Of a DNA stretch of 64,000 bases, positions 1 to 64,000 are shown piece by piece. Every line of letters begins with the position of its first letter. Position 1 is the stretch's first letter. A program made the translations under genes and the position numbers. The stretch is from Halanaerobiales bacterium (lineage in GTDB: Bacteria; Bacillota; Halanaerobiia; Halanaerobiales; Halanaerobiaceae). The stretch is from the NCBI GenBank assembly GCA_016278485.1, contig JADQBT010000019.1:62001-126000 (forward strand), given 5' to 3'. The notes under the pieces are model-generated. The model did not search any database. It was given only the letters and a program-made list of their open reading frames with translations, and was not told where the DNA came from.

Positions 1-177
1 AGTAATAATAGCTGGCAAGATATTGAAATTAAAAATGATTTACAAGGAAAACCAGAAGTTTTCTTATCTGGTCAAGCATTATCTCACTGTGAGAAGATTG
101 GCATCAAAAAGGTGCATTTAACTATTTCTCATGAAAAAAATTATGCTGTTGCTCAGGCAATTGGAGAAGGGGATTAA
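1..177 (+). CDS. acpS: holo-[acyl-carrier-protein] synthase, C-terminal fragment
   Basis: Frame 1 is open from the window edge to a TAA at 175-177 and gives 58 residues. The end resembles the C-terminus of AcpS, with the family's LSGxA and a late SxSHxxxYAxA stretch, seen here as FLSGQALSHC and LTISHEKNYAVAQAIG. AcpS moves 4'-phosphopantetheine from CoA to acyl carrier protein. The catalytic N-terminal half lies outside the window. The stop is 3 nt before the ATG of nnr, an acpS-nnr order common in Firmicutes, which supports the call. Confidence 0.85.
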   Translation, partial: SNNSWQDIEIKNDLQGKPEVFLSGQALSHCEKIGIKKVHLTISHEKNYAVAQAIGEGD

Positions 178-180
178 AAA

Positions 181-1740
181 ATGATTGTTTTAAGTCCAGA
201 AGAAATGACAGATCTTGATCAGAGAACAATCAGGGCTGGTTATCCAGAAATTTTGTTGATGGAAGCAGCTGGTCAGGGAGTTGCAGCATTGGCGAGCGAT
301 TTTTTGCAAGAGAATAATCAGAGTAAAGCGAAAACCATCATGATATTTGTTGGTAAAGGGAATAATGGTGGAGATGGACTAGTGGCAGCACGTTGGTTAA
401 AACAGTGGGGCTATCAAGTGAAAATTATTCTTTGTTCCTCTTCGAATAGTCTCCAGGGAATTAATAAAAAAAATTATGATTTATGTAAGCTGAACAATCT
501 GCAAATTTTAACACTTTCTGATTTTTTAGCTAAGCAGGAAGTCATCTGTAATAATAGTTGCCTAATTATAGATAGTATTTTTGGTACTGGTTTAAAAGGG
601 AAGGTTAAAAATGATTATGAAACTGTTATTAATTTAATCAATAGCATTCCACTTCCAGTGTTAGCTGTAGATATTCCTTCTGGGATTGATGGTAAAACTG
701 GGAAAGTCTTAGGTTGTGCTGTGAAAGCTGATCTGACTGCCACAATGTCATTTTTAAAATCTGGTTTATTGTTATATCCAGGACGTAGTTATAGTGGTAG
801 ATTAAATGTAATTGAGATCGGGATACCGGCTCGAATTTTAAATAAGTCGGAGCCTGAATATGACCTTTTTAGCCTAGATATTCAGGAGGCTGCAAATTTA
901 CTTCCTTTACGTGAAAGCAATAGTCATAAAGGCAGTTATGGTAAATTACTGATTGCCGGAGGTTCAACAGGTATGGGAGGGGCGCCATTATTAAGTGCAA
1001 AAGCTGCCTTGAAAACAGGAGCAGGTGTTGTTTATACCGCTCTACCGGCCAGTATTGAAAAGGATTTGACTGGGCATTTTCTTGAAACGGTTACCTACCC
1101 ACTGGCAGATGAAAATGGTTTTTTTGCACAAAAAGCAGGAGAACAACTACTTGAAAGAAGCGAAAAAATGGCTGGGTTAGTTTTAGGCCCTGGTCTTGGT
1201 CAAAAGCAAAGTACGGCAGAATTTTTGTCTATAATATTAAAAAATTTTCATAAACCTCTTTTAATAGATGCTGATGGCTTAAATTTAATTGCGAGAAATA
1301 GTTTATTTTCACTTTTAAATACAAATATGATTATTACACCACATCCAGGTGAATTCGCTCGATTAACAGGCTATAGTATTGAGGAAATTGAACAAAATCG
1401 GCTTGCAACTGCTAGTGAGTTTGCTTTTCAAAATCAAATTACAGTTGTTTTAAAAGGAGCAGCTACTGTTATTGCCTTTCCAGATGGAAAAAGTTATATT
1501 AATCAGACTGGAAATGCAGGTATGGCGACTGCAGGCAGTGGCGATGTCTTGAGTGGTATGATTGGAAGTCTTATTGTACAGGGACTAGCAATTGATGAAG
1601 CGGCACTATTGGGAGTCTATCTACACGGCCTGGCAGGGGATTTAGCTGCAGCAGACTGTACTCAATATTGTCTAACAGCAAACGATATAATAAAATATTT
1701 ACCTAGAGCTTTTAAAAAAATAATTCAAACAGAAAGTTAG
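181..1740 (+). CDS. nnr: bifunctional NAD(P)H-hydrate repair enzyme (epimerase + ADP-dependent dehydratase)
   Basis: The 519-residue protein joins two repair activities for hydrated NAD(P)H. An N-terminal YjeF_N epimerase domain (about 1-215) carries the GNNGGDG motif near residue 62. A C-terminal ribokinase-fold dehydratase domain (about 230-515) carries [10 protein letters not shown] and a late [10 protein letters not shown] motif that fits the nucleotide/anion-hole signature. Both domains are full length, so both the R/S epimerase and the dehydratase are expected to work. The start is an ATG three bases after the acpS stop, suggesting translational coupling. The next gene, dcd, follows after 11 nt. 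Confidence 0.93.
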
Positions 1741-1751
1741 GAGTAAAAAAT

Positions 1752-2288
1752 ATGATTCTTTCAGATAAAACTATTAAAAAAATGTTAAGTAATAATGAGT
1801 TAGTAATAGAACCACTTGCTGATATTCAGATCCAGCCAGCCTCTGTAGATATGAGGTTAGGAGAGGATTTTTTAAAAATTGATGAAAATTATTTAACATC
1901 AATGTCACTAACTGATGAAATTAAGTATCAGGAATTTCAAGGTGAAGAGATTGTAATTCCGCCACATTCGTTTTTGCTGGCAACAACTAAAGAATATATT
2001 AAATTACCAGCAAATTTGACTGCTTTTGTGGAGGGGAGAAGTTCAATTGGCAGAATGGGTCTTTTTATTCAAAATGCAGGTTGGGTTGATCCAGGTTTTG
2101 AAGGACAGATCACTCTTGAACTTTTTAATGCAAATAGGCTAGCAATTAAATTGAAAGCAGGTCGGCGGATATGTCAGTTGGTTTTTGCCCAGATGGATCA
2201 GGCAGCTGCTGCTCCCTATCAAGGCAAATATCAATATCAGGAAAATACAATTGGAAGTAAAGTCTATCAAGATATCGAGAATAAATAA
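1752..2288 (+). CDS. dcd: dCTP deaminase
   Basis: The 178-residue protein belongs to the trimeric dUTPase/dCTP deaminase fold and makes dUTP from dCTP for thymidylate synthesis. It shows the conserved [10 protein letters not shown] loop and, further on, [14 protein letters not shown], which contains the catalytic glutamate of the family. Length is close to the typical 175-190. It has ATG with a GGAG-type ribosome site just after the nnr stop. I cannot decide by eye whether it is mono-functional or the bifunctional dCTP deaminase/dUTPase seen in some bacteria. Confidence 0.92.
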
Positions 2289-2291
2289 AAT

Positions 2292-4343
2292 TTGTTGTTG
2301 CAGGGGGTGACAGATATTATAAATTTAATTATTTCGGAAATAGATGACTCTATTGGTCCTGGTGATATTGTAGGTGCTTTTATAAATGAAGCGGATATTA
2401 ATAGTGATCAAATTGGTAAAATACAAATTCATCGACATAAAAAGCAAGCCCGGGTAGAGGTTTCACTCAAATCAGCACCAAAGATTATTGAAGTAATGGA
2501 TGATAATCAAATTGGTGGTGTACATGTTTTTGTAAGGCCAGAAAATCCAGATGATTTAATGGATAAAGATATCATAAATTATTATAATCATTTTGTAAAA
2601 TTAGTAAATCTGGAAAAAGAGGCTGCCTTAGAACAGGTTAGACTAGAGATGAAACACCTTTCAGCAAGAGCCAGAGAAAAGGAAGGAAAAGCTATTTTAG
2701 GGATGAAATGTGAACGGATTGGCTTTTCATTTTCGGACAAGCCTCTTTATAAGTTTTCTTGCTATTCGGATACAGATAAATTAGTAGATAATGAGATTAA
2801 TGTCGGCGATTTAGTTATTATAAGTAAAAATGATCCTCTTTCAGCAGATATTTATCAAGGCCAGGTAGTAGAAAAAACAAGGACTGATTTTAAAATAATG
2901 TTCTCAGAAGAGTTAGTAGATGACTTTATACAGAGTAAATTGCGAATTGATTGGACAGTAAATATTAAAAACTATCAAGCAATGTTAGACTCTTTGCAAG
3001 ATATCAAATATAACAAGAGTAATAAACAACATTTAAAAGATATTTTGTTAAATAAGTGTCAACCTACCTGGAAAGAAAAAGCAACAGTTGAGAATGATTA
3101 TATTCATTCAATTTTAAGCCAGGCTCAGCGAAGAGTTGTGAGGAACTCTTTAGAAGCAAAGGATTATTATTTAATAGCTGGTGCTGCTGGTACTGGAAAA
3201 ACTCTTGTTGCAGATGAGATAATACAACAAGCAGTTCGTCATGGTAAAAAAATATTAGTAACTGCGAGTACTAATCAGGTGCTTGATAATTTATTAGAAA
3301 AGACAATTGAAAATTGTGAACAAGTAGTTCGGATTGGACATCCTGCAGATTCTAATTCTCCTCTGAAAAAGATGACATTGGCCAGTTTGATACAGCAGGG
3401 AGAAGATACTGGGAATAGTGTGCAGGAGAACTGTGTGCAAAAAATTATCGAAGAGGCAGCAGTTATTGGTGCTACCAATTTTGCGGCAGATTCTGATCTG
3501 CTTACAGGAATAGAATTTGATTTAGTAGTTATTGATGATGCAAATCAAGCAACTGAGCCTGAAAGTATTTTAGCAATTAGTAAAGCAGATAAATTCATCT
3601 TATTAGGAGATAAAGAACAATTTTCACCTGAACTGCAAAGCAGAGTAGCTGCTCAGGATGGTTTAATTAAATCTCTTTTTGAAAGACTATATGAGGAAAC
3701 AACTGAAGAATTCAAATCGTTTTTAGATATACAATACAGAATGAATGAAAAAATAATGAATTTTTCTAATAAGTATTTTTATAATGGAGAGATTAAATCT
3801 GCTTCAGCAGTTAATAATATAAAACTTTATGATTTTAATGTTGATAATCTTAATTGTTTTACAGAACAAGCTTTAGCCCCGGAATTTCCCCTAGTTTTTC
3901 TTGATACTCTTAAGATGAAAGCTAGTGAATATACTTTACCCGGTTTTCATACTTATCAAAATCCAGTAGAAGTTGAAATTGTGCTTGATATAGTTGATCG
4001 GGCGCTTAAATTAGGTTTAGATGAGGAAGATATTGCAGTTATTTCGCCTTATCTTGATCAGATAGATTTATTGCATCATCAGGCTAAAAATAAAAAAATA
4101 GAGACTAATTTAATTGAAGCATTGCAGGGAAGAGAAAAAGAAGTAATTATTTTTACTACTGTGCGAAGTAATCAAGAAGGTAATTTGGGACGTTTACAGA
4201 ACTTAAAAAAATTAAATATTACTTTAACAAGAGCAAGAAAAAAGATTATTATTGTAGGTGATAGTTCAACCCTAATTAGTCATAAAATGTATAGCTTGCT
4301 GATAAGATATATTAGTGAGCACGGACTAATATATCAACTTTAA
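2292..4343 (+). CDS. Upf1/Dna2-like SF1 helicase with N-terminal DbpA-type RNA-binding domain
   Basis: The 683-residue protein has SF1B helicase motifs: Walker A GAAGTGKT near 300, motif II VVIDDANQA near 415 (Asp where relatives usually have Glu), motif III LLGDKEQFSP, motif IV-like IQYRMNEKI, motif V ALQGREKEVI and motif VI LTRARKKI. The first 80 residues look like the RNA-binding domain at the C-terminus of DbpA/CsdA DEAD-box helicases: GPGDIVGAFINEADI, then IGKIQIH, then a GVHVFVRPE strand. An RNA or RNA-DNA hybrid substrate is inferred. The start is uncertain: three tandem TTG codons begin at 2292, while a strong AGGGGGTGA site at 2302-2310 precedes an in-frame ATT at 2316. Confidence 0.85.
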   Translation: MLLQGVTDIINLIISEIDDSIGPGDIVGAFINEADINSDQIGKIQIHRHKKQARVEVSLKSAPKIIEVMDDNQIGGVHVFVRPENPDDLMDKDIINYYNHFVKLVNLEKEAALEQVRLEMKHLSARAREKEGKAILGMKCERIGFSFSDKPLYKFSCYSDTDKLVDNEINVGDLVIISKNDPLSADIYQGQVVEKTRTDFKIMFSEELVDDFIQSKLRIDWTVNIKNYQAMLDSLQDIKYNKSNKQHLKDILLNKCQPTWKEKATVENDYIHSILSQAQRRVVRNSLEAKDYYLIAGAAGTGKTLVADEIIQQAVRHGKKILVTASTNQVLDNLLEKTIENCEQVVRIGHPADSNSPLKKMTLASLIQQGEDTGNSVQENCVQKIIEEAAVIGATNFAADSDLLTGIEFDLVVIDDANQATEPESILAISKADKFILLGDKEQFSPELQSRVAAQDGLIKSLFERLYEETTEEFKSFLDIQYRMNEKIMNFSNKYFYNGEIKSASAVNNIKLYDFNVDNLNCFTEQALAPEFPLVFLDTLKMKASEYTLPGFHTYQNPVEVEIVLDIVDRALKLGLDEEDIAVISPYLDQIDLLHHQAKNKKIETNLIEALQGREKEVIIFTTVRSNQEGNLGRLQNLKKLNITLTRARKKIIIVGDSSTLISHKMYSLLIRYISEHGLIYQL

Positions 4344-4359
4344 TTTCAGAAAATATTGG

Positions 4360-4403
4360 CAGTAAATATAGCCTACCAGATGATTGACAGGCTATATTTA
4401 CTG
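4360..4403. repeat. 15-bp perfect inverted repeat overlapping a promoter
   Basis: Arms 4360-4374 (CAGTAAATATAGCCT) and 4389-4403 are exact reverse complements, separated by 14 nt. There is no U-run, so it is a poor classical terminator for the helicase gene. The right arm and loop contain the -35 box and spacer of the following promoter, so it may serve as an operator or an mRNA end. Confidence 0.75.
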
Positions 4404-4412
4404 TTATATACT
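4384..4412 (+). promoter_or_regulatory. sigma-A-type promoter of the 50-codon ORF
   Basis: TTGACA at 4384-4389, 17-nt spacer, TATACT at 4407-4412. The predicted RNA start is near 4419, about 35 nt before the small ORF at 4453. A short dyad (ACTATA/TATAGT, 4410-4426) covers the -10 and likely start site. Confidence 0.75.
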
Positions 4413-4452
4413 ATATCTAGTATAGTTATATAAGTTATGGGGAGGGATATTC

Positions 4453-4605
4453 TTGGTAGACCGTTTACGTCGGAAAAAAGCATTAACAGAGGCAGAAAAA
4501 GAAAAGATTGCTAATGCCATGATTGATGGATATAAAAAAATGGTAGAAGCAAACGAGCGGTTCACTGAGGATGGCTATTTAATCAATGATGAGATAAAAA
4601 GATAG
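4453..4605 (+). CDS. 50-residue small protein resembling an EndoAI antitoxin tail
   Basis: TTG start with a GGAGGG ribosome site at 4441-4446. The product is short, charged and helical. Its middle contains the pattern GYxxMxxxNxxxxxD (GYKKMVEANERFTEDG), which is also found in the C-terminal toxin-binding part of the EndoAI homologue 150 bp downstream ([15 protein letters not shown]). It has no ribbon-helix-helix DNA-binding part. It has its own promoter (4384-4412) and terminator (hairpin over its last codons), so it is a separate transcript next to the toxin-antitoxin operon. A role in binding the toxin is inferred from this short similarity only. Confidence 0.6.
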   Translation: MVDRLRRKKALTEAEKEKIANAMIDGYKKMVEANERFTEDGYLINDEIKR

Positions 4606-4627
4606 TTCTCATCATTATTTTTTTTTT
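4585..4627 (+). terminator. intrinsic terminator of the 50-codon ORF
   Basis: A 10-bp perfect stem (AATGATGAGA 4585-4594 / TCTCATCATT 4607-4616) is followed by a long T-run (4618-4627). The left arm lies inside the last codons of the small ORF. Confidence 0.88.
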
Positions 4628-4693
4628 GAAAAGGTAATTAAAATTGATGATGTATATAATAATGGTCTAGTGGCAAAATAAAAACAGTTAATA

Positions 4694-4723
4694 TTGACAT
4701 TTTCGAGTCTTAATGTATATAAT
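4694..4723 (+). promoter_or_regulatory. promoter of the endoAI-endoA operon
   Basis: TTGACA at 4694-4699, 18-nt spacer, TATAAT at 4718-4723, about 35 nt upstream of the antitoxin start. The EndoAI-type antitoxin could bind here to autoregulate, but I see no clear operator dyad. Confidence 0.75.
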
Positions 4724-4758
4724 TATATTAGACTGTTCTTGACTGGGGGTGCTTTTTG

Positions 4759-5034
4759 TTGGCCGATCTAAAAGAAGTATTGATATCACTTCCCCACAAT
4801 TTAATAGAAGAATTAGATTTCTATGTGCAAAGGGATCGTAGTGATCGTAATGACTTAATAAAAGAGGCGATGAAATTATATTTGAGAGAGCAAAAAAAAC
4901 AAGAAGTTAGAGACAAATTGAGAGCAGGATATTTAGAGATGGCCAGACTTAATCAGGAGTTAGCTGATGAGGCTATCTGCTGTGAGTGTCGGACGTTTTT
5001 TTATTATGAAGAAAGTTTAGCGGAGTGTGAATAA
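4759..5034 (+). CDS. ndoAI: EndoAI-type antitoxin (ribbon-helix-helix)
   Basis: The 91-residue protein has an N-terminal ribbon-helix-helix segment ([17 protein letters not shown], then RSDLI-type helix [13 protein letters not shown]) and a C-terminal tail with [16 protein letters not shown], like Bacillus EndoAI, whose tail blocks the EndoA active site. It differs in ending with a Cys-containing extension ([11 protein letters not shown]). Of two tandem TTG codons, 4759 has the better spacing from GGGGGTG (4745-4751). The toxin gene follows immediately, so the pair is one operon. Confidence 0.85.
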
Positions 5035-5035
5035 A

Positions 5036-5386
5036 TTGAATGTAACTAGGGGTGATGTTTTTTATGCCGATCTAAACCCTGTCATCGGATCTGAACAAGG
5101 TGGGGTAAGACCGGTACTTGTTGTACAAAATGATATTGGTAACAAGTATAGCCCGACTGTTATAGTTGCCGCAATTACTTCTAAAATTGATAAGGCTAAA
5201 CTACCAACTCATGTAGAGATTTCTGCAGAAAATGATAGTTTGGAAAAAGATTCGGTAGTTTTGTTAGAACAAGTTAGAACAATAGATAAAAAAAGACTAC
5301 AGAGACACGTGGCCCATCTTAGTGATGATATAATTGAAAAAGTGAATACCTCATTAGAAATCAGTCTGGGGCTAATTGACCTATAA
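5036..5386 (+). CDS. ndoA: EndoA/MazF-type mRNA interferase toxin
   Basis: The 116-residue protein matches the MazF/PemK fold of Bacillus EndoA, a sequence-specific single-strand endoribonuclease. It starts [19 protein letters not shown] and ends ISLGLIDL, as the family does. I chose the TTG at 5036 rather than the GTG at 5027: it gives the usual 116 residues and places the catalytic residues at Arg25 and Thr48, the EndoA numbering, with GGAG about 10 nt upstream. The start is one base after the antitoxin stop, consistent with coupled translation. Confidence 0.93.
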
Positions 5387-5390
5387 AGAA

Positions 5391-5438
5391 AAAGATTCTT
5401 CTTTGCCGGTTGCGGCTGGGAGAATCTTTTATTTTTTT
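5391..5438 (+). terminator. intrinsic terminator of the toxin-antitoxin operon
   Basis: Stem AAAGATTCT (5391-5399) / AGAATCTTT (5421-5429), GC-rich loop, and a T-rich tail up to 5438. Confidence 0.85.
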
Positions 5439-5452
5439 CAGGGGGGATTATT

Positions 5453-6442
5453 ATGTCAGAAAAATTAGCTGATGTTTATCGGGGAGAAATTGTTGAGAGT
5501 AGGCATTATGGTGATTTAACAGTGGTTAATCATCTGGGCGAAAATATTTTTTCTATAGGTAATCCAGAATTGCTTACTTATTGGAGATCATGTGCAAAAC
5601 CATTTCAATTATTACCTTTAATTATTTCTGGTGCTGTAGATAAATACAAGATCACTTCTGAAGAATTAGCAGTTATGGCAGCCTCTCATAATGGTGAGAA
5701 AGTCCACGTGAAGATTGTTAGTAATATTTTAAATAAAATTGGAGCTACTCCTGCTGATTTATTATGTGGTATTCATGCTCCCTATGATCGTCAAGCTAGA
5801 GAATTACTCTATCGCAATAATCAAGAAATATCAACTTTACATAATAACTGTTCAGGCAAACATACAGCTTTATTGGCAATTTGTAGATATTATAATTGGT
5901 CAACTGAGAACTATTTGTCAATTGAGCACCCATTACAACAACTATTATTAGAAACTGTGGCTGTGATGGCAGAAGTACCTCAGACTGAAGTTATGCTGGG
6001 CAAGGATGGTTGTGGTGTAGTAGTCTTTGGTTTACCACTAAGTAAGATGGCGCTTGCCTATTATAAGCTTGCTAATCCAGCTGCATTAAATGACAAGCAA
6101 GGAAGAGCGGCTAGATTGGTCACAGATGCTATGGAGAAACATCCATATTTGTTAGCTGGTAGGAAAAGATTTAATACAGGTCTTATGCAAGTGACTAAGC
6201 GAAAGTTTACAGCTAAGTTTGGTGCAGAAGGTGTTTTTTGTATAGGTGTACATAATGGACCAGGCATAGCGGTTAAAATTGGGGATGGAAATAAAAGAGC
6301 ACTCCCGCCTGTTGTAGTTGAGTTGCTTAAACAGTTGAAAATTTTGAATGCTAAAGAGTTAGAGAGTTTAAAAGATTACCATTATCCTGTTGTGAAAAAT
6401 CATCGGGGAGAAGTGGTTGGGAAAATTGTTGCTGATTATTAA
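5453..6442 (+). CDS. L-asparaginase, Asparaginase_II (ReAV-like) family
   Basis: The 329-residue protein belongs to the asparaginase family typified by Rhizobium etli AnsA/ReAV, unrelated to the classical bacterial type I/II enzymes. The residues known to matter in that family are visible in order: RSCAKPFQ (Ser and Lys), ASHNGE, NNCSGKH (Cys and Lys), GKDGCG (Asp and Cys) and VFCIGVHNGPG (Cys). It should hydrolyse L-asparagine to aspartate and ammonia in the cytoplasm. The ATG follows a strong AGGGGGGAT site. No promoter is visible after the preceding terminator, so its transcription start is unclear. An amidohydrolase follows after 28 nt. Confidence 0.85.
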   Translation: MSEKLADVYRGEIVESRHYGDLTVVNHLGENIFSIGNPELLTYWRSCAKPFQLLPLIISGAVDKYKITSEELAVMAASHNGEKVHVKIVSNILNKIGATPADLLCGIHAPYDRQARELLYRNNQEISTLHNNCSGKHTALLAICRYYNWSTENYLSIEHPLQQLLLETVAVMAEVPQTEVMLGKDGCGVVVFGLPLSKMALAYYKLANPAALNDKQGRAARLVTDAMEKHPYLLAGRKRFNTGLMQVTKRKFTAKFGAEGVFCIGVHNGPGIAVKIGDGNKRALPPVVVELLKQLKILNAKELESLKDYHYPVVKNHRGEVVGKIVADY

Positions 6443-6470
6443 TAATTATTAAAGAAAGCTGGTTGATTAA

Positions 6471-7619
6471 ATGTTAGCATTAACAAATGTAAAGATATTA
6501 ACAATGGAAGATAAAGATTATCTCACAGGGACTGTTTTATTAAAGAATGGAAAAATTGCAGCAGTTGGTGAAAATATAGCTATTCCTGATGGCTATCAAG
6601 AAATCGATTTGACTGCTAAAACGCTATTACCTGGCATGATTGATGCACATACTCATGTTGGTATTGGTGAAGAAGGACTTGGTTGGGAAGGAAGAGATTA
6701 CAATGAAATGAGTGACCCAATTACCCCACATTTACGGGCTATTGATGCTGTTAATCCAGCCGATGAGGCTTTTAAAGAAGCTCGCGAAAATGGAGTGACG
6801 GCTTTAATGACTGGCCCGGGTAGTGCAAATGTAATTGGGGGAGAAAATTTAGTCTTAAAAACTAAAAGTGCTAATTTAATTGAAAAAATGATCCTTAAAG
6901 ATCCTGCTGGTATAAAAGCAGCTTTTGGAGAAAATCCTAAGAAAGTTTATTCTGATCAGAAAAAGTCGCCTATGACAAGAATGGCAGTGGCTGCGGCAAT
7001 GCGAGAAGCTTTAATAAAGGCAGAAGATTATCTTAGTGAAAAAGAGAAAAAAAGAACAAGCGGAGAATTATTTAAAAGAGATATTAAAATGGAAAGTTTA
7101 GGACGGATCTTAAATAAAGAAATACCATTAAAAATCCATGCACATCGTGCTGATGATATTGCAACTGCATTAAGAATAGCAAAAGAATTTGCGATAGATA
7201 TTACAATTGAGCATTGCACGGAAGGCCATCTTTTGGCTGAGGAACTTAGAGAATCTAATATAGCAGCAGTAGTAGGACCATCAATGACTGGTCGCGTAAA
7301 AGTTGAACTAAAAGAGCTTAGCTTTAGAACAGCTTGTGTTCTCAATGAAGCAGGAGTATTAGTGGCTCTGATGAGTGATCATCCGGTAGTGCCTGTTTAT
7401 AATCTGCCTGTTTATGCTGCCTTAGCAGTTAAAGCTGGTATGGAAAGGAAAGAGGCGCTGAAAGCAATTACTATTAATCCTGCTAAAATATTGCAAGTTG
7501 ATAATCGGGTTGGTAGTATTAAAGTAGGTAAGGATGCAGATCTAGTGGTATTTTCTGGGGATCCACTTTTATTAGAGAGTAAAGTTGAAATGGTATTTAT
7601 TGATGGGGAACGGGTTTAA
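6471..7619 (+). CDS. amidohydrolase family protein (imidazolonepropionase-like)
   Basis: The 382-residue metal-dependent hydrolase has the usual small N-terminal beta domain, then PGMIDAHTHVG (HxH metal ligands, near residue 60), a distal His pair (KIHAHRAD and TIEHCTEG), a late MSDHPVV aspartate and the C-terminal GKDADLVVFSGDPL signature of deacylating amidohydrolases. The substrate cannot be read from sequence. Its place after asparaginase hints at amide or N-acyl turnover, but this is weak. It ends 40 nt before the hydrogenase operon promoter. Confidence 0.8.
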   Translation: MLALTNVKILTMEDKDYLTGTVLLKNGKIAAVGENIAIPDGYQEIDLTAKTLLPGMIDAHTHVGIGEEGLGWEGRDYNEMSDPITPHLRAIDAVNPADEAFKEARENGVTALMTGPGSANVIGGENLVLKTKSANLIEKMILKDPAGIKAAFGENPKKVYSDQKKSPMTRMAVAAAMREALIKAEDYLSEKEKKRTSGELFKRDIKMESLGRILNKEIPLKIHAHRADDIATALRIAKEFAIDITIEHCTEGHLLAEELRESNIAAVVGPSMTGRVKVELKELSFRTACVLNEAGVLVALMSDHPVVPVYNLPVYAALAVKAGMERKEALKAITINPAKILQVDNRVGSIKVGKDADLVVFSGDPLLLESKVEMVFIDGERV

Positions 7620-7658
7620 ACCTTTAATGATTTTATTGGATTATTAGGTTTGCTAATC

Positions 7659-7687
7659 TTGACAAAGCGGGATCTGATATATATAAT
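7659..7687 (+). promoter_or_regulatory. strong sigma-A promoter of the hydrogenase operon
   Basis: Perfect consensus TTGACA (7659-7664), 17-nt spacer, TATAAT (7682-7687). It implies a leader of about 100 nt before the first gene at 7796, with a Rex-like palindrome in it. A small dyad GCAAT-A-ATTGC also lies at 7742-7752. Confidence 0.88.
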
Positions 7688-7720
7688 CGGAGTAAGAGAA
7701 TCGCTTTTTTTCTTTTTGTA

Positions 7721-7736
7721 TGTGAAATTTTTCACC
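7721..7736. promoter_or_regulatory. Rex-like operator in the hydrogenase operon leader
   Basis: TGTGAA-ATTT-TTCACC matches the Rex redox-repressor pattern TGTGAA-N4-TTCACA with one mismatch. It lies about 28 nt after the predicted transcription start, where binding would block elongation or clearance. A near-perfect second copy precedes the other hydrogenase locus at 51788. Confidence 0.6.
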
Positions 7737-7795
7737 GCGAAGCAATAATTGCAATTTACTGATAGTTAAGATATGATTATATTGGAGGTTTTAAG

Positions 7796-8164
7796 ATGAT
7801 GAAGTTAGGCCAGGTAAAAGAACTTTTAAGTACAAAGGTACTTTATGAAAAGAAGGGAATATCTGATGAGTTCATTATTAAAAATGCTTGTGGGGCTGAT
7901 TTAATGAGTGATGTGCTTGCTTTTTCTAGTGAGAAAACATTACTCTTAACTGGTCTGACAAACCCTCAGGTAATAAGGACTGCTGAAATGATAGGAATTG
8001 ATCTAATTATTTTTGTGCGAGGCAAAGAACCACTGGCAGAAACAATAAAACTGGCTAAAGATCAAGAAATTTCTTTATTTATGACAGATAAACCTCTTTT
8101 TGAAGCATGTGGTCTGTTATTTCATTATGGCATTACTCCAGAAAAGATGAATTATATCGAGTAA
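7796..8164 (+). CDS. DRTGG-domain protein, hydrogenase operon
   Basis: The 122-residue protein resembles the stand-alone DRTGG domain, a small alpha/beta fold of unknown function also found in CBS/HPr-kinase-like proteins. It has a clear ribosome site (GGAGG, 7784-7788) and is first in the hydrogenase operon. It ends with a substrate-binding-like segment (FMTDKPLFEACGLLFHYGI). A regulatory ligand-binding role is inferred from its place only. A second protein of this type lies at 9965. Confidence 0.7.
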   Translation: MMKLGQVKELLSTKVLYEKKGISDEFIIKNACGADLMSDVLAFSSEKTLLLTGLTNPQVIRTAEMIGIDLIIFVRGKEPLAETIKLAKDQEISLFMTDKPLFEACGLLFHYGITPEKMNYIE

Positions 8165-8193
8165 ACTATACTTATATCAGGAGTTGATCTTTT

Positions 8194-8616
8194 TTGCCTA
8201 CAAAAATTATTGAAAAAGAAATAGAAAAATTAGATTTTCAAAGTGGTGGAGAAGCTTCAAGCCAACTTAAAAATAAACTTCGTAAGCTTGGTGTGACCAA
8301 TGCGATAATTAGAAAAACAGCAATAGTCACTTATGAACTGGAGATGAATGTTGTCATTCATTCAGAAGGTGGAGTTATTGAAGCATCTGTTTCACCTGAA
8401 AACTTAGAAATAATTGTTAGTGATAGTGGGCCAGGTATAAAAGATTTAGATAAAGCGTTTACACCAGGTTATTCGACTGCTTCTGATGAAATACGCAAGC
8501 TGGGTTTTGGAGCAGGAATGGGCCTTGTAAATGTCAAACGCTATGCTGACAAGCTTAATGTTGAAACTGCTTTAGGGCAGGGTACAGTTATAAAAGTTAT
8601 CATTAATTTTAATTAG
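8194..8616 (+). CDS. RsbW-like GHKL ATPase / anti-sigma factor-type kinase
   Basis: The 140-residue protein is a single HATPase_c domain of the anti-sigma/serine-kinase type. Visible motifs are the N-box in TYELEMNVVIHS, G1 box SDSGPGIKD and G2 box GFGAGMGLVNVKRY. It lacks a sensor or dimerisation domain. Relatives phosphorylate STAS-domain antagonists or bind sigma factors, and the SpoIIE-type phosphatase at 53792 would be the natural opposing enzyme. TTG start with CAGGAG about 10 nt before it. It sits between a DRTGG protein and a sensory-type hydrogenase homologue. Confidence 0.82.
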   Translation: MPTKIIEKEIEKLDFQSGGEASSQLKNKLRKLGVTNAIIRKTAIVTYELEMNVVIHSEGGVIEASVSPENLEIIVSDSGPGIKDLDKAFTPGYSTASDEIRKLGFGAGMGLVNVKRYADKLNVETALGQGTVIKVIINFN

Positions 8617-8643
8617 AGAGAGCTCAGCAGGAGGCAATAATTA

Positions 8644-9987
8644 ATGAATAAGCATTCTGTATTTTTAAAAGAAGATAAATGTGAAGGATGTACAAATTGT
8701 GTGAAAAAGTGTCCGACAAAAGCAATTAGAGTACATCAAGGAAGAGCTTGGATTAAAGAAAATCTCTGTATAGACTGTAGTGAGTGTATTCGTACTTGTG
8801 AATACCATGCAAAATATACTCAAACAGACCAACTGGCAGATTTGAAAAAGCATAAATACCCTGTAGTGCTTGTCCCTCCGAGTTTTTATGGACAGTTTTC
8901 AGCAGATATAGAGCCAGGAAAAATTAAAGCAGCTTTAGTGAGAACTGGTTTTAAAAAAGTATATGATGTTGCTGATGCAGCAGCAGCATTGTCACGGAAA
9001 ACTTTTTCATTTTTAGAGGAGAATAAAGGTTCTTTTATCTCTTCTTCGTGCCCGGTAGTTGTGAGGTTAATTAAATTGATTTATCCTGATTTGCTTGAAC
9101 TTTTGTTACCACTTAAATCACCGGTAGAATTAATGGCTGGAAAGATTAGAAAAGAAATAAAAGTAAGTATGAATATCTCAAAAGAAGAGATTGGTGTTTA
9201 TTTTTTGACTCCTTGTCCTGCAAAATTAACAACTGTAACAAATCCATTAGGTTTAAAAGATAGTGCACTCACAGGAGCAATTGGTGTTGAAACAATATAT
9301 CAGAAAGTTCTTTCTTGTCTTGGTGAGGTGAAAGCGGCTGAAATAGAAGCATATAATACTTTAGATTCAGCAGTTATCTGGGGACAGAGTGGTGGTGAAG
9401 CAAATATATTAAAATCAAAACAAAAATGGGGAGTCATTAGTGTAACTGGAATTCATAATGTTAAGTCAGTTCTGGAAGAGATTGAAAGAAATAATATTTC
9501 TGGTGTTAAATATTTTGAGCTTGTTGCATGTCGGGATGGATGTGTTGGTGGAGTCTTAAATGTGATTAATCCTTTCCAAGCCCGTTTTAATATTGAAAGA
9601 AGAGTTGCGCAAATTGTCAGTCAGGAGAATGGAGCAAATAAACAGAATAAGTTGGGAATTAAATTTAATTTTGATATGGATTATTCCTTTATAGCAGATA
9701 ATCAAGATATTCTTGATGCTGATTTCACTCGGGCTGTGGCCAAACTGGCCCTGGTTGATAAAGAAGTGGAAATACTTCCTGGTTTAGATTGTGCGGCCTG
9801 TGGAGCACCAGATTGTAAGACATTGGCCGAAGATATTGTGAATGGGTTAGCCAATCGCTCTGACTGTATTTTTATGTTAAGAAAAGAAGTAGGTAAACTT
9901 GCTGATAAAATGTCAAATCTAGCCCATGAACTTCCCCCTGTCATGTCCCGAAAGGAGGAACAACATGAAAGTAAAACAGATAGTTGA
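8644..9987 (+). CDS. sensory-type [FeFe]-hydrogenase homologue (no PAS domain)
   Basis: The 447-residue protein has two ferredoxin-type [4Fe-4S] motifs (CEGCTNCVKKCP and CIDCSECIRTCE, residues 12-60), an H-cluster domain (about 75-330) and a C-terminal Fe-S domain (LDCAACGAPDC, about 380). The four H-cluster cysteines appear kept: Cys136 in SSSCP, Cys191 in TPCPAK, Cys296 and Cys300 in VACRDGC. The neighbouring Cys used for proton transfer in catalytic enzymes is Ser135, and the last motif lacks the GGGG loop. This fits the group C/D putative sensor hydrogenases better than a fast catalyst. Its 3' end overlaps the next gene by 23 nt. Confidence 0.85.
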   Translation: MNKHSVFLKEDKCEGCTNCVKKCPTKAIRVHQGRAWIKENLCIDCSECIRTCEYHAKYTQTDQLADLKKHKYPVVLVPPSFYGQFSADIEPGKIKAALVRTGFKKVYDVADAAAALSRKTFSFLEENKGSFISSSCPVVVRLIKLIYPDLLELLLPLKSPVELMAGKIRKEIKVSMNISKEEIGVYFLTPCPAKLTTVTNPLGLKDSALTGAIGVETIYQKVLSCLGEVKAAEIEAYNTLDSAVIWGQSGGEANILKSKQKWGVISVTGIHNVKSVLEEIERNNISGVKYFELVACRDGCVGGVLNVINPFQARFNIERRVAQIVSQENGANKQNKLGIKFNFDMDYSFIADNQDILDADFTRAVAKLALVDKEVEILPGLDCAACGAPDCKTLAEDIVNGLANRSDCIFMLRKEVGKLADKMSNLAHELPPVMSRKEEQHESKTDS

Positions 9988-10294
9988 AAAGCTTAATTTA
10001 AAAATAGTGTCAGGGCCGAAACTTGATCAGGAAATTTCCGGTATATATATTGGTGACCTTTTGAGTAATGTAATGGCAAAGGCAAAATCGAATAATCTTT
10101 GGTTGACTGTGCAAGGTCATCAAAATGTAGTCGCTGTAGCCTTATTGGTTGACCTAGCAGCAGTGATTCTTGTAGAAGATTTTGACTTTGACCAGGATGC
10201 AATTGAAAAAGCTAATGCAAAAGGAATTAATTTATTAAAAACAGACTTACAGTCTTATGAATTGGTTAGCTATTTAAAAGACATGGGATTATAA
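9965..10294 (+). CDS. second DRTGG-domain protein, hydrogenase operon
   Basis: A 109-residue DRTGG-like protein, starting KVKQIVEKLNLKIVSGP. I start it at the ATG at 9965, which has AAAGGAGG at 9951-9958; a longer upstream reading inside the preceding gene has no support. It overlaps the sensory hydrogenase gene by 23 nt and its stop overlaps the next ATG, so all three are tightly coupled. Function is unknown; homologues recur beside [FeFe] hydrogenases in thermophilic anaerobes (established genomic context). Confidence 0.75.
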   Translation: MKVKQIVEKLNLKIVSGPKLDQEISGIYIGDLLSNVMAKAKSNNLWLTVQGHQNVVAVALLVDLAAVILVEDFDFDQDAIEKANAKGINLLKTDLQSYELVSYLKDMGL

Positions 10295-11031
10295 TGAACG
10301 TCTTCCCTGCCGATCTTCATCTGCATACTGTTTTATCTCCTTGTGCTGATCTGACTATGACTCCATTAAATATAGTTGAAAAAGCTGTCCAGGAGGGGAT
10401 AAAAGTATTAGCAGTGACAGATCATAATTCTGCCAAAAATGTTAGAGTAGTGATTGAGGCTGCAAAAAAATATGAGTTATTGATCCTACCGGGCATGGAA
10501 GTTGAATCAAGAGAAGAGATTCATTTACTTTGTTATTTTAGAGATATACAAAGATTATTAGCCTGGCAAGAAAAGGTTTATCAAGCTCTACCTGATTTAA
10601 GTAATGATGAAGAATTTTTTGGATACCAATTAATAACAGATCATGAAAATGAATTTCTAGAAAAAGAAAAAAAACTATTAGCCACAGCCACTAATTTTAG
10701 AATGGATCAAATATTTAGCAAAGTAAAAAAGATGGGTGGGTTCGTTGTTCCTGCCCATCTTGATCGTAAAAATAGTATTTTATCCCAACTTGGCTTTTTA
10801 CCACCTGATCTTGAAATTAATTTGTTGGAAATATCAAAAAACAGTAATGAAGTAAATCTAATTAAGGAACAACCAGAATTATCAGCCCAGAAATTCATTA
10901 TAAATTCAGATAGCCATTATTTAGCTGATATTAAAGCTTATTCTTTATTTAAGCTAAAACGATTATCTATTGAGGAGGTATTTCTGGCTCTAGAAAATAA
11001 AAAAGGTAGAGAAATCAATGTTTTTAATTAA
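10294..11031 (+). CDS. PHP-domain metal-dependent phosphoesterase
   Basis: The 245-residue protein shows PHP-domain motifs: ADLHLHTVLSPCADL at the N-terminus (HxH), AVTDHNSAKN (DH), then a VPAHLDRKN His and a C-terminal NSDSHY. Relatives hydrolyse phosphate esters such as 3',5'-nucleoside bisphosphates (TrpH/YciV type), but the substrate here is unknown. Its ATG overlaps the preceding stop by one base. PHP proteins of this kind are regular members of hydrogenase operons in Clostridia and Thermotogales, with no assigned role. Confidence 0.82.
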   Translation: MNVFPADLHLHTVLSPCADLTMTPLNIVEKAVQEGIKVLAVTDHNSAKNVRVVIEAAKKYELLILPGMEVESREEIHLLCYFRDIQRLLAWQEKVYQALPDLSNDEEFFGYQLITDHENEFLEKEKKLLATATNFRMDQIFSKVKKMGGFVVPAHLDRKNSILSQLGFLPPDLEINLLEISKNSNEVNLIKEQPELSAQKFIINSDSHYLADIKAYSLFKLKRLSIEEVFLALENKKGREINVFN

Positions 11032-11068
11032 TAAAAAAATAGATATCATTAAAAAGGAGGTTAAAGTG

Positions 11069-11563
11069 ATGGAATGTTGTGGTGGAAATAAATTAACAGA
11101 AAAACAAGAAAAATATTATGCTCCTCTGCAGAAAATTTTAGCTCGTTATGAAAAAAAAGAAAGGTATCTAATACCTGTTTTGCAGGAAGCACAGGAAGAA
11201 TATGGCTACTTGCCTGAAGAAATTTTAACAAATATTGCCTCTTCTCTTGATCTTTCTTTAAGTCAGGTTTATGGAGTTGTAACTTTTTATACTCAATTTC
11301 ATCAAGAGCCACGTGGTAAAAATATTGTACGAGTATGTATGGGTACTGCTTGTCATGTACGTGGAGGAGACAAGGTATTGACTGCTATTAAGGATGAACT
11401 TGGCATCGAAAGTGGTGAAACTACTAAAGATCTTAACTTCACCTTAGAAACAGTTGCCTGTATTGGTGCCTGTGGACTTGCGCCTGTTATTATGATTAAT
11501 GATAGCACACATGGAAGATTAACACCGGAAAAAGTACCTGAAATCCTAAGCGAATTTAAATAA
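11069..11563 (+). CDS. hydC: bifurcating [FeFe] hydrogenase gamma subunit (NuoE-like)
   Basis: The 164-residue thioredoxin-like [2Fe-2S] protein of the NuoE/HydC family. Its four cluster cysteines are visible in RVCMGTACHVRGG and TVACIGACGLAP. The start is the ATG at 11069, preceded by AAAAAGGAGG (11051-11060); a longer upstream reading would include an unlikely Lys-rich leader. With HydB and HydA downstream it should form the trimer that uses NADH and reduced ferredoxin together to make H2, or the reverse. It also starts with CCGG, an extra Cys pair of unknown use. Confidence 0.92.
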   Translation: MECCGGNKLTEKQEKYYAPLQKILARYEKKERYLIPVLQEAQEEYGYLPEEILTNIASSLDLSLSQVYGVVTFYTQFHQEPRGKNIVRVCMGTACHVRGGDKVLTAIKDELGIESGETTKDLNFTLETVACIGACGLAPVIMINDSTHGRLTPEKVPEILSEFK

Positions 11564-11575
11564 GGTGTGATTTAG

Positions 11576-12130
11576 GTGCGTGAACTTGCCCTTCATATAT
11601 TGGATATTATGGAGAATTCACTAATTGCAGATGCAGATTTAATCAAAGTCTTTATTAAAGAAGATATTAAAGCAGACAGATTGATAATTAAGATTGCAGA
11701 TAATGGGTCAGGCATGGAAGAAAAGCAGGCGAAAGAAGTATTAAATCCATTTGTAACGCAAAGAACAGAGAGAGAAGTCGGACTAGGATTATCCCTTTTT
11801 CAAGCGGCTGCCAAAAGGTGTGAAGGTGATTTCAATTTAGCTTCTGTATTAGGAGAAGGAACTAAAGTAGAAGCTATTTTCAAATATTCACATCTTGATA
11901 GAGCACCACTTGGAGATTTAGCTGCAACTCTCGCTGGTTTTATTGCTACAAATGGTGATGAGATAGATTTAAATTATGAACACATTTATAACGATGCTAA
12001 GTTTATTTTTAACACAAAGGAAGTTAAAAAAGAATTGACTGGACTGTCAATAACAAATTTAAAAATTATTAACTGGATTAAAAGTTATCTTGAAGAAGGA
12101 TTAAGAGAAATTCGTGGAGGTGAAGTTTAA
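11576..12130 (+). CDS. GHKL ATPase (histidine-kinase-like), hydrogenase operon
   Basis: A 184-residue single HATPase domain with N-box IMENSLIADAD, G1 box IADNGSGME, F-box-like NPFVTQRT and G2 box VGLGLSLFQAA, more like a histidine-kinase ATPase than the RsbW-like protein at 8194. It has a C-terminal extension of about 70 residues but no transmembrane or receiver part. GTG start. It lies between hydC and a [2Fe-2S] protein gene; homologues occur at the same spot in Thermotoga and Thermoanaerobacter hydrogenase operons. Role unknown; signalling linked to hydrogenase expression is an inference. Confidence 0.8.
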   Translation: MRELALHILDIMENSLIADADLIKVFIKEDIKADRLIIKIADNGSGMEEKQAKEVLNPFVTQRTEREVGLGLSLFQAAAKRCEGDFNLASVLGEGTKVEAIFKYSHLDRAPLGDLAATLAGFIATNGDEIDLNYEHIYNDAKFIFNTKEVKKELTGLSITNLKIINWIKSYLEEGLREIRGGEV

Positions 12131-12131
12131 T

Positions 12132-12497
12132 TTGAAATCTTTAGAAGAATTAAGACAGTTAAGAGATAAAGTAGAGAAAGAAATGAAAATGAGAGATGAA
12201 AGTAATCGTCCAGAGATAATAATAGGGATGGGTACGTGTGGCATAGCAGCTGGGGCAAGAGAAATATTACAAGCAGTACTTGCAGAGCTTGAAAAAAGAG
12301 ATGTTGATGCCAAGGTTACCCAAACTGGTTGTATTGGTATGTGTGAAAGAGAACCACTCTTAGATGTTAAAATGCCAGGTAAAGATAGAATAACTTATGG
12401 TAATTTAAAATTAAATGATGTGAAAAGAATAATTACAGAACACGTAATTAATGAAAATATAGTCCAGGAGTTAGCAATTGCTCGAATGGATAATTAA
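12132..12497 (+). CDS. thioredoxin-like [2Fe-2S] ferredoxin (HndB-like)
   Basis: A 121-residue protein starting KSLEELRQLRDKVEKEM, typical of HndB-like proteins of NAD(P)-linked hydrogenases. Cluster cysteines are in MGTCGIAAGA and TGCIGMCEREP. I choose the TTG at 12132, one base past the preceding stop, with GGAGG at 12116-12120; a GTG at 12114 would overlap the upstream gene and has no ribosome site. It probably shuttles electrons to or within the HydABC complex. Confidence 0.85.
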   Translation: MKSLEELRQLRDKVEKEMKMRDESNRPEIIIGMGTCGIAAGAREILQAVLAELEKRDVDAKVTQTGCIGMCEREPLLDVKMPGKDRITYGNLKLNDVKRIITEHVINENIVQELAIARMDN

Positions 12498-12518
12498 TCT
12501 GAAGGAGGTATTATTTAG

Positions 12519-14321
12519 ATGAAAGATATTATCTACCGTTCCCATATTTTAATCTGTACCGGAACCGGTTGTACTTCTTCAGGTGCAAAGAAGATGAGAA
12601 TAGCCCTGGAGGATGAATTGGCAGAAAGAAATCTTAATAAAGAAGTGAAGATTATTGAAACAGGTTGCCACGGCTTTTGTGAAAAAGGTCCAATTGTGGT
12701 TGTTTATCCTGAAGGAGTTTTTTATTGTGAAGTAAAGAGTGAAGATATCCCTGAATTGGTGGAAGAACATTTATTAAAGGGAAGAATAGTTGAACGATTA
12801 TTATTTAAAGAACCAGTAACTGAAGAAAATATTCCATCCTATCATGATATCCAATTTTATAAAAAACAAGAACGAATTGTGCTTTCAAATTGTGGTAAGA
12901 TAGACCCAGAAAATATTGATGAGTATATTGCTCTTGGTGGTTATGAAGCAGTAGGTAAGGCCTTATCCTCAATGAGCCAGAAAGACGTCATTGCAGAAGT
13001 TAAAAATTCTGGTTTGCGTGGACGTGGTGGAGGTGGGTTTCCAACTGGTTTAAAATGGCAGTTTGCTCACGAGGCAGTTAGTAATAAAAAATATGTAATC
13101 TGTAATGCAGATGAAGGTGATCCAGGTGCATTTATGGATCGTAGTTTATTAGAAGGTGATCCACACCGAGTAATAGAAGGAATGATTATTGCTGGTTATG
13201 CAATCGGTGCAGATGAAGGTTATCTTTATGTAAGAGCAGAATACCCATTAGCCATTAAGAGGTTAGAAAAAGCTATTAGTCAAGCAGAAGATTATGGTCT
13301 GTTGGGAGATGATCTCTTTAGTAGTGGCTATAATTTTAAACTTCATATCAAAAAAGGTGCAGGTGCCTTTGTTTGTGGTGAGGAAACAGCATTAATGGCC
13401 TCAATAGAAGGAAAAAGAGGCATGCCAAGGCCAAGACCACCCTATCCAGCAAATAGTGGTCTCTGGGGTAAGCCAACTAATATTAACAATGTTGAAACAT
13501 ATGGTAATATACCATATATTATAAAAAATGGAGCAGAAGAATATAGTAAAATAGGAACAGAAAATAGTAAAGGTACGAAAGTATTTGCTTTGACTGGTAA
13601 AATTAATAATACTGGTCTTGTGGAAGTTCCAATGGGAACAACTTTAAGAGAGGTTATCTATGATATTGGTGGTGGCCTTGGTGAAGGTATGAAATATAAA
13701 GCTGTTCAGACAGGTGGTCCATCAGGCGGATGTATAACCAGTGAACATCTCGATCTGCCAATTGATTATGATTCCTTACTTGGTGTAGGAGCGATGATGG
13801 GTTCTGGTGGTATGGTTGTTATGGATGATGGCACATGTATGGTTGATGTAGCACGTTTCTTTTTGAATTTTACGCAGAGTGAATCATGTGGTAAATGTAC
13901 ACCTTGTCGTGAAGGTACCAAGCGAATGCTTGAAATATTAGAAAGAATTTGTGAGGGTGAGGGAGAAGATGGAGATATAGCTTTACTTGAGGATCTTGCT
14001 CATCATATTAAAGACACAGCTTTATGTGGGCTGGGACAAACAGCGCCTAATCCGGTTTTAAGTACACTTAAATATTTCAGACATGAGTATGAAGCTCATA
14101 TTTTTGATCATAAATGTCCTGCTGGTGTTTGTAAAGATTTAGCTAGTGCTTACCTGATAGATAAAGAAACATGTGTTGGCTGTAGTATTTGTGCAAAAGC
14201 TTGTCCAGTTGATGCAATAACTGGTACACCTAAAGAAAGTTATCAAATAGATGATGATATTTGTATTTCCTGTGGGGTCTGTGCAAGCAAATGTCCAGTA
14301 AGCGCAATTTCTCAGGGTTAA
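12519..14321 (+). CDS. hydB: bifurcating [FeFe] hydrogenase beta subunit (NuoF-like, NADH/FMN)
   Basis: The 600-residue flavo-iron-sulfur subunit. Domains in order: N-terminal thioredoxin-like [2Fe-2S] domain (Cys13, Cys18, Cys50, Cys54), NuoF core with the FMN/NADH glycine-rich GRGGGGFPTGLKW near 167, SLBB-like segment, the [4Fe-4S] motif ESCGKCTPCREGTKRM, and a C-terminal two-cluster ferredoxin (CVGCSICAKACP, CISCGVCASKCP). This is the layout of Thermotoga HydB, where FMN and several clusters split electrons between NADH and ferredoxin. Good AGGAGG ribosome site. 22 nt separate it from hydA. Confidence 0.95.
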   Translation: MKDIIYRSHILICTGTGCTSSGAKKMRIALEDELAERNLNKEVKIIETGCHGFCEKGPIVVVYPEGVFYCEVKSEDIPELVEEHLLKGRIVERLLFKEPVTEENIPSYHDIQFYKKQERIVLSNCGKIDPENIDEYIALGGYEAVGKALSSMSQKDVIAEVKNSGLRGRGGGGFPTGLKWQFAHEAVSNKKYVICNADEGDPGAFMDRSLLEGDPHRVIEGMIIAGYAIGADEGYLYVRAEYPLAIKRLEKAISQAEDYGLLGDDLFSSGYNFKLHIKKGAGAFVCGEETALMASIEGKRGMPRPRPPYPANSGLWGKPTNINNVETYGNIPYIIKNGAEEYSKIGTENSKGTKVFALTGKINNTGLVEVPMGTTLREVIYDIGGGLGEGMKYKAVQTGGPSGGCITSEHLDLPIDYDSLLGVGAMMGSGGMVVMDDGTCMVDVARFFLNFTQSESCGKCTPCREGTKRMLEILERICEGEGEDGDIALLEDLAHHIKDTALCGLGQTAPNPVLSTLKYFRHEYEAHIFDHKCPAGVCKDLASAYLIDKETCVGCSICAKACPVDAITGTPKESYQIDDDICISCGVCASKCPVSAISQG

Positions 14322-14343
14322 TAATAGAAAAGGAGGGAAAATA

Positions 14344-16065
14344 ATGAGCAAAATAAATATTAAAATAGATGATCAAGCTGTTCAGGTTGAGCCAGGCACA
14401 TCACTTCTCAATGCAGCTAAAGAAATTGGTATTGAGATTCCTTATTTATGTTATCATCCTGATTTAAGTTTACATGGAGCTTGCCGGGTCTGTGTTGTGG
14501 AAGATTTAAAGAGTGGTAAACTAGTTGCTTCTTGTGCTACTCCTGTTACTGAAGGTATGGAATTTAGTACTCGCAGCCAGCGAGCTAGAGTTGCTAGAAG
14601 GAGAAATGTAGAGCTTTTATTAGCCAACCATCCAAATGACTGTCTTGGCTGTGATCGCAATGGTACCTGTGAACTACAGGATATTGTGCATAGTCTTGGA
14701 ATCAGGAGTGAAGATGTGGAGCGTTTAGAAGGTGAGAGAAGGGAAGTAGAAGTAGATGAAGTTGGACCTTCCCTAAAAAGAGATCCCAACAAATGTATTC
14801 TATGTGGTCGCTGTGTTAGAACTTGTGAAGAAATTCAGGGAGTATCTGCATTACAGTTTGCCAATCGTGGCTTTAATTCAATAGTAACAACTGCTTTTGA
14901 TCTACCCCAGCGAGATATTAATTGTGCTAATTGTGGTCAATGTGCAACGGTTTGTCCAGTGGGCGCATTAACTGAAATAAGCGAGATTGATAAAGTTTGG
15001 AAAGCTATTGAGGATGATAAGAAATATGTAATAGTTCAAACTGCTCCTTCAATTCAGGCGACAATAGGAGAAGAATTTGGTTATGAAGCAGGTACAATTG
15101 TAACTGGAAAATTAGCAGCTGCTTTAAGAAGACTAGGTTTTAATAAAGTTTTTTCTACTGAATTTAGTGCTGACTTGACTATCATGGAAGAAGGTAATGA
15201 GTTTTTAAAGAGATTGCAAGGAGATAAAAATCTACCTCATATTACTTCTTGTTGTCCTGGTTGGGTTAAGTTTGCAGAGCATAATTATCCTGATCTGCTT
15301 AATAATTTATCTAGTGCAAAATCACCTATGCAGATGTTTTCAAGCATAGCTAAAACATATTATGCTGAACTTGAAGATATAGATCCTGCATCTATTTATA
15401 CGGTGGCTATTATGCCGTGTACAGCAAAAAAGTTTGAGAAAGATAGAGAAGAGATGAATGATAGTGGTTATCAAGATACAGACGCCGTCCTTACGACACG
15501 AGAATTAGCTAGAATGATTAAGGAAATGGGAATTAAATTTGAATTATTAAATGATGAAGATTTTGATGAATTGATGGGTGCACATACAGGTGCAGCGACT
15601 ATCTTTGGTACAACAGGTGGTGTAACAGAAGCAGCTGTTAGAACAGTTAAAGAAAAATTAACGGGGGAACCTTTAGAGAGATTAAATCTTGGCTTTAGAG
15701 GTATTAATGATGCTGAATTAGTTATTGGAGATAAGACGATCAGAGTAGCTATTGCTAATGGTTTAGCAAATGCTGCTGAATTACTTGATGAGGTTCGCAA
15801 AGGAGAATCACCATATGATTTTATTGAAATTATGGCCTGTCCCCATGGTTGTGTAGGTGGTGGTGGTCAACCATTACCTGCTTCACGTGAGAAGAAAGAT
15901 AAAAGAGCTGCTGGAATTAAGGCAATTGATGACCAGATGGTTATTAGAAAATCACATGAAAATCCAATGATTATCAAATTATATGAAGATTTTCTTGGAG
16001 AACCATTGGGTGGAGAGTCACATCACTTACTCCATACAAAATATCAAGCTAGACCCAAAAATTAA
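14344..16065 (+). CDS. hydA: bifurcating [FeFe] hydrogenase catalytic alpha subunit
   Basis: The 573-residue catalytic subunit. An N-terminal [2Fe-2S] plant-type domain (PYLCYHPDLSLHGACRVC) and a NuoG-like His/Cys cluster (CLGCDRNGTCELQ) come first. Two [4Fe-4S] motifs (CILCGRCVRTCEE and CANCGQCATVCP) follow, then the H-cluster domain. All catalytic motifs are intact: TSCCPGW (Cys303, Cys304), MPCTAKKFE (Cys359, Lys362) and EIMACPHGCVGGGGQP (Cys499, Cys503). It is shorter than Thermotoga HydA (about 645) and ends soon after the small-subunit-like tail. It is last in the operon and is followed by a terminator. Confidence 0.96.
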   Translation: MSKINIKIDDQAVQVEPGTSLLNAAKEIGIEIPYLCYHPDLSLHGACRVCVVEDLKSGKLVASCATPVTEGMEFSTRSQRARVARRRNVELLLANHPNDCLGCDRNGTCELQDIVHSLGIRSEDVERLEGERREVEVDEVGPSLKRDPNKCILCGRCVRTCEEIQGVSALQFANRGFNSIVTTAFDLPQRDINCANCGQCATVCPVGALTEISEIDKVWKAIEDDKKYVIVQTAPSIQATIGEEFGYEAGTIVTGKLAAALRRLGFNKVFSTEFSADLTIMEEGNEFLKRLQGDKNLPHITSCCPGWVKFAEHNYPDLLNNLSSAKSPMQMFSSIAKTYYAELEDIDPASIYTVAIMPCTAKKFEKDREEMNDSGYQDTDAVLTTRELARMIKEMGIKFELLNDEDFDELMGAHTGAATIFGTTGGVTEAAVRTVKEKLTGEPLERLNLGFRGINDAELVIGDKTIRVAIANGLANAAELLDEVRKGESPYDFIEIMACPHGCVGGGGQPLPASREKKDKRAAGIKAIDDQMVIRKSHENPMIIKLYEDFLGEPLGGESHHLLHTKYQARPKN

Positions 16066-16080
16066 TAAAATTTAGTAGAT

Positions 16081-16113
16081 AAAGCCCTTGTTTTCAAAAC
16101 AGGGGCTTTTTTC
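16081..16113 (+). terminator. intrinsic terminator of the hydrogenase operon
   Basis: AAAGCCC (16081-16087) pairs with GGGCTTT, extended inside by TGTTTT/AAAACA, and is followed by TTTTTT. Confidence 0.88.
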
Positions 16114-16170
16114 CTAAGCAAATATCTGATATAATCTTATAAACAAGAATAGATGATAGGAATGATTTAA

Positions 16171-17322
16171 ATGAGCCCAAAAAATTTGCAGAGGATAGTC
16201 ATAAAAATTGGAAGCAGTACTCTGACCCATCCAGGTGGCAAACTAAATTTTAGTCAAATTGATGCCTTGGTCAGACAGATGGTTGACCTCAAAAACATGG
16301 GAAAAGATATTGCACTGGTAAGTTCAGGAGCGGTAGGAGCTGGTATGGCTGAACTTGGTTTAAAAGAAAAACCTTTGCAGATCCCTGAACAACAGGCATG
16401 TGCTGCAATTGGACAGGGTTTATTAATTGGTATTTATAATAAATTTTTTCAACAATATGGAGAAAAAGCAGCTCAAATTTTATTAACTGCAAGTGATCTA
16501 GAGAATCGTAATCGTTATTTAAATGCTAATAATACAATTGAAAGCCTACTTTCACATGGTATTATACCGGTTATTAATGAGAATGATACAGTAGTAACTG
16601 ATGAGATTAAATTTGGGGACAATGATACACTTTCTGCAAGGGTAGCCAGTTTGATTGAGGCTGATTTATTAATAAATTTATCTGATATTGATGGCTTTTA
16701 TAACAGGAAACCGGCAATAAAAGACAAAGATATTCAGTTAATTTCAGTTGTAGAAAAAATTGATCAGGCTATTATAGAAATGGCGGGTAGCCCGGAAAGT
16801 ATGGTCGGTACTGGTGGGATGGTCACTAAAATTATGGCAGCTCAGATTGCAACTGAATCTGGAATTATGATGATTATTGGACCTGGCCAACAAAGAAATA
16901 TTTTACTTAAACTTGTTGAAATGGCTGAAAAAGGTAAATATGAAATAGGCACAACTTTTTTGCCTTGTGAGAGTATTTTATGTAAGAGGAAACAATGGCT
17001 TAATTATAATTTGCCAGCAGAAGGAACAATTATAGTTGATGAAGGCGCTGTTCTAGCATTAACTGAAAAGAAAAAGAGTCTTTTGCCTGGTGGTATTTTA
17101 AAAGTAAAGTTAAATTTTAATAGTGGTGAAATGGTCAATATTAAGACTAGTAATGGTAAGAAAATTGGCAAAGGAATTAGTAATTATTCAGCTTCAGAAA
17201 TTAAAAAAATAAAAGGCCATCATTCTAGTCAAATAATTGAGATATTGGGATATATTAATCAGGTGGAGGTTATCCATAGGGACAATATGATTATCAAGGA
17301 GGGAAATTTTGATGAGTATTGA
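16171..17322 (+). CDS. proB: glutamate 5-kinase
   Basis: The 383-residue enzyme phosphorylates glutamate in the first step of proline synthesis. The amino-acid-kinase domain shows VIKIGSSTLT, LVSSGAVGAGM, NENDTV and FGDNDTLSARVA. A C-terminal PUA domain follows (about 280-370), as in proline-inhibited ProB enzymes. ATG start with GATAGGAATGA about 10 nt upstream; a TATAAT-like box at 16130-16135 may be its promoter, but no good -35 box precedes it. The 3' end overlaps proA by 11 nt. Proline is also a compatible solute in salt-tolerant anaerobes. Confidence 0.94.
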   Translation: MSPKNLQRIVIKIGSSTLTHPGGKLNFSQIDALVRQMVDLKNMGKDIALVSSGAVGAGMAELGLKEKPLQIPEQQACAAIGQGLLIGIYNKFFQQYGEKAAQILLTASDLENRNRYLNANNTIESLLSHGIIPVINENDTVVTDEIKFGDNDTLSARVASLIEADLLINLSDIDGFYNRKPAIKDKDIQLISVVEKIDQAIIEMAGSPESMVGTGGMVTKIMAAQIATESGIMMIIGPGQQRNILLKLVEMAEKGKYEIGTTFLPCESILCKRKQWLNYNLPAEGTIIVDEGAVLALTEKKKSLLPGGILKVKLNFNSGEMVNIKTSNGKKIGKGISNYSASEIKKIKGHHSSQIIEILGYINQVEVIHRDNMIIKEGNFDEY

Positions 17323-18568
17323 ACAAGAAGTGATTAGTCAAGCAGAAAAAGCAGTTTCTGCTTCGCGCGAAATAGCTAGGATTTCGTCTAGAGAGAAAGA
17401 TCAAGCCTTAAACTTAATTGCTGACAAACTGATTGATAAATGTGATGATATATTAGCAGTAAATGAAAAAGATATGGAAAAAGGTAGAGAGGCCGAACTT
17501 AGTAGAGCTTTACTTGATAGGTTAATGTTAACTGAAGATCGTATTAAAGGAATGGCAGCTGGAATTAGAGAAGTTGCTCAACAAGAAGATCCTATTGGTG
17601 AGTCAGTCAAAATGTGGAAAAGACCGAATGGGTTACAAATCGGCCAGGTAAGAGTTCCAATTGGTGTGATAGGTATTATCTATGAAGCACGTCCTAATGT
17701 TACAGTAGACGTAGCGGGCCTTTGTCTTAAATCAGGTAATGCAGTATTAATGCGTGGGGGTTCATATGCTTACCATTCAAATGCAATATTAACTGATGTT
17801 ATTCAAAGTGCATTACAGGAAGCTGGTCTACCAAAATCAGCCGTGCAACTTGTTAGAACGACTGATCGCCAGGCAGTAGAAGTAATATTTAAATTAAATA
17901 ACTATCTAGATTTATTAATTCCGCGGGGTGGAGCAGAACTAATTCAGCGTGTTGTAAATGAATCGAGAGTACCTGTTGTGGAAACTGGAGTTGGTAATTG
18001 TCACATTTATGTTGATAAAGATGCTGATTTCAAAAAAGCACTTGCAATAGTTTATAATGCAAAAACTAGCAGACCGGCTGTTTGTAATGCAGCTGAGAGC
18101 ATGCTTATTCATAAAGATATAGCAGCAAAGTTTTTACCTGAAGTCTTTAATTTATTAAAGAAAGATAAGGTTGAATTACGTGGTTGCGAAAATAGCAAAA
18201 AAATAAGTGAAGAAATTAAATTAGCAACAGAAGCAGACTGGGGAACAGAGTATCTTGATTATATAATGTCAGTAAAGATTGTTAATAGTTTTGAGGAAGC
18301 AAGTGATCATATCTATAAATATGGCACTAAACATTCTGAGGCCATTGTTACTGAAAATTATACCACAGCCCGTAAATTTCTCGCAGAAATTGATGCAGCT
18401 GCAGTTTATGTAAATGCCTCAACAAGATTTACTGATGGCAGTCAATTTGGTATGGGAGCAGAGATTGGCATTAGCACACAAAAGCTACATGCGCGTGGGC
18501 CAATGGGGCTTAAAGAACTTACTTCAACTAAATATGTTATTATGGGTGATGGGCAGATTAGAGAGTAG
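17312..18568 (+). CDS. proA: glutamate-5-semialdehyde dehydrogenase
   Basis: The 418-residue gamma-glutamyl phosphate reductase makes glutamate semialdehyde with NADPH. It has the family signature IYEARPNVTVDVAGLCLKSGN and the catalytic-cysteine region KTSRPAVCNAAES. I start it at the ATG at 17312 (AAGGAGGG at 17297-17303), overlapping proB out of frame, rather than at the TTG three bases earlier. proC follows after 8 nt, so proB-proA-proC form one operon. Confidence 0.95.
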   Translation: MSIEQEVISQAEKAVSASREIARISSREKDQALNLIADKLIDKCDDILAVNEKDMEKGREAELSRALLDRLMLTEDRIKGMAAGIREVAQQEDPIGESVKMWKRPNGLQIGQVRVPIGVIGIIYEARPNVTVDVAGLCLKSGNAVLMRGGSYAYHSNAILTDVIQSALQEAGLPKSAVQLVRTTDRQAVEVIFKLNNYLDLLIPRGGAELIQRVVNESRVPVVETGVGNCHIYVDKDADFKKALAIVYNAKTSRPAVCNAAESMLIHKDIAAKFLPEVFNLLKKDKVELRGCENSKKISEEIKLATEADWGTEYLDYIMSVKIVNSFEEASDHIYKYGTKHSEAIVTENYTTARKFLAEIDAAAVYVNASTRFTDGSQFGMGAEIGISTQKLHARGPMGLKELTSTKYVIMGDGQIRE

Positions 18569-18576
18569 GTGTAAAA

Positions 18577-19374
18577 ATGAAATTAACAATTATTGGTTTA
18601 GGTAATATGGGAACAGCTTTGTTAAGTGGAATTGTTAAAAACAATATATTCTCATCTGATGATATAATAGGTTGTGATATTAAAGTTAAAGAGGCAAAAC
18701 ATAATTCCGATTTTTTCCGAATTGAAACTACTAATAATTTAAAAGAAGCAGTAGCAAAAGCTGATCTTATTTTGTTAGCCGTCAAACCACAGGTAATGGC
18801 TAAAGTTCTGGCGGAAATAAAAGAGGAAACAGCGGCTAAACTTCTTGTTTCTATAGCAGCTGGTATTGATTTATTATTTTTGCAAGAAAGAGTAGCAGAT
18901 TCAGCTCGTTTAATTAGAGTTATGCCTAACACACCAGCTCTTGTTGGGGCTGGTATTTCTGCTTTAGTTGCAGGTGAAAATACGACCGAAAATGATCTCC
19001 TAATAGTTAGATCAATTTTCAACTCTGTTGGTGAACTAATTGAAGTTGAGGAAGAATATATTAATGCTGTTACGGCTCTGAGTGGAAGTGGTCCCGCCTA
19101 TGTGTATTTAATAATTGAAGCATTAGCAGATGGTGGTGTCCTAAAAGGATTGCCACGTGAGACTGCTTTAAAACTTGCCGCAAAAACTGTAGAAGGAAGC
19201 GCGCGTATGGTACTAGAAACTAATGAACACCCAGGCCAATTAAAAGATAAAGTTGCTTCTCCAGCTGGCACTACTATAGCTGGTCTGGCTGTTCTGGAAA
19301 AAGCCGGATTAAGAAGTAGTTTAATTGAAGCTGTTAGAGCAGCAGCAAATCGTGCTAAAGAACTACAAAACTAA
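18577..19374 (+). CDS. proC: pyrroline-5-carboxylate reductase
   Basis: The 265-residue enzyme makes L-proline from pyrroline-5-carboxylate. It opens with a Rossmann motif (IIGLGNMGTALLSGI) and has the family signatures RVMPNTPALVGAG and ALSGSGPAYVYLIIEAL, then PAGTTIAGL near the C-terminus. It has its own GTGTAAAA-type spacing after proA and closes the proline operon. No terminator is visible before tsaE, so the t6A genes may be read through from here. Confidence 0.95.
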   Translation: MKLTIIGLGNMGTALLSGIVKNNIFSSDDIIGCDIKVKEAKHNSDFFRIETTNNLKEAVAKADLILLAVKPQVMAKVLAEIKEETAAKLLVSIAAGIDLLFLQERVADSARLIRVMPNTPALVGAGISALVAGENTTENDLLIVRSIFNSVGELIEVEEEYINAVTALSGSGPAYVYLIIEALADGGVLKGLPRETALKLAAKTVEGSARMVLETNEHPGQLKDKVASPAGTTIAGLAVLEKAGLRSSLIEAVRAAANRAKELQN

Positions 19375-19401
19375 GAATAATATTAATTTGAGGTGATGTC
19401 T

Positions 19402-19893
19402 TTGTCAGATGATATAATAGAGATTAAAACCAGTACACCATCAGAAACCTATGATTTAGGTGAAATTATTGGAAGTTTATTGGGTTATAATAATAAGATG
19501 CTAATTTTATTAGCTGGGGACTTAGGAACAGGAAAAACTTTGCTTACAAAAGGAATAGCTTCGGCACTAGCATATGATGGTGATGTAACAAGCCCTACCT
19601 TTAATTTAATTAATGAGTATCTAGGAGAAACTACTATTTATCATATGGATTTATATCGGCTCGATGAAACTGAGCAACTGCTGGATCTTGGTTTTACAGA
19701 ATATCTTGAGTATGATGGGATTGTTATTATAGAGTGGCCAGAAATAAGCTTTCCATTATTGTCAAAAGATTTTTTATTTATAAATATTGAAAAAATATGT
19801 GTTAATGAGCGGAAGTTTTTGTTTAGAGGTGAAGGAGAAACAGCTAATAATTTTTTGGAAAGGCTGAGTAAATATGTTAGTACTGGGAATTGA
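19402..19893 (+). CDS. tsaE: tRNA t6A biosynthesis ATPase
   Basis: A small P-loop ATPase of about 163 residues, with Walker A GDLGTGKTLLTKGIA, SPTFNLINEY and HMDLYRLD motifs of TsaE (YjeE). TsaE resets the TsaB-TsaD complex that threonyl-carbamoylates A37 of ANN-decoding tRNAs. I choose the TTG at 19402, about 8 nt after GAGGTGAT, over the GTG/ATG at 19393/19396, which overlap that ribosome site. Its end overlaps tsaB by 20 nt. Confidence 0.9.
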   Translation: MSDDIIEIKTSTPSETYDLGEIIGSLLGYNNKMLILLAGDLGTGKTLLTKGIASALAYDGDVTSPTFNLINEYLGETTIYHMDLYRLDETEQLLDLGFTEYLEYDGIVIIEWPEISFPLLSKDFLFINIEKICVNERKFLFRGEGETANNFLERLSKYVSTGN

Positions 19894-20587
19894 TACATCT
19901 ACATCAAATTGTGGCATAAGTTTAGCAACGGAAACGAAAATAATAGGTGAATTAAATTTTAGTTTAAAAAGACAGCATAGCGAAAAATTATTACCTCTAA
20001 TTAGACAAATGTTTGTTGAACTAGCTTATAAGCCAGAAGATTTAACGGGAATTGCAGTTACAACTGGCCCTGGCTCTTTTACCGGGCTTCGGATCGGTTT
20101 GACAGCAGCTAAAGTTGCAGCTTTGGCACTGGCTATACCATTAGTGGGAATATCTACACTGAAAGTGCTTGCTGCTAATGTTAATCAGAAGGCAGACTAT
20201 ATTTTACCAATGCTTGATGCAAGAAATGAAAGGGTCTATACAGCTCTTTATAAAAGTAATAATATAATTGTACCAGAATCTATCTGGGATTCCCAGGCCA
20301 TATCATGTCAAGCATTAGCAAACAAATTAGTAGAATTTGATGAAAATGTTACCTATATAATCGTAGGTAATGGTGTTAATATAGCTGCAGATTATTTAGA
20401 AAAAAAGAATATAAAATTTTTGAAATCTGGTCCAGCTTTCCTAGACCCTAAAAGTAGTTGTTTAGCTATGTTAGGAATTCATTATTTACAAAAAGGTGAG
20501 ATAGATGACATTCACCAACTTAAACCAGATTATTTAAAACAACCCCAGGCAGAGATTAACTGGTTAAAAAAATATGAGGGTAAATAA
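19874..20587 (+). CDS. tsaB: tRNA t6A biosynthesis scaffold subunit
   Basis: The 237-residue ASKHA-fold partner of TsaD. The N-terminal LGIDTSTSNCGIS and the GPGSFTGLRIGLTAAK motif are characteristic. It lacks the metal-binding histidines of TsaD and acts as the dimerisation platform for TsaD and TsaE. It overlaps tsaE by 20 nt in another frame, and rimI begins at the very next base after its stop. Confidence 0.93.
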   Translation: MLVLGIDTSTSNCGISLATETKIIGELNFSLKRQHSEKLLPLIRQMFVELAYKPEDLTGIAVTTGPGSFTGLRIGLTAAKVAALALAIPLVGISTLKVLAANVNQKADYILPMLDARNERVYTALYKSNNIIVPESIWDSQAISCQALANKLVEFDENVTYIIVGNGVNIAADYLEKKNIKFLKSGPAFLDPKSSCLAMLGIHYLQKGEIDDIHQLKPDYLKQPQAEINWLKKYEGK

Positions 20588-21037
20588 ATGCAAGAAGCTA
20601 AAATTAAACAGATGCAAGTTGAAGATCTAGATTGCATCTTAGAAATAGAAAGAGCGTCTTTTCCTTCCCCTTGGCCTAAAAAATTATTTTTACGTGATCT
20701 TAGTAATAATTCTCTCTCATTATATTTCAATATCATTTTAGAAGAGATAGTAGGTTTTATTGGTTGTTGGATAATTATTGATGAATTACATATTATTAAT
20801 CTTGCTATTAGGCCAGGCTATCGTCAACGTGGCTTTGCTGATAAGTTATTAAGATTTATTTTTTCTAAAGCAAAAAGCCTGGGATTAATTAGAGCCACAT
20901 TAGAAGTCAGAGTTTCTAATGAAAAGGCAATAAGACTTTATAAAAAACATGGGTTTTATATTGCTAAAACTATGAATAATTATTATGATAATAAAGAAGA
21001 CGCCTTAATTATGTGGAAGGAGTTTAACAATGACTAA
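20588..21037 (+). CDS. rimI: ribosomal-protein S18 alanine N-acetyltransferase-like GNAT
   Basis: A 149-residue GNAT acetyltransferase. It shows the RimI start (DLDCILEIERASFPSPWP), the acetyl-CoA loop RPGYRQRGFADKLLR and the terminal LEVRVSNEKAIRLYKKHGF. It lies between tsaB and tsaD, the standard Firmicutes order. The end overlaps tsaD by 8 nt. The substrate S18 is known for the family and not shown by sequence; lysine or other N-terminal targets are possible. Confidence 0.9.
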   Translation: MQEAKIKQMQVEDLDCILEIERASFPSPWPKKLFLRDLSNNSLSLYFNIILEEIVGFIGCWIIIDELHIINLAIRPGYRQRGFADKLLRFIFSKAKSLGLIRATLEVRVSNEKAIRLYKKHGFYIAKTMNNYYDNKEDALIMWKEFNND

Positions 21038-22046
21038 TCAAGATATTTACATATTATCATTTGAAACATCTTGTGATGAGACCTCGGTTGCAATTACCAA
21101 AAATGGATTAGATATTTTGTCAAATGTGGTAGCTTCCCAGGTGGATTTACATAGTAAGTTTGGGGGGGTTGTCCCAGAGATTGCTTCCCGAAAACATTTA
21201 GAACTAATCACTCCAGTTATTGAGGAGGCCCTTAATAAGGCGGGAATAACCTTTCAGGAACTTGATGGGGTTGCTGCTACTTATGGACCAGGTCTTGTAG
21301 GTGGACTACATGTTGGATTAACAGCTGCTAAAACTTTAAGTCTATTTTTGGATATCCCCTTAATAGCAGTCAATCATATTGCCGGTCATATTTATGCTAA
21401 TTTTATTGCAAATCCTGATTTACTGACACCAATTATCTGCCTTACTATTTCTGGTGGACATACGGATTTGCTATATTTTGAGGATTTAAAAGGTTATGAT
21501 ATACTTGGTAGAACTAGAGATGATGCAGCTGGCGAGGCCTTTGATAAAATAGCTCGTTTTCTTGGACTTGGTTATCCTGGTGGACCAGCAATTGAAAAAG
21601 CTGCCATTGAAGGTAATCCTGAAGCAATTGATTTCCCCAGGGCAATAAGTGATGAAAATAGTTTTGATTTTAGTTTTAGTGGGTTAAAAACAGCTGTAAT
21701 GAATTATGTAAACAATTCCCAACAAAGAGGAGAAGAGTTGGATATTCCAGATATTGCAGCCAGTTTTCAGCAAGCTGTAATTGATAGTCTGCGTGCTAAA
21801 TTGTTACTTGCAGTAGAAACTTATCGTGTTAAGAGTGTTGTTTTATCCGGTGGAGTTGCTGCCAACCAACATTTACGGCAAGAGCTAGCTAAAGAACTTA
21901 GCAAAAAAGGATTAAAGTTATTTTTTCCACCAATGGAGCTTTGTACTGATAATGCTGCGATGATTGGTGCTGTTGCTTATTATCAGTTTTTAAGAGAAGA
22001 TTTTGCTCCTTTAAGCATTAGTGCTATACCATCTTTAAAGCTTTAA
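21030..22046 (+). CDS. tsaD: tRNA N6-adenosine threonylcarbamoyltransferase
   Basis: The 338-residue catalytic subunit (Kae1/YgjD/Gcp). It has ETSCDETSVA at the N-terminus, GLVGGLHVGLTAAKTLS, the metal-binding NHIAGHIYA (HxxxH) and the GGHTDLLY phosphate loop, then GGVAANQHLR near the C-terminus. It transfers threonylcarbamoyl from TsaC-made threonylcarbamoyl-AMP to A37; no tsaC is seen in this window. Full length. Confidence 0.95.
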   Translation: MTNQDIYILSFETSCDETSVAITKNGLDILSNVVASQVDLHSKFGGVVPEIASRKHLELITPVIEEALNKAGITFQELDGVAATYGPGLVGGLHVGLTAAKTLSLFLDIPLIAVNHIAGHIYANFIANPDLLTPIICLTISGGHTDLLYFEDLKGYDILGRTRDDAAGEAFDKIARFLGLGYPGGPAIEKAAIEGNPEAIDFPRAISDENSFDFSFSGLKTAVMNYVNNSQQRGEELDIPDIAASFQQAVIDSLRAKLLLAVETYRVKSVVLSGGVAANQHLRQELAKELSKKGLKLFFPPMELCTDNAAMIGAVAYYQFLREDFAPLSISAIPSLKL

Positions 22047-22067
22047 AGTTAGTAGGAGTGAATTCTT

Positions 22068-23405
22068 ATGATAGCAAAAGAAGAATATATTTTATATAAA
22101 ACAGTTCAGGAAGATAATATTTTACCAATTACCTCAGTCTGTAAATCAGCTTGTATTTTTTGTAGTCACCGTTTTAATCCCAGAGAAGTAGAAACATATA
22201 ATTTTGGGCATCTTAGTTTTTCTTTAATAAAAGATTTGGTTGAGTATATACCTGCTGAAGGGCCAGTAATCATTGGTGAATCTGCGACAAGAATTATAGA
22301 AGGGGAACCATTTTCCCATCCAAAAATTAAAAAGATTCTTTCATTGTTAAGAGAAAAGTTCCCGCAAAAAGTAATTAAGATTACCAGTAATGGTTCATTA
22401 TTAGAAGAAGATATGATAAAATTTTTAAAATCAATAGAACCAATTGAGTTAAATATATCTATTAATGGGCCTGACGCTGATTGTCGGGTTTTTTTAATGA
22501 ATGATCCTTGGCCAGATAAAGTCTTTGCAGCTATTGAAATGTTAAATCAGTTTGCTATAAAATATCAGGCAAGTATCGTAGCAATGCCCCAACTCCTTGG
22601 TTTTACATATTTAGGTGAAACTATGGATTTTTTAGAAAAATATGAACCCGATTCATTAAGAATCTTTAGGCCAGGTTTTACAAAAAATACTGAAGCAAAG
22701 CTACAACTTACCAATGAATTATATGGACAACTTGCCGACTATATTGCTGATTACTCCAGGAGATTGAATTATCCAGTTATATTAGAACCCTCCCGATTAA
22801 AAGCAAATATAGTGAATATTATTGGCGTTATTGCTAAGTCGCCAGCCGCAAAAGCTGGATTAGCTAAAGATGATCTTATTTTAAAAGTAAATGGGATTAA
22901 ACCATTGAGTCGTGTTGAAGCATTTTTCATGATTAAAAATAGCAAGAATCCACTTATTACAGTACAAAGAAAACAAAAATTATTAAATATTTCTATAAAA
23001 AAACAAGCCAAAGCAAGCTCTGGAATTATATTAGCCTATGATTTACCAGCAAATCAAATAAGACAATTAAGAAAAATAGTTAAAAATAGCAAAGCATCTA
23101 TCATTATAACATCTCAATTTGCGGGTGATTATCTTAAATCACTTGTTGATAGTTTCCAACTCAAATCTGCTGATTATTTGGTCTTAGCTGTAAAAAATGA
23201 GTTTTTTGGTGGTTCTATAAAATCAGCTGGTTTATTAACTAATCAGGATATTAAAGCTGCCTTAGTAAATCAGGAAGAATTGCACAAATATCAGAAAATA
23301 ATTTTACCGGGTATAATATATGATTTTAACGGGAATGATTTAACTGGAGAACATTATAGCCTATTAGAGGAATATTTTGCTATTGACTTTGAGATTATAT
23401 ATTGA
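22068..23405 (+). CDS. radical SAM / PDZ / DUF512-like protein, domain order permuted
   Basis: The 445-residue protein combines three recognisable parts. An N-terminal radical SAM barrel (about 15-245) has the cluster motif CKSACIFC (Cx3Cx2C). A PDZ-like segment follows (about 250-310: AKSPAAKAGLAKDDLILKVNG). The C-terminal 110 residues resemble DUF512, with NEFFGGSIKSAGLLTNQD and later ILPGIIYDF. Canonical DUF512 proteins place the PDZ part first, then the radical SAM part, then DUF512. Substrate unknown. It follows tsaD by 21 nt and has a GGAGTGA ribosome site. Confidence 0.78.
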   Translation: MIAKEEYILYKTVQEDNILPITSVCKSACIFCSHRFNPREVETYNFGHLSFSLIKDLVEYIPAEGPVIIGESATRIIEGEPFSHPKIKKILSLLREKFPQKVIKITSNGSLLEEDMIKFLKSIEPIELNISINGPDADCRVFLMNDPWPDKVFAAIEMLNQFAIKYQASIVAMPQLLGFTYLGETMDFLEKYEPDSLRIFRPGFTKNTEAKLQLTNELYGQLADYIADYSRRLNYPVILEPSRLKANIVNIIGVIAKSPAAKAGLAKDDLILKVNGIKPLSRVEAFFMIKNSKNPLITVQRKQKLLNISIKKQAKASSGIILAYDLPANQIRQLRKIVKNSKASIIITSQFAGDYLKSLVDSFQLKSADYLVLAVKNEFFGGSIKSAGLLTNQDIKAALVNQEELHKYQKIILPGIIYDFNGNDLTGEHYSLLEEYFAIDFEIIY

Positions 23406-23446
23406 ATTATTTAGTTAATGGGAGATTTTAGTAGTTAATTCAATAT
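23399..23446. repeat. 11-bp inverted repeat across the end of the radical SAM gene
   Basis: ATATTGAATTA (23399-23409) and TAATTCAATAT (23436-23446) are exact reverse complements 26 nt apart. The left arm contains the gene's stop codon. There is no T-run, so it is at best a weak or 3'-end-stabilising hairpin. Confidence 0.5.
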
Positions 23447-23494
23447 AAATAAGTATAATAACCAAATAAAGGCTATAATTGTACTTCTGGCAAC

Positions 23495-23523
23495 TTGATT
23501 TTGACGGTAGTCTTAGATATTAT
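23495..23523 (+). promoter_or_regulatory. probable promoter of groES-groEL
   Basis: TTGATT (23495-23500), 17-nt spacer, TATTAT (23518-23523), just upstream of the CIRCE element, which would lie over the transcription start. A better -35 (TTGACG at 23501) has no -10 at proper distance. Confidence 0.55.
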
Positions 23524-23537
23524 GTTTACAGTAGCTG

Positions 23538-23564
23538 TTAGCACTCGCTTGAATTGAGTGCTAA
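23538..23564. promoter_or_regulatory. CIRCE operator (HrcA binding site)
   Basis: Perfect consensus TTAGCACTC-N9-GAGTGCTAA, about 40 nt upstream of groES. It implies HrcA-repressed, heat-inducible groESL expression. Confidence 0.97.
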
Positions 23565-23604
23565 CAAAAATGACATGAATATATTGAAGGGGGTTAAATT
23601 TAGG

Positions 23605-23892
23605 ATGAAAATTAAACCATTAGACAACAGAGTAGCTGTAAAGTATGTAAAAGAGGAAGAAAAAACTCAAGGTGGAATAGTTCTACCTGATACAGCTAAA
23701 AAAGATGAAAAGCCACAACAGGGTGAAATTGTTTCAGTAGGAAGTAATATTGCTCCAGAAGGTGGAGAAGCTGAAGTTGCGGTTGGAGATATTGTTGTAT
23801 TTGATAAATATGCCGGAACAAAAGTAGAATTTGACGGGGAAGAATATATAATCTTATCAATGGATGATGTTCTAGCCGTAGTTGAAAAGTAG
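23605..23892 (+). CDS. groES: co-chaperonin GroES
   Basis: The 95-residue 10-kDa lid of the GroEL chamber. It starts KIKPLDNRVAVKYV and has the mobile-loop region EKTQGGIVLPDTAKK, then GDIVVFDKYAGT. I start it at the ATG at 23605, which has AAGGGGG about 10 nt upstream; an upstream in-frame ATG at 23554 lies inside the CIRCE element and is not credible. groEL follows after 62 nt. Confidence 0.97.
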   Translation: MKIKPLDNRVAVKYVKEEEKTQGGIVLPDTAKKDEKPQQGEIVSVGSNIAPEGGEAEVAVGDIVVFDKYAGTKVEFDGEEYIILSMDDVLAVVEK

Positions 23893-23915
23893 AGATATGA
23901 TAGAGAAAATTTTAA

Positions 23916-25619
<1,704 letters not shown>

Positions 25620-25647
25620 GCCCAACTTTAGCCCCTAAATTATAAAT

Positions 25648-25679
25648 AAAGCATACCCTTTTTAGGGTGTGCTTTTTTT
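25648..25679 (+). terminator. intrinsic terminator of groESL
   Basis: AAGCATACCCT (25649-25659) pairs with AGGGTGTGCTT (25664-25674) with one G-T pair, followed by TTTTTTT. Confidence 0.88.
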
Positions 25680-25852
25680 AAGATTAATTTAAAAATCAAA
25701 ATATTATTAAATTTCATTAGCAAAGATAAGGATTTGTTTGAATCGAAAGAATAGACTGAAAACGATTTCGCTTTTTCTTTGCATAAATTTAATATAAAAA
25801 GTAACCATTTATTGTAGAAATTTTAGATTAAAGAAAATTTATTTTCTTAATA
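25680..25852. other. gene-free AT-rich stretch with a possible structured element
   Basis: Between the groESL terminator and the next promoter there is no ORF with a ribosome site. The only structure I see is a nested pairing: GCAAAGA (25720-25726) with TCTTTGC (25776-25782) enclosing AATCG (25741-25745) with CGATT (25763-25767). No promoter or terminator marks it as an RNA gene. Confidence 0.3.
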
Positions 25853-25881
25853 TTGAGTTTTATATGTAGGAGTGTTATAAT
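25853..25881 (+). promoter_or_regulatory. promoter of the PPDK regulator / PPDK operon
   Basis: TTGAGT (25853-25858), 17-nt spacer, TATAAT (25876-25881), about 60 nt upstream of the first start codon. Confidence 0.72.
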
Positions 25882-25943
25882 GATTTGTGATGTGAGTACA
25901 ACGCATTATCAAAATATCTTTGATGGGGTCCGGTGATTTCTAG

Positions 25944-26756
25944 ATGACAAATGAATATCAAATTTACATACTTTCAGATGCAGTTGGCGATACCGCTGAA
26001 CAAGTTGCTCGGGCAACTGCGGAGCAGTTTCCGGACAAGGAATATGAGTTAAAAAAATACCCCTACATTGAAACAACCAGTAAAATTGATCAAATAATAG
26101 AAGAAGCATTAAAAACTTCAACTATTATTGTATTTACAATGGTTGATGCAGAGATCAAAAATTATCTTTTATCTGTTTGTAAAAGTCACAACCTTCCTTT
26201 TATAGATATCTTGTCACCTTGTTTAAATCAATTTAAAGAGTTTTTGGATAGTACACCTGTTAATCAACCAGGTATTATTAGAAAACTTGATGAAGATTAT
26301 TTTAAACGGGTTGAAGCTGTGGAGTTTGCTGTTAAATATGATGATGGTAAAGACCCACGGGGCATTCTCAAAGCCGATATTGTTTTGATTGGTGTTTCTC
26401 GTTCTTCCAAGACCCCTTTAAGTATGTATCTTGCGCACAAAAACTATAAGGTTGTCAATATACCACTTGTCAAGGGTGCTAAAGTTCCTGCAGAAATTTA
26501 TCAAGTTAAGCGTAAGAAAGTTGTAGGTTTAATGATTGATCCATTAGAACTTGCTGAAATAAGGCGTGAAAGGATAAGAGTTCTTGGATTAGATAATTCT
26601 GTTGATTATGTGCAGGTTGAAAAAATTATGGAGGAAATTGATTATGCAGATAAAGTAATGAAAAAAGTAGGTTGCCCACGTATTGATATGACAAGGAAAG
26701 CAGTTGAAGAAGCTGCAAACATTATAATTGATCTCACTCATAATGGTTTGCATTAA
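25944..26756 (+). CDS. pyruvate, phosphate dikinase regulatory protein (kinase/phosphorylase)
   Basis: The 270-residue DUF299 protein inactivates PPDK by ADP-dependent phosphorylation of an active-site threonine and reactivates it by phosphorolysis. It begins YILSDAVGDTAEQVARA and has the P-loop-like GVSRSSKTPLSMYLA near residue 153. Its partner ppdK starts 19 nt downstream, which strongly supports PPDK rather than PEP synthase as the target. GGTGAT ribosome site precedes the ATG. Confidence 0.93.
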   Translation: MTNEYQIYILSDAVGDTAEQVARATAEQFPDKEYELKKYPYIETTSKIDQIIEEALKTSTIIVFTMVDAEIKNYLLSVCKSHNLPFIDILSPCLNQFKEFLDSTPVNQPGIIRKLDEDYFKRVEAVEFAVKYDDGKDPRGILKADIVLIGVSRSSKTPLSMYLAHKNYKVVNIPLVKGAKVPAEIYQVKRKKVVGLMIDPLELAEIRRERIRVLGLDNSVDYVQVEKIMEEIDYADKVMKKVGCPRIDMTRKAVEEAANIIIDLTHNGLH

Positions 26757-26775
26757 AACTAAGGAGGTTTTATTG

Positions 26776-29400
26776 TTGAAGAAATATGTATATTCTTTTG
26801 AAGAAGGCAAGAAAGAATTAAAGTCTTTGTTAGGAGGTAAAGGTGCTAATCTTGCGGAAATGACCAATATAGGTTTACCTGTCCCTCCTGGATTCACTAT
26901 TACTACTGATGCCTGCATTAGATATTATGATGAAGGTGAAGTAATTGATGATAAGTTGAAGGAAGATATTTTCTCTCATATGGATGCTCTTGAGAAGAAA
27001 CAAGATAAAACGTTTGGTGATTTAGAGGATCCACTTTTAGTATCTGTTCGTTCTGGTGCGGTTATTTCAATGCCAGGTATGATGGATACTGTACTTAACC
27101 TTGGCCTAAATGATAAAAGTGTTGATGGTCTTGCCAAAAAAACAGATAATCCACGCTTTGCTTATGATAGTTATCGCCGCTTAATTCAAATGTTTGGTGA
27201 TGTGGTACTTGGTATTCCAGCCTATGAATTTGATAATCATTTAGAAGATGTTAAAGAAGAAAATGACTGTAAAAATGATACTGACCTTACAGTAGATAAT
27301 TTAAAAGATGTTATAGAAAGATATAAGAAATTAATTAAAGATAGAAAAAATATCAATTTCCCTCAGGATCCAAGAGAACAGTTAATTATGGCTGTCAGAG
27401 CTGTCTTTAGTTCCTGGAATAATTCTCGTGCAATTTCTTATCGTAATATAAATGATATTCCACATGAACTTGGTACTGCAGTAAATATTCAAACAATGGT
27501 CTTTGGAAATATTGGCGAAGGGTCAGGAACAGGAGTTGCTTTCACAAGAAACCCTGCTACTGGAGAGAATAAAGTATTTGGAGAGTTTTTACTAAATGCG
27601 CAAGGTGAAGATGTTGTGGCTGGTATTAGAACTCCAAAACCAATAAGTGAATTAAATGATTTAATGCCTGTAGTTTACGAAGAGTTTATGGAAGTAACAA
27701 GAACATTAGAACTGCATTATAAAGATATGCAAGATATTGAATTTACGATTCAAGAAGGAGACTTATATCTTCTCCAAACAAGAACTGGTAAACGTACTGC
27801 TGATGCAGCAGTTAATATTGCTGTTGATATGGAAGAAGAAGGTCTAATTGATAAGAAAACTTCAATTATGAGAATTGACCCAGAAGTCATTTCTCAGTTA
27901 TTGCATCCTACTTTTAAAGAAGATAAACTAGCAGATGCAGAAATAATTGCTGAAGGTTTAGCTGCTTCACCAGGAGCTGCTAGTGGTAAAGTTTATTTCA
28001 CTTCTGAAGAAGCTGTTGCTGCTGTTGAAGATGGAGAAAAAGTTATTCTTGTTAGAAAAGAAACTTCTCCTGAAGATATTGAAGGGATGGTTAAAGCAGA
28101 GGGTATTTTGACATCTCGCGGTGGTATGACTTCCCACGCAGCTGTAGTTGCTCGCGGTATGGGTAAATGTTGTGTTGCAGGTGCAGGAAAGGTTCAGGTT
28201 GATGAACCTAATAAAGTCTTCCATGTAGATGGTAAAGACTTTAGAGAAGGAGACTTTATCTCCTTAAACGGTAACACTGGTGAAGTATATGCAGGAGTCG
28301 TTGAAACTACTGATGCTCACTTAACTGAAAACTTCAAGATGTTAATGGAATGGTCTGATGAATATAGAAAACTTGGTGTCTGGACAAATGCAGATACACC
28401 TAATGATGCTGAAGTTGCATTAGATTTCGGCGCAGAAGGTATTGGCCTCTGTCGGACTGAGCATATGTTCTTTGATAGTGAAAGAATTAATGTAGTTAGA
28501 GAAATGATTATTTCAGATAGTAAGAAAAAACGTATGAAAGCACTTGATAAACTCTTCCCATTCCAGAGAGATGATTTTAAAGAAATCTTCTCAGTCATGG
28601 AAGATAGAAGTGTTACTGTGCGATTACTTGATCCACCATTACATGAGTTCTTACCACATGAAGAAAAAGATATTAATACTCTGGCTGATGAGTTGAATGT
28701 TTCTGCAGAAAATATCCGCCGTACAGTGGAAGAATTAAGTGAAATAAATCCAATGTTGGGTCACAGAGGTTGTCGTTTAGGAATTACCTACCCAGAAATT
28801 TATGAAATGCAGGTTAGAGCTATAATTACTGCTGCTCTTGAAACAAAAGCGGAAAAAGGTTTCGATGTTAAAGCTGATATTATGATTCCTTTAGTTGGTA
28901 GTGAAAAGGAACTTTCAATCTTAAGAGAAAAAGCTGTTGACATTGCTGAAGAATTAATAGCAGAAGCAGATATTGAGCTTGATTATAGTGTCGGAACAAT
29001 GATTGAAGTACCAAGAGCTGCTTTACTTGCAGATCAAATTGGACGTCATGCTGACTTCTTCTCATTTGGAACAAATGATTTAACACAGATGACATATGGA
29101 TTCTCAAGAGATGATGCAGGCAGGTTCATTGGTAAATATGTTGATCAAGAGATTTTCCCAAAAGATCCATTTGCTGTGCTTGATCAAGAAGGTGTAGGAA
29201 AACTTATGAAGATGGCTGTTGAGTTGGGACGCAAGGAAAACAAAGATCTTAAAGTTGGTATCTGTGGTGAACATGGTGGAGAACCAAAATCAGTTGAATT
29301 TTGCCACAAGATAGGCTTAAATTATGTTTCTTGCTCACCATATAGAGTTCCAATTGCCAGATTAGCAGCAGCACAAGCTTCACTTAAAGATGAAGAGTAA
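26776..29400 (+). CDS. ppdK: pyruvate, phosphate dikinase
   Basis: The 874-residue enzyme interconverts pyruvate + ATP + Pi and PEP + AMP + PPi. It has the N-terminal ATP-grasp domain (LLGGKGANLAEMTNIGLPVPPGFTI), the phospho-histidine domain with GGMTSHAAVVARG (regulatory Thr and catalytic His), and the C-terminal TIM barrel with FGTNDLTQMTYGFSRDD and GICGEHGGEP. I choose the second of two TTG codons (26776), 8 nt after AAGGAGG; this gives the usual length and start. In fermenters it often works in the glycolytic direction using PPi. Confidence 0.97.
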   Translation: MKKYVYSFEEGKKELKSLLGGKGANLAEMTNIGLPVPPGFTITTDACIRYYDEGEVIDDKLKEDIFSHMDALEKKQDKTFGDLEDPLLVSVRSGAVISMPGMMDTVLNLGLNDKSVDGLAKKTDNPRFAYDSYRRLIQMFGDVVLGIPAYEFDNHLEDVKEENDCKNDTDLTVDNLKDVIERYKKLIKDRKNINFPQDPREQLIMAVRAVFSSWNNSRAISYRNINDIPHELGTAVNIQTMVFGNIGEGSGTGVAFTRNPATGENKVFGEFLLNAQGEDVVAGIRTPKPISELNDLMPVVYEEFMEVTRTLELHYKDMQDIEFTIQEGDLYLLQTRTGKRTADAAVNIAVDMEEEGLIDKKTSIMRIDPEVISQLLHPTFKEDKLADAEIIAEGLAASPGAASGKVYFTSEEAVAAVEDGEKVILVRKETSPEDIEGMVKAEGILTSRGGMTSHAAVVARGMGKCCVAGAGKVQVDEPNKVFHVDGKDFREGDFISLNGNTGEVYAGVVETTDAHLTENFKMLMEWSDEYRKLGVWTNADTPNDAEVALDFGAEGIGLCRTEHMFFDSERINVVREMIISDSKKKRMKALDKLFPFQRDDFKEIFSVMEDRSVTVRLLDPPLHEFLPHEEKDINTLADELNVSAENIRRTVEELSEINPMLGHRGCRLGITYPEIYEMQVRAIITAALETKAEKGFDVKADIMIPLVGSEKELSILREKAVDIAEELIAEADIELDYSVGTMIEVPRAALLADQIGRHADFFSFGTNDLTQMTYGFSRDDAGRFIGKYVDQEIFPKDPFAVLDQEGVGKLMKMAVELGRKENKDLKVGICGEHGGEPKSVEFCHKIGLNYVSCSPYRVPIARLAAAQASLKDEE

Positions 29401-29420
29401 AAATTAATTAATAGTCTTTT

Positions 29421-29468
29421 AAAACCCCTCTGATCTGGGAAAGATAATTCCTGGTAGAGGGGTTTTTT
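29421..29468 (+). terminator. intrinsic terminator after ppdK
   Basis: AAAACCCCTCT (29421-29431) pairs with AGAGGGGTTTT (29456-29466); T-run 29463-29468. Confidence 0.9.
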
Positions 29469-29469
29469 C

Positions 29470-29498
29470 TTGACTTTTATTTTTGATAAAGGTATACT
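29470..29498 (+). promoter_or_regulatory. promoter of guaA
   Basis: TTGACT (29470-29475), 17-nt spacer, TATACT (29493-29498). The leader to the ATG is only about 20 nt, so there is no room for a purine riboswitch. Confidence 0.8.
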
Positions 29499-29525
29499 TT
29501 AAAAAAATGCAAAAAGGAGTTTTCA

Positions 29526-31061
29526 ATGATTGAAAATAAAGTTTTAATACTAGATTTTGGCGGACAATATAGTCAGTTAATTGCGAGAAGGGTAAGAGAT
29601 TTTAATGTTTATTCATTAGTTAGGCCATATGATATTTCCTTAAATGAGATTGAAGATATTAAACCAGATGCAATTATTTTATCAGGGGGTCCTAAAAGTG
29701 TAAACATAACTGGAGCTCCTCAGGTTAAAAAAGATATTTTTGAGCTTGGAATACCTGTTTTAGGTATTTGTTATGGTATGCAGTTAATGGCAAAATTACT
29801 TACAGGAGGGGTAGTAAAAAAAGCCGAACAGGGAGAATATGGTAAAGCAAATTTAGATATTTTTTCAACTGATGGACTATTTGCAGAAATAGATAACAAA
29901 ACACAAGTCTGGATGAGTCATGGGGATCATGTAAGACAGGTTCCAGATGGTTTTCAAATAACGGCTAAAACTAAGATTACTCCAGTAGCATCAATGGCCA
30001 ATTATGAAAAAAAATTATTTGGATTACAGTTTCATCCAGAAGTTGTGCATAGCCTTGATGGTAATCTGATGTTACATAATTTCTTGTTTAGGATTGCTGA
30101 TTTGAATGCTACCTGGAATATGGCTGATTATATAGAGGAAGAAGTCATTAACATTAAAAATAAAGTTGGTAATAAGAAGGTAATTTGTGGTTTATCTGGT
30201 GGAGTAGATTCTGCTGTGGCTTCAGCAATTGTTCATCGAGCAATTGGTAAGCAATTAGTATGTATTTTTGTAGATCATGGATTATTACGTAAAGGCGAAG
30301 CTGAACAAGTAAGAAGAACTTTTGGAGAAGAGTTTAATATTCCGCTTGTTTTTGTGGATGCTCGGGCTAGATTTTTAGAAAAATTACAAGGAGTTAAAGA
30401 ACCAGAAGAAAAAAGAAAAATAATTGGCAATGAATTTATTCGTGTTTTTGAAGAAGAAGCCCTTAAACTGGAAGATGCAGAGTATTTAGTCCAGGGTACT
30501 ATCTATTCTGATGTTATTGAAAGTGGTACTGAAAAAGCGGCAAAGATAAAGAGCCATCATAATGTTGGTGGACTACCTGAAGATTTGGATTTTGAACTTA
30601 TTGAACCATTACGTTCTCTTTTTAAAGATGAAGTTAGAAAGATTGGTGAAGTTCTGGGACTTCCAGATGATATAGTTTGGAGACAACCTTTTCCTGGGCC
30701 AGGATTAGCGATCAGGATAATTAGTGATGTAGATGAAGAAAAATTAGCTATTTTGCGAGAAGCAGATGCAATAATTCAAGAAGAAATTAAAGAAGCCGGT
30801 CTTTATAAAGAAATTTGGCAGTCATTTGCTGTTTTGCCAGAAATAAGAAGTGTTGGTGTAATGGGAGATGAAAGAACATATGGTTATCCAATTGTTTTTA
30901 GAGCTGTGAGCAGTGATGATGCGATGACAGCTGATTGGGCAAGGATTCCGTATGAATTAATGGAGTCAGTCTCTAATAGAATAGTCAACGAGGTTCAGGA
31001 TGTTAATCGAGTGGTTTATGACATTACTTCAAAACCACCTGGTACGATTGAATGGGAGTAA
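29526..31061 (+). CDS. guaA: GMP synthase (glutamine-hydrolysing)
   Basis: The 511-residue enzyme converts XMP to GMP. The N-terminal class-I amidotransferase domain has the Cys in [11 protein letters not shown] and the His/Glu in [10 protein letters not shown]. The ATP-pyrophosphatase domain starts with the PP-loop [13 protein letters not shown], and the C-terminal dimerisation domain ends with [11 protein letters not shown]. Full length, ATG with AAAGGAG upstream. yerC follows after 19 nt. Confidence 0.97.
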
Positions 31062-31080
31062 GAAAGTAGGTGTCTATTAA

Positions 31081-31377
31081 ATGTCAAAAAAATTACGTGA
31101 TGAATTTATTGATAATTTTTTTAAGGCAATTTTAATGTTAGAAAATGAAGAGGAATGTTATCAGTTTTTTCGTGATATCGCTACAATAAGTGAACTAAAA
31201 GCATTAGGTCAACGCCTGGAAGTTGCTAGAATGTTAGAAGAAGGTTTAACGTATGAAAAAATAGTAGAGACTACTGGAGTTAGTACAGCTACTATCAGTA
31301 GGGTAAAAAGATCACTCGATTATGGAGAAGATGGTTATACTTTAATTCTAAAAAGAATGAGAATTGCAGAGGATTAA
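31081..31377 (+). CDS. TrpR-like repressor family protein YerC/YecD
   Basis: A 98-residue all-helical protein of the YerC/YecD family, related to the Trp repressor. The reader-head helix-turn-helix is visible in MLEEGLTYEKIVETTGVSTA followed by TISRVKRSL. Ligand and targets in this organism are unknown. ATG with an AGTAGGTG ribosome site. It lies between guaA and the AprA-like gene. Confidence 0.88.
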   Translation: MSKKLRDEFIDNFFKAILMLENEEECYQFFRDIATISELKALGQRLEVARMLEEGLTYEKIVETTGVSTATISRVKRSLDYGEDGYTLILKRMRIAED

Positions 31378-31455
31378 ATTTATCTGCACATTTAGCCCTT
31401 TTGGAACATAAGATTAATAATATAAGCTTTTATGTGAAAAAAAGGAGGCTAAATT

Positions 31456-33162
31456 TTGCAAGCAGATTATTTTCAAATCAAAAAGATCAGTACAGATCTT
31501 CTTATTATTGGCGGTGGTACAGCAGGTACAATGGCTGGTATTAGAGCTAAAGAGATTGACGACGAAGTGGATGTATTGATTGTGGAAAAAGCCCATTTAC
31601 AAAGAAGTGGCTGTCTTGCAGCTGGGATGAATGCAATAAATGCCTATTTAAATCCTGGCGAAACACCAGCTTCATTTACTGATTATGTCAAAAATGATGC
31701 AATGGGATTATGCAGAGAAGACCTTGTTTATACGATGGCAGAACGATTAAATCAAACTGTGCAAAAAGTTGAAAGCTGGGGCTTGCCAATTCAAAAAAAT
31801 GAAGATGGTGATTATCAGGCCCGCGGTCGCTGGAATATAAAAATATATGGTGAAAATTTAAAGCCTATTCTAGCTGATAAAGCAGTAGAAATGAACTGTG
31901 AGGTTCTTAACCGGACAGTAATAACTGATTTAATTATAAATAGTCAGAAAGTAGTTGGAGCTGTTGGTTTTAATATTAGAGAAAATATTATTTACATAAT
32001 GGAAGCAGGTGCTGTCATCATGGCTGCTGGTGGTGCTGCTGGTTTATATCGGCCCAACAATGATGGAGAAGCAGCCCATAAGATGTGGTATTCACCTTTT
32101 AATACAGGAGCTGGTTGTGCAATAGGTATCAGAGCAGGAGCAGAGATGACTTCTCTAGAAATGAGATTTATTGCTCTAAGAATTAAAGATATGATTGCAC
32201 CAACAGGCACACTTGCCTTAGGTTTTGGCGCAGAACAGGTTAATAGTAAAGGCGAAAAATTCATGGAGGAAAAATATGCTGAGCAAGGTGGGCATAGTGC
32301 TCCCACTCCTTTACGTACATACGCTCCAGTCCTAGAAAAAAAAGAAGGCAGAGGACCTGTTTTTATGGATACTCGTGGTCTTTCAGAAACAAAAATTAAA
32401 GAATTAAAAGAAGCATATTTAGATATGTATCCAGATCTGATTTTATATTGGTCAGCAGAAAACTTTGATTTTGAAAATGATATGATAGAGATTGAAGGAA
32501 CAGAGCCTTATGTTGTGGGAGGTCATGCCCAGGCTGGTTATTGGATAAATAGGCAGCGTAAGACTACTTGTCCTGGTTTATTTGCAGCTGGAGACTGTGC
32601 TGGTGGTGCACCATATAAATTTGTCAGTGGTTGTTGGGCAGAGGGTGAGATCGCTGCTGAAAATGCAGTCAAATTCATCAAGAAAATTCCTAAAACAAAG
32701 ATTGAGATAGAGCAAACAGAAGAATTATTAGAAAGAATGTTAAAACCATTTCATAGAGAAGAAGGAATTAAAGCTGATAAAATGGAAAATAGATTGCAAA
32801 AAATTATGGATGAATATGCAGGTGGAATCAGTAAATACTATGAAATGAATGAAAAAGAGTTAGAATTAGCAATTAAGAAAATTAAAGAATTAAAAGAAGA
32901 TGTTCAGAGATTACAAGCTGAAAATTTGCATGAATTGATGCTTTGTCATGAGGTAATTGATCGAATTGATCTTTCTTATCAGTTATTACATCATCTTGTT
33001 TATAGAAAAGAAACACGTTGGCCGGCTTATCAAACAAGAACTGATTATCCCCATAAAGATGATCAGCAGTGGCTAAAATTTATTAACAGTCGACTAGAAG
33101 ACGATCAGGTTAATATTATTGAACGGCCATATCATCAACTGATGAGAGAGGAGCAAAAATAA
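31456..33162 (+). CDS. AprA-like FAD flavoprotein (adenylylsulfate reductase alpha homologue)
   Basis: The 568-residue flavoprotein of the fumarate/adenylylsulfate reductase family. It has a Rossmann FAD motif (LLIIGGGTAGTMAGIRA), QRSGCLAAGMNAIN, RGRWNIKIYGENLKPI, EMRFIALRIKDMIAPTG and the late FAD site GLFAAGDCAGGAPYKFVSG. These follow AprA of sulfate reducers rather than succinate dehydrogenase. TTG start with AAGGAGG upstream. The AprB-like ferredoxin gene overlaps its stop. No ATP sulfurylase or Dsr gene is near, so real APS reduction is unproven; related AprA-like pairs are found in fermenters with unclear substrates. Confidence 0.82.
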   Translation: MQADYFQIKKISTDLLIIGGGTAGTMAGIRAKEIDDEVDVLIVEKAHLQRSGCLAAGMNAINAYLNPGETPASFTDYVKNDAMGLCREDLVYTMAERLNQTVQKVESWGLPIQKNEDGDYQARGRWNIKIYGENLKPILADKAVEMNCEVLNRTVITDLIINSQKVVGAVGFNIRENIIYIMEAGAVIMAAGGAAGLYRPNNDGEAAHKMWYSPFNTGAGCAIGIRAGAEMTSLEMRFIALRIKDMIAPTGTLALGFGAEQVNSKGEKFMEEKYAEQGGHSAPTPLRTYAPVLEKKEGRGPVFMDTRGLSETKIKELKEAYLDMYPDLILYWSAENFDFENDMIEIEGTEPYVVGGHAQAGYWINRQRKTTCPGLFAAGDCAGGAPYKFVSGCWAEGEIAAENAVKFIKKIPKTKIEIEQTEELLERMLKPFHREEGIKADKMENRLQKIMDEYAGGISKYYEMNEKELELAIKKIKELKEDVQRLQAENLHELMLCHEVIDRIDLSYQLLHHLVYRKETRWPAYQTRTDYPHKDDQQWLKFINSRLEDDQVNIIERPYHQLMREEQK

Positions 33163-33497
33163 TGGGGATTCAATTTGAAAGAGAAAAATGTATTCAATGT
33201 AATCCTACAGGTGAATCTTTTTGTAGTAAATATTGCCCAGGGGATTTAATTTATTTAGATAGTGAAGAAAAACCACAGATGAGGGATAATAGCAAATGCT
33301 GGGATTGTATGGTTTGTGTGAAAGCTTGTCCAGTAGAAGCGATATATACTGTTTTACCATATTCAATTTCAAGTAGTAAAGCAAAATTAATCCCTTTTAA
33401 ACAAGAAAATAAAATAATTTGGAAATTAGAAAAAGAAAATGAAATAAAAGAAGAATTTGAAATCATAACAGCAAAAGATGAACAGAAGTCGGATTAA
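33162..33497 (+). CDS. AprB-like two-[4Fe-4S] ferredoxin
   Basis: The 111-residue ferredoxin partner of the preceding flavoprotein. Cysteines appear as CIQCNPTGESFCSKYCPGDL (with an insertion in the first motif, as in AprB) and CWDCMVCVKACPVEA. The C-terminal segment LIPFKQENKIIWKLEKEN matches the AprB tail that wraps AprA (consensus I-P-L...D-I-M-W). The ATG overlaps the upstream stop by one base, so a stoichiometric AB heterodimer is expected. Confidence 0.85.
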   Translation: MGIQFEREKCIQCNPTGESFCSKYCPGDLIYLDSEEKPQMRDNSKCWDCMVCVKACPVEAIYTVLPYSISSSKAKLIPFKQENKIIWKLEKENEIKEEFEIITAKDEQKSD

Positions 33498-33510
33498 TCC
33501 GACTTCTGTT
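33481..33510. repeat. 30-bp perfect palindrome at the end of the AprB-like gene
   Basis: AACAGAAGTCGGATT immediately followed by its exact reverse complement, with no spacer. It contains the stop codon (33495-33497) and has no T-run after it. Confidence 0.9.
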
Positions 33511-33528
33511 CTCCAGAAAGGATGAGCA

Positions 33529-34191
33529 ATGAATTTTATAACTTTATTTGCAGTATCAATACTGCCAGGATTACTCTGGGTTATATATTTTTATCGAATG
33601 GATAAATTGGACCCAGAACCAAAAGGATTGATTTTAAGAGATTTCTTATTAGGAATGCTACTTGTATATCCTGCTAGTATTTTAGAGACTCCCTTTCAAT
33701 CATTGATAAGTAGCGAAGTTTCATTTTTGACTTTAATTTTTTCGACATTTTTGATTGTGGGATTGGTGGAAGAAGGTCTTAAAGCTCTGGTTGTATATAA
33801 AGTTCATTATAACCATCCGGCTTTTGATGAACCTCTTGATGGAATAATCTATGGTATAACAGTAGGATTAGGTTTTGCTGCTTTTGAAAATTTTTTTTAT
33901 ACATCCATGTTCGGCATCCAGGTAGGCCTCTACCGAGCTTTTTTGACCAGTCTTGCCCATGCTTCTTTTAGTGGAATATTTGGTTATTACCTTGGACAGG
34001 CAAAATTTAGAAATAGGCCTAAATTAATAAGAAGAGGTCTGGCAATTGCAGTAATCTATCATGGATTCTATGATTTTATTATTATTGGAAATTATATTAA
34101 TAATTGGTTTGCAGTCTTTTTACTAATCTATTTTTATTATTATCTTTTAAAACTAATTAAACAATGTAGAGCAGCAGGTCAAAAAAGTTAA
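33529..34191 (+). CDS. PrsW-family intramembrane metalloprotease
   Basis: The 220-residue multi-pass membrane protein has about seven hydrophobic helices. It shows the PrsW/ABI (CAAX-like) motifs LVEEGLKALVVY, FAAFENFFY, LAHASFSGIFGYYLG and YHGFYDF, carrying the conserved Glu and His residues. Bacillus PrsW makes the site-1 cut of an anti-sigma factor. No sigma/anti-sigma pair is nearby, so the target is unknown. ATG with AAAGGATGA upstream; it lies after the palindrome at 33481. Confidence 0.85.
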   Translation: MNFITLFAVSILPGLLWVIYFYRMDKLDPEPKGLILRDFLLGMLLVYPASILETPFQSLISSEVSFLTLIFSTFLIVGLVEEGLKALVVYKVHYNHPAFDEPLDGIIYGITVGLGFAAFENFFYTSMFGIQVGLYRAFLTSLAHASFSGIFGYYLGQAKFRNRPKLIRRGLAIAVIYHGFYDFIIIGNYINNWFAVFLLIYFYYYLLKLIKQCRAAGQKS

Positions 34192-34231
34192 AAGATGAGC
34201 CGAAATATATTTTTGGAGGTAGTTAATTTAA

Positions 34232-35626
34232 ATGAGTCAGATGAATTATGACTTAATAATAGTTGGAGCTGGTCCTACGGGAATTTTTACTGCCATGGAA
34301 ATGGTAAAAAAAGAAGCTAATTTAAATATTCTAATTTTAGAGAAGGGGACTAATCTATCTGGAAGAAATTGTCCCATGAAAGAAAACCCAGGTGTTGGTT
34401 GTGTCAATTGTGCTAGTTGTGCAATTGTATCTGGATGGGGAGGTGCCGGTGCCTTCAGTGATGGCAAACTATCATTATCAGCCAATATTGGTGGTAACTT
34501 AGATCAGTATATTGGTAGCGAGAAACTAAAAGAAAACATTAAATATGCTGACGATATTTATATGGAATTTGGTGCTCCAGATAGGATTTTTGGAGTGGAG
34601 AAGGCTAAGCTGGGTGAAGTTAAGGCAAAAGCAACTAGAGCAAATCTGAAGTTTATTCCAGCAAAATTACGCCATTTGGGTACTGGTTATAGTCAGATAG
34701 TACTCCAGAATATGCAGGATTATTTAGAAAAGAATGATGTGGAGATTAGATTCAATGAAAATGTTCTTTCCCTAATAATAGAAGATGGCATAATAAATGG
34801 TGTTAAAACAGCTACAGGGGAAATAATTAAAGGTAAATATGTGGTTGTAGCAGCAGGACGGGAAAATGCCGAGTGGCTCTCAAAACAAGCTGACGAAATA
34901 GGCATATCTAGAACAATTAATCCGATTGATATTGGTGTCCGAGTTGAATGCCCGGCTGTAATTGCAGAAGAGCTGACAGATAATCTTTATGAATCAAAAT
35001 TAATTTATCAAACGCCAAAATTTGATGATAAAGTAAGAACGTTTTGTATGTCTCCATATGGTGAGGTAGTTAATGAAAATAATCAAGGCTTAATAACAGT
35101 TAATGGTCATAGTCATTCTGATTTTAAAACTGAAAATACTAATTTTGCTTTACTAGTAAGTAAAACATTTACAGAGCCCTTTCATGAACCGATTACATAC
35201 GGAAAAGATATTGCTAAATTAGCTAATTTGCTTGGCGGAGGAGTGATTGTACAGCGTTTAGGAGATCTCTTAGATGGTAGACGCTCTACTCCAACAAGAA
35301 TTGAGCGTGGAATAGTTGAACCGACTTTAAAAGAAGCAACACCTGGAGATCTAAGTTTAGTTCTTCCTTACAGGCACTTAACAGGAATTATAGAAATGTT
35401 GGAAGCACTTGATAAACTTGCGCCTGGTCTTTACACGAGGGATACTTTGCTTTATGGAGTGGAAGTCAAATTTTATTCATCCAGACTTGAAGTAAAGGAT
35501 AATTTGGAAACAAAGATTAATAATCTTTTTGTTGGTGGCGATGGGGCTGGTATGACACGGGGCCTAATGCAGGCATCAGTATCGGGTATTGTTATTGCAA
35601 GAGCAATACTTGCCAAAAATAAATGA
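34232..35626 (+). CDS. FAD-dependent oxidoreductase, COG2509-type
   Basis: The 464-residue protein starts with an FAD Rossmann motif (LIIVGAGPTGIFTAMEMV) and has the COG2509 hallmark GCVNCASCAIVSGWGGAG followed by FSDGKLSL, then VVVAAGRENAEWL and the C-terminal LFVGGDGAGMTRGLMQASVSG. The substrate of this widespread family is unknown; its Cys pair suggests redox chemistry. TTTTGGAGG ribosome site. It ends at a bidirectional hairpin shared with alaX. Confidence 0.85.
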   Translation: MSQMNYDLIIVGAGPTGIFTAMEMVKKEANLNILILEKGTNLSGRNCPMKENPGVGCVNCASCAIVSGWGGAGAFSDGKLSLSANIGGNLDQYIGSEKLKENIKYADDIYMEFGAPDRIFGVEKAKLGEVKAKATRANLKFIPAKLRHLGTGYSQIVLQNMQDYLEKNDVEIRFNENVLSLIIEDGIINGVKTATGEIIKGKYVVVAAGRENAEWLSKQADEIGISRTINPIDIGVRVECPAVIAEELTDNLYESKLIYQTPKFDDKVRTFCMSPYGEVVNENNQGLITVNGHSHSDFKTENTNFALLVSKTFTEPFHEPITYGKDIAKLANLLGGGVIVQRLGDLLDGRRSTPTRIERGIVEPTLKEATPGDLSLVLPYRHLTGIIEMLEALDKLAPGLYTRDTLLYGVEVKFYSSRLEVKDNLETKINNLFVGGDGAGMTRGLMQASVSGIVIARAILAKNK

Positions 35627-35652
35627 ATAGATAAAAAAGAATAGATAAATCA

Positions 35653-35681
35653 GAAAAGGTCGGTTAAAAACCGACCTTTTC
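35653..35681. terminator. bidirectional terminator between convergent genes
   Basis: GAAAAGGTCGGTT (35653-35665) pairs with AACCGACCTTTTC (35669-35681) around a 3-nt loop. Each strand has a short T-run in its distal arm. On the - strand the hairpin is made by the last codons and stop of the AlaX-type gene. Confidence 0.78.
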
Positions 35682-36884
35682 GATATGGTTTAAAATAGTT
35701 TCTTTAATATGAGATAAAGCTTTTTCTGTTTGAGCAGGATTTCCCCCACCACCTTGTGCTGCTATAGCAGAACCACCACCACCGCCACCAGTAATTTTTA
35801 ATGCCTGTTGGCAAAGGTGATTCATATCAAATTTTTTAAGATTATCAGAACGGTAAAAAAAGAAACGAACCATATTATCATTTTTCCAGGCGCAAATAAA
35901 TATAATATTATCTTTATTTGTAATTTCTTTGCCAAGATAATTTATTTCATCTGGTTCAAAATTATCTTTAGCAGTAAATGTTTTTTTAATAATTAAGTAT
36001 TGCCCGATCTTTTCAGCTTGATTAATATATTCTTGGCTCTGGTATTTTCTCAGAGCAGATTTTAAATCGGTACAATTTTTTTCCAGGCTCTTATTATAAT
36101 CAATTAATTTTAATATCTTTTTTGTAATTTTTTCTTTGGGTAGAGATAGCTGATCTTTTAATTGGTTGATGATATTGTTTGTCTGACGGTAATCAGTTAG
36201 AGCTCTTTTCCCACAGACAAAATCTATTCTAATTCCTTGTTTATAATTACTAAAAGATATGATTTTTATGAGGCCGATTTTTCCAGTTGTATTAGGGTGT
36301 AATCCACCACAAGGAGAATAATCATAATTATCAATTTCAACGATCCTAATATTATTATCAACAGAAGGTTCTTTGCGGATAGGCAGTTTAGCAATTTCCT
36401 TTGAATCAGGATAGTAGATCTTTACAGCACGGTTTTGCCAAATTATTTTATTTGCTTTAGTCTCAATTATTTTCAGTTGTTTATTATTAAGTTTTTGATC
36501 AAGATCGATTGTTAAGCTATCCTCGCTAAGGTGAAATCCAATTGTATTTGCCTGAAACTCATGATGAGCAACGGCTGATAATAAATGCTGACCTAAATGT
36601 TGTTGCATAATTTCCTGTCTAAATTCTACATCTACTAAACCATGCACTCTAGAAGTAGTAGGTTTTTTCTCTAGAATATGATAAATCTTATTCTCTTTTT
36701 CATAAACACCTAAAACCTCTAAGTCATTTAAACTACCTTTATCTGCAGGTTGGCCACCACCACCTGGATAAAATGCAGTTTCATTTAGTAATAGATGATA
36801 TTTGCAATCAATTTTTTTAGTAGCAATAATCTCAGTTTTAAAATCAGTAATATTTTGATCTTGATAGTAAAGTCTATTAGTCAT
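35664..36884 (-). CDS. alanyl-tRNA editing protein, long AlaX type with DHHA1 domain
   Basis: The 406-residue protein is a free-standing trans-editing enzyme that removes Ser or Gly from tRNA-Ala. The editing-site zinc ligands are visible as QQHLGQHLLSA (HxxxH) and SPCGGLHPN (CxxxH). A C-terminal DHHA1 domain has a glycine-rich TGGGGGGSAIAAQGGGG. It lacks the aminoacylation core of AlaRS. I start it at the ATG at 36884, behind AAGGGGTG, 13 codons inside the longest reading. It is one of only two - strand genes in the window. Confidence 0.9.
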   Translation of the reverse strand: MTNRLYYQDQNITDFKTEIIATKKIDCKYHLLLNETAFYPGGGGQPADKGSLNDLEVLGVYEKENKIYHILEKKPTTSRVHGLVDVEFRQEIMQQHLGQHLLSAVAHHEFQANTIGFHLSEDSLTIDLDQKLNNKQLKIIETKANKIIWQNRAVKIYYPDSKEIAKLPIRKEPSVDNNIRIVEIDNYDYSPCGGLHPNTTGKIGLIKIISFSNYKQGIRIDFVCGKRALTDYRQTNNIINQLKDQLSLPKEKITKKILKLIDYNKSLEKNCTDLKSALRKYQSQEYINQAEKIGQYLIIKKTFTAKDNFEPDEINYLGKEITNKDNIIFICAWKNDNMVRFFFYRSDNLKKFDMNHLCQQALKITGGGGGGSAIAAQGGGGNPAQTEKALSHIKETILNHIEKVGF

Positions 36885-36955
36885 GCAATACACCCCTTTT
36901 CTGTAATGTTTATTATATAACAAATTTGTTTATAAATAAATTGTAAAGTCATAAC

Positions 36956-36984
36956 TTGTTTTAAAAATAATTAAAATGTATAAT
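36956..36984 (+). promoter_or_regulatory. promoter of the peroxiredoxin gene
   Basis: TTGTTT (36956-36961), 17-nt spacer, TATAAT (36979-36984). The 147-nt region between the divergent genes also has a 12-bp palindrome AACAAATTTGTT (36919-36930) of unknown role. Confidence 0.65.
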
Positions 36985-37031
36985 AATAATAGTTATTGAT
37001 AAAGTGAATTAGTTCTAAGGAGGAGATAAGT

Positions 37032-37493
37032 ATGGCTATCAATGTAGGTGAAAAATTACCAGAATTTAAGTTGAAAGATCAACAAGGGAATAAGGTTAGC
37101 TTAGATGATTTTTCAGGTAAAAATGTCCTTTTATCTTTTCATCCTTTGGCTTGGACATCAGTTTGTGCAAAGCAGATGAAAGCACTTGATGATAATTATC
37201 AAGAATTTAGCAAATTTAATACTGTTCCTTTGGGATTTAGTGTTGATCCAGTTCCATCAAAAAAAGCTTGGGCAAAAGATTTAGCTATTTCTGATTTAAA
37301 AATGCCTTCAGATTTTTGGCCACATGGAGAATTTGCTAATAAATTAGGTATTTTTATAGCGGATAAGGGTATTTCTGGCCGCGTTAACATCTTGGTAAAT
37401 GATAAAGGAGAGGTACTTTGGGTGAAAGAGTATGATATTCCTGAATTGCCTGATATAGACGAAGTTTTAAAAGCTGTCAAAGAAAATGCATAA
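37032..37493 (+). CDS. 1-Cys peroxiredoxin (AhpC/TSA family)
   Basis: The 153-residue thioredoxin-fold peroxidase has the active-site pattern PLAWTSVC (PxxxTxxC) with the peroxidatic cysteine at residue 45. No other cysteine is present, so it must use an external thiol. The motif HPLAWTSVC differs from the usual FYP-DFTPVC, as in AhpE-like Prx of anaerobes. GGAGG ribosome site. It is transcribed alone between a promoter and a hairpin. Confidence 0.87.
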   Translation: MAINVGEKLPEFKLKDQQGNKVSLDDFSGKNVLLSFHPLAWTSVCAKQMKALDDNYQEFSKFNTVPLGFSVDPVPSKKAWAKDLAISDLKMPSDFWPHGEFANKLGIFIADKGISGRVNILVNDKGEVLWVKEYDIPELPDIDEVLKAVKENA

Positions 37494-37509
37494 TATATTC
37501 TCATTTTCT

Positions 37510-37535
37510 AAAGCCTCTGGTCCTGCAGAGGCTTT
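37510..37535 (+). terminator. hairpin terminator after the peroxiredoxin gene
   Basis: AAAGCCTCTG (37510-37519) pairs with CAGAGGCTTT (37526-37535) around a 6-nt loop. The tail (AGATTTGCTT) is poor in T. Confidence 0.65.
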
Positions 37536-37543
37536 AGATTTGC

Positions 37544-37572
37544 TTGACAGTTATAACTATAAAATATATCAT
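37544..37572 (+). promoter_or_regulatory. promoter of the GGDEF/HD-GYP gene
   Basis: TTGACA (37544-37549), 17-nt spacer, TATCAT (37567-37572); a TATATC at 37565 is an alternative -10. About 50 nt of leader follows. Confidence 0.65.
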
Positions 37573-37626
37573 TATATTAACTAATGATCATAATTGGTAG
37601 TCTGTGACTCAGCAGAAGGGAATAAT

Positions 37627-39528
37627 ATGTTGAATAAAAATTCAATTAACTGTAGGATATTATTATTTTTGGTAATGATTATTTATCCAATTAGTGGATT
37701 TATTTATTATAATCGTGCAGTTGAAATAAGCCAAAATATTATAGATGAACGTATATTTATTTCATTTTTAATGCTACTTATGGTAGCATTATCTTATTTT
37801 TGGAAAAAAATAGAAGAAAATTTATATATTATTACTGAATTTTTATTGTTTTTTGTATTATTACATATTTTATTTGTTGCTTATCAAAACTTTTTTATTG
37901 AAAGTTATACATTTAGCTTTTTATTAGCTTTGCTTATAATAAACTTTATGTTTATTCCGGATAAGGTTAATAAAATTTTAAATATAGCATTTATTTTTTT
38001 AGTAACAATATTACTAATGTTTAGCAGTTTAAATATTTATAATAAATTATTATATACTCTTTCTGTTATACTAGTAAGCTTTGGTTCTATATTTATTAAT
38101 AAATATAGATTTGAGGCAATTCTGGATTTGAAGCTTAGTCAGAATAAATACGAAAGTTTATTTAAAAGTATGAACAGTGGTTTTGCCTATATGAAAGTTA
38201 TTTATAATCGGAAAAACGAAGCAATAGATTTAAAGTTTATTGAAATGAACCAGGCTTTCCAAGAAATATTAGGTAGACCTGCAGATTTATTAATTAATAA
38301 AAACATTTCGGAAGTATTTGCTAATGCGGTAGAATTTGATTCTGACTGGATTGAAAAGTTCGGAGAAATTGCTCTAACTGAAGAGGAAATAAGATTTGAA
38401 AGTTACTCTGAAACATTTGAACGTTGGTTTCAAATTTATGCTTATTCTCCTCGACCAGAATATTGTGCAATTATATTAAACGATATAACAGAAAGAAAGT
38501 TACGAGAAGAAAAGATGAAGCATTACTCTTTCCATGATCATTTAACTGGTCTTTATAATAGAGCATTTTTAGAAGAGGAATTACATAGACTGGATACAGA
38601 AAGGCAGTTGCCACTTAGTGTTATTATGGGAGATGTGAATGGCTTAAAATTAGTTAATGATACATTTGGACATAATGAAGGTGATCAATTATTAAAAAAA
38701 GTTGCAAATGTAATTAAAGATTCACTTAGAGATGAAGATATAGTAGGTCGCTGGGGTGGAGATGAGTTTCTGGTAATATTACCTTTGACAACGGCTGTCA
38801 TGACTGAAAAGGTCATGCAGAGGATTAAGAATAATTGCAAAAATATTATTGAAGAACAAATACCACTTTCAATTGCCTTAGGCAGAGCAACTTTAAAATC
38901 ATCCGAAAACTCTATAGATCAAGTAATGAAGCTTGCTGATGAAAATATGTATATAAATAAATCTGAAAATAGTAAGCAGTTTACAAAAAAAATAGCCGAT
39001 GTTTTATTAAATAGATTAGAAAAATTCAGTGCGGAAACCAGAGAACATACAGAAAATGTGAAAGAAATGGCGATAAAGCTTGGAAAAAAAATCGATTTGG
39101 ACCAACAAGAACTTGCTAAACTTGCATTAACAGCAACTCTGCATGATGTCGGGATCATTAATATTTCTGGTGAGATATTAAATAAATCTGGTCGCCTTTC
39201 GCTGAGTGAATGGGAACAAATTAAATCTCATCCGGAAGTAGGTTACCGGATAGTTCGTTCGATGGAAGAATTCACTTCAATAGCTAGTTATATATTACAT
39301 CATCATGAACATTGGAATGGACAGGGATATCCAGATCAACTTGCTGGGGAGGAAATACCTTTGCTTTCAAGAATAATAGCTATTGCAGATGCTTATGATG
39401 TCATGTTATCAGGCAGACCCTATCAAGAAAAATTAACTCAAGCTGAGGCAAAAGCTGAATTGAAAAAATTTGCAGGCAAACAATTTGATCCTAAACTAGT
39501 AAAATATTTTCTTGATATACTAAAATAG
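37627..39528 (+). CDS. membrane-bound PAS-GGDEF-HD-GYP cyclic-di-GMP protein
   Basis: The 633-residue protein has five to six N-terminal membrane helices (about 8-165), a PAS domain (about 175-295, ending ILNDITERKLRE), a diguanylate cyclase domain with intact GRWGGDEF and an inhibitory I-site RDED five residues before it, and a C-terminal HD-GYP phosphodiesterase (HDVGIINI, HHEHWNGQGYPDQL). Both activities look intact, so it may make and degrade c-di-GMP under control of the membrane/PAS input. ATG at 37627 has AGAAGGG upstream; the longer reading lacks a ribosome site. Confidence 0.9.
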   Translation: MLNKNSINCRILLFLVMIIYPISGFIYYNRAVEISQNIIDERIFISFLMLLMVALSYFWKKIEENLYIITEFLLFFVLLHILFVAYQNFFIESYTFSFLLALLIINFMFIPDKVNKILNIAFIFLVTILLMFSSLNIYNKLLYTLSVILVSFGSIFINKYRFEAILDLKLSQNKYESLFKSMNSGFAYMKVIYNRKNEAIDLKFIEMNQAFQEILGRPADLLINKNISEVFANAVEFDSDWIEKFGEIALTEEEIRFESYSETFERWFQIYAYSPRPEYCAIILNDITERKLREEKMKHYSFHDHLTGLYNRAFLEEELHRLDTERQLPLSVIMGDVNGLKLVNDTFGHNEGDQLLKKVANVIKDSLRDEDIVGRWGGDEFLVILPLTTAVMTEKVMQRIKNNCKNIIEEQIPLSIALGRATLKSSENSIDQVMKLADENMYINKSENSKQFTKKIADVLLNRLEKFSAETREHTENVKEMAIKLGKKIDLDQQELAKLALTATLHDVGIINISGEILNKSGRLSLSEWEQIKSHPEVGYRIVRSMEEFTSIASYILHHHEHWNGQGYPDQLAGEEIPLLSRIIAIADAYDVMLSGRPYQEKLTQAEAKAELKKFAGKQFDPKLVKYFLDILK

Positions 39529-39546
39529 AGAAGAGGAGGTTTATTT

Positions 39547-40023
39547 TTGCTATATTTTTTATGGTTTATTATTATTTTATTCTTTATAATTGATCTGATA
39601 GGTGCTGTTTTACCAGCTTTTCCAGATGCTCTATTTTATTGGTTAGCTATCTTGCTTTATAGATTTACTATTTCTCAACAATTAAGTTTTTCATTTTGGG
39701 TAGGTGCTATTTTACTAACATTTATTCTTTATCTTGCTGATTATTTGGCAGGTGTTTATTTTATTAAAAAAGAAGGTGGTAGTACAACGTCGCTGATAGC
39801 AGCAGCTTTAGGTCTGATCGTAGGTTCTATTTTTTTCCCGCCATTTGGTGTAGTCATTGGACCTTTTTTAATGGTATTTGTAGTTGAATACTGGAAATAT
39901 AAAGATAAAAACAATGCCTTAAGAATTGCCAGAGGAACACTCTTTGCTTTTTTTAGTAGTACAGTAATGAAAATAATTTTACAGTTAGTGATGGTTGGAT
40001 GGTTTTTTCTGGAGATATTCTAG
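39547..40023 (+). CDS. DUF456 membrane protein
   Basis: The 158-residue protein is mostly hydrophobic with about four membrane helices and shows the DUF456 features: an N-terminal LIGAVLPAFPDALFY stretch and a glycine-rich central helix (AALGLIVGSIFFPPFG, then GPFLMVFVVEY). The function of the family is unknown. TTG start with GGAGGT. It follows the c-di-GMP gene by 18 nt and precedes the recombination operon by 19 nt. Confidence 0.82.
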   Translation: MLYFLWFIIILFFIIDLIGAVLPAFPDALFYWLAILLYRFTISQQLSFSFWVGAILLTFILYLADYLAGVYFIKKEGGSTTSLIAAALGLIVGSIFFPPFGVVIGPFLMVFVVEYWKYKDKNNALRIARGTLFAFFSSTVMKIILQLVMVGWFFLEIF

Positions 40024-40042
40024 ACAGAAAAGGTGATTATTG

Positions 40043-42046
40043 ATGCAGAAATTGTTTTCAGGGTTATCTGGTACAGGTAAAACAAATAAATTATTTTCCA
40101 TCTATCAAAAATTAGCTATTGAAAATGGTTCTGATAAAATTATTTATTTTACTAGTAGTGCAAAAAAAGTAAATTTTTTGCGCAACGAATTAGAATTAGC
40201 AATTGGTGGTAACCTGCAAATCTATACATATTTTGGCTTTGCATTAAATGAAGTAAATAAATGGTGGCCAGTTTTGGAAAAAAGTCTTATTGGTAGTAAA
40301 ATGACTGTTGAGCCAACTTTTATGAATATAGAAACTTCACATTTTTTAATGAGTAATTATGTAGAAAAGTTTAGAAATAAACAAAGATTTTTTAGTAATT
40401 TAAAGGCAAAACCAGTACAAATAGCTGTTCAACTAATTGATAATTTGAATTTAACAGAAATGAACTTACTAACTCAAAAAGAGATGAAAAAAAGACTTTT
40501 GCAATGGGTAGCTGATGATAAAGAGAAAAAAGAAATTATGGAAGAAGCACTAATAGTGATGCATAAATTTCGTGATTTTTGCGAGAAAAATAGGCTAGTG
40601 GATTATTCCCTGGCCTTAAAGCTATTTAATAATAATCTATTAAATGCAAAATTTTATCAGAATCATTTAGCTCATAAATTTGATTATTTAATAGTTGATG
40701 AGCTTGAAAAAATGGTGCCAGCTGGTCAAAAGTTGGTAAATATTATGGCATCTATTACTAAAGATAGTTGGTATGCTTATAATCCAGCTGGGGGATTTAA
40801 CCGTTTTTTTGGCGGAAATCCAGCTTTAATCAAAAAAAATTTTTTAGAAAATAATAATGATCTTGAAATAGTTTTATTAAATAAAAGATATTTAGGAGCG
40901 GAAAAAGCTGCCGACCTGGCAGAAGATTTTGCTGAAGTAATAAATGGCAAGAAAAAAACAGCTAGTTCAGATTTAATATTAGGTGAGGTTGATAGTGAAT
41001 TAAGAGGCAATATGGTAATAAATATTGGGGAAAAAATAACTAAGCTGATTGAAAACGGTACTGAACCTGAGAAGATAGCTGTTATTGCACCTGCAGTAGA
41101 TAAAGTACTTGAGTTTAGTTTAGAATATTATCTAAGTCGGGTTGGGTATAAGTTAATTAATTATAATCGTTCGAAAAGATTGGTCGATCTACCATTTGCA
41201 AGGGCTATGCTGATTTTATATTTGTTGGTTATTGGTGAAACCACTGCTATTGGAGTTTCTGCATTACAACAGACTTTAGGTCTTTTACTAGATTTAGATC
41301 CGGTGAGAAGTATGCTTCTGGCCAGAAAAATGACTGCAGAAGGTATGCAGTTTATTGATCTTGATACGTATGGACTGCGCCAGCGTATTGGTTTCGAAAA
41401 GGGAGAGAAATATGATTTTCTCCGGGACTGGTTAGATAGTAATAGTTCTTTTGAATTTAATATTGAAGCCTTTTTTCAGCAGGTTTTTGGAGAAGTATTG
41501 GCACCACTAAAACCTGCCCCGGAAGATATAATGGCTTGCCGTCAGATGATTGAATCAGTTAGTCGTTTTCGGGAAACTATCTCTAATTTTAAAGATGAAA
41601 GTGACCAGGATTTGAGTCAAAGGTATCTAGCTATGATTTATGAAGGTACATTAGCCGCTGATGTGCTTTTTAATGATATTGAAAAAGAAGATAGGGTTTT
41701 GATGGCAACTCCATATAAGTTTCTTTTTGCACCTGAAATTAAGGATGTTGAATATCTTTTTTTAGTTGATATATCTAGTCAAAATTGGTTGCGAAGCATT
41801 GCTAAGGAATTATCAAATCCTTATCTTTATTCTCCCCAATGGAATAATCAATCAAACTGGAATGATCAAGCTGATCAACAGATTAGAAAAAATCAATTAC
41901 TTGATTTTTTAACCAATCTTTTTTTAAAAGTTAATAAAGGTATTTATTTAGCAGATAGTTATCTAGATAGTATGGGCTGGGAACAGGAAGGGCCATTATA
42001 TAACTGGCTAAAACCTGGACAGGGAAGTGGAAAGTATGCAGATTAA
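40043..42046 (+). CDS. AddB-like degenerate SF1 helicase subunit
   Basis: The 667-residue protein opens with a perfect Walker A at once (GLSGTGKT, residues 7-14), then a UvrD-like fold with motif II variant YLIVDELEKM and a Tyr/Gly-rich AYNPAGGFNRFFGG where UvrD has QxxYxFRG. A motif V-like LMATPYKFLFAPEIKDVEYLF is altered and motif VI lacks the usual Arg cluster. This mix of retained P-loop and lost motor motifs is typical of the AddB/RecC-type partner. No nuclease domain is fused. ATG behind AAGGTGAT; the end overlaps the next gene by 11 nt. Confidence 0.72.
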   Translation: MQKLFSGLSGTGKTNKLFSIYQKLAIENGSDKIIYFTSSAKKVNFLRNELELAIGGNLQIYTYFGFALNEVNKWWPVLEKSLIGSKMTVEPTFMNIETSHFLMSNYVEKFRNKQRFFSNLKAKPVQIAVQLIDNLNLTEMNLLTQKEMKKRLLQWVADDKEKKEIMEEALIVMHKFRDFCEKNRLVDYSLALKLFNNNLLNAKFYQNHLAHKFDYLIVDELEKMVPAGQKLVNIMASITKDSWYAYNPAGGFNRFFGGNPALIKKNFLENNNDLEIVLLNKRYLGAEKAADLAEDFAEVINGKKKTASSDLILGEVDSELRGNMVINIGEKITKLIENGTEPEKIAVIAPAVDKVLEFSLEYYLSRVGYKLINYNRSKRLVDLPFARAMLILYLLVIGETTAIGVSALQQTLGLLLDLDPVRSMLLARKMTAEGMQFIDLDTYGLRQRIGFEKGEKYDFLRDWLDSNSSFEFNIEAFFQQVFGEVLAPLKPAPEDIMACRQMIESVSRFRETISNFKDESDQDLSQRYLAMIYEGTLAADVLFNDIEKEDRVLMATPYKFLFAPEIKDVEYLFLVDISSQNWLRSIAKELSNPYLYSPQWNNQSNWNDQADQQIRKNQLLDFLTNLFLKVNKGIYLADSYLDSMGWEQEGPLYNWLKPGQGSGKYAD

Positions 42047-44264
42047 ATTAAGAGAAGGACAAGATAAAGTGGCAGAATACAGAGGAGGCTTATTGGCAGT
42101 GCCTGCTGTACCTGGTGCGGGGAAAACTACGGTACTCGCTTTTCTGGCTGCTGAATTAATAGCAGAGGATGAAACAGGGACTGCAGAAATATTAATTGTG
42201 ACTTATATGAATTCTGCTGTAGCCAATTTTCGTAGAAGAATTGGAGATTTTTTGGAAAATAAGGGTTTGCCCAGAAATAGAGGTTTTAAGGTTAAAACAC
42301 TACACTCATTAGCATTAAATATTTTAAAAGAAAAGCCAGAACTAGAACTTGTCAATGCTGATTTCAATATAATTGACAACTATCAACGTAATCAAATAAT
42401 CAATCAACTTGTAGGACGCTGGTTGGCGAATAATCAAGAGCGGATGATGAATTATTTTACACCAACTAATGATCAATATCGATATCATCAGCAATTGGAG
42501 AGATGGCAAGAAAAAGATTTCCCTGCCTATATTAAAAAGATGATATCTCATTTTAAAACAAATTTATTGAGTGCAAAGGATTTAAAAAAAATAATTGAAG
42601 AGGCAAGAAATTTGGGAAAAGCTGTTTATGATGGATATTTTACTTTTGCTGCTGAAATATATCAACTCTATGAACTGGCTTTAAATAGAGAAGGATATCT
42701 GGACTTTGATGATTTTATAGTTTATAGTTTGAAGTTATTGCGAAATGACAAAGAATTACAACAAAGAATTGCAGCAAAATACAGTTTTGTCTTTGAAGAT
42801 GAAGCACAAGATTCAAATAAATTACAAGAAGAATTATTATTTTTACTTGCTGGTGAACAGAATAATTTAGTCAGAGTTGGTGATAGCAATCAGGCGATTA
42901 TGGGTACTTTTACGGCAGCCGAACCATATATTTTTAGAGATTATTCTGAAAGAGAAGATGTTCAAGTTAGATCAATTACATTATCGAGTAGAAGTAGTAA
43001 AGATATCATCAATTTAGCTAACTATTTTGTAAGTTGGTCTGTAGAAAAATATCATGATTTTGCTAGAATGCCATTGGAAGAAAAATATATAAAGCCTGTT
43101 CCAAAGACAGATCCTTATCCAAATCCACGACCAGAAGGATATACAATTGGCACAAAAAAATTCTTTTTACAAGAAGACGAACTAAAGTTTCTGGCTGACC
43201 ATGCAACAAAGAGAGCAGAAGAAAACCATGAGGAAACCATTGCAATACTTTTACCTGCTAATTATTTGATCGATGAGTTGGTTAAGTATCTAGACAGAAA
43301 AGAAAGCAGTTATCAGTATGTTGGTAGGAAAAATATTGCCGAAGAAAAAATTAATGGTTTAGAAATATTACTTAAATATCTCAGTGAACCTGATAACAAA
43401 GTATATTTAAGAGAAGTCTTTTTGAGGATAATGAATGAAGATAATCAAGATGATGAGAATATTAAGGCTTTTATTGATAATATTTTGGCTGAATTTGCAG
43501 TTGAAGAATTAATCTACCCAACTGGAGGAGAACGAATTACAAATTTCACTACCCAGATTAGAAAAGACAAATATTTCGCATCATTTTATAAATTTTTGCA
43601 AAGGTTACGAGGCTGGTTACAGGCTTCGCTTGAGCTTCCCCCAGATGAACTTGTGTTATTTTTGGCAGACCGACTTGAGCTTACTAGTAATAGTCTGGCC
43701 ATTAGTCAACATTTAGCCTTGCAATTTAGTCAGATTCTTAATCAACACCCAGGCTGGCGTCTTGATCAATTAATGACAGACTTGCCTCGAATTAAAGAAT
43801 CACTAGTTAAATTTGCTAATACACTTGATGATATGGAAGGATTTAAACCTGAACCCGGAATAGTAACACTTTCAACCTTTCACGGAGCTAAAGGATTGGA
43901 GTGGGATACTGTTTATCTAGGTGCTTTAACCTCTGATAATTTCCAATCTGAATTAGATAATCGTTTTCAGGGTGAATATAATTATCTTGCAGATGAAGCC
44001 AATAATCCAGTAGCAGTTGCTAGGGCTGAATTAGCCAGATTGCAAGAAAGTTCTAATCAACATTCACCGGTTGAATCAGCCAGGTTAGATGTGATAGGTG
44101 AAAGAATGAGGTTGCTTTATGTGGGTATCACTAGGGCACGCAAAAACTTATTGCTGACAACTCATCAGGCTGTAACAGAAAAGTGGTTAAAAGAGCCAGC
44201 AGCAGCTTACTATGCCTTAGAAGAATATATTATGCAGGAAAGGAATAAATATAATGCTGACTAA
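42036..44264 (+). CDS. UvrD/AddA-like SF1A helicase
   Basis: The 742-residue DNA helicase has all motor motifs: I VPGAGKTTVLAF (about 24-35), II FEDEAQDS (near 255), III VGDSNQAIMGTFTAAEP, V TFHGAKGLEWDTVYLG (near 613) and VI LLYVGITRARKNLLL (near 692). It lacks the PD-(D/E)XK nuclease domain that ends AddA or RecB. It is distinct from the pcrA at 55267. ATG at 42036 behind AGGGAAG. It overlaps both its neighbours by 11 nt, so the three proteins are probably made in fixed ratio as a complex. Confidence 0.85.
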   Translation: MQIKLREGQDKVAEYRGGLLAVPAVPGAGKTTVLAFLAAELIAEDETGTAEILIVTYMNSAVANFRRRIGDFLENKGLPRNRGFKVKTLHSLALNILKEKPELELVNADFNIIDNYQRNQIINQLVGRWLANNQERMMNYFTPTNDQYRYHQQLERWQEKDFPAYIKKMISHFKTNLLSAKDLKKIIEEARNLGKAVYDGYFTFAAEIYQLYELALNREGYLDFDDFIVYSLKLLRNDKELQQRIAAKYSFVFEDEAQDSNKLQEELLFLLAGEQNNLVRVGDSNQAIMGTFTAAEPYIFRDYSEREDVQVRSITLSSRSSKDIINLANYFVSWSVEKYHDFARMPLEEKYIKPVPKTDPYPNPRPEGYTIGTKKFFLQEDELKFLADHATKRAEENHEETIAILLPANYLIDELVKYLDRKESSYQYVGRKNIAEEKINGLEILLKYLSEPDNKVYLREVFLRIMNEDNQDDENIKAFIDNILAEFAVEELIYPTGGERITNFTTQIRKDKYFASFYKFLQRLRGWLQASLELPPDELVLFLADRLELTSNSLAISQHLALQFSQILNQHPGWRLDQLMTDLPRIKESLVKFANTLDDMEGFKPEPGIVTLSTFHGAKGLEWDTVYLGALTSDNFQSELDNRFQGEYNYLADEANNPVAVARAELARLQESSNQHSPVESARLDVIGERMRLLYVGITRARKNLLLTTHQAVTEKWLKEPAAAYYALEEYIMQERNKYNAD

Positions 44265-45054
44265 TAAAAAAAATGAGATATACTATAGTCAATCTGCTCT
44301 AGATGTTTTTTTAAGTTGTAAGCGGCGTTTTCGTTATCGCTATTTAGATGGACTTTACTGGCCAAAGGATTGGGGAGTTGAAAGTAAACAGAAAGAAATG
44401 ATTGAGACAGGCAGAAGATTTCATTTATTAGCCCAAAGGTATTATAATTTAGAGATTGAACCTGAGCTTGATGCTGACTCAGAATTAAAAAAATGGTTTG
44501 ATAACTTGAAAAGATTTTTGCCTGCAAAAAATCAATGCCGGTGGTGGGCTGAACAGGAATTGAGGTCAAATCAGAATAATTTACGTCTTTTAGCCAAATT
44601 TGATCTAATAGCAATTCCTGAAAATAGTAAAAGAATAATTATTTATGATTGGAAAACAGGACATAAAAAGTTAGATTGTACAAAACTAGCAGAAACTACC
44701 CAGACTAAATTATATCTTTACCAGTTGGCAAAAGCAGGTCAACAGATTGAAAAAAGTTTTCCGATAAAACCAGAAAATATTTCTTTAATTTACTGGAATC
44801 CACGATTCCCAGATTTAAGTTGTCAGTATGCTTATCACGAAAAACAATTTGTAGCTGATTTTAACTATTTAAGTGATGTTATCCAAAAAATAATGGAAGC
44901 TGATGAATTTCCATTAACTGATAAGTTGGATACCTGTCGTTATTGTGAATATCGTCCCATCTGTCGTGATAAAAAACCGGAAAGATTAATTACACCAGAA
45001 GATGATTTATTAGATAATTTTTCTTGGTCAGAAATCGAAGAAATACAATTTTAG
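44254..45054 (+). CDS. stand-alone PD-(D/E)XK nuclease with Fe-S cluster (RecB/Cas4/AddB type)
   Basis: The 266-residue protein equals the C-terminal nuclease of AddB or a Cas4-like protein. Catalytic residues: His57 (GRRFH), Asp117 (LLAKFD), Asp132 and Lys134 (IYDWKTG), then QTKLYLYQL (QxxxY). Four cysteines fit an Fe-S staple: Cys22, Cys228, Cys231, Cys237 (CRYCEYRPIC). It overlaps the helicase gene by 11 nt. There are no cas genes here, so a resection nuclease acting with the two helicase proteins is the natural reading. Confidence 0.85.
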   Translation: MLTNKKNEIYYSQSALDVFLSCKRRFRYRYLDGLYWPKDWGVESKQKEMIETGRRFHLLAQRYYNLEIEPELDADSELKKWFDNLKRFLPAKNQCRWWAEQELRSNQNNLRLLAKFDLIAIPENSKRIIIYDWKTGHKKLDCTKLAETTQTKLYLYQLAKAGQQIEKSFPIKPENISLIYWNPRFPDLSCQYAYHEKQFVADFNYLSDVIQKIMEADEFPLTDKLDTCRYCEYRPICRDKKPERLITPEDDLLDNFSWSEIEEIQF

Positions 45055-45063
45055 GTGATGCTG

Positions 45064-47376
45064 ATGAGATTATTGAAAAAATCAATAGATACCAATCCAC
45101 CAGACTGGTTAGTAGAGTTAACTGGAGATGAGATTACAGCAACAATTCTTTATAATCGTGGTCAAAAAGATAGAGAAAAGGCACTGGAATATCTATTTCC
45201 AGAAAAATACACGCCGGTTCAAGTTGGAGAGTTTACTGGCATTGAAATTGCTTTAAAGCTTGTACAAAAACATATCAATAATAATAGCAATATCTTAATT
45301 TATGGGGATTATGACGTGGACGGAGTTAGTTCAACAACAATTCTTGTTGAAACACTTACCCAGTTAAATGCCAATGTAGATTACCATATTCCTGATAGAT
45401 TTAAAGAGGGATATGGAATGAATAAAAGTAGCATAGTTAAACATGCTGATAATGTAGACTTAATTATTACTTGTGATTGTGGGATTAGTAATCTGGAGGA
45501 AGTTGAACTTGCTAAAAAATTAGGCATAGAAGTCATAATAACTGATCATCATGATTTGCCGGAACAATTACCTGAGGCTGATGTAATTTTAACTCCAAAG
45601 TTTTTAGCTAAAGACCATCCTGCTTATTATCTGCCAGGAGCAGGTATGGCCTATCATTTTGCCAGAGCATTACTTTCTCATTATCAAGAAGAAGACTTTG
45701 CAAAAAAATTATTTGATATGTTAGTACTTGCTGTGATAGCAGATGTTGTTCCTTTAATTGGTGAAAACCGTTATTTATTTCAGATTGGTATTGACTATTT
45801 AAAAAATAGTGATAGACCTGGGCTTAAAGCATTATATAAGCAATTAGATTTAAAAAGAAACGATATAGATGAAAAGACTATTGGTTTTAGGCTTGGTCCT
45901 GTTATCAATGCAGTAGGAAGAATGGAACATGCCAGTAAAGCTGTTGATCTATTTTTAGCAAAAAAGGCAAATAAAGCTGCATCACTTGCAGCAGAGCTTG
46001 TAATTATTAATAAAGAAAGAAAAAAAATAGGTGAAAAAATATATCAGCAGATTACGGAGCAATTACTAGAAGATGTAGAGGAAGTAATTATACTTTATAA
46101 ACCAGATTGGCATCAGGGGATAATTGGTATAATTGCGGGTAGACTTGTTGAAGATTATCAACTACCAGTCCTGTTAATGACAGATCAAAGAGAAGGAGAT
46201 CTGTTAACTGGTTCAGCCCGTTCTCCTGCTGGAATAAATATAAATCTAATTTTAAAACAAGTTAGTAATTTGTTGGTTAAATATGGAGGTCATGCCGCAG
46301 CAGCGGGTTTTTCCTTAGAGAGATCTCAAATTGCTAAATTTAAAGAACAAGTTCAAGCAATTATTAAAAATAAACAGCATCAGGAGCAAGAGAAATTAAT
46401 TGAAGCAGATCTGGAGATAGATTTTAAGCAGATTGATTTAAACTTATATAATAATTTAAGGAAGTTAGCACCTTTTGGTGAACTAAATCCTGAACCTATT
46501 TTTTATAGTCCTGGAGTTAATGTTGAATATGATAGATTAATATCTGGGGGACGCCATCGAAAAATGATCATCAGTAATGGCAAGAAAAAAATGAAGGCAA
46601 TCTGGTGGTGGGGTGGTCAATATGAGCTATCAAATAAAGTCTCAGTTGCCTTTCAAATTGATTTAAATAAATATCAAGGTAAAGAAGAAATACAGTTAAT
46701 TATTAAAGGTGTAGAAGCTAGAGAGCAGATTAAGCACGCAAAAATAAAAAATAAAAATTTTCAGCAAGATTCACTAGTAAATAAGTTAAAATTAATTGAT
46801 TATCGTCAGCAAATTTTAGAAGATATTCCCGTCAATAAGCCTGGCTATCTTTATTTTTTTGAAGGTGAGGGTGAAACAAAACATTATCCTTTAGTAAATA
46901 GGTATTATAATCGCCAGGGAAAACGTTTATATTTATTGACAAATCCACCTAGTCTAGAGATATTGGCGGAAACTTTGCTACTATCTGAGGTAGAGGAATT
47001 GGTGCTGGTAAATAGAAAAACTAGACCAGTAAGAGTTGATATTTTTCTTAAGAAAATACTTGGAACTATCAAGTTTGCTATTCTTAAAAAGAGTGGTATT
47101 TTACATATTACTGAAATCGCTTCCCTACTGGGAGAGACAGAAGAGACAATTATAACTAGTCTCGAATTTTTAAAATTAGCTGGCAAAATTAATTTTAACT
47201 ATCTGACTTATCAAGAAATATTTATAGAAAAAATTGATCAAGCTAGCTCGGGTAAATTTCAATTAAAAAGGGAAGAATTAATAGGTCAGCTTAAAGAAAG
47301 TAATGCTTTTAGAAACTATTTAGTTACGCGAACAATGGATGAGATCAAAAATTTAATCATCACCCAATTGAAATAG
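45064..47376 (+). CDS. recJ: single-strand-specific 5'-3' exonuclease RecJ
   Basis: The protein (about 770 residues) has the DHH motifs YGDYDVDGVSST, CDCGISN and ITDHHDLPEQ, the DHHA1 segment GGHAAAAGFSL, an OB-like domain and a C-terminal extension with a predicted winged-helix (about 670-720) as in Gram-positive RecJ. The start could be ATG 45058 or 45064; I prefer 45064, which is better spaced from AGGTG at 45053-45057. It follows the nuclease gene directly, so it belongs to the same operon. Confidence 0.9.
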   Translation: MRLLKKSIDTNPPDWLVELTGDEITATILYNRGQKDREKALEYLFPEKYTPVQVGEFTGIEIALKLVQKHINNNSNILIYGDYDVDGVSSTTILVETLTQLNANVDYHIPDRFKEGYGMNKSSIVKHADNVDLIITCDCGISNLEEVELAKKLGIEVIITDHHDLPEQLPEADVILTPKFLAKDHPAYYLPGAGMAYHFARALLSHYQEEDFAKKLFDMLVLAVIADVVPLIGENRYLFQIGIDYLKNSDRPGLKALYKQLDLKRNDIDEKTIGFRLGPVINAVGRMEHASKAVDLFLAKKANKAASLAAELVIINKERKKIGEKIYQQITEQLLEDVEEVIILYKPDWHQGIIGIIAGRLVEDYQLPVLLMTDQREGDLLTGSARSPAGININLILKQVSNLLVKYGGHAAAAGFSLERSQIAKFKEQVQAIIKNKQHQEQEKLIEADLEIDFKQIDLNLYNNLRKLAPFGELNPEPIFYSPGVNVEYDRLISGGRHRKMIISNGKKKMKAIWWWGGQYELSNKVSVAFQIDLNKYQGKEEIQLIIKGVEAREQIKHAKIKNKNFQQDSLVNKLKLIDYRQQILEDIPVNKPGYLYFFEGEGETKHYPLVNRYYNRQGKRLYLLTNPPSLEILAETLLLSEVEELVLVNRKTRPVRVDIFLKKILGTIKFAILKKSGILHITEIASLLGETEETIITSLEFLKLAGKINFNYLTYQEIFIEKIDQASSGKFQLKREELIGQLKESNAFRNYLVTRTMDEIKNLIITQLK

Positions 47377-47429
47377 TATATTTAGAATAGATTTGTTAGC
47401 TTAAAGATTGTGCAAGCAAAGGAGAAAAA

Positions 47430-48113
47430 ATGAGAATTAATAACTATAGTTTAATTGAGGGTGCAGAGATGGCAGAGGGATTAACTGTTATTATAGATGT
47501 TTTCAGGGCATTTTCCACAGCCTGTTATCTGTTTGCAGCTGGAGTGGAAAAAATTATTCCAGTTGCCAGTCGCAAGGAAGCAGAAGCTTTAAAAAATTCT
47601 AATTCTGATTTCATATTATGTGGAGAAAGAGGGGGTAAAAAATTAACTGGATTTGATTATGGTAATTCACCTACTTTCTTAAAAGATCAGGATTTTAATA
47701 AAAAAACAATTGTCTTTTCAACAAGTGCTGGTACCAAAGGAATAGTGGCAGCTAAAAAAGCAGAGCGAATAATTACTGGTAGTTTTGTAAATTTTTCAGC
47801 TGTTATTAATTATATTAAGAAAATACAACCGGAAATGGTAAGTCTGGTTGCAATGGGTATTGGTGGCCAGAAAGCAGCAAGAGAAGACGAGTTATGTGCA
47901 GAGTTAATGAAGAAGGAATTAAAAGGTAACGATTTGCTTCATAATTATGATTTAAAAAGAAAGTTAGCAACAGCTGGTAATAGGTTTTTCTTGTCTGAAA
48001 ATCAGAATTTTTCTCCGAGAAAAGATTTTAGTCTCTGTCTGCAAGTTAATCGGTTTGACTTTGTAATAAAAGCAGTGCAGAAAGATAGAAATTATCATTT
48101 ACTTAAAATATAA
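47430..48113 (+). CDS. ComB-like 2-phosphosulfolactate phosphatase family protein
   Basis: The 227-residue protein resembles ComB, with IIDVFRAFSTACYLFAAG, LCGERGGKKLTGFDYGNSP and TSAGTKGI motifs and a late REDELCAELM acidic segment. In methanogens ComB acts in coenzyme M synthesis. This window has no ComA, ComC or ComDE, so the physiological substrate is unknown. ATG behind AAAGGAG. Separated by 53 nt from recJ. Confidence 0.8.
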   Translation: MRINNYSLIEGAEMAEGLTVIIDVFRAFSTACYLFAAGVEKIIPVASRKEAEALKNSNSDFILCGERGGKKLTGFDYGNSPTFLKDQDFNKKTIVFSTSAGTKGIVAAKKAERIITGSFVNFSAVINYIKKIQPEMVSLVAMGIGGQKAAREDELCAELMKKELKGNDLLHNYDLKRKLATAGNRFFLSENQNFSPRKDFSLCLQVNRFDFVIKAVQKDRNYHLLKI

Positions 48114-48138
48114 TCAATGTTTATGGGGAGTGATAAAA

Positions 48139-48435
48139 ATGAAGAATGTTTCCTGGATATTAATAATATTATTAGGTTTATTAGTATTCGCGGCGATGAG
48201 TAATCCTAGTAAAGAACAGTTTTTAACATGGAGTTTAGACCAAGTCAAAGAAAATGCTGAGACAGAATTTGAAAAGTTACTCGGTAATACTATTGCAAGA
48301 CCACTCCTTGATTTAACTACTACAAGAGAAGACAAAGTTTTTTATAGTATTTATAGTGTAGAAAAAACGGATACTACAATCAAATATTTGGGTATTTTTA
48401 ATAATTTTTATAAGCTAAAAGATACAAATTCTTAA
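48139..48435 (+). CDS. DUF4359 small membrane-anchored protein
   Basis: The 98-residue protein has one N-terminal membrane helix (VSWILIILLGLLVFAAM) followed by NPSKEQFLTWSL and a soluble domain with YSIYSV and YLGIFNNFYKL, as in DUF4359. Function unknown. ATG at 48139 is 8 nt from GGGGAG; a GTG nine bases earlier is an alternative. Confidence 0.75.
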   Translation: MKNVSWILIILLGLLVFAAMSNPSKEQFLTWSLDQVKENAETEFEKLLGNTIARPLLDLTTTREDKVFYSIYSVEKTDTTIKYLGIFNNFYKLKDTNS

Positions 48436-48476
48436 ATTATAATAGACCCTAATCTTTGCCAAGGAGGCTGAATTTA

Positions 48477-49538
48477 ATGTATTCTTTAGCAAAATATAAT
48501 CTATTGAAAAAAAGTATTGTTAAAGTTAAGAGAGCTGAATTAGGTTATTTTCCGACAAAGTTACATAAATTAGAGAATTTAGCAAAAATGTATGGGGTAA
48601 ATATCTATATTAAAAGAGATGATTTAACAGGTTTTAGTACATTTGGTGGTAATAAAATAAGAAAGTTAGAATTTCTCTTTGGGGATATTTTAGAGCAAGG
48701 AGCTAAATATATTTTTACATATGGAGCAACCCAGTCGAATCATGCAATGCAGACAGCGATAGCTTGTAGAAAATATGGATTAAAACCTATTTTATATTTA
48801 ATTGATGTAATCAATGAAGGAAGAGAAAAACCTAGAGCAAATATGCTATTAGATCAAGTATTAGGAGCTGAGATTAAGCTAATAGAAATGGAAGCTTCTG
48901 AAGAAGAATTTGAAGCAATGTATAGAGCTCAAGACGAATCGCAAAGGTATGCAGAAGAAATATCGCAAAATAAAAATGATTATTATTTAATACCACCTGG
49001 GGGAGCTTCTCCTAAAGGAACACTTGGTTTTGTGAATGGATATTTAGAGCTGAAAAAACAGGAGTTTGAGCAAAATATTAATATTAGTGATATTTTTCTA
49101 GCCACAGGTACAGGAGGTACTTTAGCTGGATTAACAGCAGCCAATATCTTTCTTAATGATGATATTAATCTTCATGGCATTAATGTCAGTCACAAAGACG
49201 ATAGTTATCTTGCTAGCACAGCTGAACTTGCAAATGATGCACTGAGTGAACTAGGTGTTGAAGTTGGCGTAAAAAGAGAGGATATTAAAATAGATAGTAG
49301 TTATGTAGGTGAGGGGTATGAGATACCTTCTCAAGCAGCAAATCAAGCTATTAAGATTTTTGCAGAAAATGAGGGTATATTCCTTGACCCAGTTTATACT
49401 GGTAAAGCTGCAGCAGGATTAATAGATTATTTAGAGAAGGGAAAAATAGAAGAAGGAACAGATATTTTATTCTGGCATACAGGTGGGACAAATGCTTTGT
49501 TTGCTGGACCAAAGATATTGGGTGACTTACTAAGTTAA
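48477..49538 (+). CDS. PLP-dependent D-cysteine desulfhydrase / ACC deaminase family protein
   Basis: The 353-residue tryptophan-synthase-beta-fold enzyme has the PLP lysine in FGGNKIRKLEF and the phosphate-binding TGTGGTLAGLTA, and an IFTYGATQSNHAMQTA substrate loop. The likely reaction is D-cysteine to pyruvate, sulfide and ammonia, but D-serine or other amino acids are possible. AAGGAGG ribosome site at the ATG; the longer reading is unsupported. A sulfide-producing role would fit the CoA-disulfide reductase/ArsR genes at the end of the window only loosely. Confidence 0.85.
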   Translation: MYSLAKYNLLKKSIVKVKRAELGYFPTKLHKLENLAKMYGVNIYIKRDDLTGFSTFGGNKIRKLEFLFGDILEQGAKYIFTYGATQSNHAMQTAIACRKYGLKPILYLIDVINEGREKPRANMLLDQVLGAEIKLIEMEASEEEFEAMYRAQDESQRYAEEISQNKNDYYLIPPGGASPKGTLGFVNGYLELKKQEFEQNINISDIFLATGTGGTLAGLTAANIFLNDDINLHGINVSHKDDSYLASTAELANDALSELGVEVGVKREDIKIDSSYVGEGYEIPSQAANQAIKIFAENEGIFLDPVYTGKAAAGLIDYLEKGKIEEGTDILFWHTGGTNALFAGPKILGDLLS

Positions 49539-49567
49539 AGTTAGACTTTTTAAAGGAGGAGCTATTA

Positions 49568-50449
49568 ATGGAAGACTATTTAATACGAGTAATTACGACT
49601 AACAAAGAAATACGGGCCCTGGCGGTTAGATCAACAGACCTGGTTAATGAAGGCCAAAAAAGACATCAGACAACACCAGTTGCTACGGCAGCATTAGGCA
49701 GGACCCTAACAGGTGCTCTGCTAGTTGGATCGCTCATTAAATCAGGTGATGAAATTATTTTAAAAATAAAAGGTGATGGTCCAATCGGTACTATTGTAGC
49801 TGATGCTAATCAAGAAGGTGAAGTAAGAGGCTATGTAACTAACCCAAATATTAAATTTTTAAAAAATAAAGCGGGTAAACTAGATGTAGCAAGAGCAGTT
49901 GGTAAAGGTCAACTCTCCGTTACTAAAATCAATCGTTTCAAAGATCCTTATGAAGGAAAAGTGGCACTTGTATCAGGTGAGATTGCTGAAGACCTAACCT
50001 ATTATTTCACAAGTTCAGAACAGATCCCTTCTGCTGTTGGATTAGGTGTATTGGTAGATACGGATTTAAGTGTAAAAGCAGCAGGTGGTTTTTTAATTCA
50101 ATTATTACCAGATGCCAGTGATGAAACTATTGAAAGATTGGAAGAAAACTTAAAGAAAATTAAATCTGTGAGTAAAATGATTGAATCAGGTTTTACTCCA
50201 GAAGAATTACTGGACAAACTATTGGAAGGTTTTGAATATCGGTTGATGGCAAGAAAAGATGTAGTCTATAAATGCCGTTGTAGCCGGGAGAGAAGTTCAG
50301 AACTGGTTTTAAGTTTGGGTGAAGAAGAAATAAAAAAGACACTGCAAGAACAAGGCCAGATAGAAGTGCAGTGCCATTTTTGTAATGAAAAGTATAGATT
50401 TTTAGAAGAAGAAATTAACGAGTTAATGAGTAATCAATCAGCAGAATAA
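49568..50449 (+). CDS. hslO: redox-regulated chaperone Hsp33
   Basis: The 293-residue protein has the Hsp33 N-terminal core (IRVITTNKEIRALAVRSTDL) and the C-terminal redox switch: the zinc cysteines in YKCRCSRER and QCHFCNEKY. Oxidation of these opens the linker and activates holdase function. AAAGGAGG at the ATG. Its last 16 nt overlap the last 16 nt of convergent hflX. Confidence 0.94.
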   Translation: MEDYLIRVITTNKEIRALAVRSTDLVNEGQKRHQTTPVATAALGRTLTGALLVGSLIKSGDEIILKIKGDGPIGTIVADANQEGEVRGYVTNPNIKFLKNKAGKLDVARAVGKGQLSVTKINRFKDPYEGKVALVSGEIAEDLTYYFTSSEQIPSAVGLGVLVDTDLSVKAAGGFLIQLLPDASDETIERLEENLKKIKSVSKMIESGFTPEELLDKLLEGFEYRLMARKDVVYKCRCSRERSSELVLSLGEEEIKKTLQEQGQIEVQCHFCNEKYRFLEEEINELMSNQSAE

Positions 50450-51672
50450 ACTATATATTTTGCTAATTTACTTGCCAGTTTTAGGGGCAGCAGTGCTTCA
50501 ATATCTATTGTTTTTTGTTCGTACTTTTCTTGATATACTTTACCTTGACTGTGGATTTTTTCTATAAGTCCCGCGTCTGAGTATGGTATTTTTAAATTTA
50601 CTAATTCCATACGAGCTTTAATCAGATCATTAATTCTGGCAAGTAGTTCATTTTTACCTAAACCTTCTTTAGCAGAAATCAAAATACTATTCGGGTAATA
50701 AATCTCGATCTCATTGCGGGCATCTGTTGTGAGTTTATCTATTTTATTAAATACTTTAATTAGATTACTATGCTGAATATCTAATTTTTTCAATTCATTT
50801 TCAACTACTTTGATATGTTTTTCTAGATTTTCATTGCTGGCATCTATGACATGTAATAGAATATCAGCTGCTTTTATTTCTGATAAAGTAGTTCTAAAAG
50901 AAGCAACCAATTGATGTGGTAGTTTATTGATAAAGCCAACTGTATCACTTATGATGATAGTCCTGCCTATTGGTAGATCTAATTGTCTCATGGTCGAATC
51001 AAGTGTAGCAAATAATTTATCAGCAACTTCCGTATCAGCATCTGTTAGGAGGTTCATTAAAGTTGATTTACCAGCATTAGTATACCCAACTAATGATACA
51101 AGTGGATCTTGGCGATTCTGTTGTTGTACTTTGCGAGTTTTTTCAATTTCGCTTAATCTAACATTTAACCGATAAATCTTCTGTTCAATTCTTCTTCTAT
51201 CGACTTCTAGTTTTGTTTCTCCAGGTCCACGCGTGCCAATACCCCCAGCCAATCGGGACATATCAATTCCTTTTCCCCGTAAGCGAGGTAACATATATTT
51301 TAGTTGAGCTAATTCAACTTGTAGCTTGCTTTCCAGACTGTGAGCATGTCTGGCAAAAATATCTAAAATAACTTGATTACGGTCAACTACTCTAGTATCA
51401 ATAGTTTCTTCTAAATTTCGTTGTTGGACAGGATTAAGTTCATTGTCAAAGACGACTAAGTTAGCTCCGATGGTTTCAACTGCATCTTTGATCTCTAATA
51501 CTTTCCCACTACCTATATAATAGGCAGGGTCTATCTTTCTTTCGCGATAGGGGATAGTTAAAATTGTTTCCCCACCAGCTGTTTTTACTAGATTTCTTAG
51601 TTCATCTAAATCCTTCTCATCTACTCCAACTAGAGCAGCTTTCTCTTTTTGATCATCTATTTTATAAGTCAA
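50434..51672 (-). CDS. hflX: GTPase HflX (ribosome splitting)
   Basis: The 412-residue protein has the HflX N-terminal domain ending GERRIEQ-type helix (GPGETKLEVDRRRIE) and a GTPase domain with GYTNAGKSTLMNLL, DTVGFINKLPHQLV and NKID motifs. It binds the 50S subunit and splits stalled ribosomes. TTG start behind AAGGAGG. It is divergent from the second hydrogenase locus and convergent with hslO. Confidence 0.94.
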   Translation of the reverse strand: MTYKIDDQKEKAALVGVDEKDLDELRNLVKTAGGETILTIPYRERKIDPAYYIGSGKVLEIKDAVETIGANLVVFDNELNPVQQRNLEETIDTRVVDRNQVILDIFARHAHSLESKLQVELAQLKYMLPRLRGKGIDMSRLAGGIGTRGPGETKLEVDRRRIEQKIYRLNVRLSEIEKTRKVQQQNRQDPLVSLVGYTNAGKSTLMNLLTDADTEVADKLFATLDSTMRQLDLPIGRTIIISDTVGFINKLPHQLVASFRTTLSEIKAADILLHVIDASNENLEKHIKVVENELKKLDIQHSNLIKVFNKIDKLTTDARNEIEIYYPNSILISAKEGLGKNELLARINDLIKARMELVNLKIPYSDAGLIEKIHSQGKVYQEKYEQKTIDIEALLPLKLASKLAKYIVYSAD

Positions 51673-51710
51673 ATAGGAAACCTCCTTGTTGATTTTGTTC
51701 CTTAATTATA

Positions 51711-51739
51711 ATAATAGCACAAGCTGTTATATCTGGCAA
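51711..51739 (-). promoter_or_regulatory. promoter of hflX
   Basis: Read on the - strand: TTGCCA (51739-51734), 17-nt spacer, TATTAT (51716-51711), about 35 nt upstream of the start codon. Confidence 0.7.
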
Positions 51740-51754
51740 GGATATGGATAAAGC

Positions 51755-51783
51755 TTGACAGGTAAAAACGTTTAGTATAGAAT
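51755..51783 (+). promoter_or_regulatory. promoter of the sensory hydrogenase operon
   Basis: TTGACA (51755-51760), 17-nt spacer, TAGAAT (51778-51783). A Rex-like site covers the predicted transcription start. Confidence 0.75.
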
Positions 51784-51787
51784 TATT

Positions 51788-51803
51788 TGTGAAGCAATTC
51801 ACA
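51788..51803. promoter_or_regulatory. Rex-like operator of the sensory hydrogenase operon
   Basis: TGTGAA-GCAA-TTCACA, a perfect match to TGTGAA-N4-TTCACA, at the predicted transcription start. Binding here would block the promoter; Rex leaves DNA when NADH/NAD+ is high. Confidence 0.72.
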
Positions 51804-51828
51804 TTGATTGTTCTAAGGGGGTTTATTC

Positions 51829-52077
51829 TTGAAGGAAATAGCTATTTGCGTTGGCAGTAGTTGTCATTTGCAAGGATCTGAAAAAATAGTCAATATCTTT
51901 AAAAAGTTAATAAATGATTATCAATTAGAAGCTAAAATTATACTGAAAGGTAGTTTTTGTCAAGGGAATTGCACAGAATCAGTCAATATAAGTATTGCTG
52001 GTAAACAGATTTCTGGCGTAACCCCTGATAATGCAAAAGAAATTTTTAATGAGTATCTAACTGAAGGTGATATTTAA
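51829..52077 (+). CDS. thioredoxin-like [2Fe-2S] ferredoxin of the sensory hydrogenase locus
   Basis: An 82-residue NuoE-like mini-ferredoxin with cluster cysteines in ICVGSSCHLQGS and FCQGNCTES. It starts with TTG behind AGGGGG, and its stop is directly followed by the hydrogenase ATG (0 nt gap). Its likely role is to pass electrons to or from HydS. A homologous gene precedes hydS in Thermotoga (TM1420 neighbourhood). Confidence 0.86.
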   Translation: MKEIAICVGSSCHLQGSEKIVNIFKKLINDYQLEAKIILKGSFCQGNCTESVNISIAGKQISGVTPDNAKEIFNEYLTEGDI

Positions 52078-53790
52078 ATGAAAAATGTAATAGAAGTTAG
52101 GAAAGCAGTCTGTAAAGATTGTCATCGCTGTTTGCGTGAATGTGAAGTTAGTGCTATTGGTTTTGAAGATAATCAGGCCTGGATTATTGAAGAGAAGTGT
52201 ATTTATTGTGGTAATTGTGTAAAGGTCTGTCCTCAGGGAGCTAAACGACCAGTCTTTCCCCAAAAAAAGTTAGCAGCTTATCTGTCTTCTGAAAGTAAGT
52301 TAGCCGTATCTTTGGCACCTTCTTTTATAAGTGCTTTTCCTGGAATTGAACCTGGAAAAATTATTAGTGGCCTAAGGAAGTTAGGTTTCGATTTTATTGG
52401 GGAAACAGCTTCAGCAGCATCTGATGTTGTAAAAGAGTTTAATAACTTACTAAGTAATAGAGATATTCCATTGATTTCATCTTGTTGTCCCAGTCTAGTT
52501 AATTTAATTGAAAAACATTATCCGGAATTATTAGATTGCTTAGCTCCAGTGGTTTCTCCGATGATTTTACATGCGAATCAATTAAAAAAACAACTTGTTG
52601 GTGATTGGAAGGTAATTTTTATTGGTCCCTGTCTGGCAAAACAAGATGAAATGTTAAAAATTGAAAATAAGCAGAAAAGGCCTGACCTGGTTCTGACTTT
52701 TGAGCAATTAAAAACTTTGTTTCAAGAAAATAACATTAATCTCGCTGCTTTAGAAATAGAGGAAATGGATCAGCCATGTTCTGTAGAGATAGCAAATTAT
52801 GCTCTGACTGGTGGTGCATTAAAGGCAGCAGGATTTTTTGAGAGAGAAAAAAATGATTCTAAGACGGTTTATTCTGTAAGTGGCCAGCAAGATATTCTCG
52901 CATTTTTAGAAGATATTAAAAATGAACGAGTTAATGCTGATTTTGTAGAAATGCTTGCCTGTCAAGGTGGATGTATCAATGGACCTGGCCTGAAAAATAA
53001 TTATAGCATACCGGCTCGAAAAAAAATGATCAATGATTATATGAAAGATAAATATACTAATGACCTGGATTTCAGTGATCCAATTTTGTCTAAAAAGCAA
53101 GTACATCAAAATAGAAAAAAATTATTTTCCCTGCCTACTGAAAATGAAATCAGAAAAATATTAAAAGAAATCGGAAAATATACAACAGAAGATGAGACAA
53201 ATTGTGGTGGTTGTGGTTATAATAGTTGTCGGGAAAAAGCAATTGCTGTTTATCAAGGTTTAGCAGAAAAAAAGATGTGTATACCTTATATGAAAGCAAG
53301 AGCAGAGTCATTATCACATATTATTGTTGAATCTTCTCATAATGCTATAATTGTGGTAAATGATGATATGATAGTGCAAAAATTTAATCCAGTTGCAGAA
53401 AAACTATTTAATATGAGTAGTACCCGTACTAAGGGGAAAAACTTAAATAAATTTCTTGATATTACATCCTTTCAACAGGTATGGCGTCAACGCAAATCAA
53501 TTATCCATCAGATTGCAACTTATAATGAAGGGGAGTTAGTTGTTGATCAGACTATCTTTGTAGTCGAAGAACATCATGTTATTGTAGGAATCTTGACTGA
53601 TGTTACTGAACAGGAAAAGCAAAAAAAGCATTTTAAAGAAATGAAAAAAATGGCAGCAGCTAAAGCAAATGATGTTGTTCATAAGCAGATGAAGATAGTT
53701 CAGGAAATTGCAGGTCTGTTAGGTGAAACTACTGTAGAAACAAAAGCAGCCCTTTATGAGCTTACAGATTTAATTAAAGCAGGTGAATGA
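52078..53790 (+). CDS. hydS: sensory [FeFe] hydrogenase with PAS domain (HydS-like)
   Basis: The 570-residue protein has two N-terminal [4Fe-4S] motifs (CKDCHRCLRECE and CIYCGNCVKVCP), an H-cluster domain, an Fe-S domain (NCGGCGYNSC near 376), a PAS domain (about 410-520) and a coiled C-terminal helix. H-cluster cysteines are kept: Cys137 in SSCCP (with Cys136 also present), Cys185 in GPCLAKQDE, Cys295 and Cys299 in MLACQGGC. The last motif reads INGPG rather than GGGG. This is the group C architecture thought to sense H2 and signal through PAS. It overlaps nothing and is followed by SpoIIE phosphatase. Confidence 0.9.
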   Translation: MKNVIEVRKAVCKDCHRCLRECEVSAIGFEDNQAWIIEEKCIYCGNCVKVCPQGAKRPVFPQKKLAAYLSSESKLAVSLAPSFISAFPGIEPGKIISGLRKLGFDFIGETASAASDVVKEFNNLLSNRDIPLISSCCPSLVNLIEKHYPELLDCLAPVVSPMILHANQLKKQLVGDWKVIFIGPCLAKQDEMLKIENKQKRPDLVLTFEQLKTLFQENNINLAALEIEEMDQPCSVEIANYALTGGALKAAGFFEREKNDSKTVYSVSGQQDILAFLEDIKNERVNADFVEMLACQGGCINGPGLKNNYSIPARKKMINDYMKDKYTNDLDFSDPILSKKQVHQNRKKLFSLPTENEIRKILKEIGKYTTEDETNCGGCGYNSCREKAIAVYQGLAEKKMCIPYMKARAESLSHIIVESSHNAIIVVNDDMIVQKFNPVAEKLFNMSSTRTKGKNLNKFLDITSFQQVWRQRKSIIHQIATYNEGELVVDQTIFVVEEHHVIVGILTDVTEQEKQKKHFKEMKKMAAAKANDVVHKQMKIVQEIAGLLGETTVETKAALYELTDLIKAGE

Positions 53791-53791
53791 G

Positions 53792-54943
53792 ATGGAATTA
53801 GTTTTTGAAGAATTTTATAAATCAATTCCTAAGTTTGGGGAAGAGGTTTGTGGAGATAATGTAGAAATTATCAAAAAAGATGAAACAACCTTACTTGTCT
53901 TATCTGATGGATTGGGAAGTGGCATTAAGGCGAATATATTATCTACTTTAACTGCAAAAATTGCAATTGGCTTATTAGATAAAGAGCTACCATTACAGGA
54001 AATAGTATCTACTATTTTAGAGACATTACCAGTATGTGAAAATAGAGGTACTGCTTTTGCAACATTAGCAGTATTGAAGGTGGATAAAGACCGCCAGGTA
54101 CGATTAATTGAAATAGATACACCTTCCGCCTTTATTGTAAGAGAAGGAAAGGTTATTAAAGCAAATTATAGAGAGTTTAAAATAGCTAACCGCCTAGTTA
54201 GAGAAACAAAATTTAAATTAAATGAAACAGATCTGATATTTTTAGTTAGTGATGGTGTAGTCCATGCAGGTATTGGTGGAATATTGAATTTCGGCCTTGG
54301 TTGGCAGGGTTTTGCGGAAAGAATAGCTAAAATAACAGCAAAAAATGAAAAACTAGAATTAATAATTAATAAATTAACTGAGATATGTAAGGCTTATTAT
54401 GATTTTAGACCTGGAGATGATTTTACAATTGCAGGAATGAAATTCAGAGAAAAAAGAAAACTAATATTATTAACAGGACCACCGAAAAACAAGAGTGATG
54501 ACCAATTAATAATTAATAAATTTAAAAATTTTAACGGAAAGAAGATAATCAGTGGAGGAACAACGGCAGCAATTGCAGCTAGGGAACTAAAGGTGAACCT
54601 GGAAGTATCATTAGAATATCCTAATCAAAAGATCCCACCGGAAGGTAAATTATCTGGAATTGACCTTGTGACAGAAGGTTTGTTAACTCTAAACAGTGTT
54701 TTAGAACAATTAACAAATTATAAACAGGGCCAGATGTTACCTGAAGGGAAGGATGGAGCTACTAAACTGCTCAGGATGCTCTTAGAAAGTGATCAAATAA
54801 ATTTTTTAGTTGGAAGAGCTGTTAATGAATCACATCAAAATTTGAATCTGCCAATATCCTTAGGAGTAAGGAGCCAGATTGTGGATCGGCTAGCTGAAAA
54901 TTTAAAAAGATTACAAAAAGATGTAAATATTGAATGGTATTAA
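53792..54943 (+). CDS. SpoIIE/PP2C-type serine phosphatase with extra C-terminal domain
   Basis: The 383-residue protein has PP2C motifs VLSDGLGSGIKANILS, FLVSDGVVHAG and RPGDDFTIAGMKF in residues 1-215. A further 160 residues (TGPPKNKSDDQ onward) contain GGTTAAIAAREL and form a domain I cannot assign. SpoIIE-like phosphatases dephosphorylate STAS antagonists in partner-switch cascades, and here it pairs with the sensor hydrogenase. I choose the ATG at 53792, inside the GTG at 53783 reading, behind AGGTGA. A terminator follows. Confidence 0.86.
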   Translation: MELVFEEFYKSIPKFGEEVCGDNVEIIKKDETTLLVLSDGLGSGIKANILSTLTAKIAIGLLDKELPLQEIVSTILETLPVCENRGTAFATLAVLKVDKDRQVRLIEIDTPSAFIVREGKVIKANYREFKIANRLVRETKFKLNETDLIFLVSDGVVHAGIGGILNFGLGWQGFAERIAKITAKNEKLELIINKLTEICKAYYDFRPGDDFTIAGMKFREKRKLILLTGPPKNKSDDQLIINKFKNFNGKKIISGGTTAAIAARELKVNLEVSLEYPNQKIPPEGKLSGIDLVTEGLLTLNSVLEQLTNYKQGQMLPEGKDGATKLLRMLLESDQINFLVGRAVNESHQNLNLPISLGVRSQIVDRLAENLKRLQKDVNIEWY

Positions 54944-54968
54944 CCGGTGAATTTGAGCCGGTTTTTTG
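54942..54968 (+). terminator. intrinsic terminator of the sensory hydrogenase operon
   Basis: AACCGG (54942-54947) pairs with CCGGTT (54958-54963), followed by a run of T residues (54962-54967). It starts inside the stop codon. Confidence 0.78.
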
Positions 54969-55079
54969 TATCTCATGCATTTATCTGATAAAATATGTAA
55001 TATCTAATATTAATGAAGGATAAATGGCCAATTATCTAGAATATAAAGAGTTAGAGATAAAAATAAACGGAGGTAAAAT

Positions 55080-55262
55080 ATGGGTCTTTTACCGAAAAGA
55101 GGGGTCTATCTCCTGGAAATATATTTGTCTAAAAAAGGAAAAATCATCCTGGAAGGCTTTGGTGCCAGTGACTGTGATTGTATCAGTCACCTTATTTATT
55201 TTAAAGACAGACTAATTATGAAAGAGATTATACTAGATACTTTTAGCAATAATGAGGAGTGA
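55080..55262 (+). CDS. small protein upstream of pcrA, possible DUF123-like N-terminal half
   Basis: A 60-codon ORF with an ATG 8 nt behind AACGGAGGT, ending 4 nt before the pcrA GTG. Its start, KRGVYLLEIYLSKKGKI, resembles the GxYxLxxxL opening of DUF123 endonuclease-like domains, but the rest (including DCDC) does not clearly continue the family. A longer alternative ORF overlaps it in another frame (55024-55215) and has weaker support. Function unknown; it may be a real small gene or a remnant. Confidence 0.5.
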   Translation: MGLLPKRGVYLLEIYLSKKGKIILEGFGASDCDCISHLIYFKDRLIMKEIILDTFSNNEE

Positions 55263-55266
55263 TTAT

Positions 55267-59733
<4,467 letters not shown>

Positions 59734-59751
59734 TTAAAGGAGGTAAGAAAA

Positions 59752-61191
59752 ATGGAAATATATGAAATGACTATTCACCAAATTAGAAAATTAATAGAAA
59801 AAGGCGATATTACTGCTCAAGAAGTGACAGAAGCTTATTATAATAGAATAGATAATGTTGAATCAGATGTAAAATCATTTATAAGTTTGACTAGAGAAAA
59901 AGCAGAAGCGCAGTTGGACAACCTTTCTGATAAAAAAGGAATTTTAGCTGGTATGCCAGTTGGACTTAAAGATAATATCTCTACAGAAGGTATTCTAACT
60001 ACCTGTGGTTCAAAGATGCTAGAAGATTATTGCCCTCCTTATAATGCAACGGTAACAAATAAATTGCAAGATGCAGGAGCAATATTTCTGGGCAAGACTA
60101 ATATGGATGAATTTGCGATGGGTTCTTCTACAGAAAACTCTTTTTTCCATAATACGCATAATCCATGGGATCTAGACTATGCTCCGGGAGGTTCAAGTGG
60201 TGGTTCTGCTGCAGCAGTTGCTGCTGGCGAAGTTGTAGCTGCTTTAGGGTCAGATACGGGTGGATCAATTAGACAGCCTGCTTCCTATTGTGGTGTTGTT
60301 GGTTTTAAACCAACCTATGGTAGTGTTTCTCGTTATGGTTTGGTTGCATTTGCATCATCATTAGATCAGATTGGTCCAATTACCAAAGATGTCACTGATT
60401 CTGCGATTATGATGAATGTGATTACTGGCCATGATCCCCATGATTCCACATCTGTGAATCAGGATTATCCCGATTATACAGATTTTTTAAAAGAAGATGT
60501 AAAGGGCATGAAAATTGGTTTGCCTGCCGAATATTTCGATATCGATTTTGATAATGAAGTAAAAGAAAGTGTTTTAGCTGCAGTAAAAAAGCTTGAAGAT
60601 GCAGGTGCTGAAGTAGAAGAAGTGCATTTAACTGGAGCAGAATATGCGTTAGCAGCTTATTATGTTATAGCTCCAGCAGAAGCTAGTTCAAATTTGGCCC
60701 GTTATGATGGTGTAAGGTATGGCTATCGTAGCGAAAAAGATGACGATATTAAGAATATGTTTACACATACTCGTCATGAAGGATTTGGTCCTGAGGTTAA
60801 AAGAAGAATAATGCTTGGTACATATGCTTTGAGTTCTGGTTATTATGATGCATTTTATTTAAAAGCCCAGAAAGTAAGAACAATAATTAAAGAAGATTTT
60901 GATAATCTTTTTAAAGATTATGATTTAATAATATCACCTACTGCTCCAACTACGGCATTTAAACTTGGTGAAAAGAAAGATCCATTGGAAATGTATCATG
61001 CTGATATCTTTACCGTACCCGTTAATATTGCTGGAGTTCCAGCGATTTCGATACCAGCCGGTTTTGATAGTAAAGGGTTACCAATTGGCTTACAGATGAT
61101 CGGGCCGCATTTTGGTGAAGGCAAGATATTACAAGCTGCTTATACATTAGAAAAAATACTCGATATTAACAAAAAAAGAGTTAAATTATAA
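59752..61191 (+). CDS. gatA: Asp-tRNA(Asn)/Glu-tRNA(Gln) amidotransferase subunit A
   Basis: The 479-residue amidase-signature glutaminase has the catalytic Lys in VGLKDNIS, the Gly/Ser-rich [16 protein letters not shown] and the Ser-cis-Ser region [16 protein letters not shown]. It releases ammonia that travels to GatB. AAGGAGG at the ATG; 18 nt after gatC and 17 nt before the gatB ATG. Confidence 0.96.
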
Positions 61192-61208
61192 AAAGAGAGG
61201 TGATAAAG

Positions 61209-62651
61209 ATGGCAACTAATTATGAAACAGTAATTGGCCTTGAAGTACATCTACAATTATCAACAGAATCAAAAATCTTCTGTGGCTGTAGTACATCATT
61301 TGGGGCCGATCCAAACGAAAATACGTGCCCAGTCTGTGTTGGTCTACCGGGAACTTTGCCAGTATTAAATAAAAAAGTAGTTGATTATGCGATAATGGCA
61401 GGACTTGCATTGAATTGTGAGATAGCTGAATATAGTAAATTTGATCGTAAAAATTACTTTTATCCGGATTTGCCAAAAGCATATCAGATATCTCAATATG
61501 ATTTACCAGTTGCTCAGGATGGTCAGATTGAGATTGAAACCGAAGAAGGTATTTTTAATATTGGTGTAACAAGAGTTCATTTGGAAGAAGATGCCGGTAA
61601 ATTAATCCATGAGGGTACAATTGATAAATCTACAGGAAGTTTAATTGATTATAATAGAGGTGGAATTCCTTTAATTGAAATTGTAAGTGAGCCGGATATG
61701 CGTTCTCCTGCTCAAGCAAGGGCTTATTTAACTGAATTGAAAAAGACAATGGAATACTTAGATATATCCGATTGTAACATGGAGGAAGGTTCATTAAGAT
61801 GTGATGCTAATGTCTCATTAAGACCAGTCGGACAAAAAGAACTAGGCGTCAAGGCGGAACTTAAGAATATGAACTCATTTAGTTCAGTCGAAAAAGGGTT
61901 AGAATATGAGGTAGCAAGGCAAAAAAAATTACTTGATAATAATAAAGAAGTTGTACAGGAGACAAGAACCTGGGATGAAAAATTAAATAAAACAATATCT
62001 ATGCGGGGTAAAGAAGAAGCTCATGATTATAGATACTTTCCGGAACCAGATCTTGTACCACTAGAAATAAGTCGGGAGTGGGTAGCTGAAATTAATGAGA
62101 CTTTACCAGAACTTCCACGGGAAAAATATAAAAGATTTATTTCTGAATTCAGTCTCCCAGCTTATGATGCAGGTGTACTTACTGGGGATAAAGAAATGGC
62201 ATTATTGTTTGAAGAGACTATTAGTTACTTTAATGATCCCAAGACAATTAGTAATTGGATTATGAGTGAATATTTACGTCTTTTAAATGAAAGTGAGCTG
62301 ACAGTCTCTGCAAGCAAGATAGATGCAGAAGGATTGGGGACCATGTTAAAGATGGTAGATGATGGAGTTATCAGTGGCAAAATTGCAAAAACCGTATTTG
62401 AAAAGATGTTTGAGACTGGTGATAGACCAGCTGCAATTGTTGAAGAAGAAGGACTTAAACAGATTAGTGATTCCGACAAGTTAGCTGAAATTGTGAATCG
62501 CATTATTGCTGATAATCCGGATGCAGTAGAAGATATTCAGGCTGGTAAAGATAGAGCGATTGGTTATTTAGTAGGCCAGGTAATGAAAGAAACAAGAGGT
62601 AAAGCAAATCCTGGTATGGTTAATAAAATGCTTAGAGAAAAAGTTAAATAA
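61209..62651 (+). CDS. gatB: Asp-tRNA(Asn)/Glu-tRNA(Gln) amidotransferase subunit B
   Basis: The 480-residue GatB kinase/transamidase binds the misacylated tRNA. It has YETVIGLEVHLQLSTESKIF, the zinc cysteines FCGCSTSF and NTCPVC, and the C-terminal YqeY-like tail with VGQVMKETRGKANPG. I use the ATG at 61209, behind GAGGTGAT; a GTG nine bases earlier lies inside that site. Confidence 0.96.
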   Translation: MATNYETVIGLEVHLQLSTESKIFCGCSTSFGADPNENTCPVCVGLPGTLPVLNKKVVDYAIMAGLALNCEIAEYSKFDRKNYFYPDLPKAYQISQYDLPVAQDGQIEIETEEGIFNIGVTRVHLEEDAGKLIHEGTIDKSTGSLIDYNRGGIPLIEIVSEPDMRSPAQARAYLTELKKTMEYLDISDCNMEEGSLRCDANVSLRPVGQKELGVKAELKNMNSFSSVEKGLEYEVARQKKLLDNNKEVVQETRTWDEKLNKTISMRGKEEAHDYRYFPEPDLVPLEISREWVAEINETLPELPREKYKRFISEFSLPAYDAGVLTGDKEMALLFEETISYFNDPKTISNWIMSEYLRLLNESELTVSASKIDAEGLGTMLKMVDDGVISGKIAKTVFEKMFETGDRPAAIVEEEGLKQISDSDKLAEIVNRIIADNPDAVEDIQAGKDRAIGYLVGQVMKETRGKANPGMVNKMLREKVK

Positions 62652-62666
62652 CTAGCTCAATAAATT

Positions 62667-62704
62667 AATCTGTCGGGGCTAGTTAGCTTCGGCAGATTTT
62701 TCTT
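62667..62704 (+). terminator. intrinsic terminator after gatB
   Basis: AATCTGTCG (62667-62675) pairs with CGGCAGATT (62690-62698) with one G-T pair, followed by T-rich sequence just before the NUDIX ribosome site. Confidence 0.8.
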
Positions 62705-62719
62705 CAAGGAGGATTTGCA

Positions 62720-63334
62720 ATGCAGATTGAACTAATTAAAAAAAAGATTAAAAATAAGCTACCAGGGCCACTCCATATCAAAAAATATTTTGCTATATTA
62801 CTTCCTCTAATTGAAATAGATGGTGAAACACATCTCATTTATCAGATACGTGCAGAAGAATTAAATACTCAACCAGGTGAAGTCTCATTTCCTGGGGGCA
62901 GAGTTGAATTTGGTGAGAGTTTTTGTCAAGCTGCTGTGCGGGAGACCTGTGAAGAATTATGTTTAGATAAAGAACAAATTGAAATATTAGGAGAGATTGA
63001 TTATCTCTATACTCCTTATAATTTTGTAATCTATGCTTATGTTGGTATTTTAAAAGGAGTTAAATTTTCTGAAATTAAAGCTAATCCAGCAGAAGTGAAA
63101 AAGTTGTTTACAGTACCAGTAGATTTTTTAATAGAAAATCCACCCCAGAAACATATGACTAAAGTAATGTCAGAACTTGGTGATGACTTTCCCTTTCATT
63201 TAATAAAAAATGGTATTCAATATAAATTTAGAGAAGGAGTCCGACCAATCTATTTTTATGAATATCAGGAGCAAGTTATCTGGGGGTTTACAGCGGAAAT
63301 GACGAGAAATTTTATCAATATATTAAATGAATAA
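62720..63334 (+). CDS. NUDIX hydrolase, CoA pyrophosphatase (NudL) type
   Basis: The 204-residue protein has the NUDIX box GGRVEFGESFCQAAVRETCEE (Gx5Ex7RExxEE; the usual Gly after EE is Cys) next to the PGEVSFPGG motif seen in CoA pyrophosphatases. These hydrolyse CoA to 3',5'-ADP and phosphopantetheine. The substrate is not certain. AAGGAGG about 8 nt before the ATG. It is transcribed through or from a promoter just after the gatB terminator, which I could not identify. Confidence 0.82.
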   Translation: MQIELIKKKIKNKLPGPLHIKKYFAILLPLIEIDGETHLIYQIRAEELNTQPGEVSFPGGRVEFGESFCQAAVRETCEELCLDKEQIEILGEIDYLYTPYNFVIYAYVGILKGVKFSEIKANPAEVKKLFTVPVDFLIENPPQKHMTKVMSELGDDFPFHLIKNGIQYKFREGVRPIYFYEYQEQVIWGFTAEMTRNFINILNE

Positions 63335-63354
63335 GGGTAGATAATTATTTCCCC

Positions 63355-63383
63355 TTGACTTTTTAGCAACTATATCGTATTAT
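63355..63383 (+). promoter_or_regulatory. promoter of the arsR/CoADR operon
   Basis: TTGACT (63355-63360), 17-nt spacer, TATTAT (63378-63383). Confidence 0.75.
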
Positions 63384-63398
63384 TTAAATATAACGATA
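63373..63398. promoter_or_regulatory. candidate ArsR operator (imperfect dyad over the -10 box)
   Basis: TATCGT (63373-63378) and ACGATA (63393-63398) are reverse complements around an AT-rich centre; together they cover the -10 and start region. This is the usual place for autorepression by ArsR/SmtB regulators. Confidence 0.55.
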
Positions 63399-63421
63399 AA
63401 GAAGTATTTGGAGGTGTTTTT

Positions 63422-63739
63422 ATGGATTATTTTGCAAATCAAGAGAATAGAAGTACAATTGATATTGACTTAAACATTTTAGAAGAAAAAGCAAATCTAT
63501 TAAAAGCACTGGCCCATCCGGTCAGACTTTGTATTGTTAAGGGTCTAATTGAAGAAGAAGGATGTCATGTTTCACATATGCAGACTTGTTTAGATATACC
63601 CCAATCAACATTATCACAGCATCTGGCAAAGTTAAGAGATGTTGGGATTTTAGCGAGTAAAAGAGAGGGATTGGAAAGGCATTATTACGTTGTAAATGAG
63701 CAGGCAATAAAAATAGTTAATTTATTAGTGGAAGATTAG
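63422..63739 (+). CDS. ArsR/SmtB-family transcriptional regulator with Cys/His sensing motif
   Basis: The 105-residue winged-helix repressor has LKALAHPVRLCIVKGLIEEE, the recognition helix PQSTLSQHLAKLRDVGIL and the wing SKREGLERHYYVV. GCHVSHMQTC supplies two cysteines and two histidines in the helix before recognition, where related ArsR proteins bind metal or react with thiol species. Next to a CoA-disulfide reductase gene, a thiol/persulfide or redox sensor is more likely than an arsenic sensor; this is inference. GGAGGTG ribosome site. Confidence 0.85.
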   Translation: MDYFANQENRSTIDIDLNILEEKANLLKALAHPVRLCIVKGLIEEEGCHVSHMQTCLDIPQSTLSQHLAKLRDVGILASKREGLERHYYVVNEQAIKIVNLLVED

Positions 63740-63768
63740 AAATAATTTATCACAACAGGAGGATTAAG

Positions 63769-64000
63769 ATGACAAAAAAAGTTATTATTGTTGGTGGAGT
63801 TGCTGGAGGAGCAAGTACAGCAGCACGTTTACGAAGAATGGATGAAAAGATAGAAATTATAATGTTAGAAAAAGGTGAATATATTTCTTTTGCTAACTGT
63901 GGTCTCCCTTACCATATTGGTGAAGTAATACCGGAAAGAGAAAAATTACTTGTTCAGACACCAGAAGCAATGGAAGCAAGATTTAATATTGATGTGCGCA
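63769..64000 (+). CDS. CoA-disulfide reductase-like FAD/NAD(P) oxidoreductase, 5' part
   Basis: An ORF open to the window edge, with 77 codons visible. It starts at ATG 63769 behind CAGGAGG and reads KKVIIVGGVAGGASTAARLRR, the FAD Rossmann motif, followed by EYISFANCGLPYHIGE, which holds the single redox Cys of CoA-disulfide reductases and related NADH oxidases. The full gene may carry a C-terminal rhodanese domain (CoADR-Rhd); this cannot be seen. It is 29 nt after the arsR stop, so probably one operon. Confidence 0.85.
   Translation, partial: MTKKVIIVGGVAGGASTAARLRRMDEKIEIIMLEKGEYISFANCGLPYHIGEVIPEREKLLVQTPEAMEARFNIDVR

Follow-up and report, generated by a model that had tools for sequence, protein, structure and literature searches.

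A four-gene helicase-nuclease-RecJ operon of the Halanaerobiales as a candidate accessory DNA resection system beside AddAB

What do four adjacent genes encoding two helicase-like proteins, a separate nuclease and a RecJ exonuclease contribute to a bacterium of the order Halanaerobiales? The genes occur in a 64,000-nucleotide stretch of contig JADQBT010000019.1, which is the whole stretch of DNA analysed here and is referred to as the window. A sequence-only reading of this DNA had interpreted them as a split AddAB-like complex coupled to RecJ and standing in for AddAB in the source organism. AddAB employs one motor on the 3' strand and a separate channel for each strand, both channels ending at a RecB-family nuclease; Chi is read by the UvrD-like part of AddB, and degradation of the 5' strand goes on afterwards (PMC4027173). 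RecJ is a 5' single-stranded DNA (ssDNA) exonuclease (PMC1193525).

The four genes, with the coordinates and motifs first ascribed to them, were borne out by ORF calls, Pfam and NCBIfam searches and homolog alignments (Table 1). The 11-nt overlaps described between g1 and g2 and between g2 and g3 are real if the ATG at 42036 is taken as the g2 start. The upstream neighbor of g1, a gene for a 158-aa membrane protein (39547-40023), ends 19 nt before it, and the next gene downstream of recJ begins at 47430. That g1 to g4 form one transcript, possibly together with the membrane protein gene and the gene at 47430, is suggested by an AGGTG sequence before g1 and by intergenic distances that are short or negative. 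Several genomes of the same family retain the membrane protein gene upstream of g1, but it is absent from that position in the other families examined.

Table 1. Genes of the module and their positions in the window
Gene	Coordinates	Alternative start(s)	Strand	Product
g1	40043-42046	40040	+	Degenerate UvrD-fold SF1A protein, 667 aa
g2	42036-44264	42027	+	Complete UvrD/PcrA-like SF1A helicase, no nuclease domain
g3	44254-45054		+	Stand-alone Cas4/AddB/AdnA-like PD-(D/E)XK nuclease, four conserved Cys
g4 (RecJ2)	45064-47376	45055/45058	+	Module-linked second RecJ, DHH-family motifs intact

Distribution of the module was surveyed in 38 genomes of the order Halanaerobiales and in 398 genomes of the phylum Bacillota. 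The g1 gene is present in 25 of the 38, and strong matches occur in 27 of the 398, giving a patchy spread; seven more weak matches in the phylum sample were taken as generic helicases. Conservation of the gene order in relatives had been proposed as a check of the original reading, and the neighborhood survey found g1-g2-g3 together at each informative locus examined in the Bacillota. Among 30 loci, drawn from many families, 28 have recJ after g3 (13/13 in the order and 15/17 outside it), the exceptions being L124 and L127, where recJ is not adjacent to g3. All four genes also occur in identical order in a different phylum, on plasmid pSR56 of Salinibacter ruber M8 (NC_014028.1, 10001-17884), where they are annotated as hypothetical protein, ATP-dependent helicase, PD-(D/E)XK nuclease and RecJ; the plasmid also bears restriction-modification and toxin-antitoxin genes. 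Chance does not account for the four-gene arrangement, since the order recurs in Salinibacter as well as at each informative locus of the phylum. A lone g1-like gene with a degenerate UvrD fold was seen on megaplasmid pILYOP01 of Ilyobacter polytropus (L224:9001-10974), with no g2, g3 or recJ beside it. A scan of contigs with g1 peptide patterns gave matches confined to the Halanaerobiales and close relatives, a narrow range that reflects the narrowness of the patterns, and profile searches recovered more. A phage origin of the module was rejected, as no relatives were found among phage records or viral contigs.

The sequence-only reading had seen no addA or addB gene, which holds for the 64-kb window and fails for the genome as a whole. 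Contig C37 of the source genome contains overlapping addA-like and addB-like genes (L013:4878-10546). The AddA-like protein (1040 aa) has an IDFKTG nuclease motif at its C-terminus and scores 117.6 bits against the Gram-positive AddA model (cut-off 707.65), while the AddB-like protein (855 aa) has a C-terminal nuclease with Fe-S-type Cys residues, shows no P-loop in its N-terminus and is not matched by the AddB model TIGR02773. With one protein under its cut-off and the other unmatched, simple family searches miss this pair. Model-based surveys would call the order AddAB-negative. A genome search for addAB had been named among the checks that could overturn the original reading, and it returned an AddAB-like pair, though one that falls below the scores of the Gram-positive AddAB models. 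Given this complete AddAB-like pair on another contig, the idea that the four genes stand in for AddAB is not supported.

The resident AddB type is found in 32 of the 38 genomes of the order. Outside the order, the AddB_Gpos model matched 3 of 22 carriers, compared with 236 of all 398 genomes, and mutual exclusion between the module and AddAB was considered on account of this rarity. This idea was dropped because a nuclease-domain scan revealed divergent AddAB-like pairs, of one type or another, in most such carriers. In two genomes of one family (G041 and G088, both 99% complete), no second helicase-nuclease pair was seen. In one genus (L050, L051), two helicase-nuclease systems are neighbors, with resident-type addB and addA a few kb upstream of the module. 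The four genes form a system additional to AddAB and not a detached replacement for it.

The g1 protein falls below the Pfam threshold for UvrD (19.1 bits), and its AlphaFold2 model (pLDDT 81, pTM 0.76) has a full UvrD-type fold. In a structure search with this model, UvrD ranked first by E-value (4.5e-21). TM-scores were 0.57-0.61 for AddB, 0.59-0.63 for AdnB and 0.61-0.64 for AddA; compared with UvrD, these three gave similar or slightly higher TM-scores and lower rmsd, and the likeness of the predicted model to AddB is no more specific than its likeness to UvrD. Profile comparison gave no match of g1 to the resident AddB family or to TIGR02773, and a weak match to g2. Across 35 homologs, the Gly, Lys and Thr of the P-loop (Walker A) hardly vary and the Walker-B Asp never does, while the catalytic Glu position is occupied by Asp (19/35), Asn (13/35) or Glu (3/35). 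In these homologs motif III lacks its Gln, motif IV its Arg and motif VI its TRA, and a conserved EQ(E/D)G stretch lies close to the expected site of motif VI. The decay is alike throughout the g1 homologs, and the catalytic motifs of g2, g3 and RecJ2 are kept. Judging by these residues, g1 probably binds ATP and does not hydrolyse it. It is a degenerate SF1A protein that could act like the helicase-like region of AddB, since its predicted fold matches AddB, AdnB and AddA comparably with UvrD.

The description of g2 as a complete helicase free of a nuclease domain agrees with our data, in that SF1A motifs are intact in the 34 homologs examined and UvrD domains are the only ones present. Its closest solved structures are PcrA, Rep and UvrD, with AddA after them. 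The g3 protein, likewise recognized early on as a separate Fe-S-type PD-(D/E)XK nuclease, matches Pfam PDDEXK_1 with 107.5 bits (cut-off 22). Residues H57, D117, D132, K134 and Q150 and four Cys are present in 32/32 homologs, and the protein bears the Cas4-like pfam12705 signature (PDDEXK_1, H-D-DxK-QxxxY and four Cys); the four Cys form a probable Fe-S cluster. The best matches of its predicted model are the Cas4-family ACE1 and the AdnA nuclease. In a nuclease-domain tree, g3 proteins group as a single clade (support 1.0) that lies apart from the AddB, AddA and Cas4 nucleases sampled. A recent origin of g3 by fission of AddB was rejected on the basis of this separate clade and its long stem, in a tree with limited AddB sampling and weak deep branches. 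Pairwise distances of the four module proteins correlate (r = 0.71-0.88, uncorrected for shared ancestry).

The g4 protein scores 529.8 bits against the RecJ model TIGR00644 (NCBIfam; cut-off 396.9), and its DHH-family motifs are intact in 27 homologs. Two recJ genes are present in 24 of the 25 g1 carriers of the order, and in the single exception (G030) the module contig ends inside g2. By comparison, 12 of the 13 genomes of the order without g1 have at most one recJ, and the remaining one (G035) has a second recJ with a weaker match and an internal stop. In a RecJ tree, the module RecJs, including that of Salinibacter, are monophyletic on a long stem (support 1.0), and the 30 other RecJs of the order used for comparison all lie apart from them. 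The single clade and the two recJ copies in the order's carriers identify gene 4, by phylogeny and copy number, as a dedicated paralog of the module and not a relocated housekeeping RecJ. The coupling of the module to RecJ is thus firmer than first claimed.

We read the operon, with a probability of roughly 50%, as encoding an accessory machine that resects DNA ends or gaps and works beside AddAB; it would appear to be a second apparatus for trimming DNA ends that are broken or stalled. The g2 helicase would be the motor, moving 3'-5' (a polarity taken from its homologs) and unwinding the duplex. Its partner g1 would be a non-hydrolysing UvrD-fold protein that holds or scans a separated strand, like the N-terminal part of AddB. 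The Fe-S nuclease type of AddB and AdnA is assigned to the 5' strand, and g3, on its own chain, would cut the displaced 5'-ended strand, which RecJ2 would degrade further. The output would be 3' ssDNA at all times, as with AddAB post-Chi, because the module has no counterpart of the AddA nuclease, which cuts the 3' strand. We infer the g1-g2-g3-RecJ2 complex, its strand polarity and its in vivo role by analogy with these systems. More tentatively, the four components may make up a machine distinct from RecBCD, AddAB and AdnAB, in which the motor, the dead-helicase strand channel and the Fe-S nuclease each have their own chain and, together with a RecJ paralog of their own, would yield resection of the 5' strand only and free of a Chi switch. 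Counted against the model are loci L124 and L127 without an adjacent recJ and the solitary Ilyobacter gene; coexisting AddAB also leaves the need for the module without explanation.

The same proteins might repair gaps or forks rather than act on double-strand ends, with g2 as a RecQ/PcrA-like helicase for RecJ2 and g3 trimming flaps, and so feed RecFOR. RecJ partners RecFOR at gaps (PMC1193525), the closest solved relatives of g2 fit this role, no RecQ match was obtained in the source genome at the threshold applied, and ends are already served by AddAB in most carriers. However, RecQ is present in 16 of the 27 carriers of the phylum sample, and an Fe-S nuclease with a dead helicase partner is typical of end-processing complexes, so that gap repair seems to us rather unlikely. 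The notion that the module substitutes for RecQ was rejected on the same count of carriers. A looser arrangement, with g2 and g3 as a helicase-nuclease pair and with g1 and RecJ2 working separately, would accommodate the two loci where recJ is not next to g3 and the solo g1-like gene of Ilyobacter, but it is made improbable by the gene overlaps, by an order that is kept strictly across phyla and by the RecJ clade dedicated to the module.

Defense against phages or plasmids, through degradation of foreign linear or replicating DNA, is suggested by the patchy spread of strong matches (27/398), by the company of restriction-modification and toxin-antitoxin genes on the Salinibacter plasmid, and by the association of UvrD-Cas4 fusions with defense reported in the main text of PMC5704561. 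On the other hand, known defense systems give only generic GajB and Cas4 similarity, housekeeping genes make up most of the chromosomal neighborhood at the loci examined, and unfused Clostridiales UvrD/Cas4-like operons are deemed non-defensive in the same text; we regard a defense role as doubtful. Identity with a known defense system was rejected because the GajB and Cas4 matches are generic, and for Gabija no model of GajA, the OLD-family nuclease, matched any of the four proteins, the GajB matches being of the general SF1 kind. As for the replacement of AddAB from which the question arose, a similar set of parts and the two nearly complete genomes G041 and G088 speak for it, but AddAB-like pairs in the source genome and most carriers, the position of g3 outside the sampled AddB nucleases and the missing profile match of g1 to the resident AddB family render it very improbable, and for the source genome it is largely refuted.

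The likeness to AddAB in parts that was drawn at the outset was upheld: a live and a dead SF1A subunit are encoded side by side (34-35 homologs), together with an Fe-S nuclease of the RecB family. AddAB, however, fuses that nuclease to the C-terminus of its degenerate subunit and carries another at the C-terminus of its active helicase, whereas the module encodes its nuclease in a separate gene after g2, and g2 has none. The module further differs in its dedicated RecJ, its coexistence with true AddAB and its lack of demonstrable descent from AddB. AdnAB likewise has two UvrD-fold subunits, and g3 resembles the Fe-S nuclease of AdnA, but each AdnAB subunit combines a motor with a nuclease domain, and neither g1 nor g2 has such a domain. 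RecQ-RecJ of the RecF pathway also pairs a helicase with the 5'-3' exonuclease RecJ; its helicase is SF2 whereas that of the module is SF1A, and the module is a single operon with an extra nuclease, a dead helicase partner and a second RecJ.

Unfused UvrD and Cas4-like genes in a predicted operon, mostly in Clostridiales, were described by Hudaiberdiev et al. 2017, who suggested a role in repair (PMC5704561). These operons likewise place a UvrD-type helicase gene beside a pfam12705 nuclease gene outside a defense context and are probably the same g2-g3 pair; the g2-g3 association is therefore already known. The section on these operons describes no degenerate helicase partner, and the main text makes no mention of RecJ. 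Relative to the literature searched, four features appear to be new: the degenerate helicase-like subunit, the RecJ dedicated to the module, the module's coexistence with AddAB and the plasmid copy in a second phylum. If our reading is true, the module is a further architecture for producing recombinogenic 3' ssDNA in parallel to AddAB. Since its chains are separate, the contributions of the motor, the dead helicase and the nuclease could be told apart, which is hard in the fused AddAB and RecBCD. A RecJ paralog tied to a single helicase module would also represent specialization of RecJ for a fixed partner. In some Halanaerobium, an extra gene of ~200 aa lies between g3 and recJ (L042:8966-9586, L043:4385-4972).
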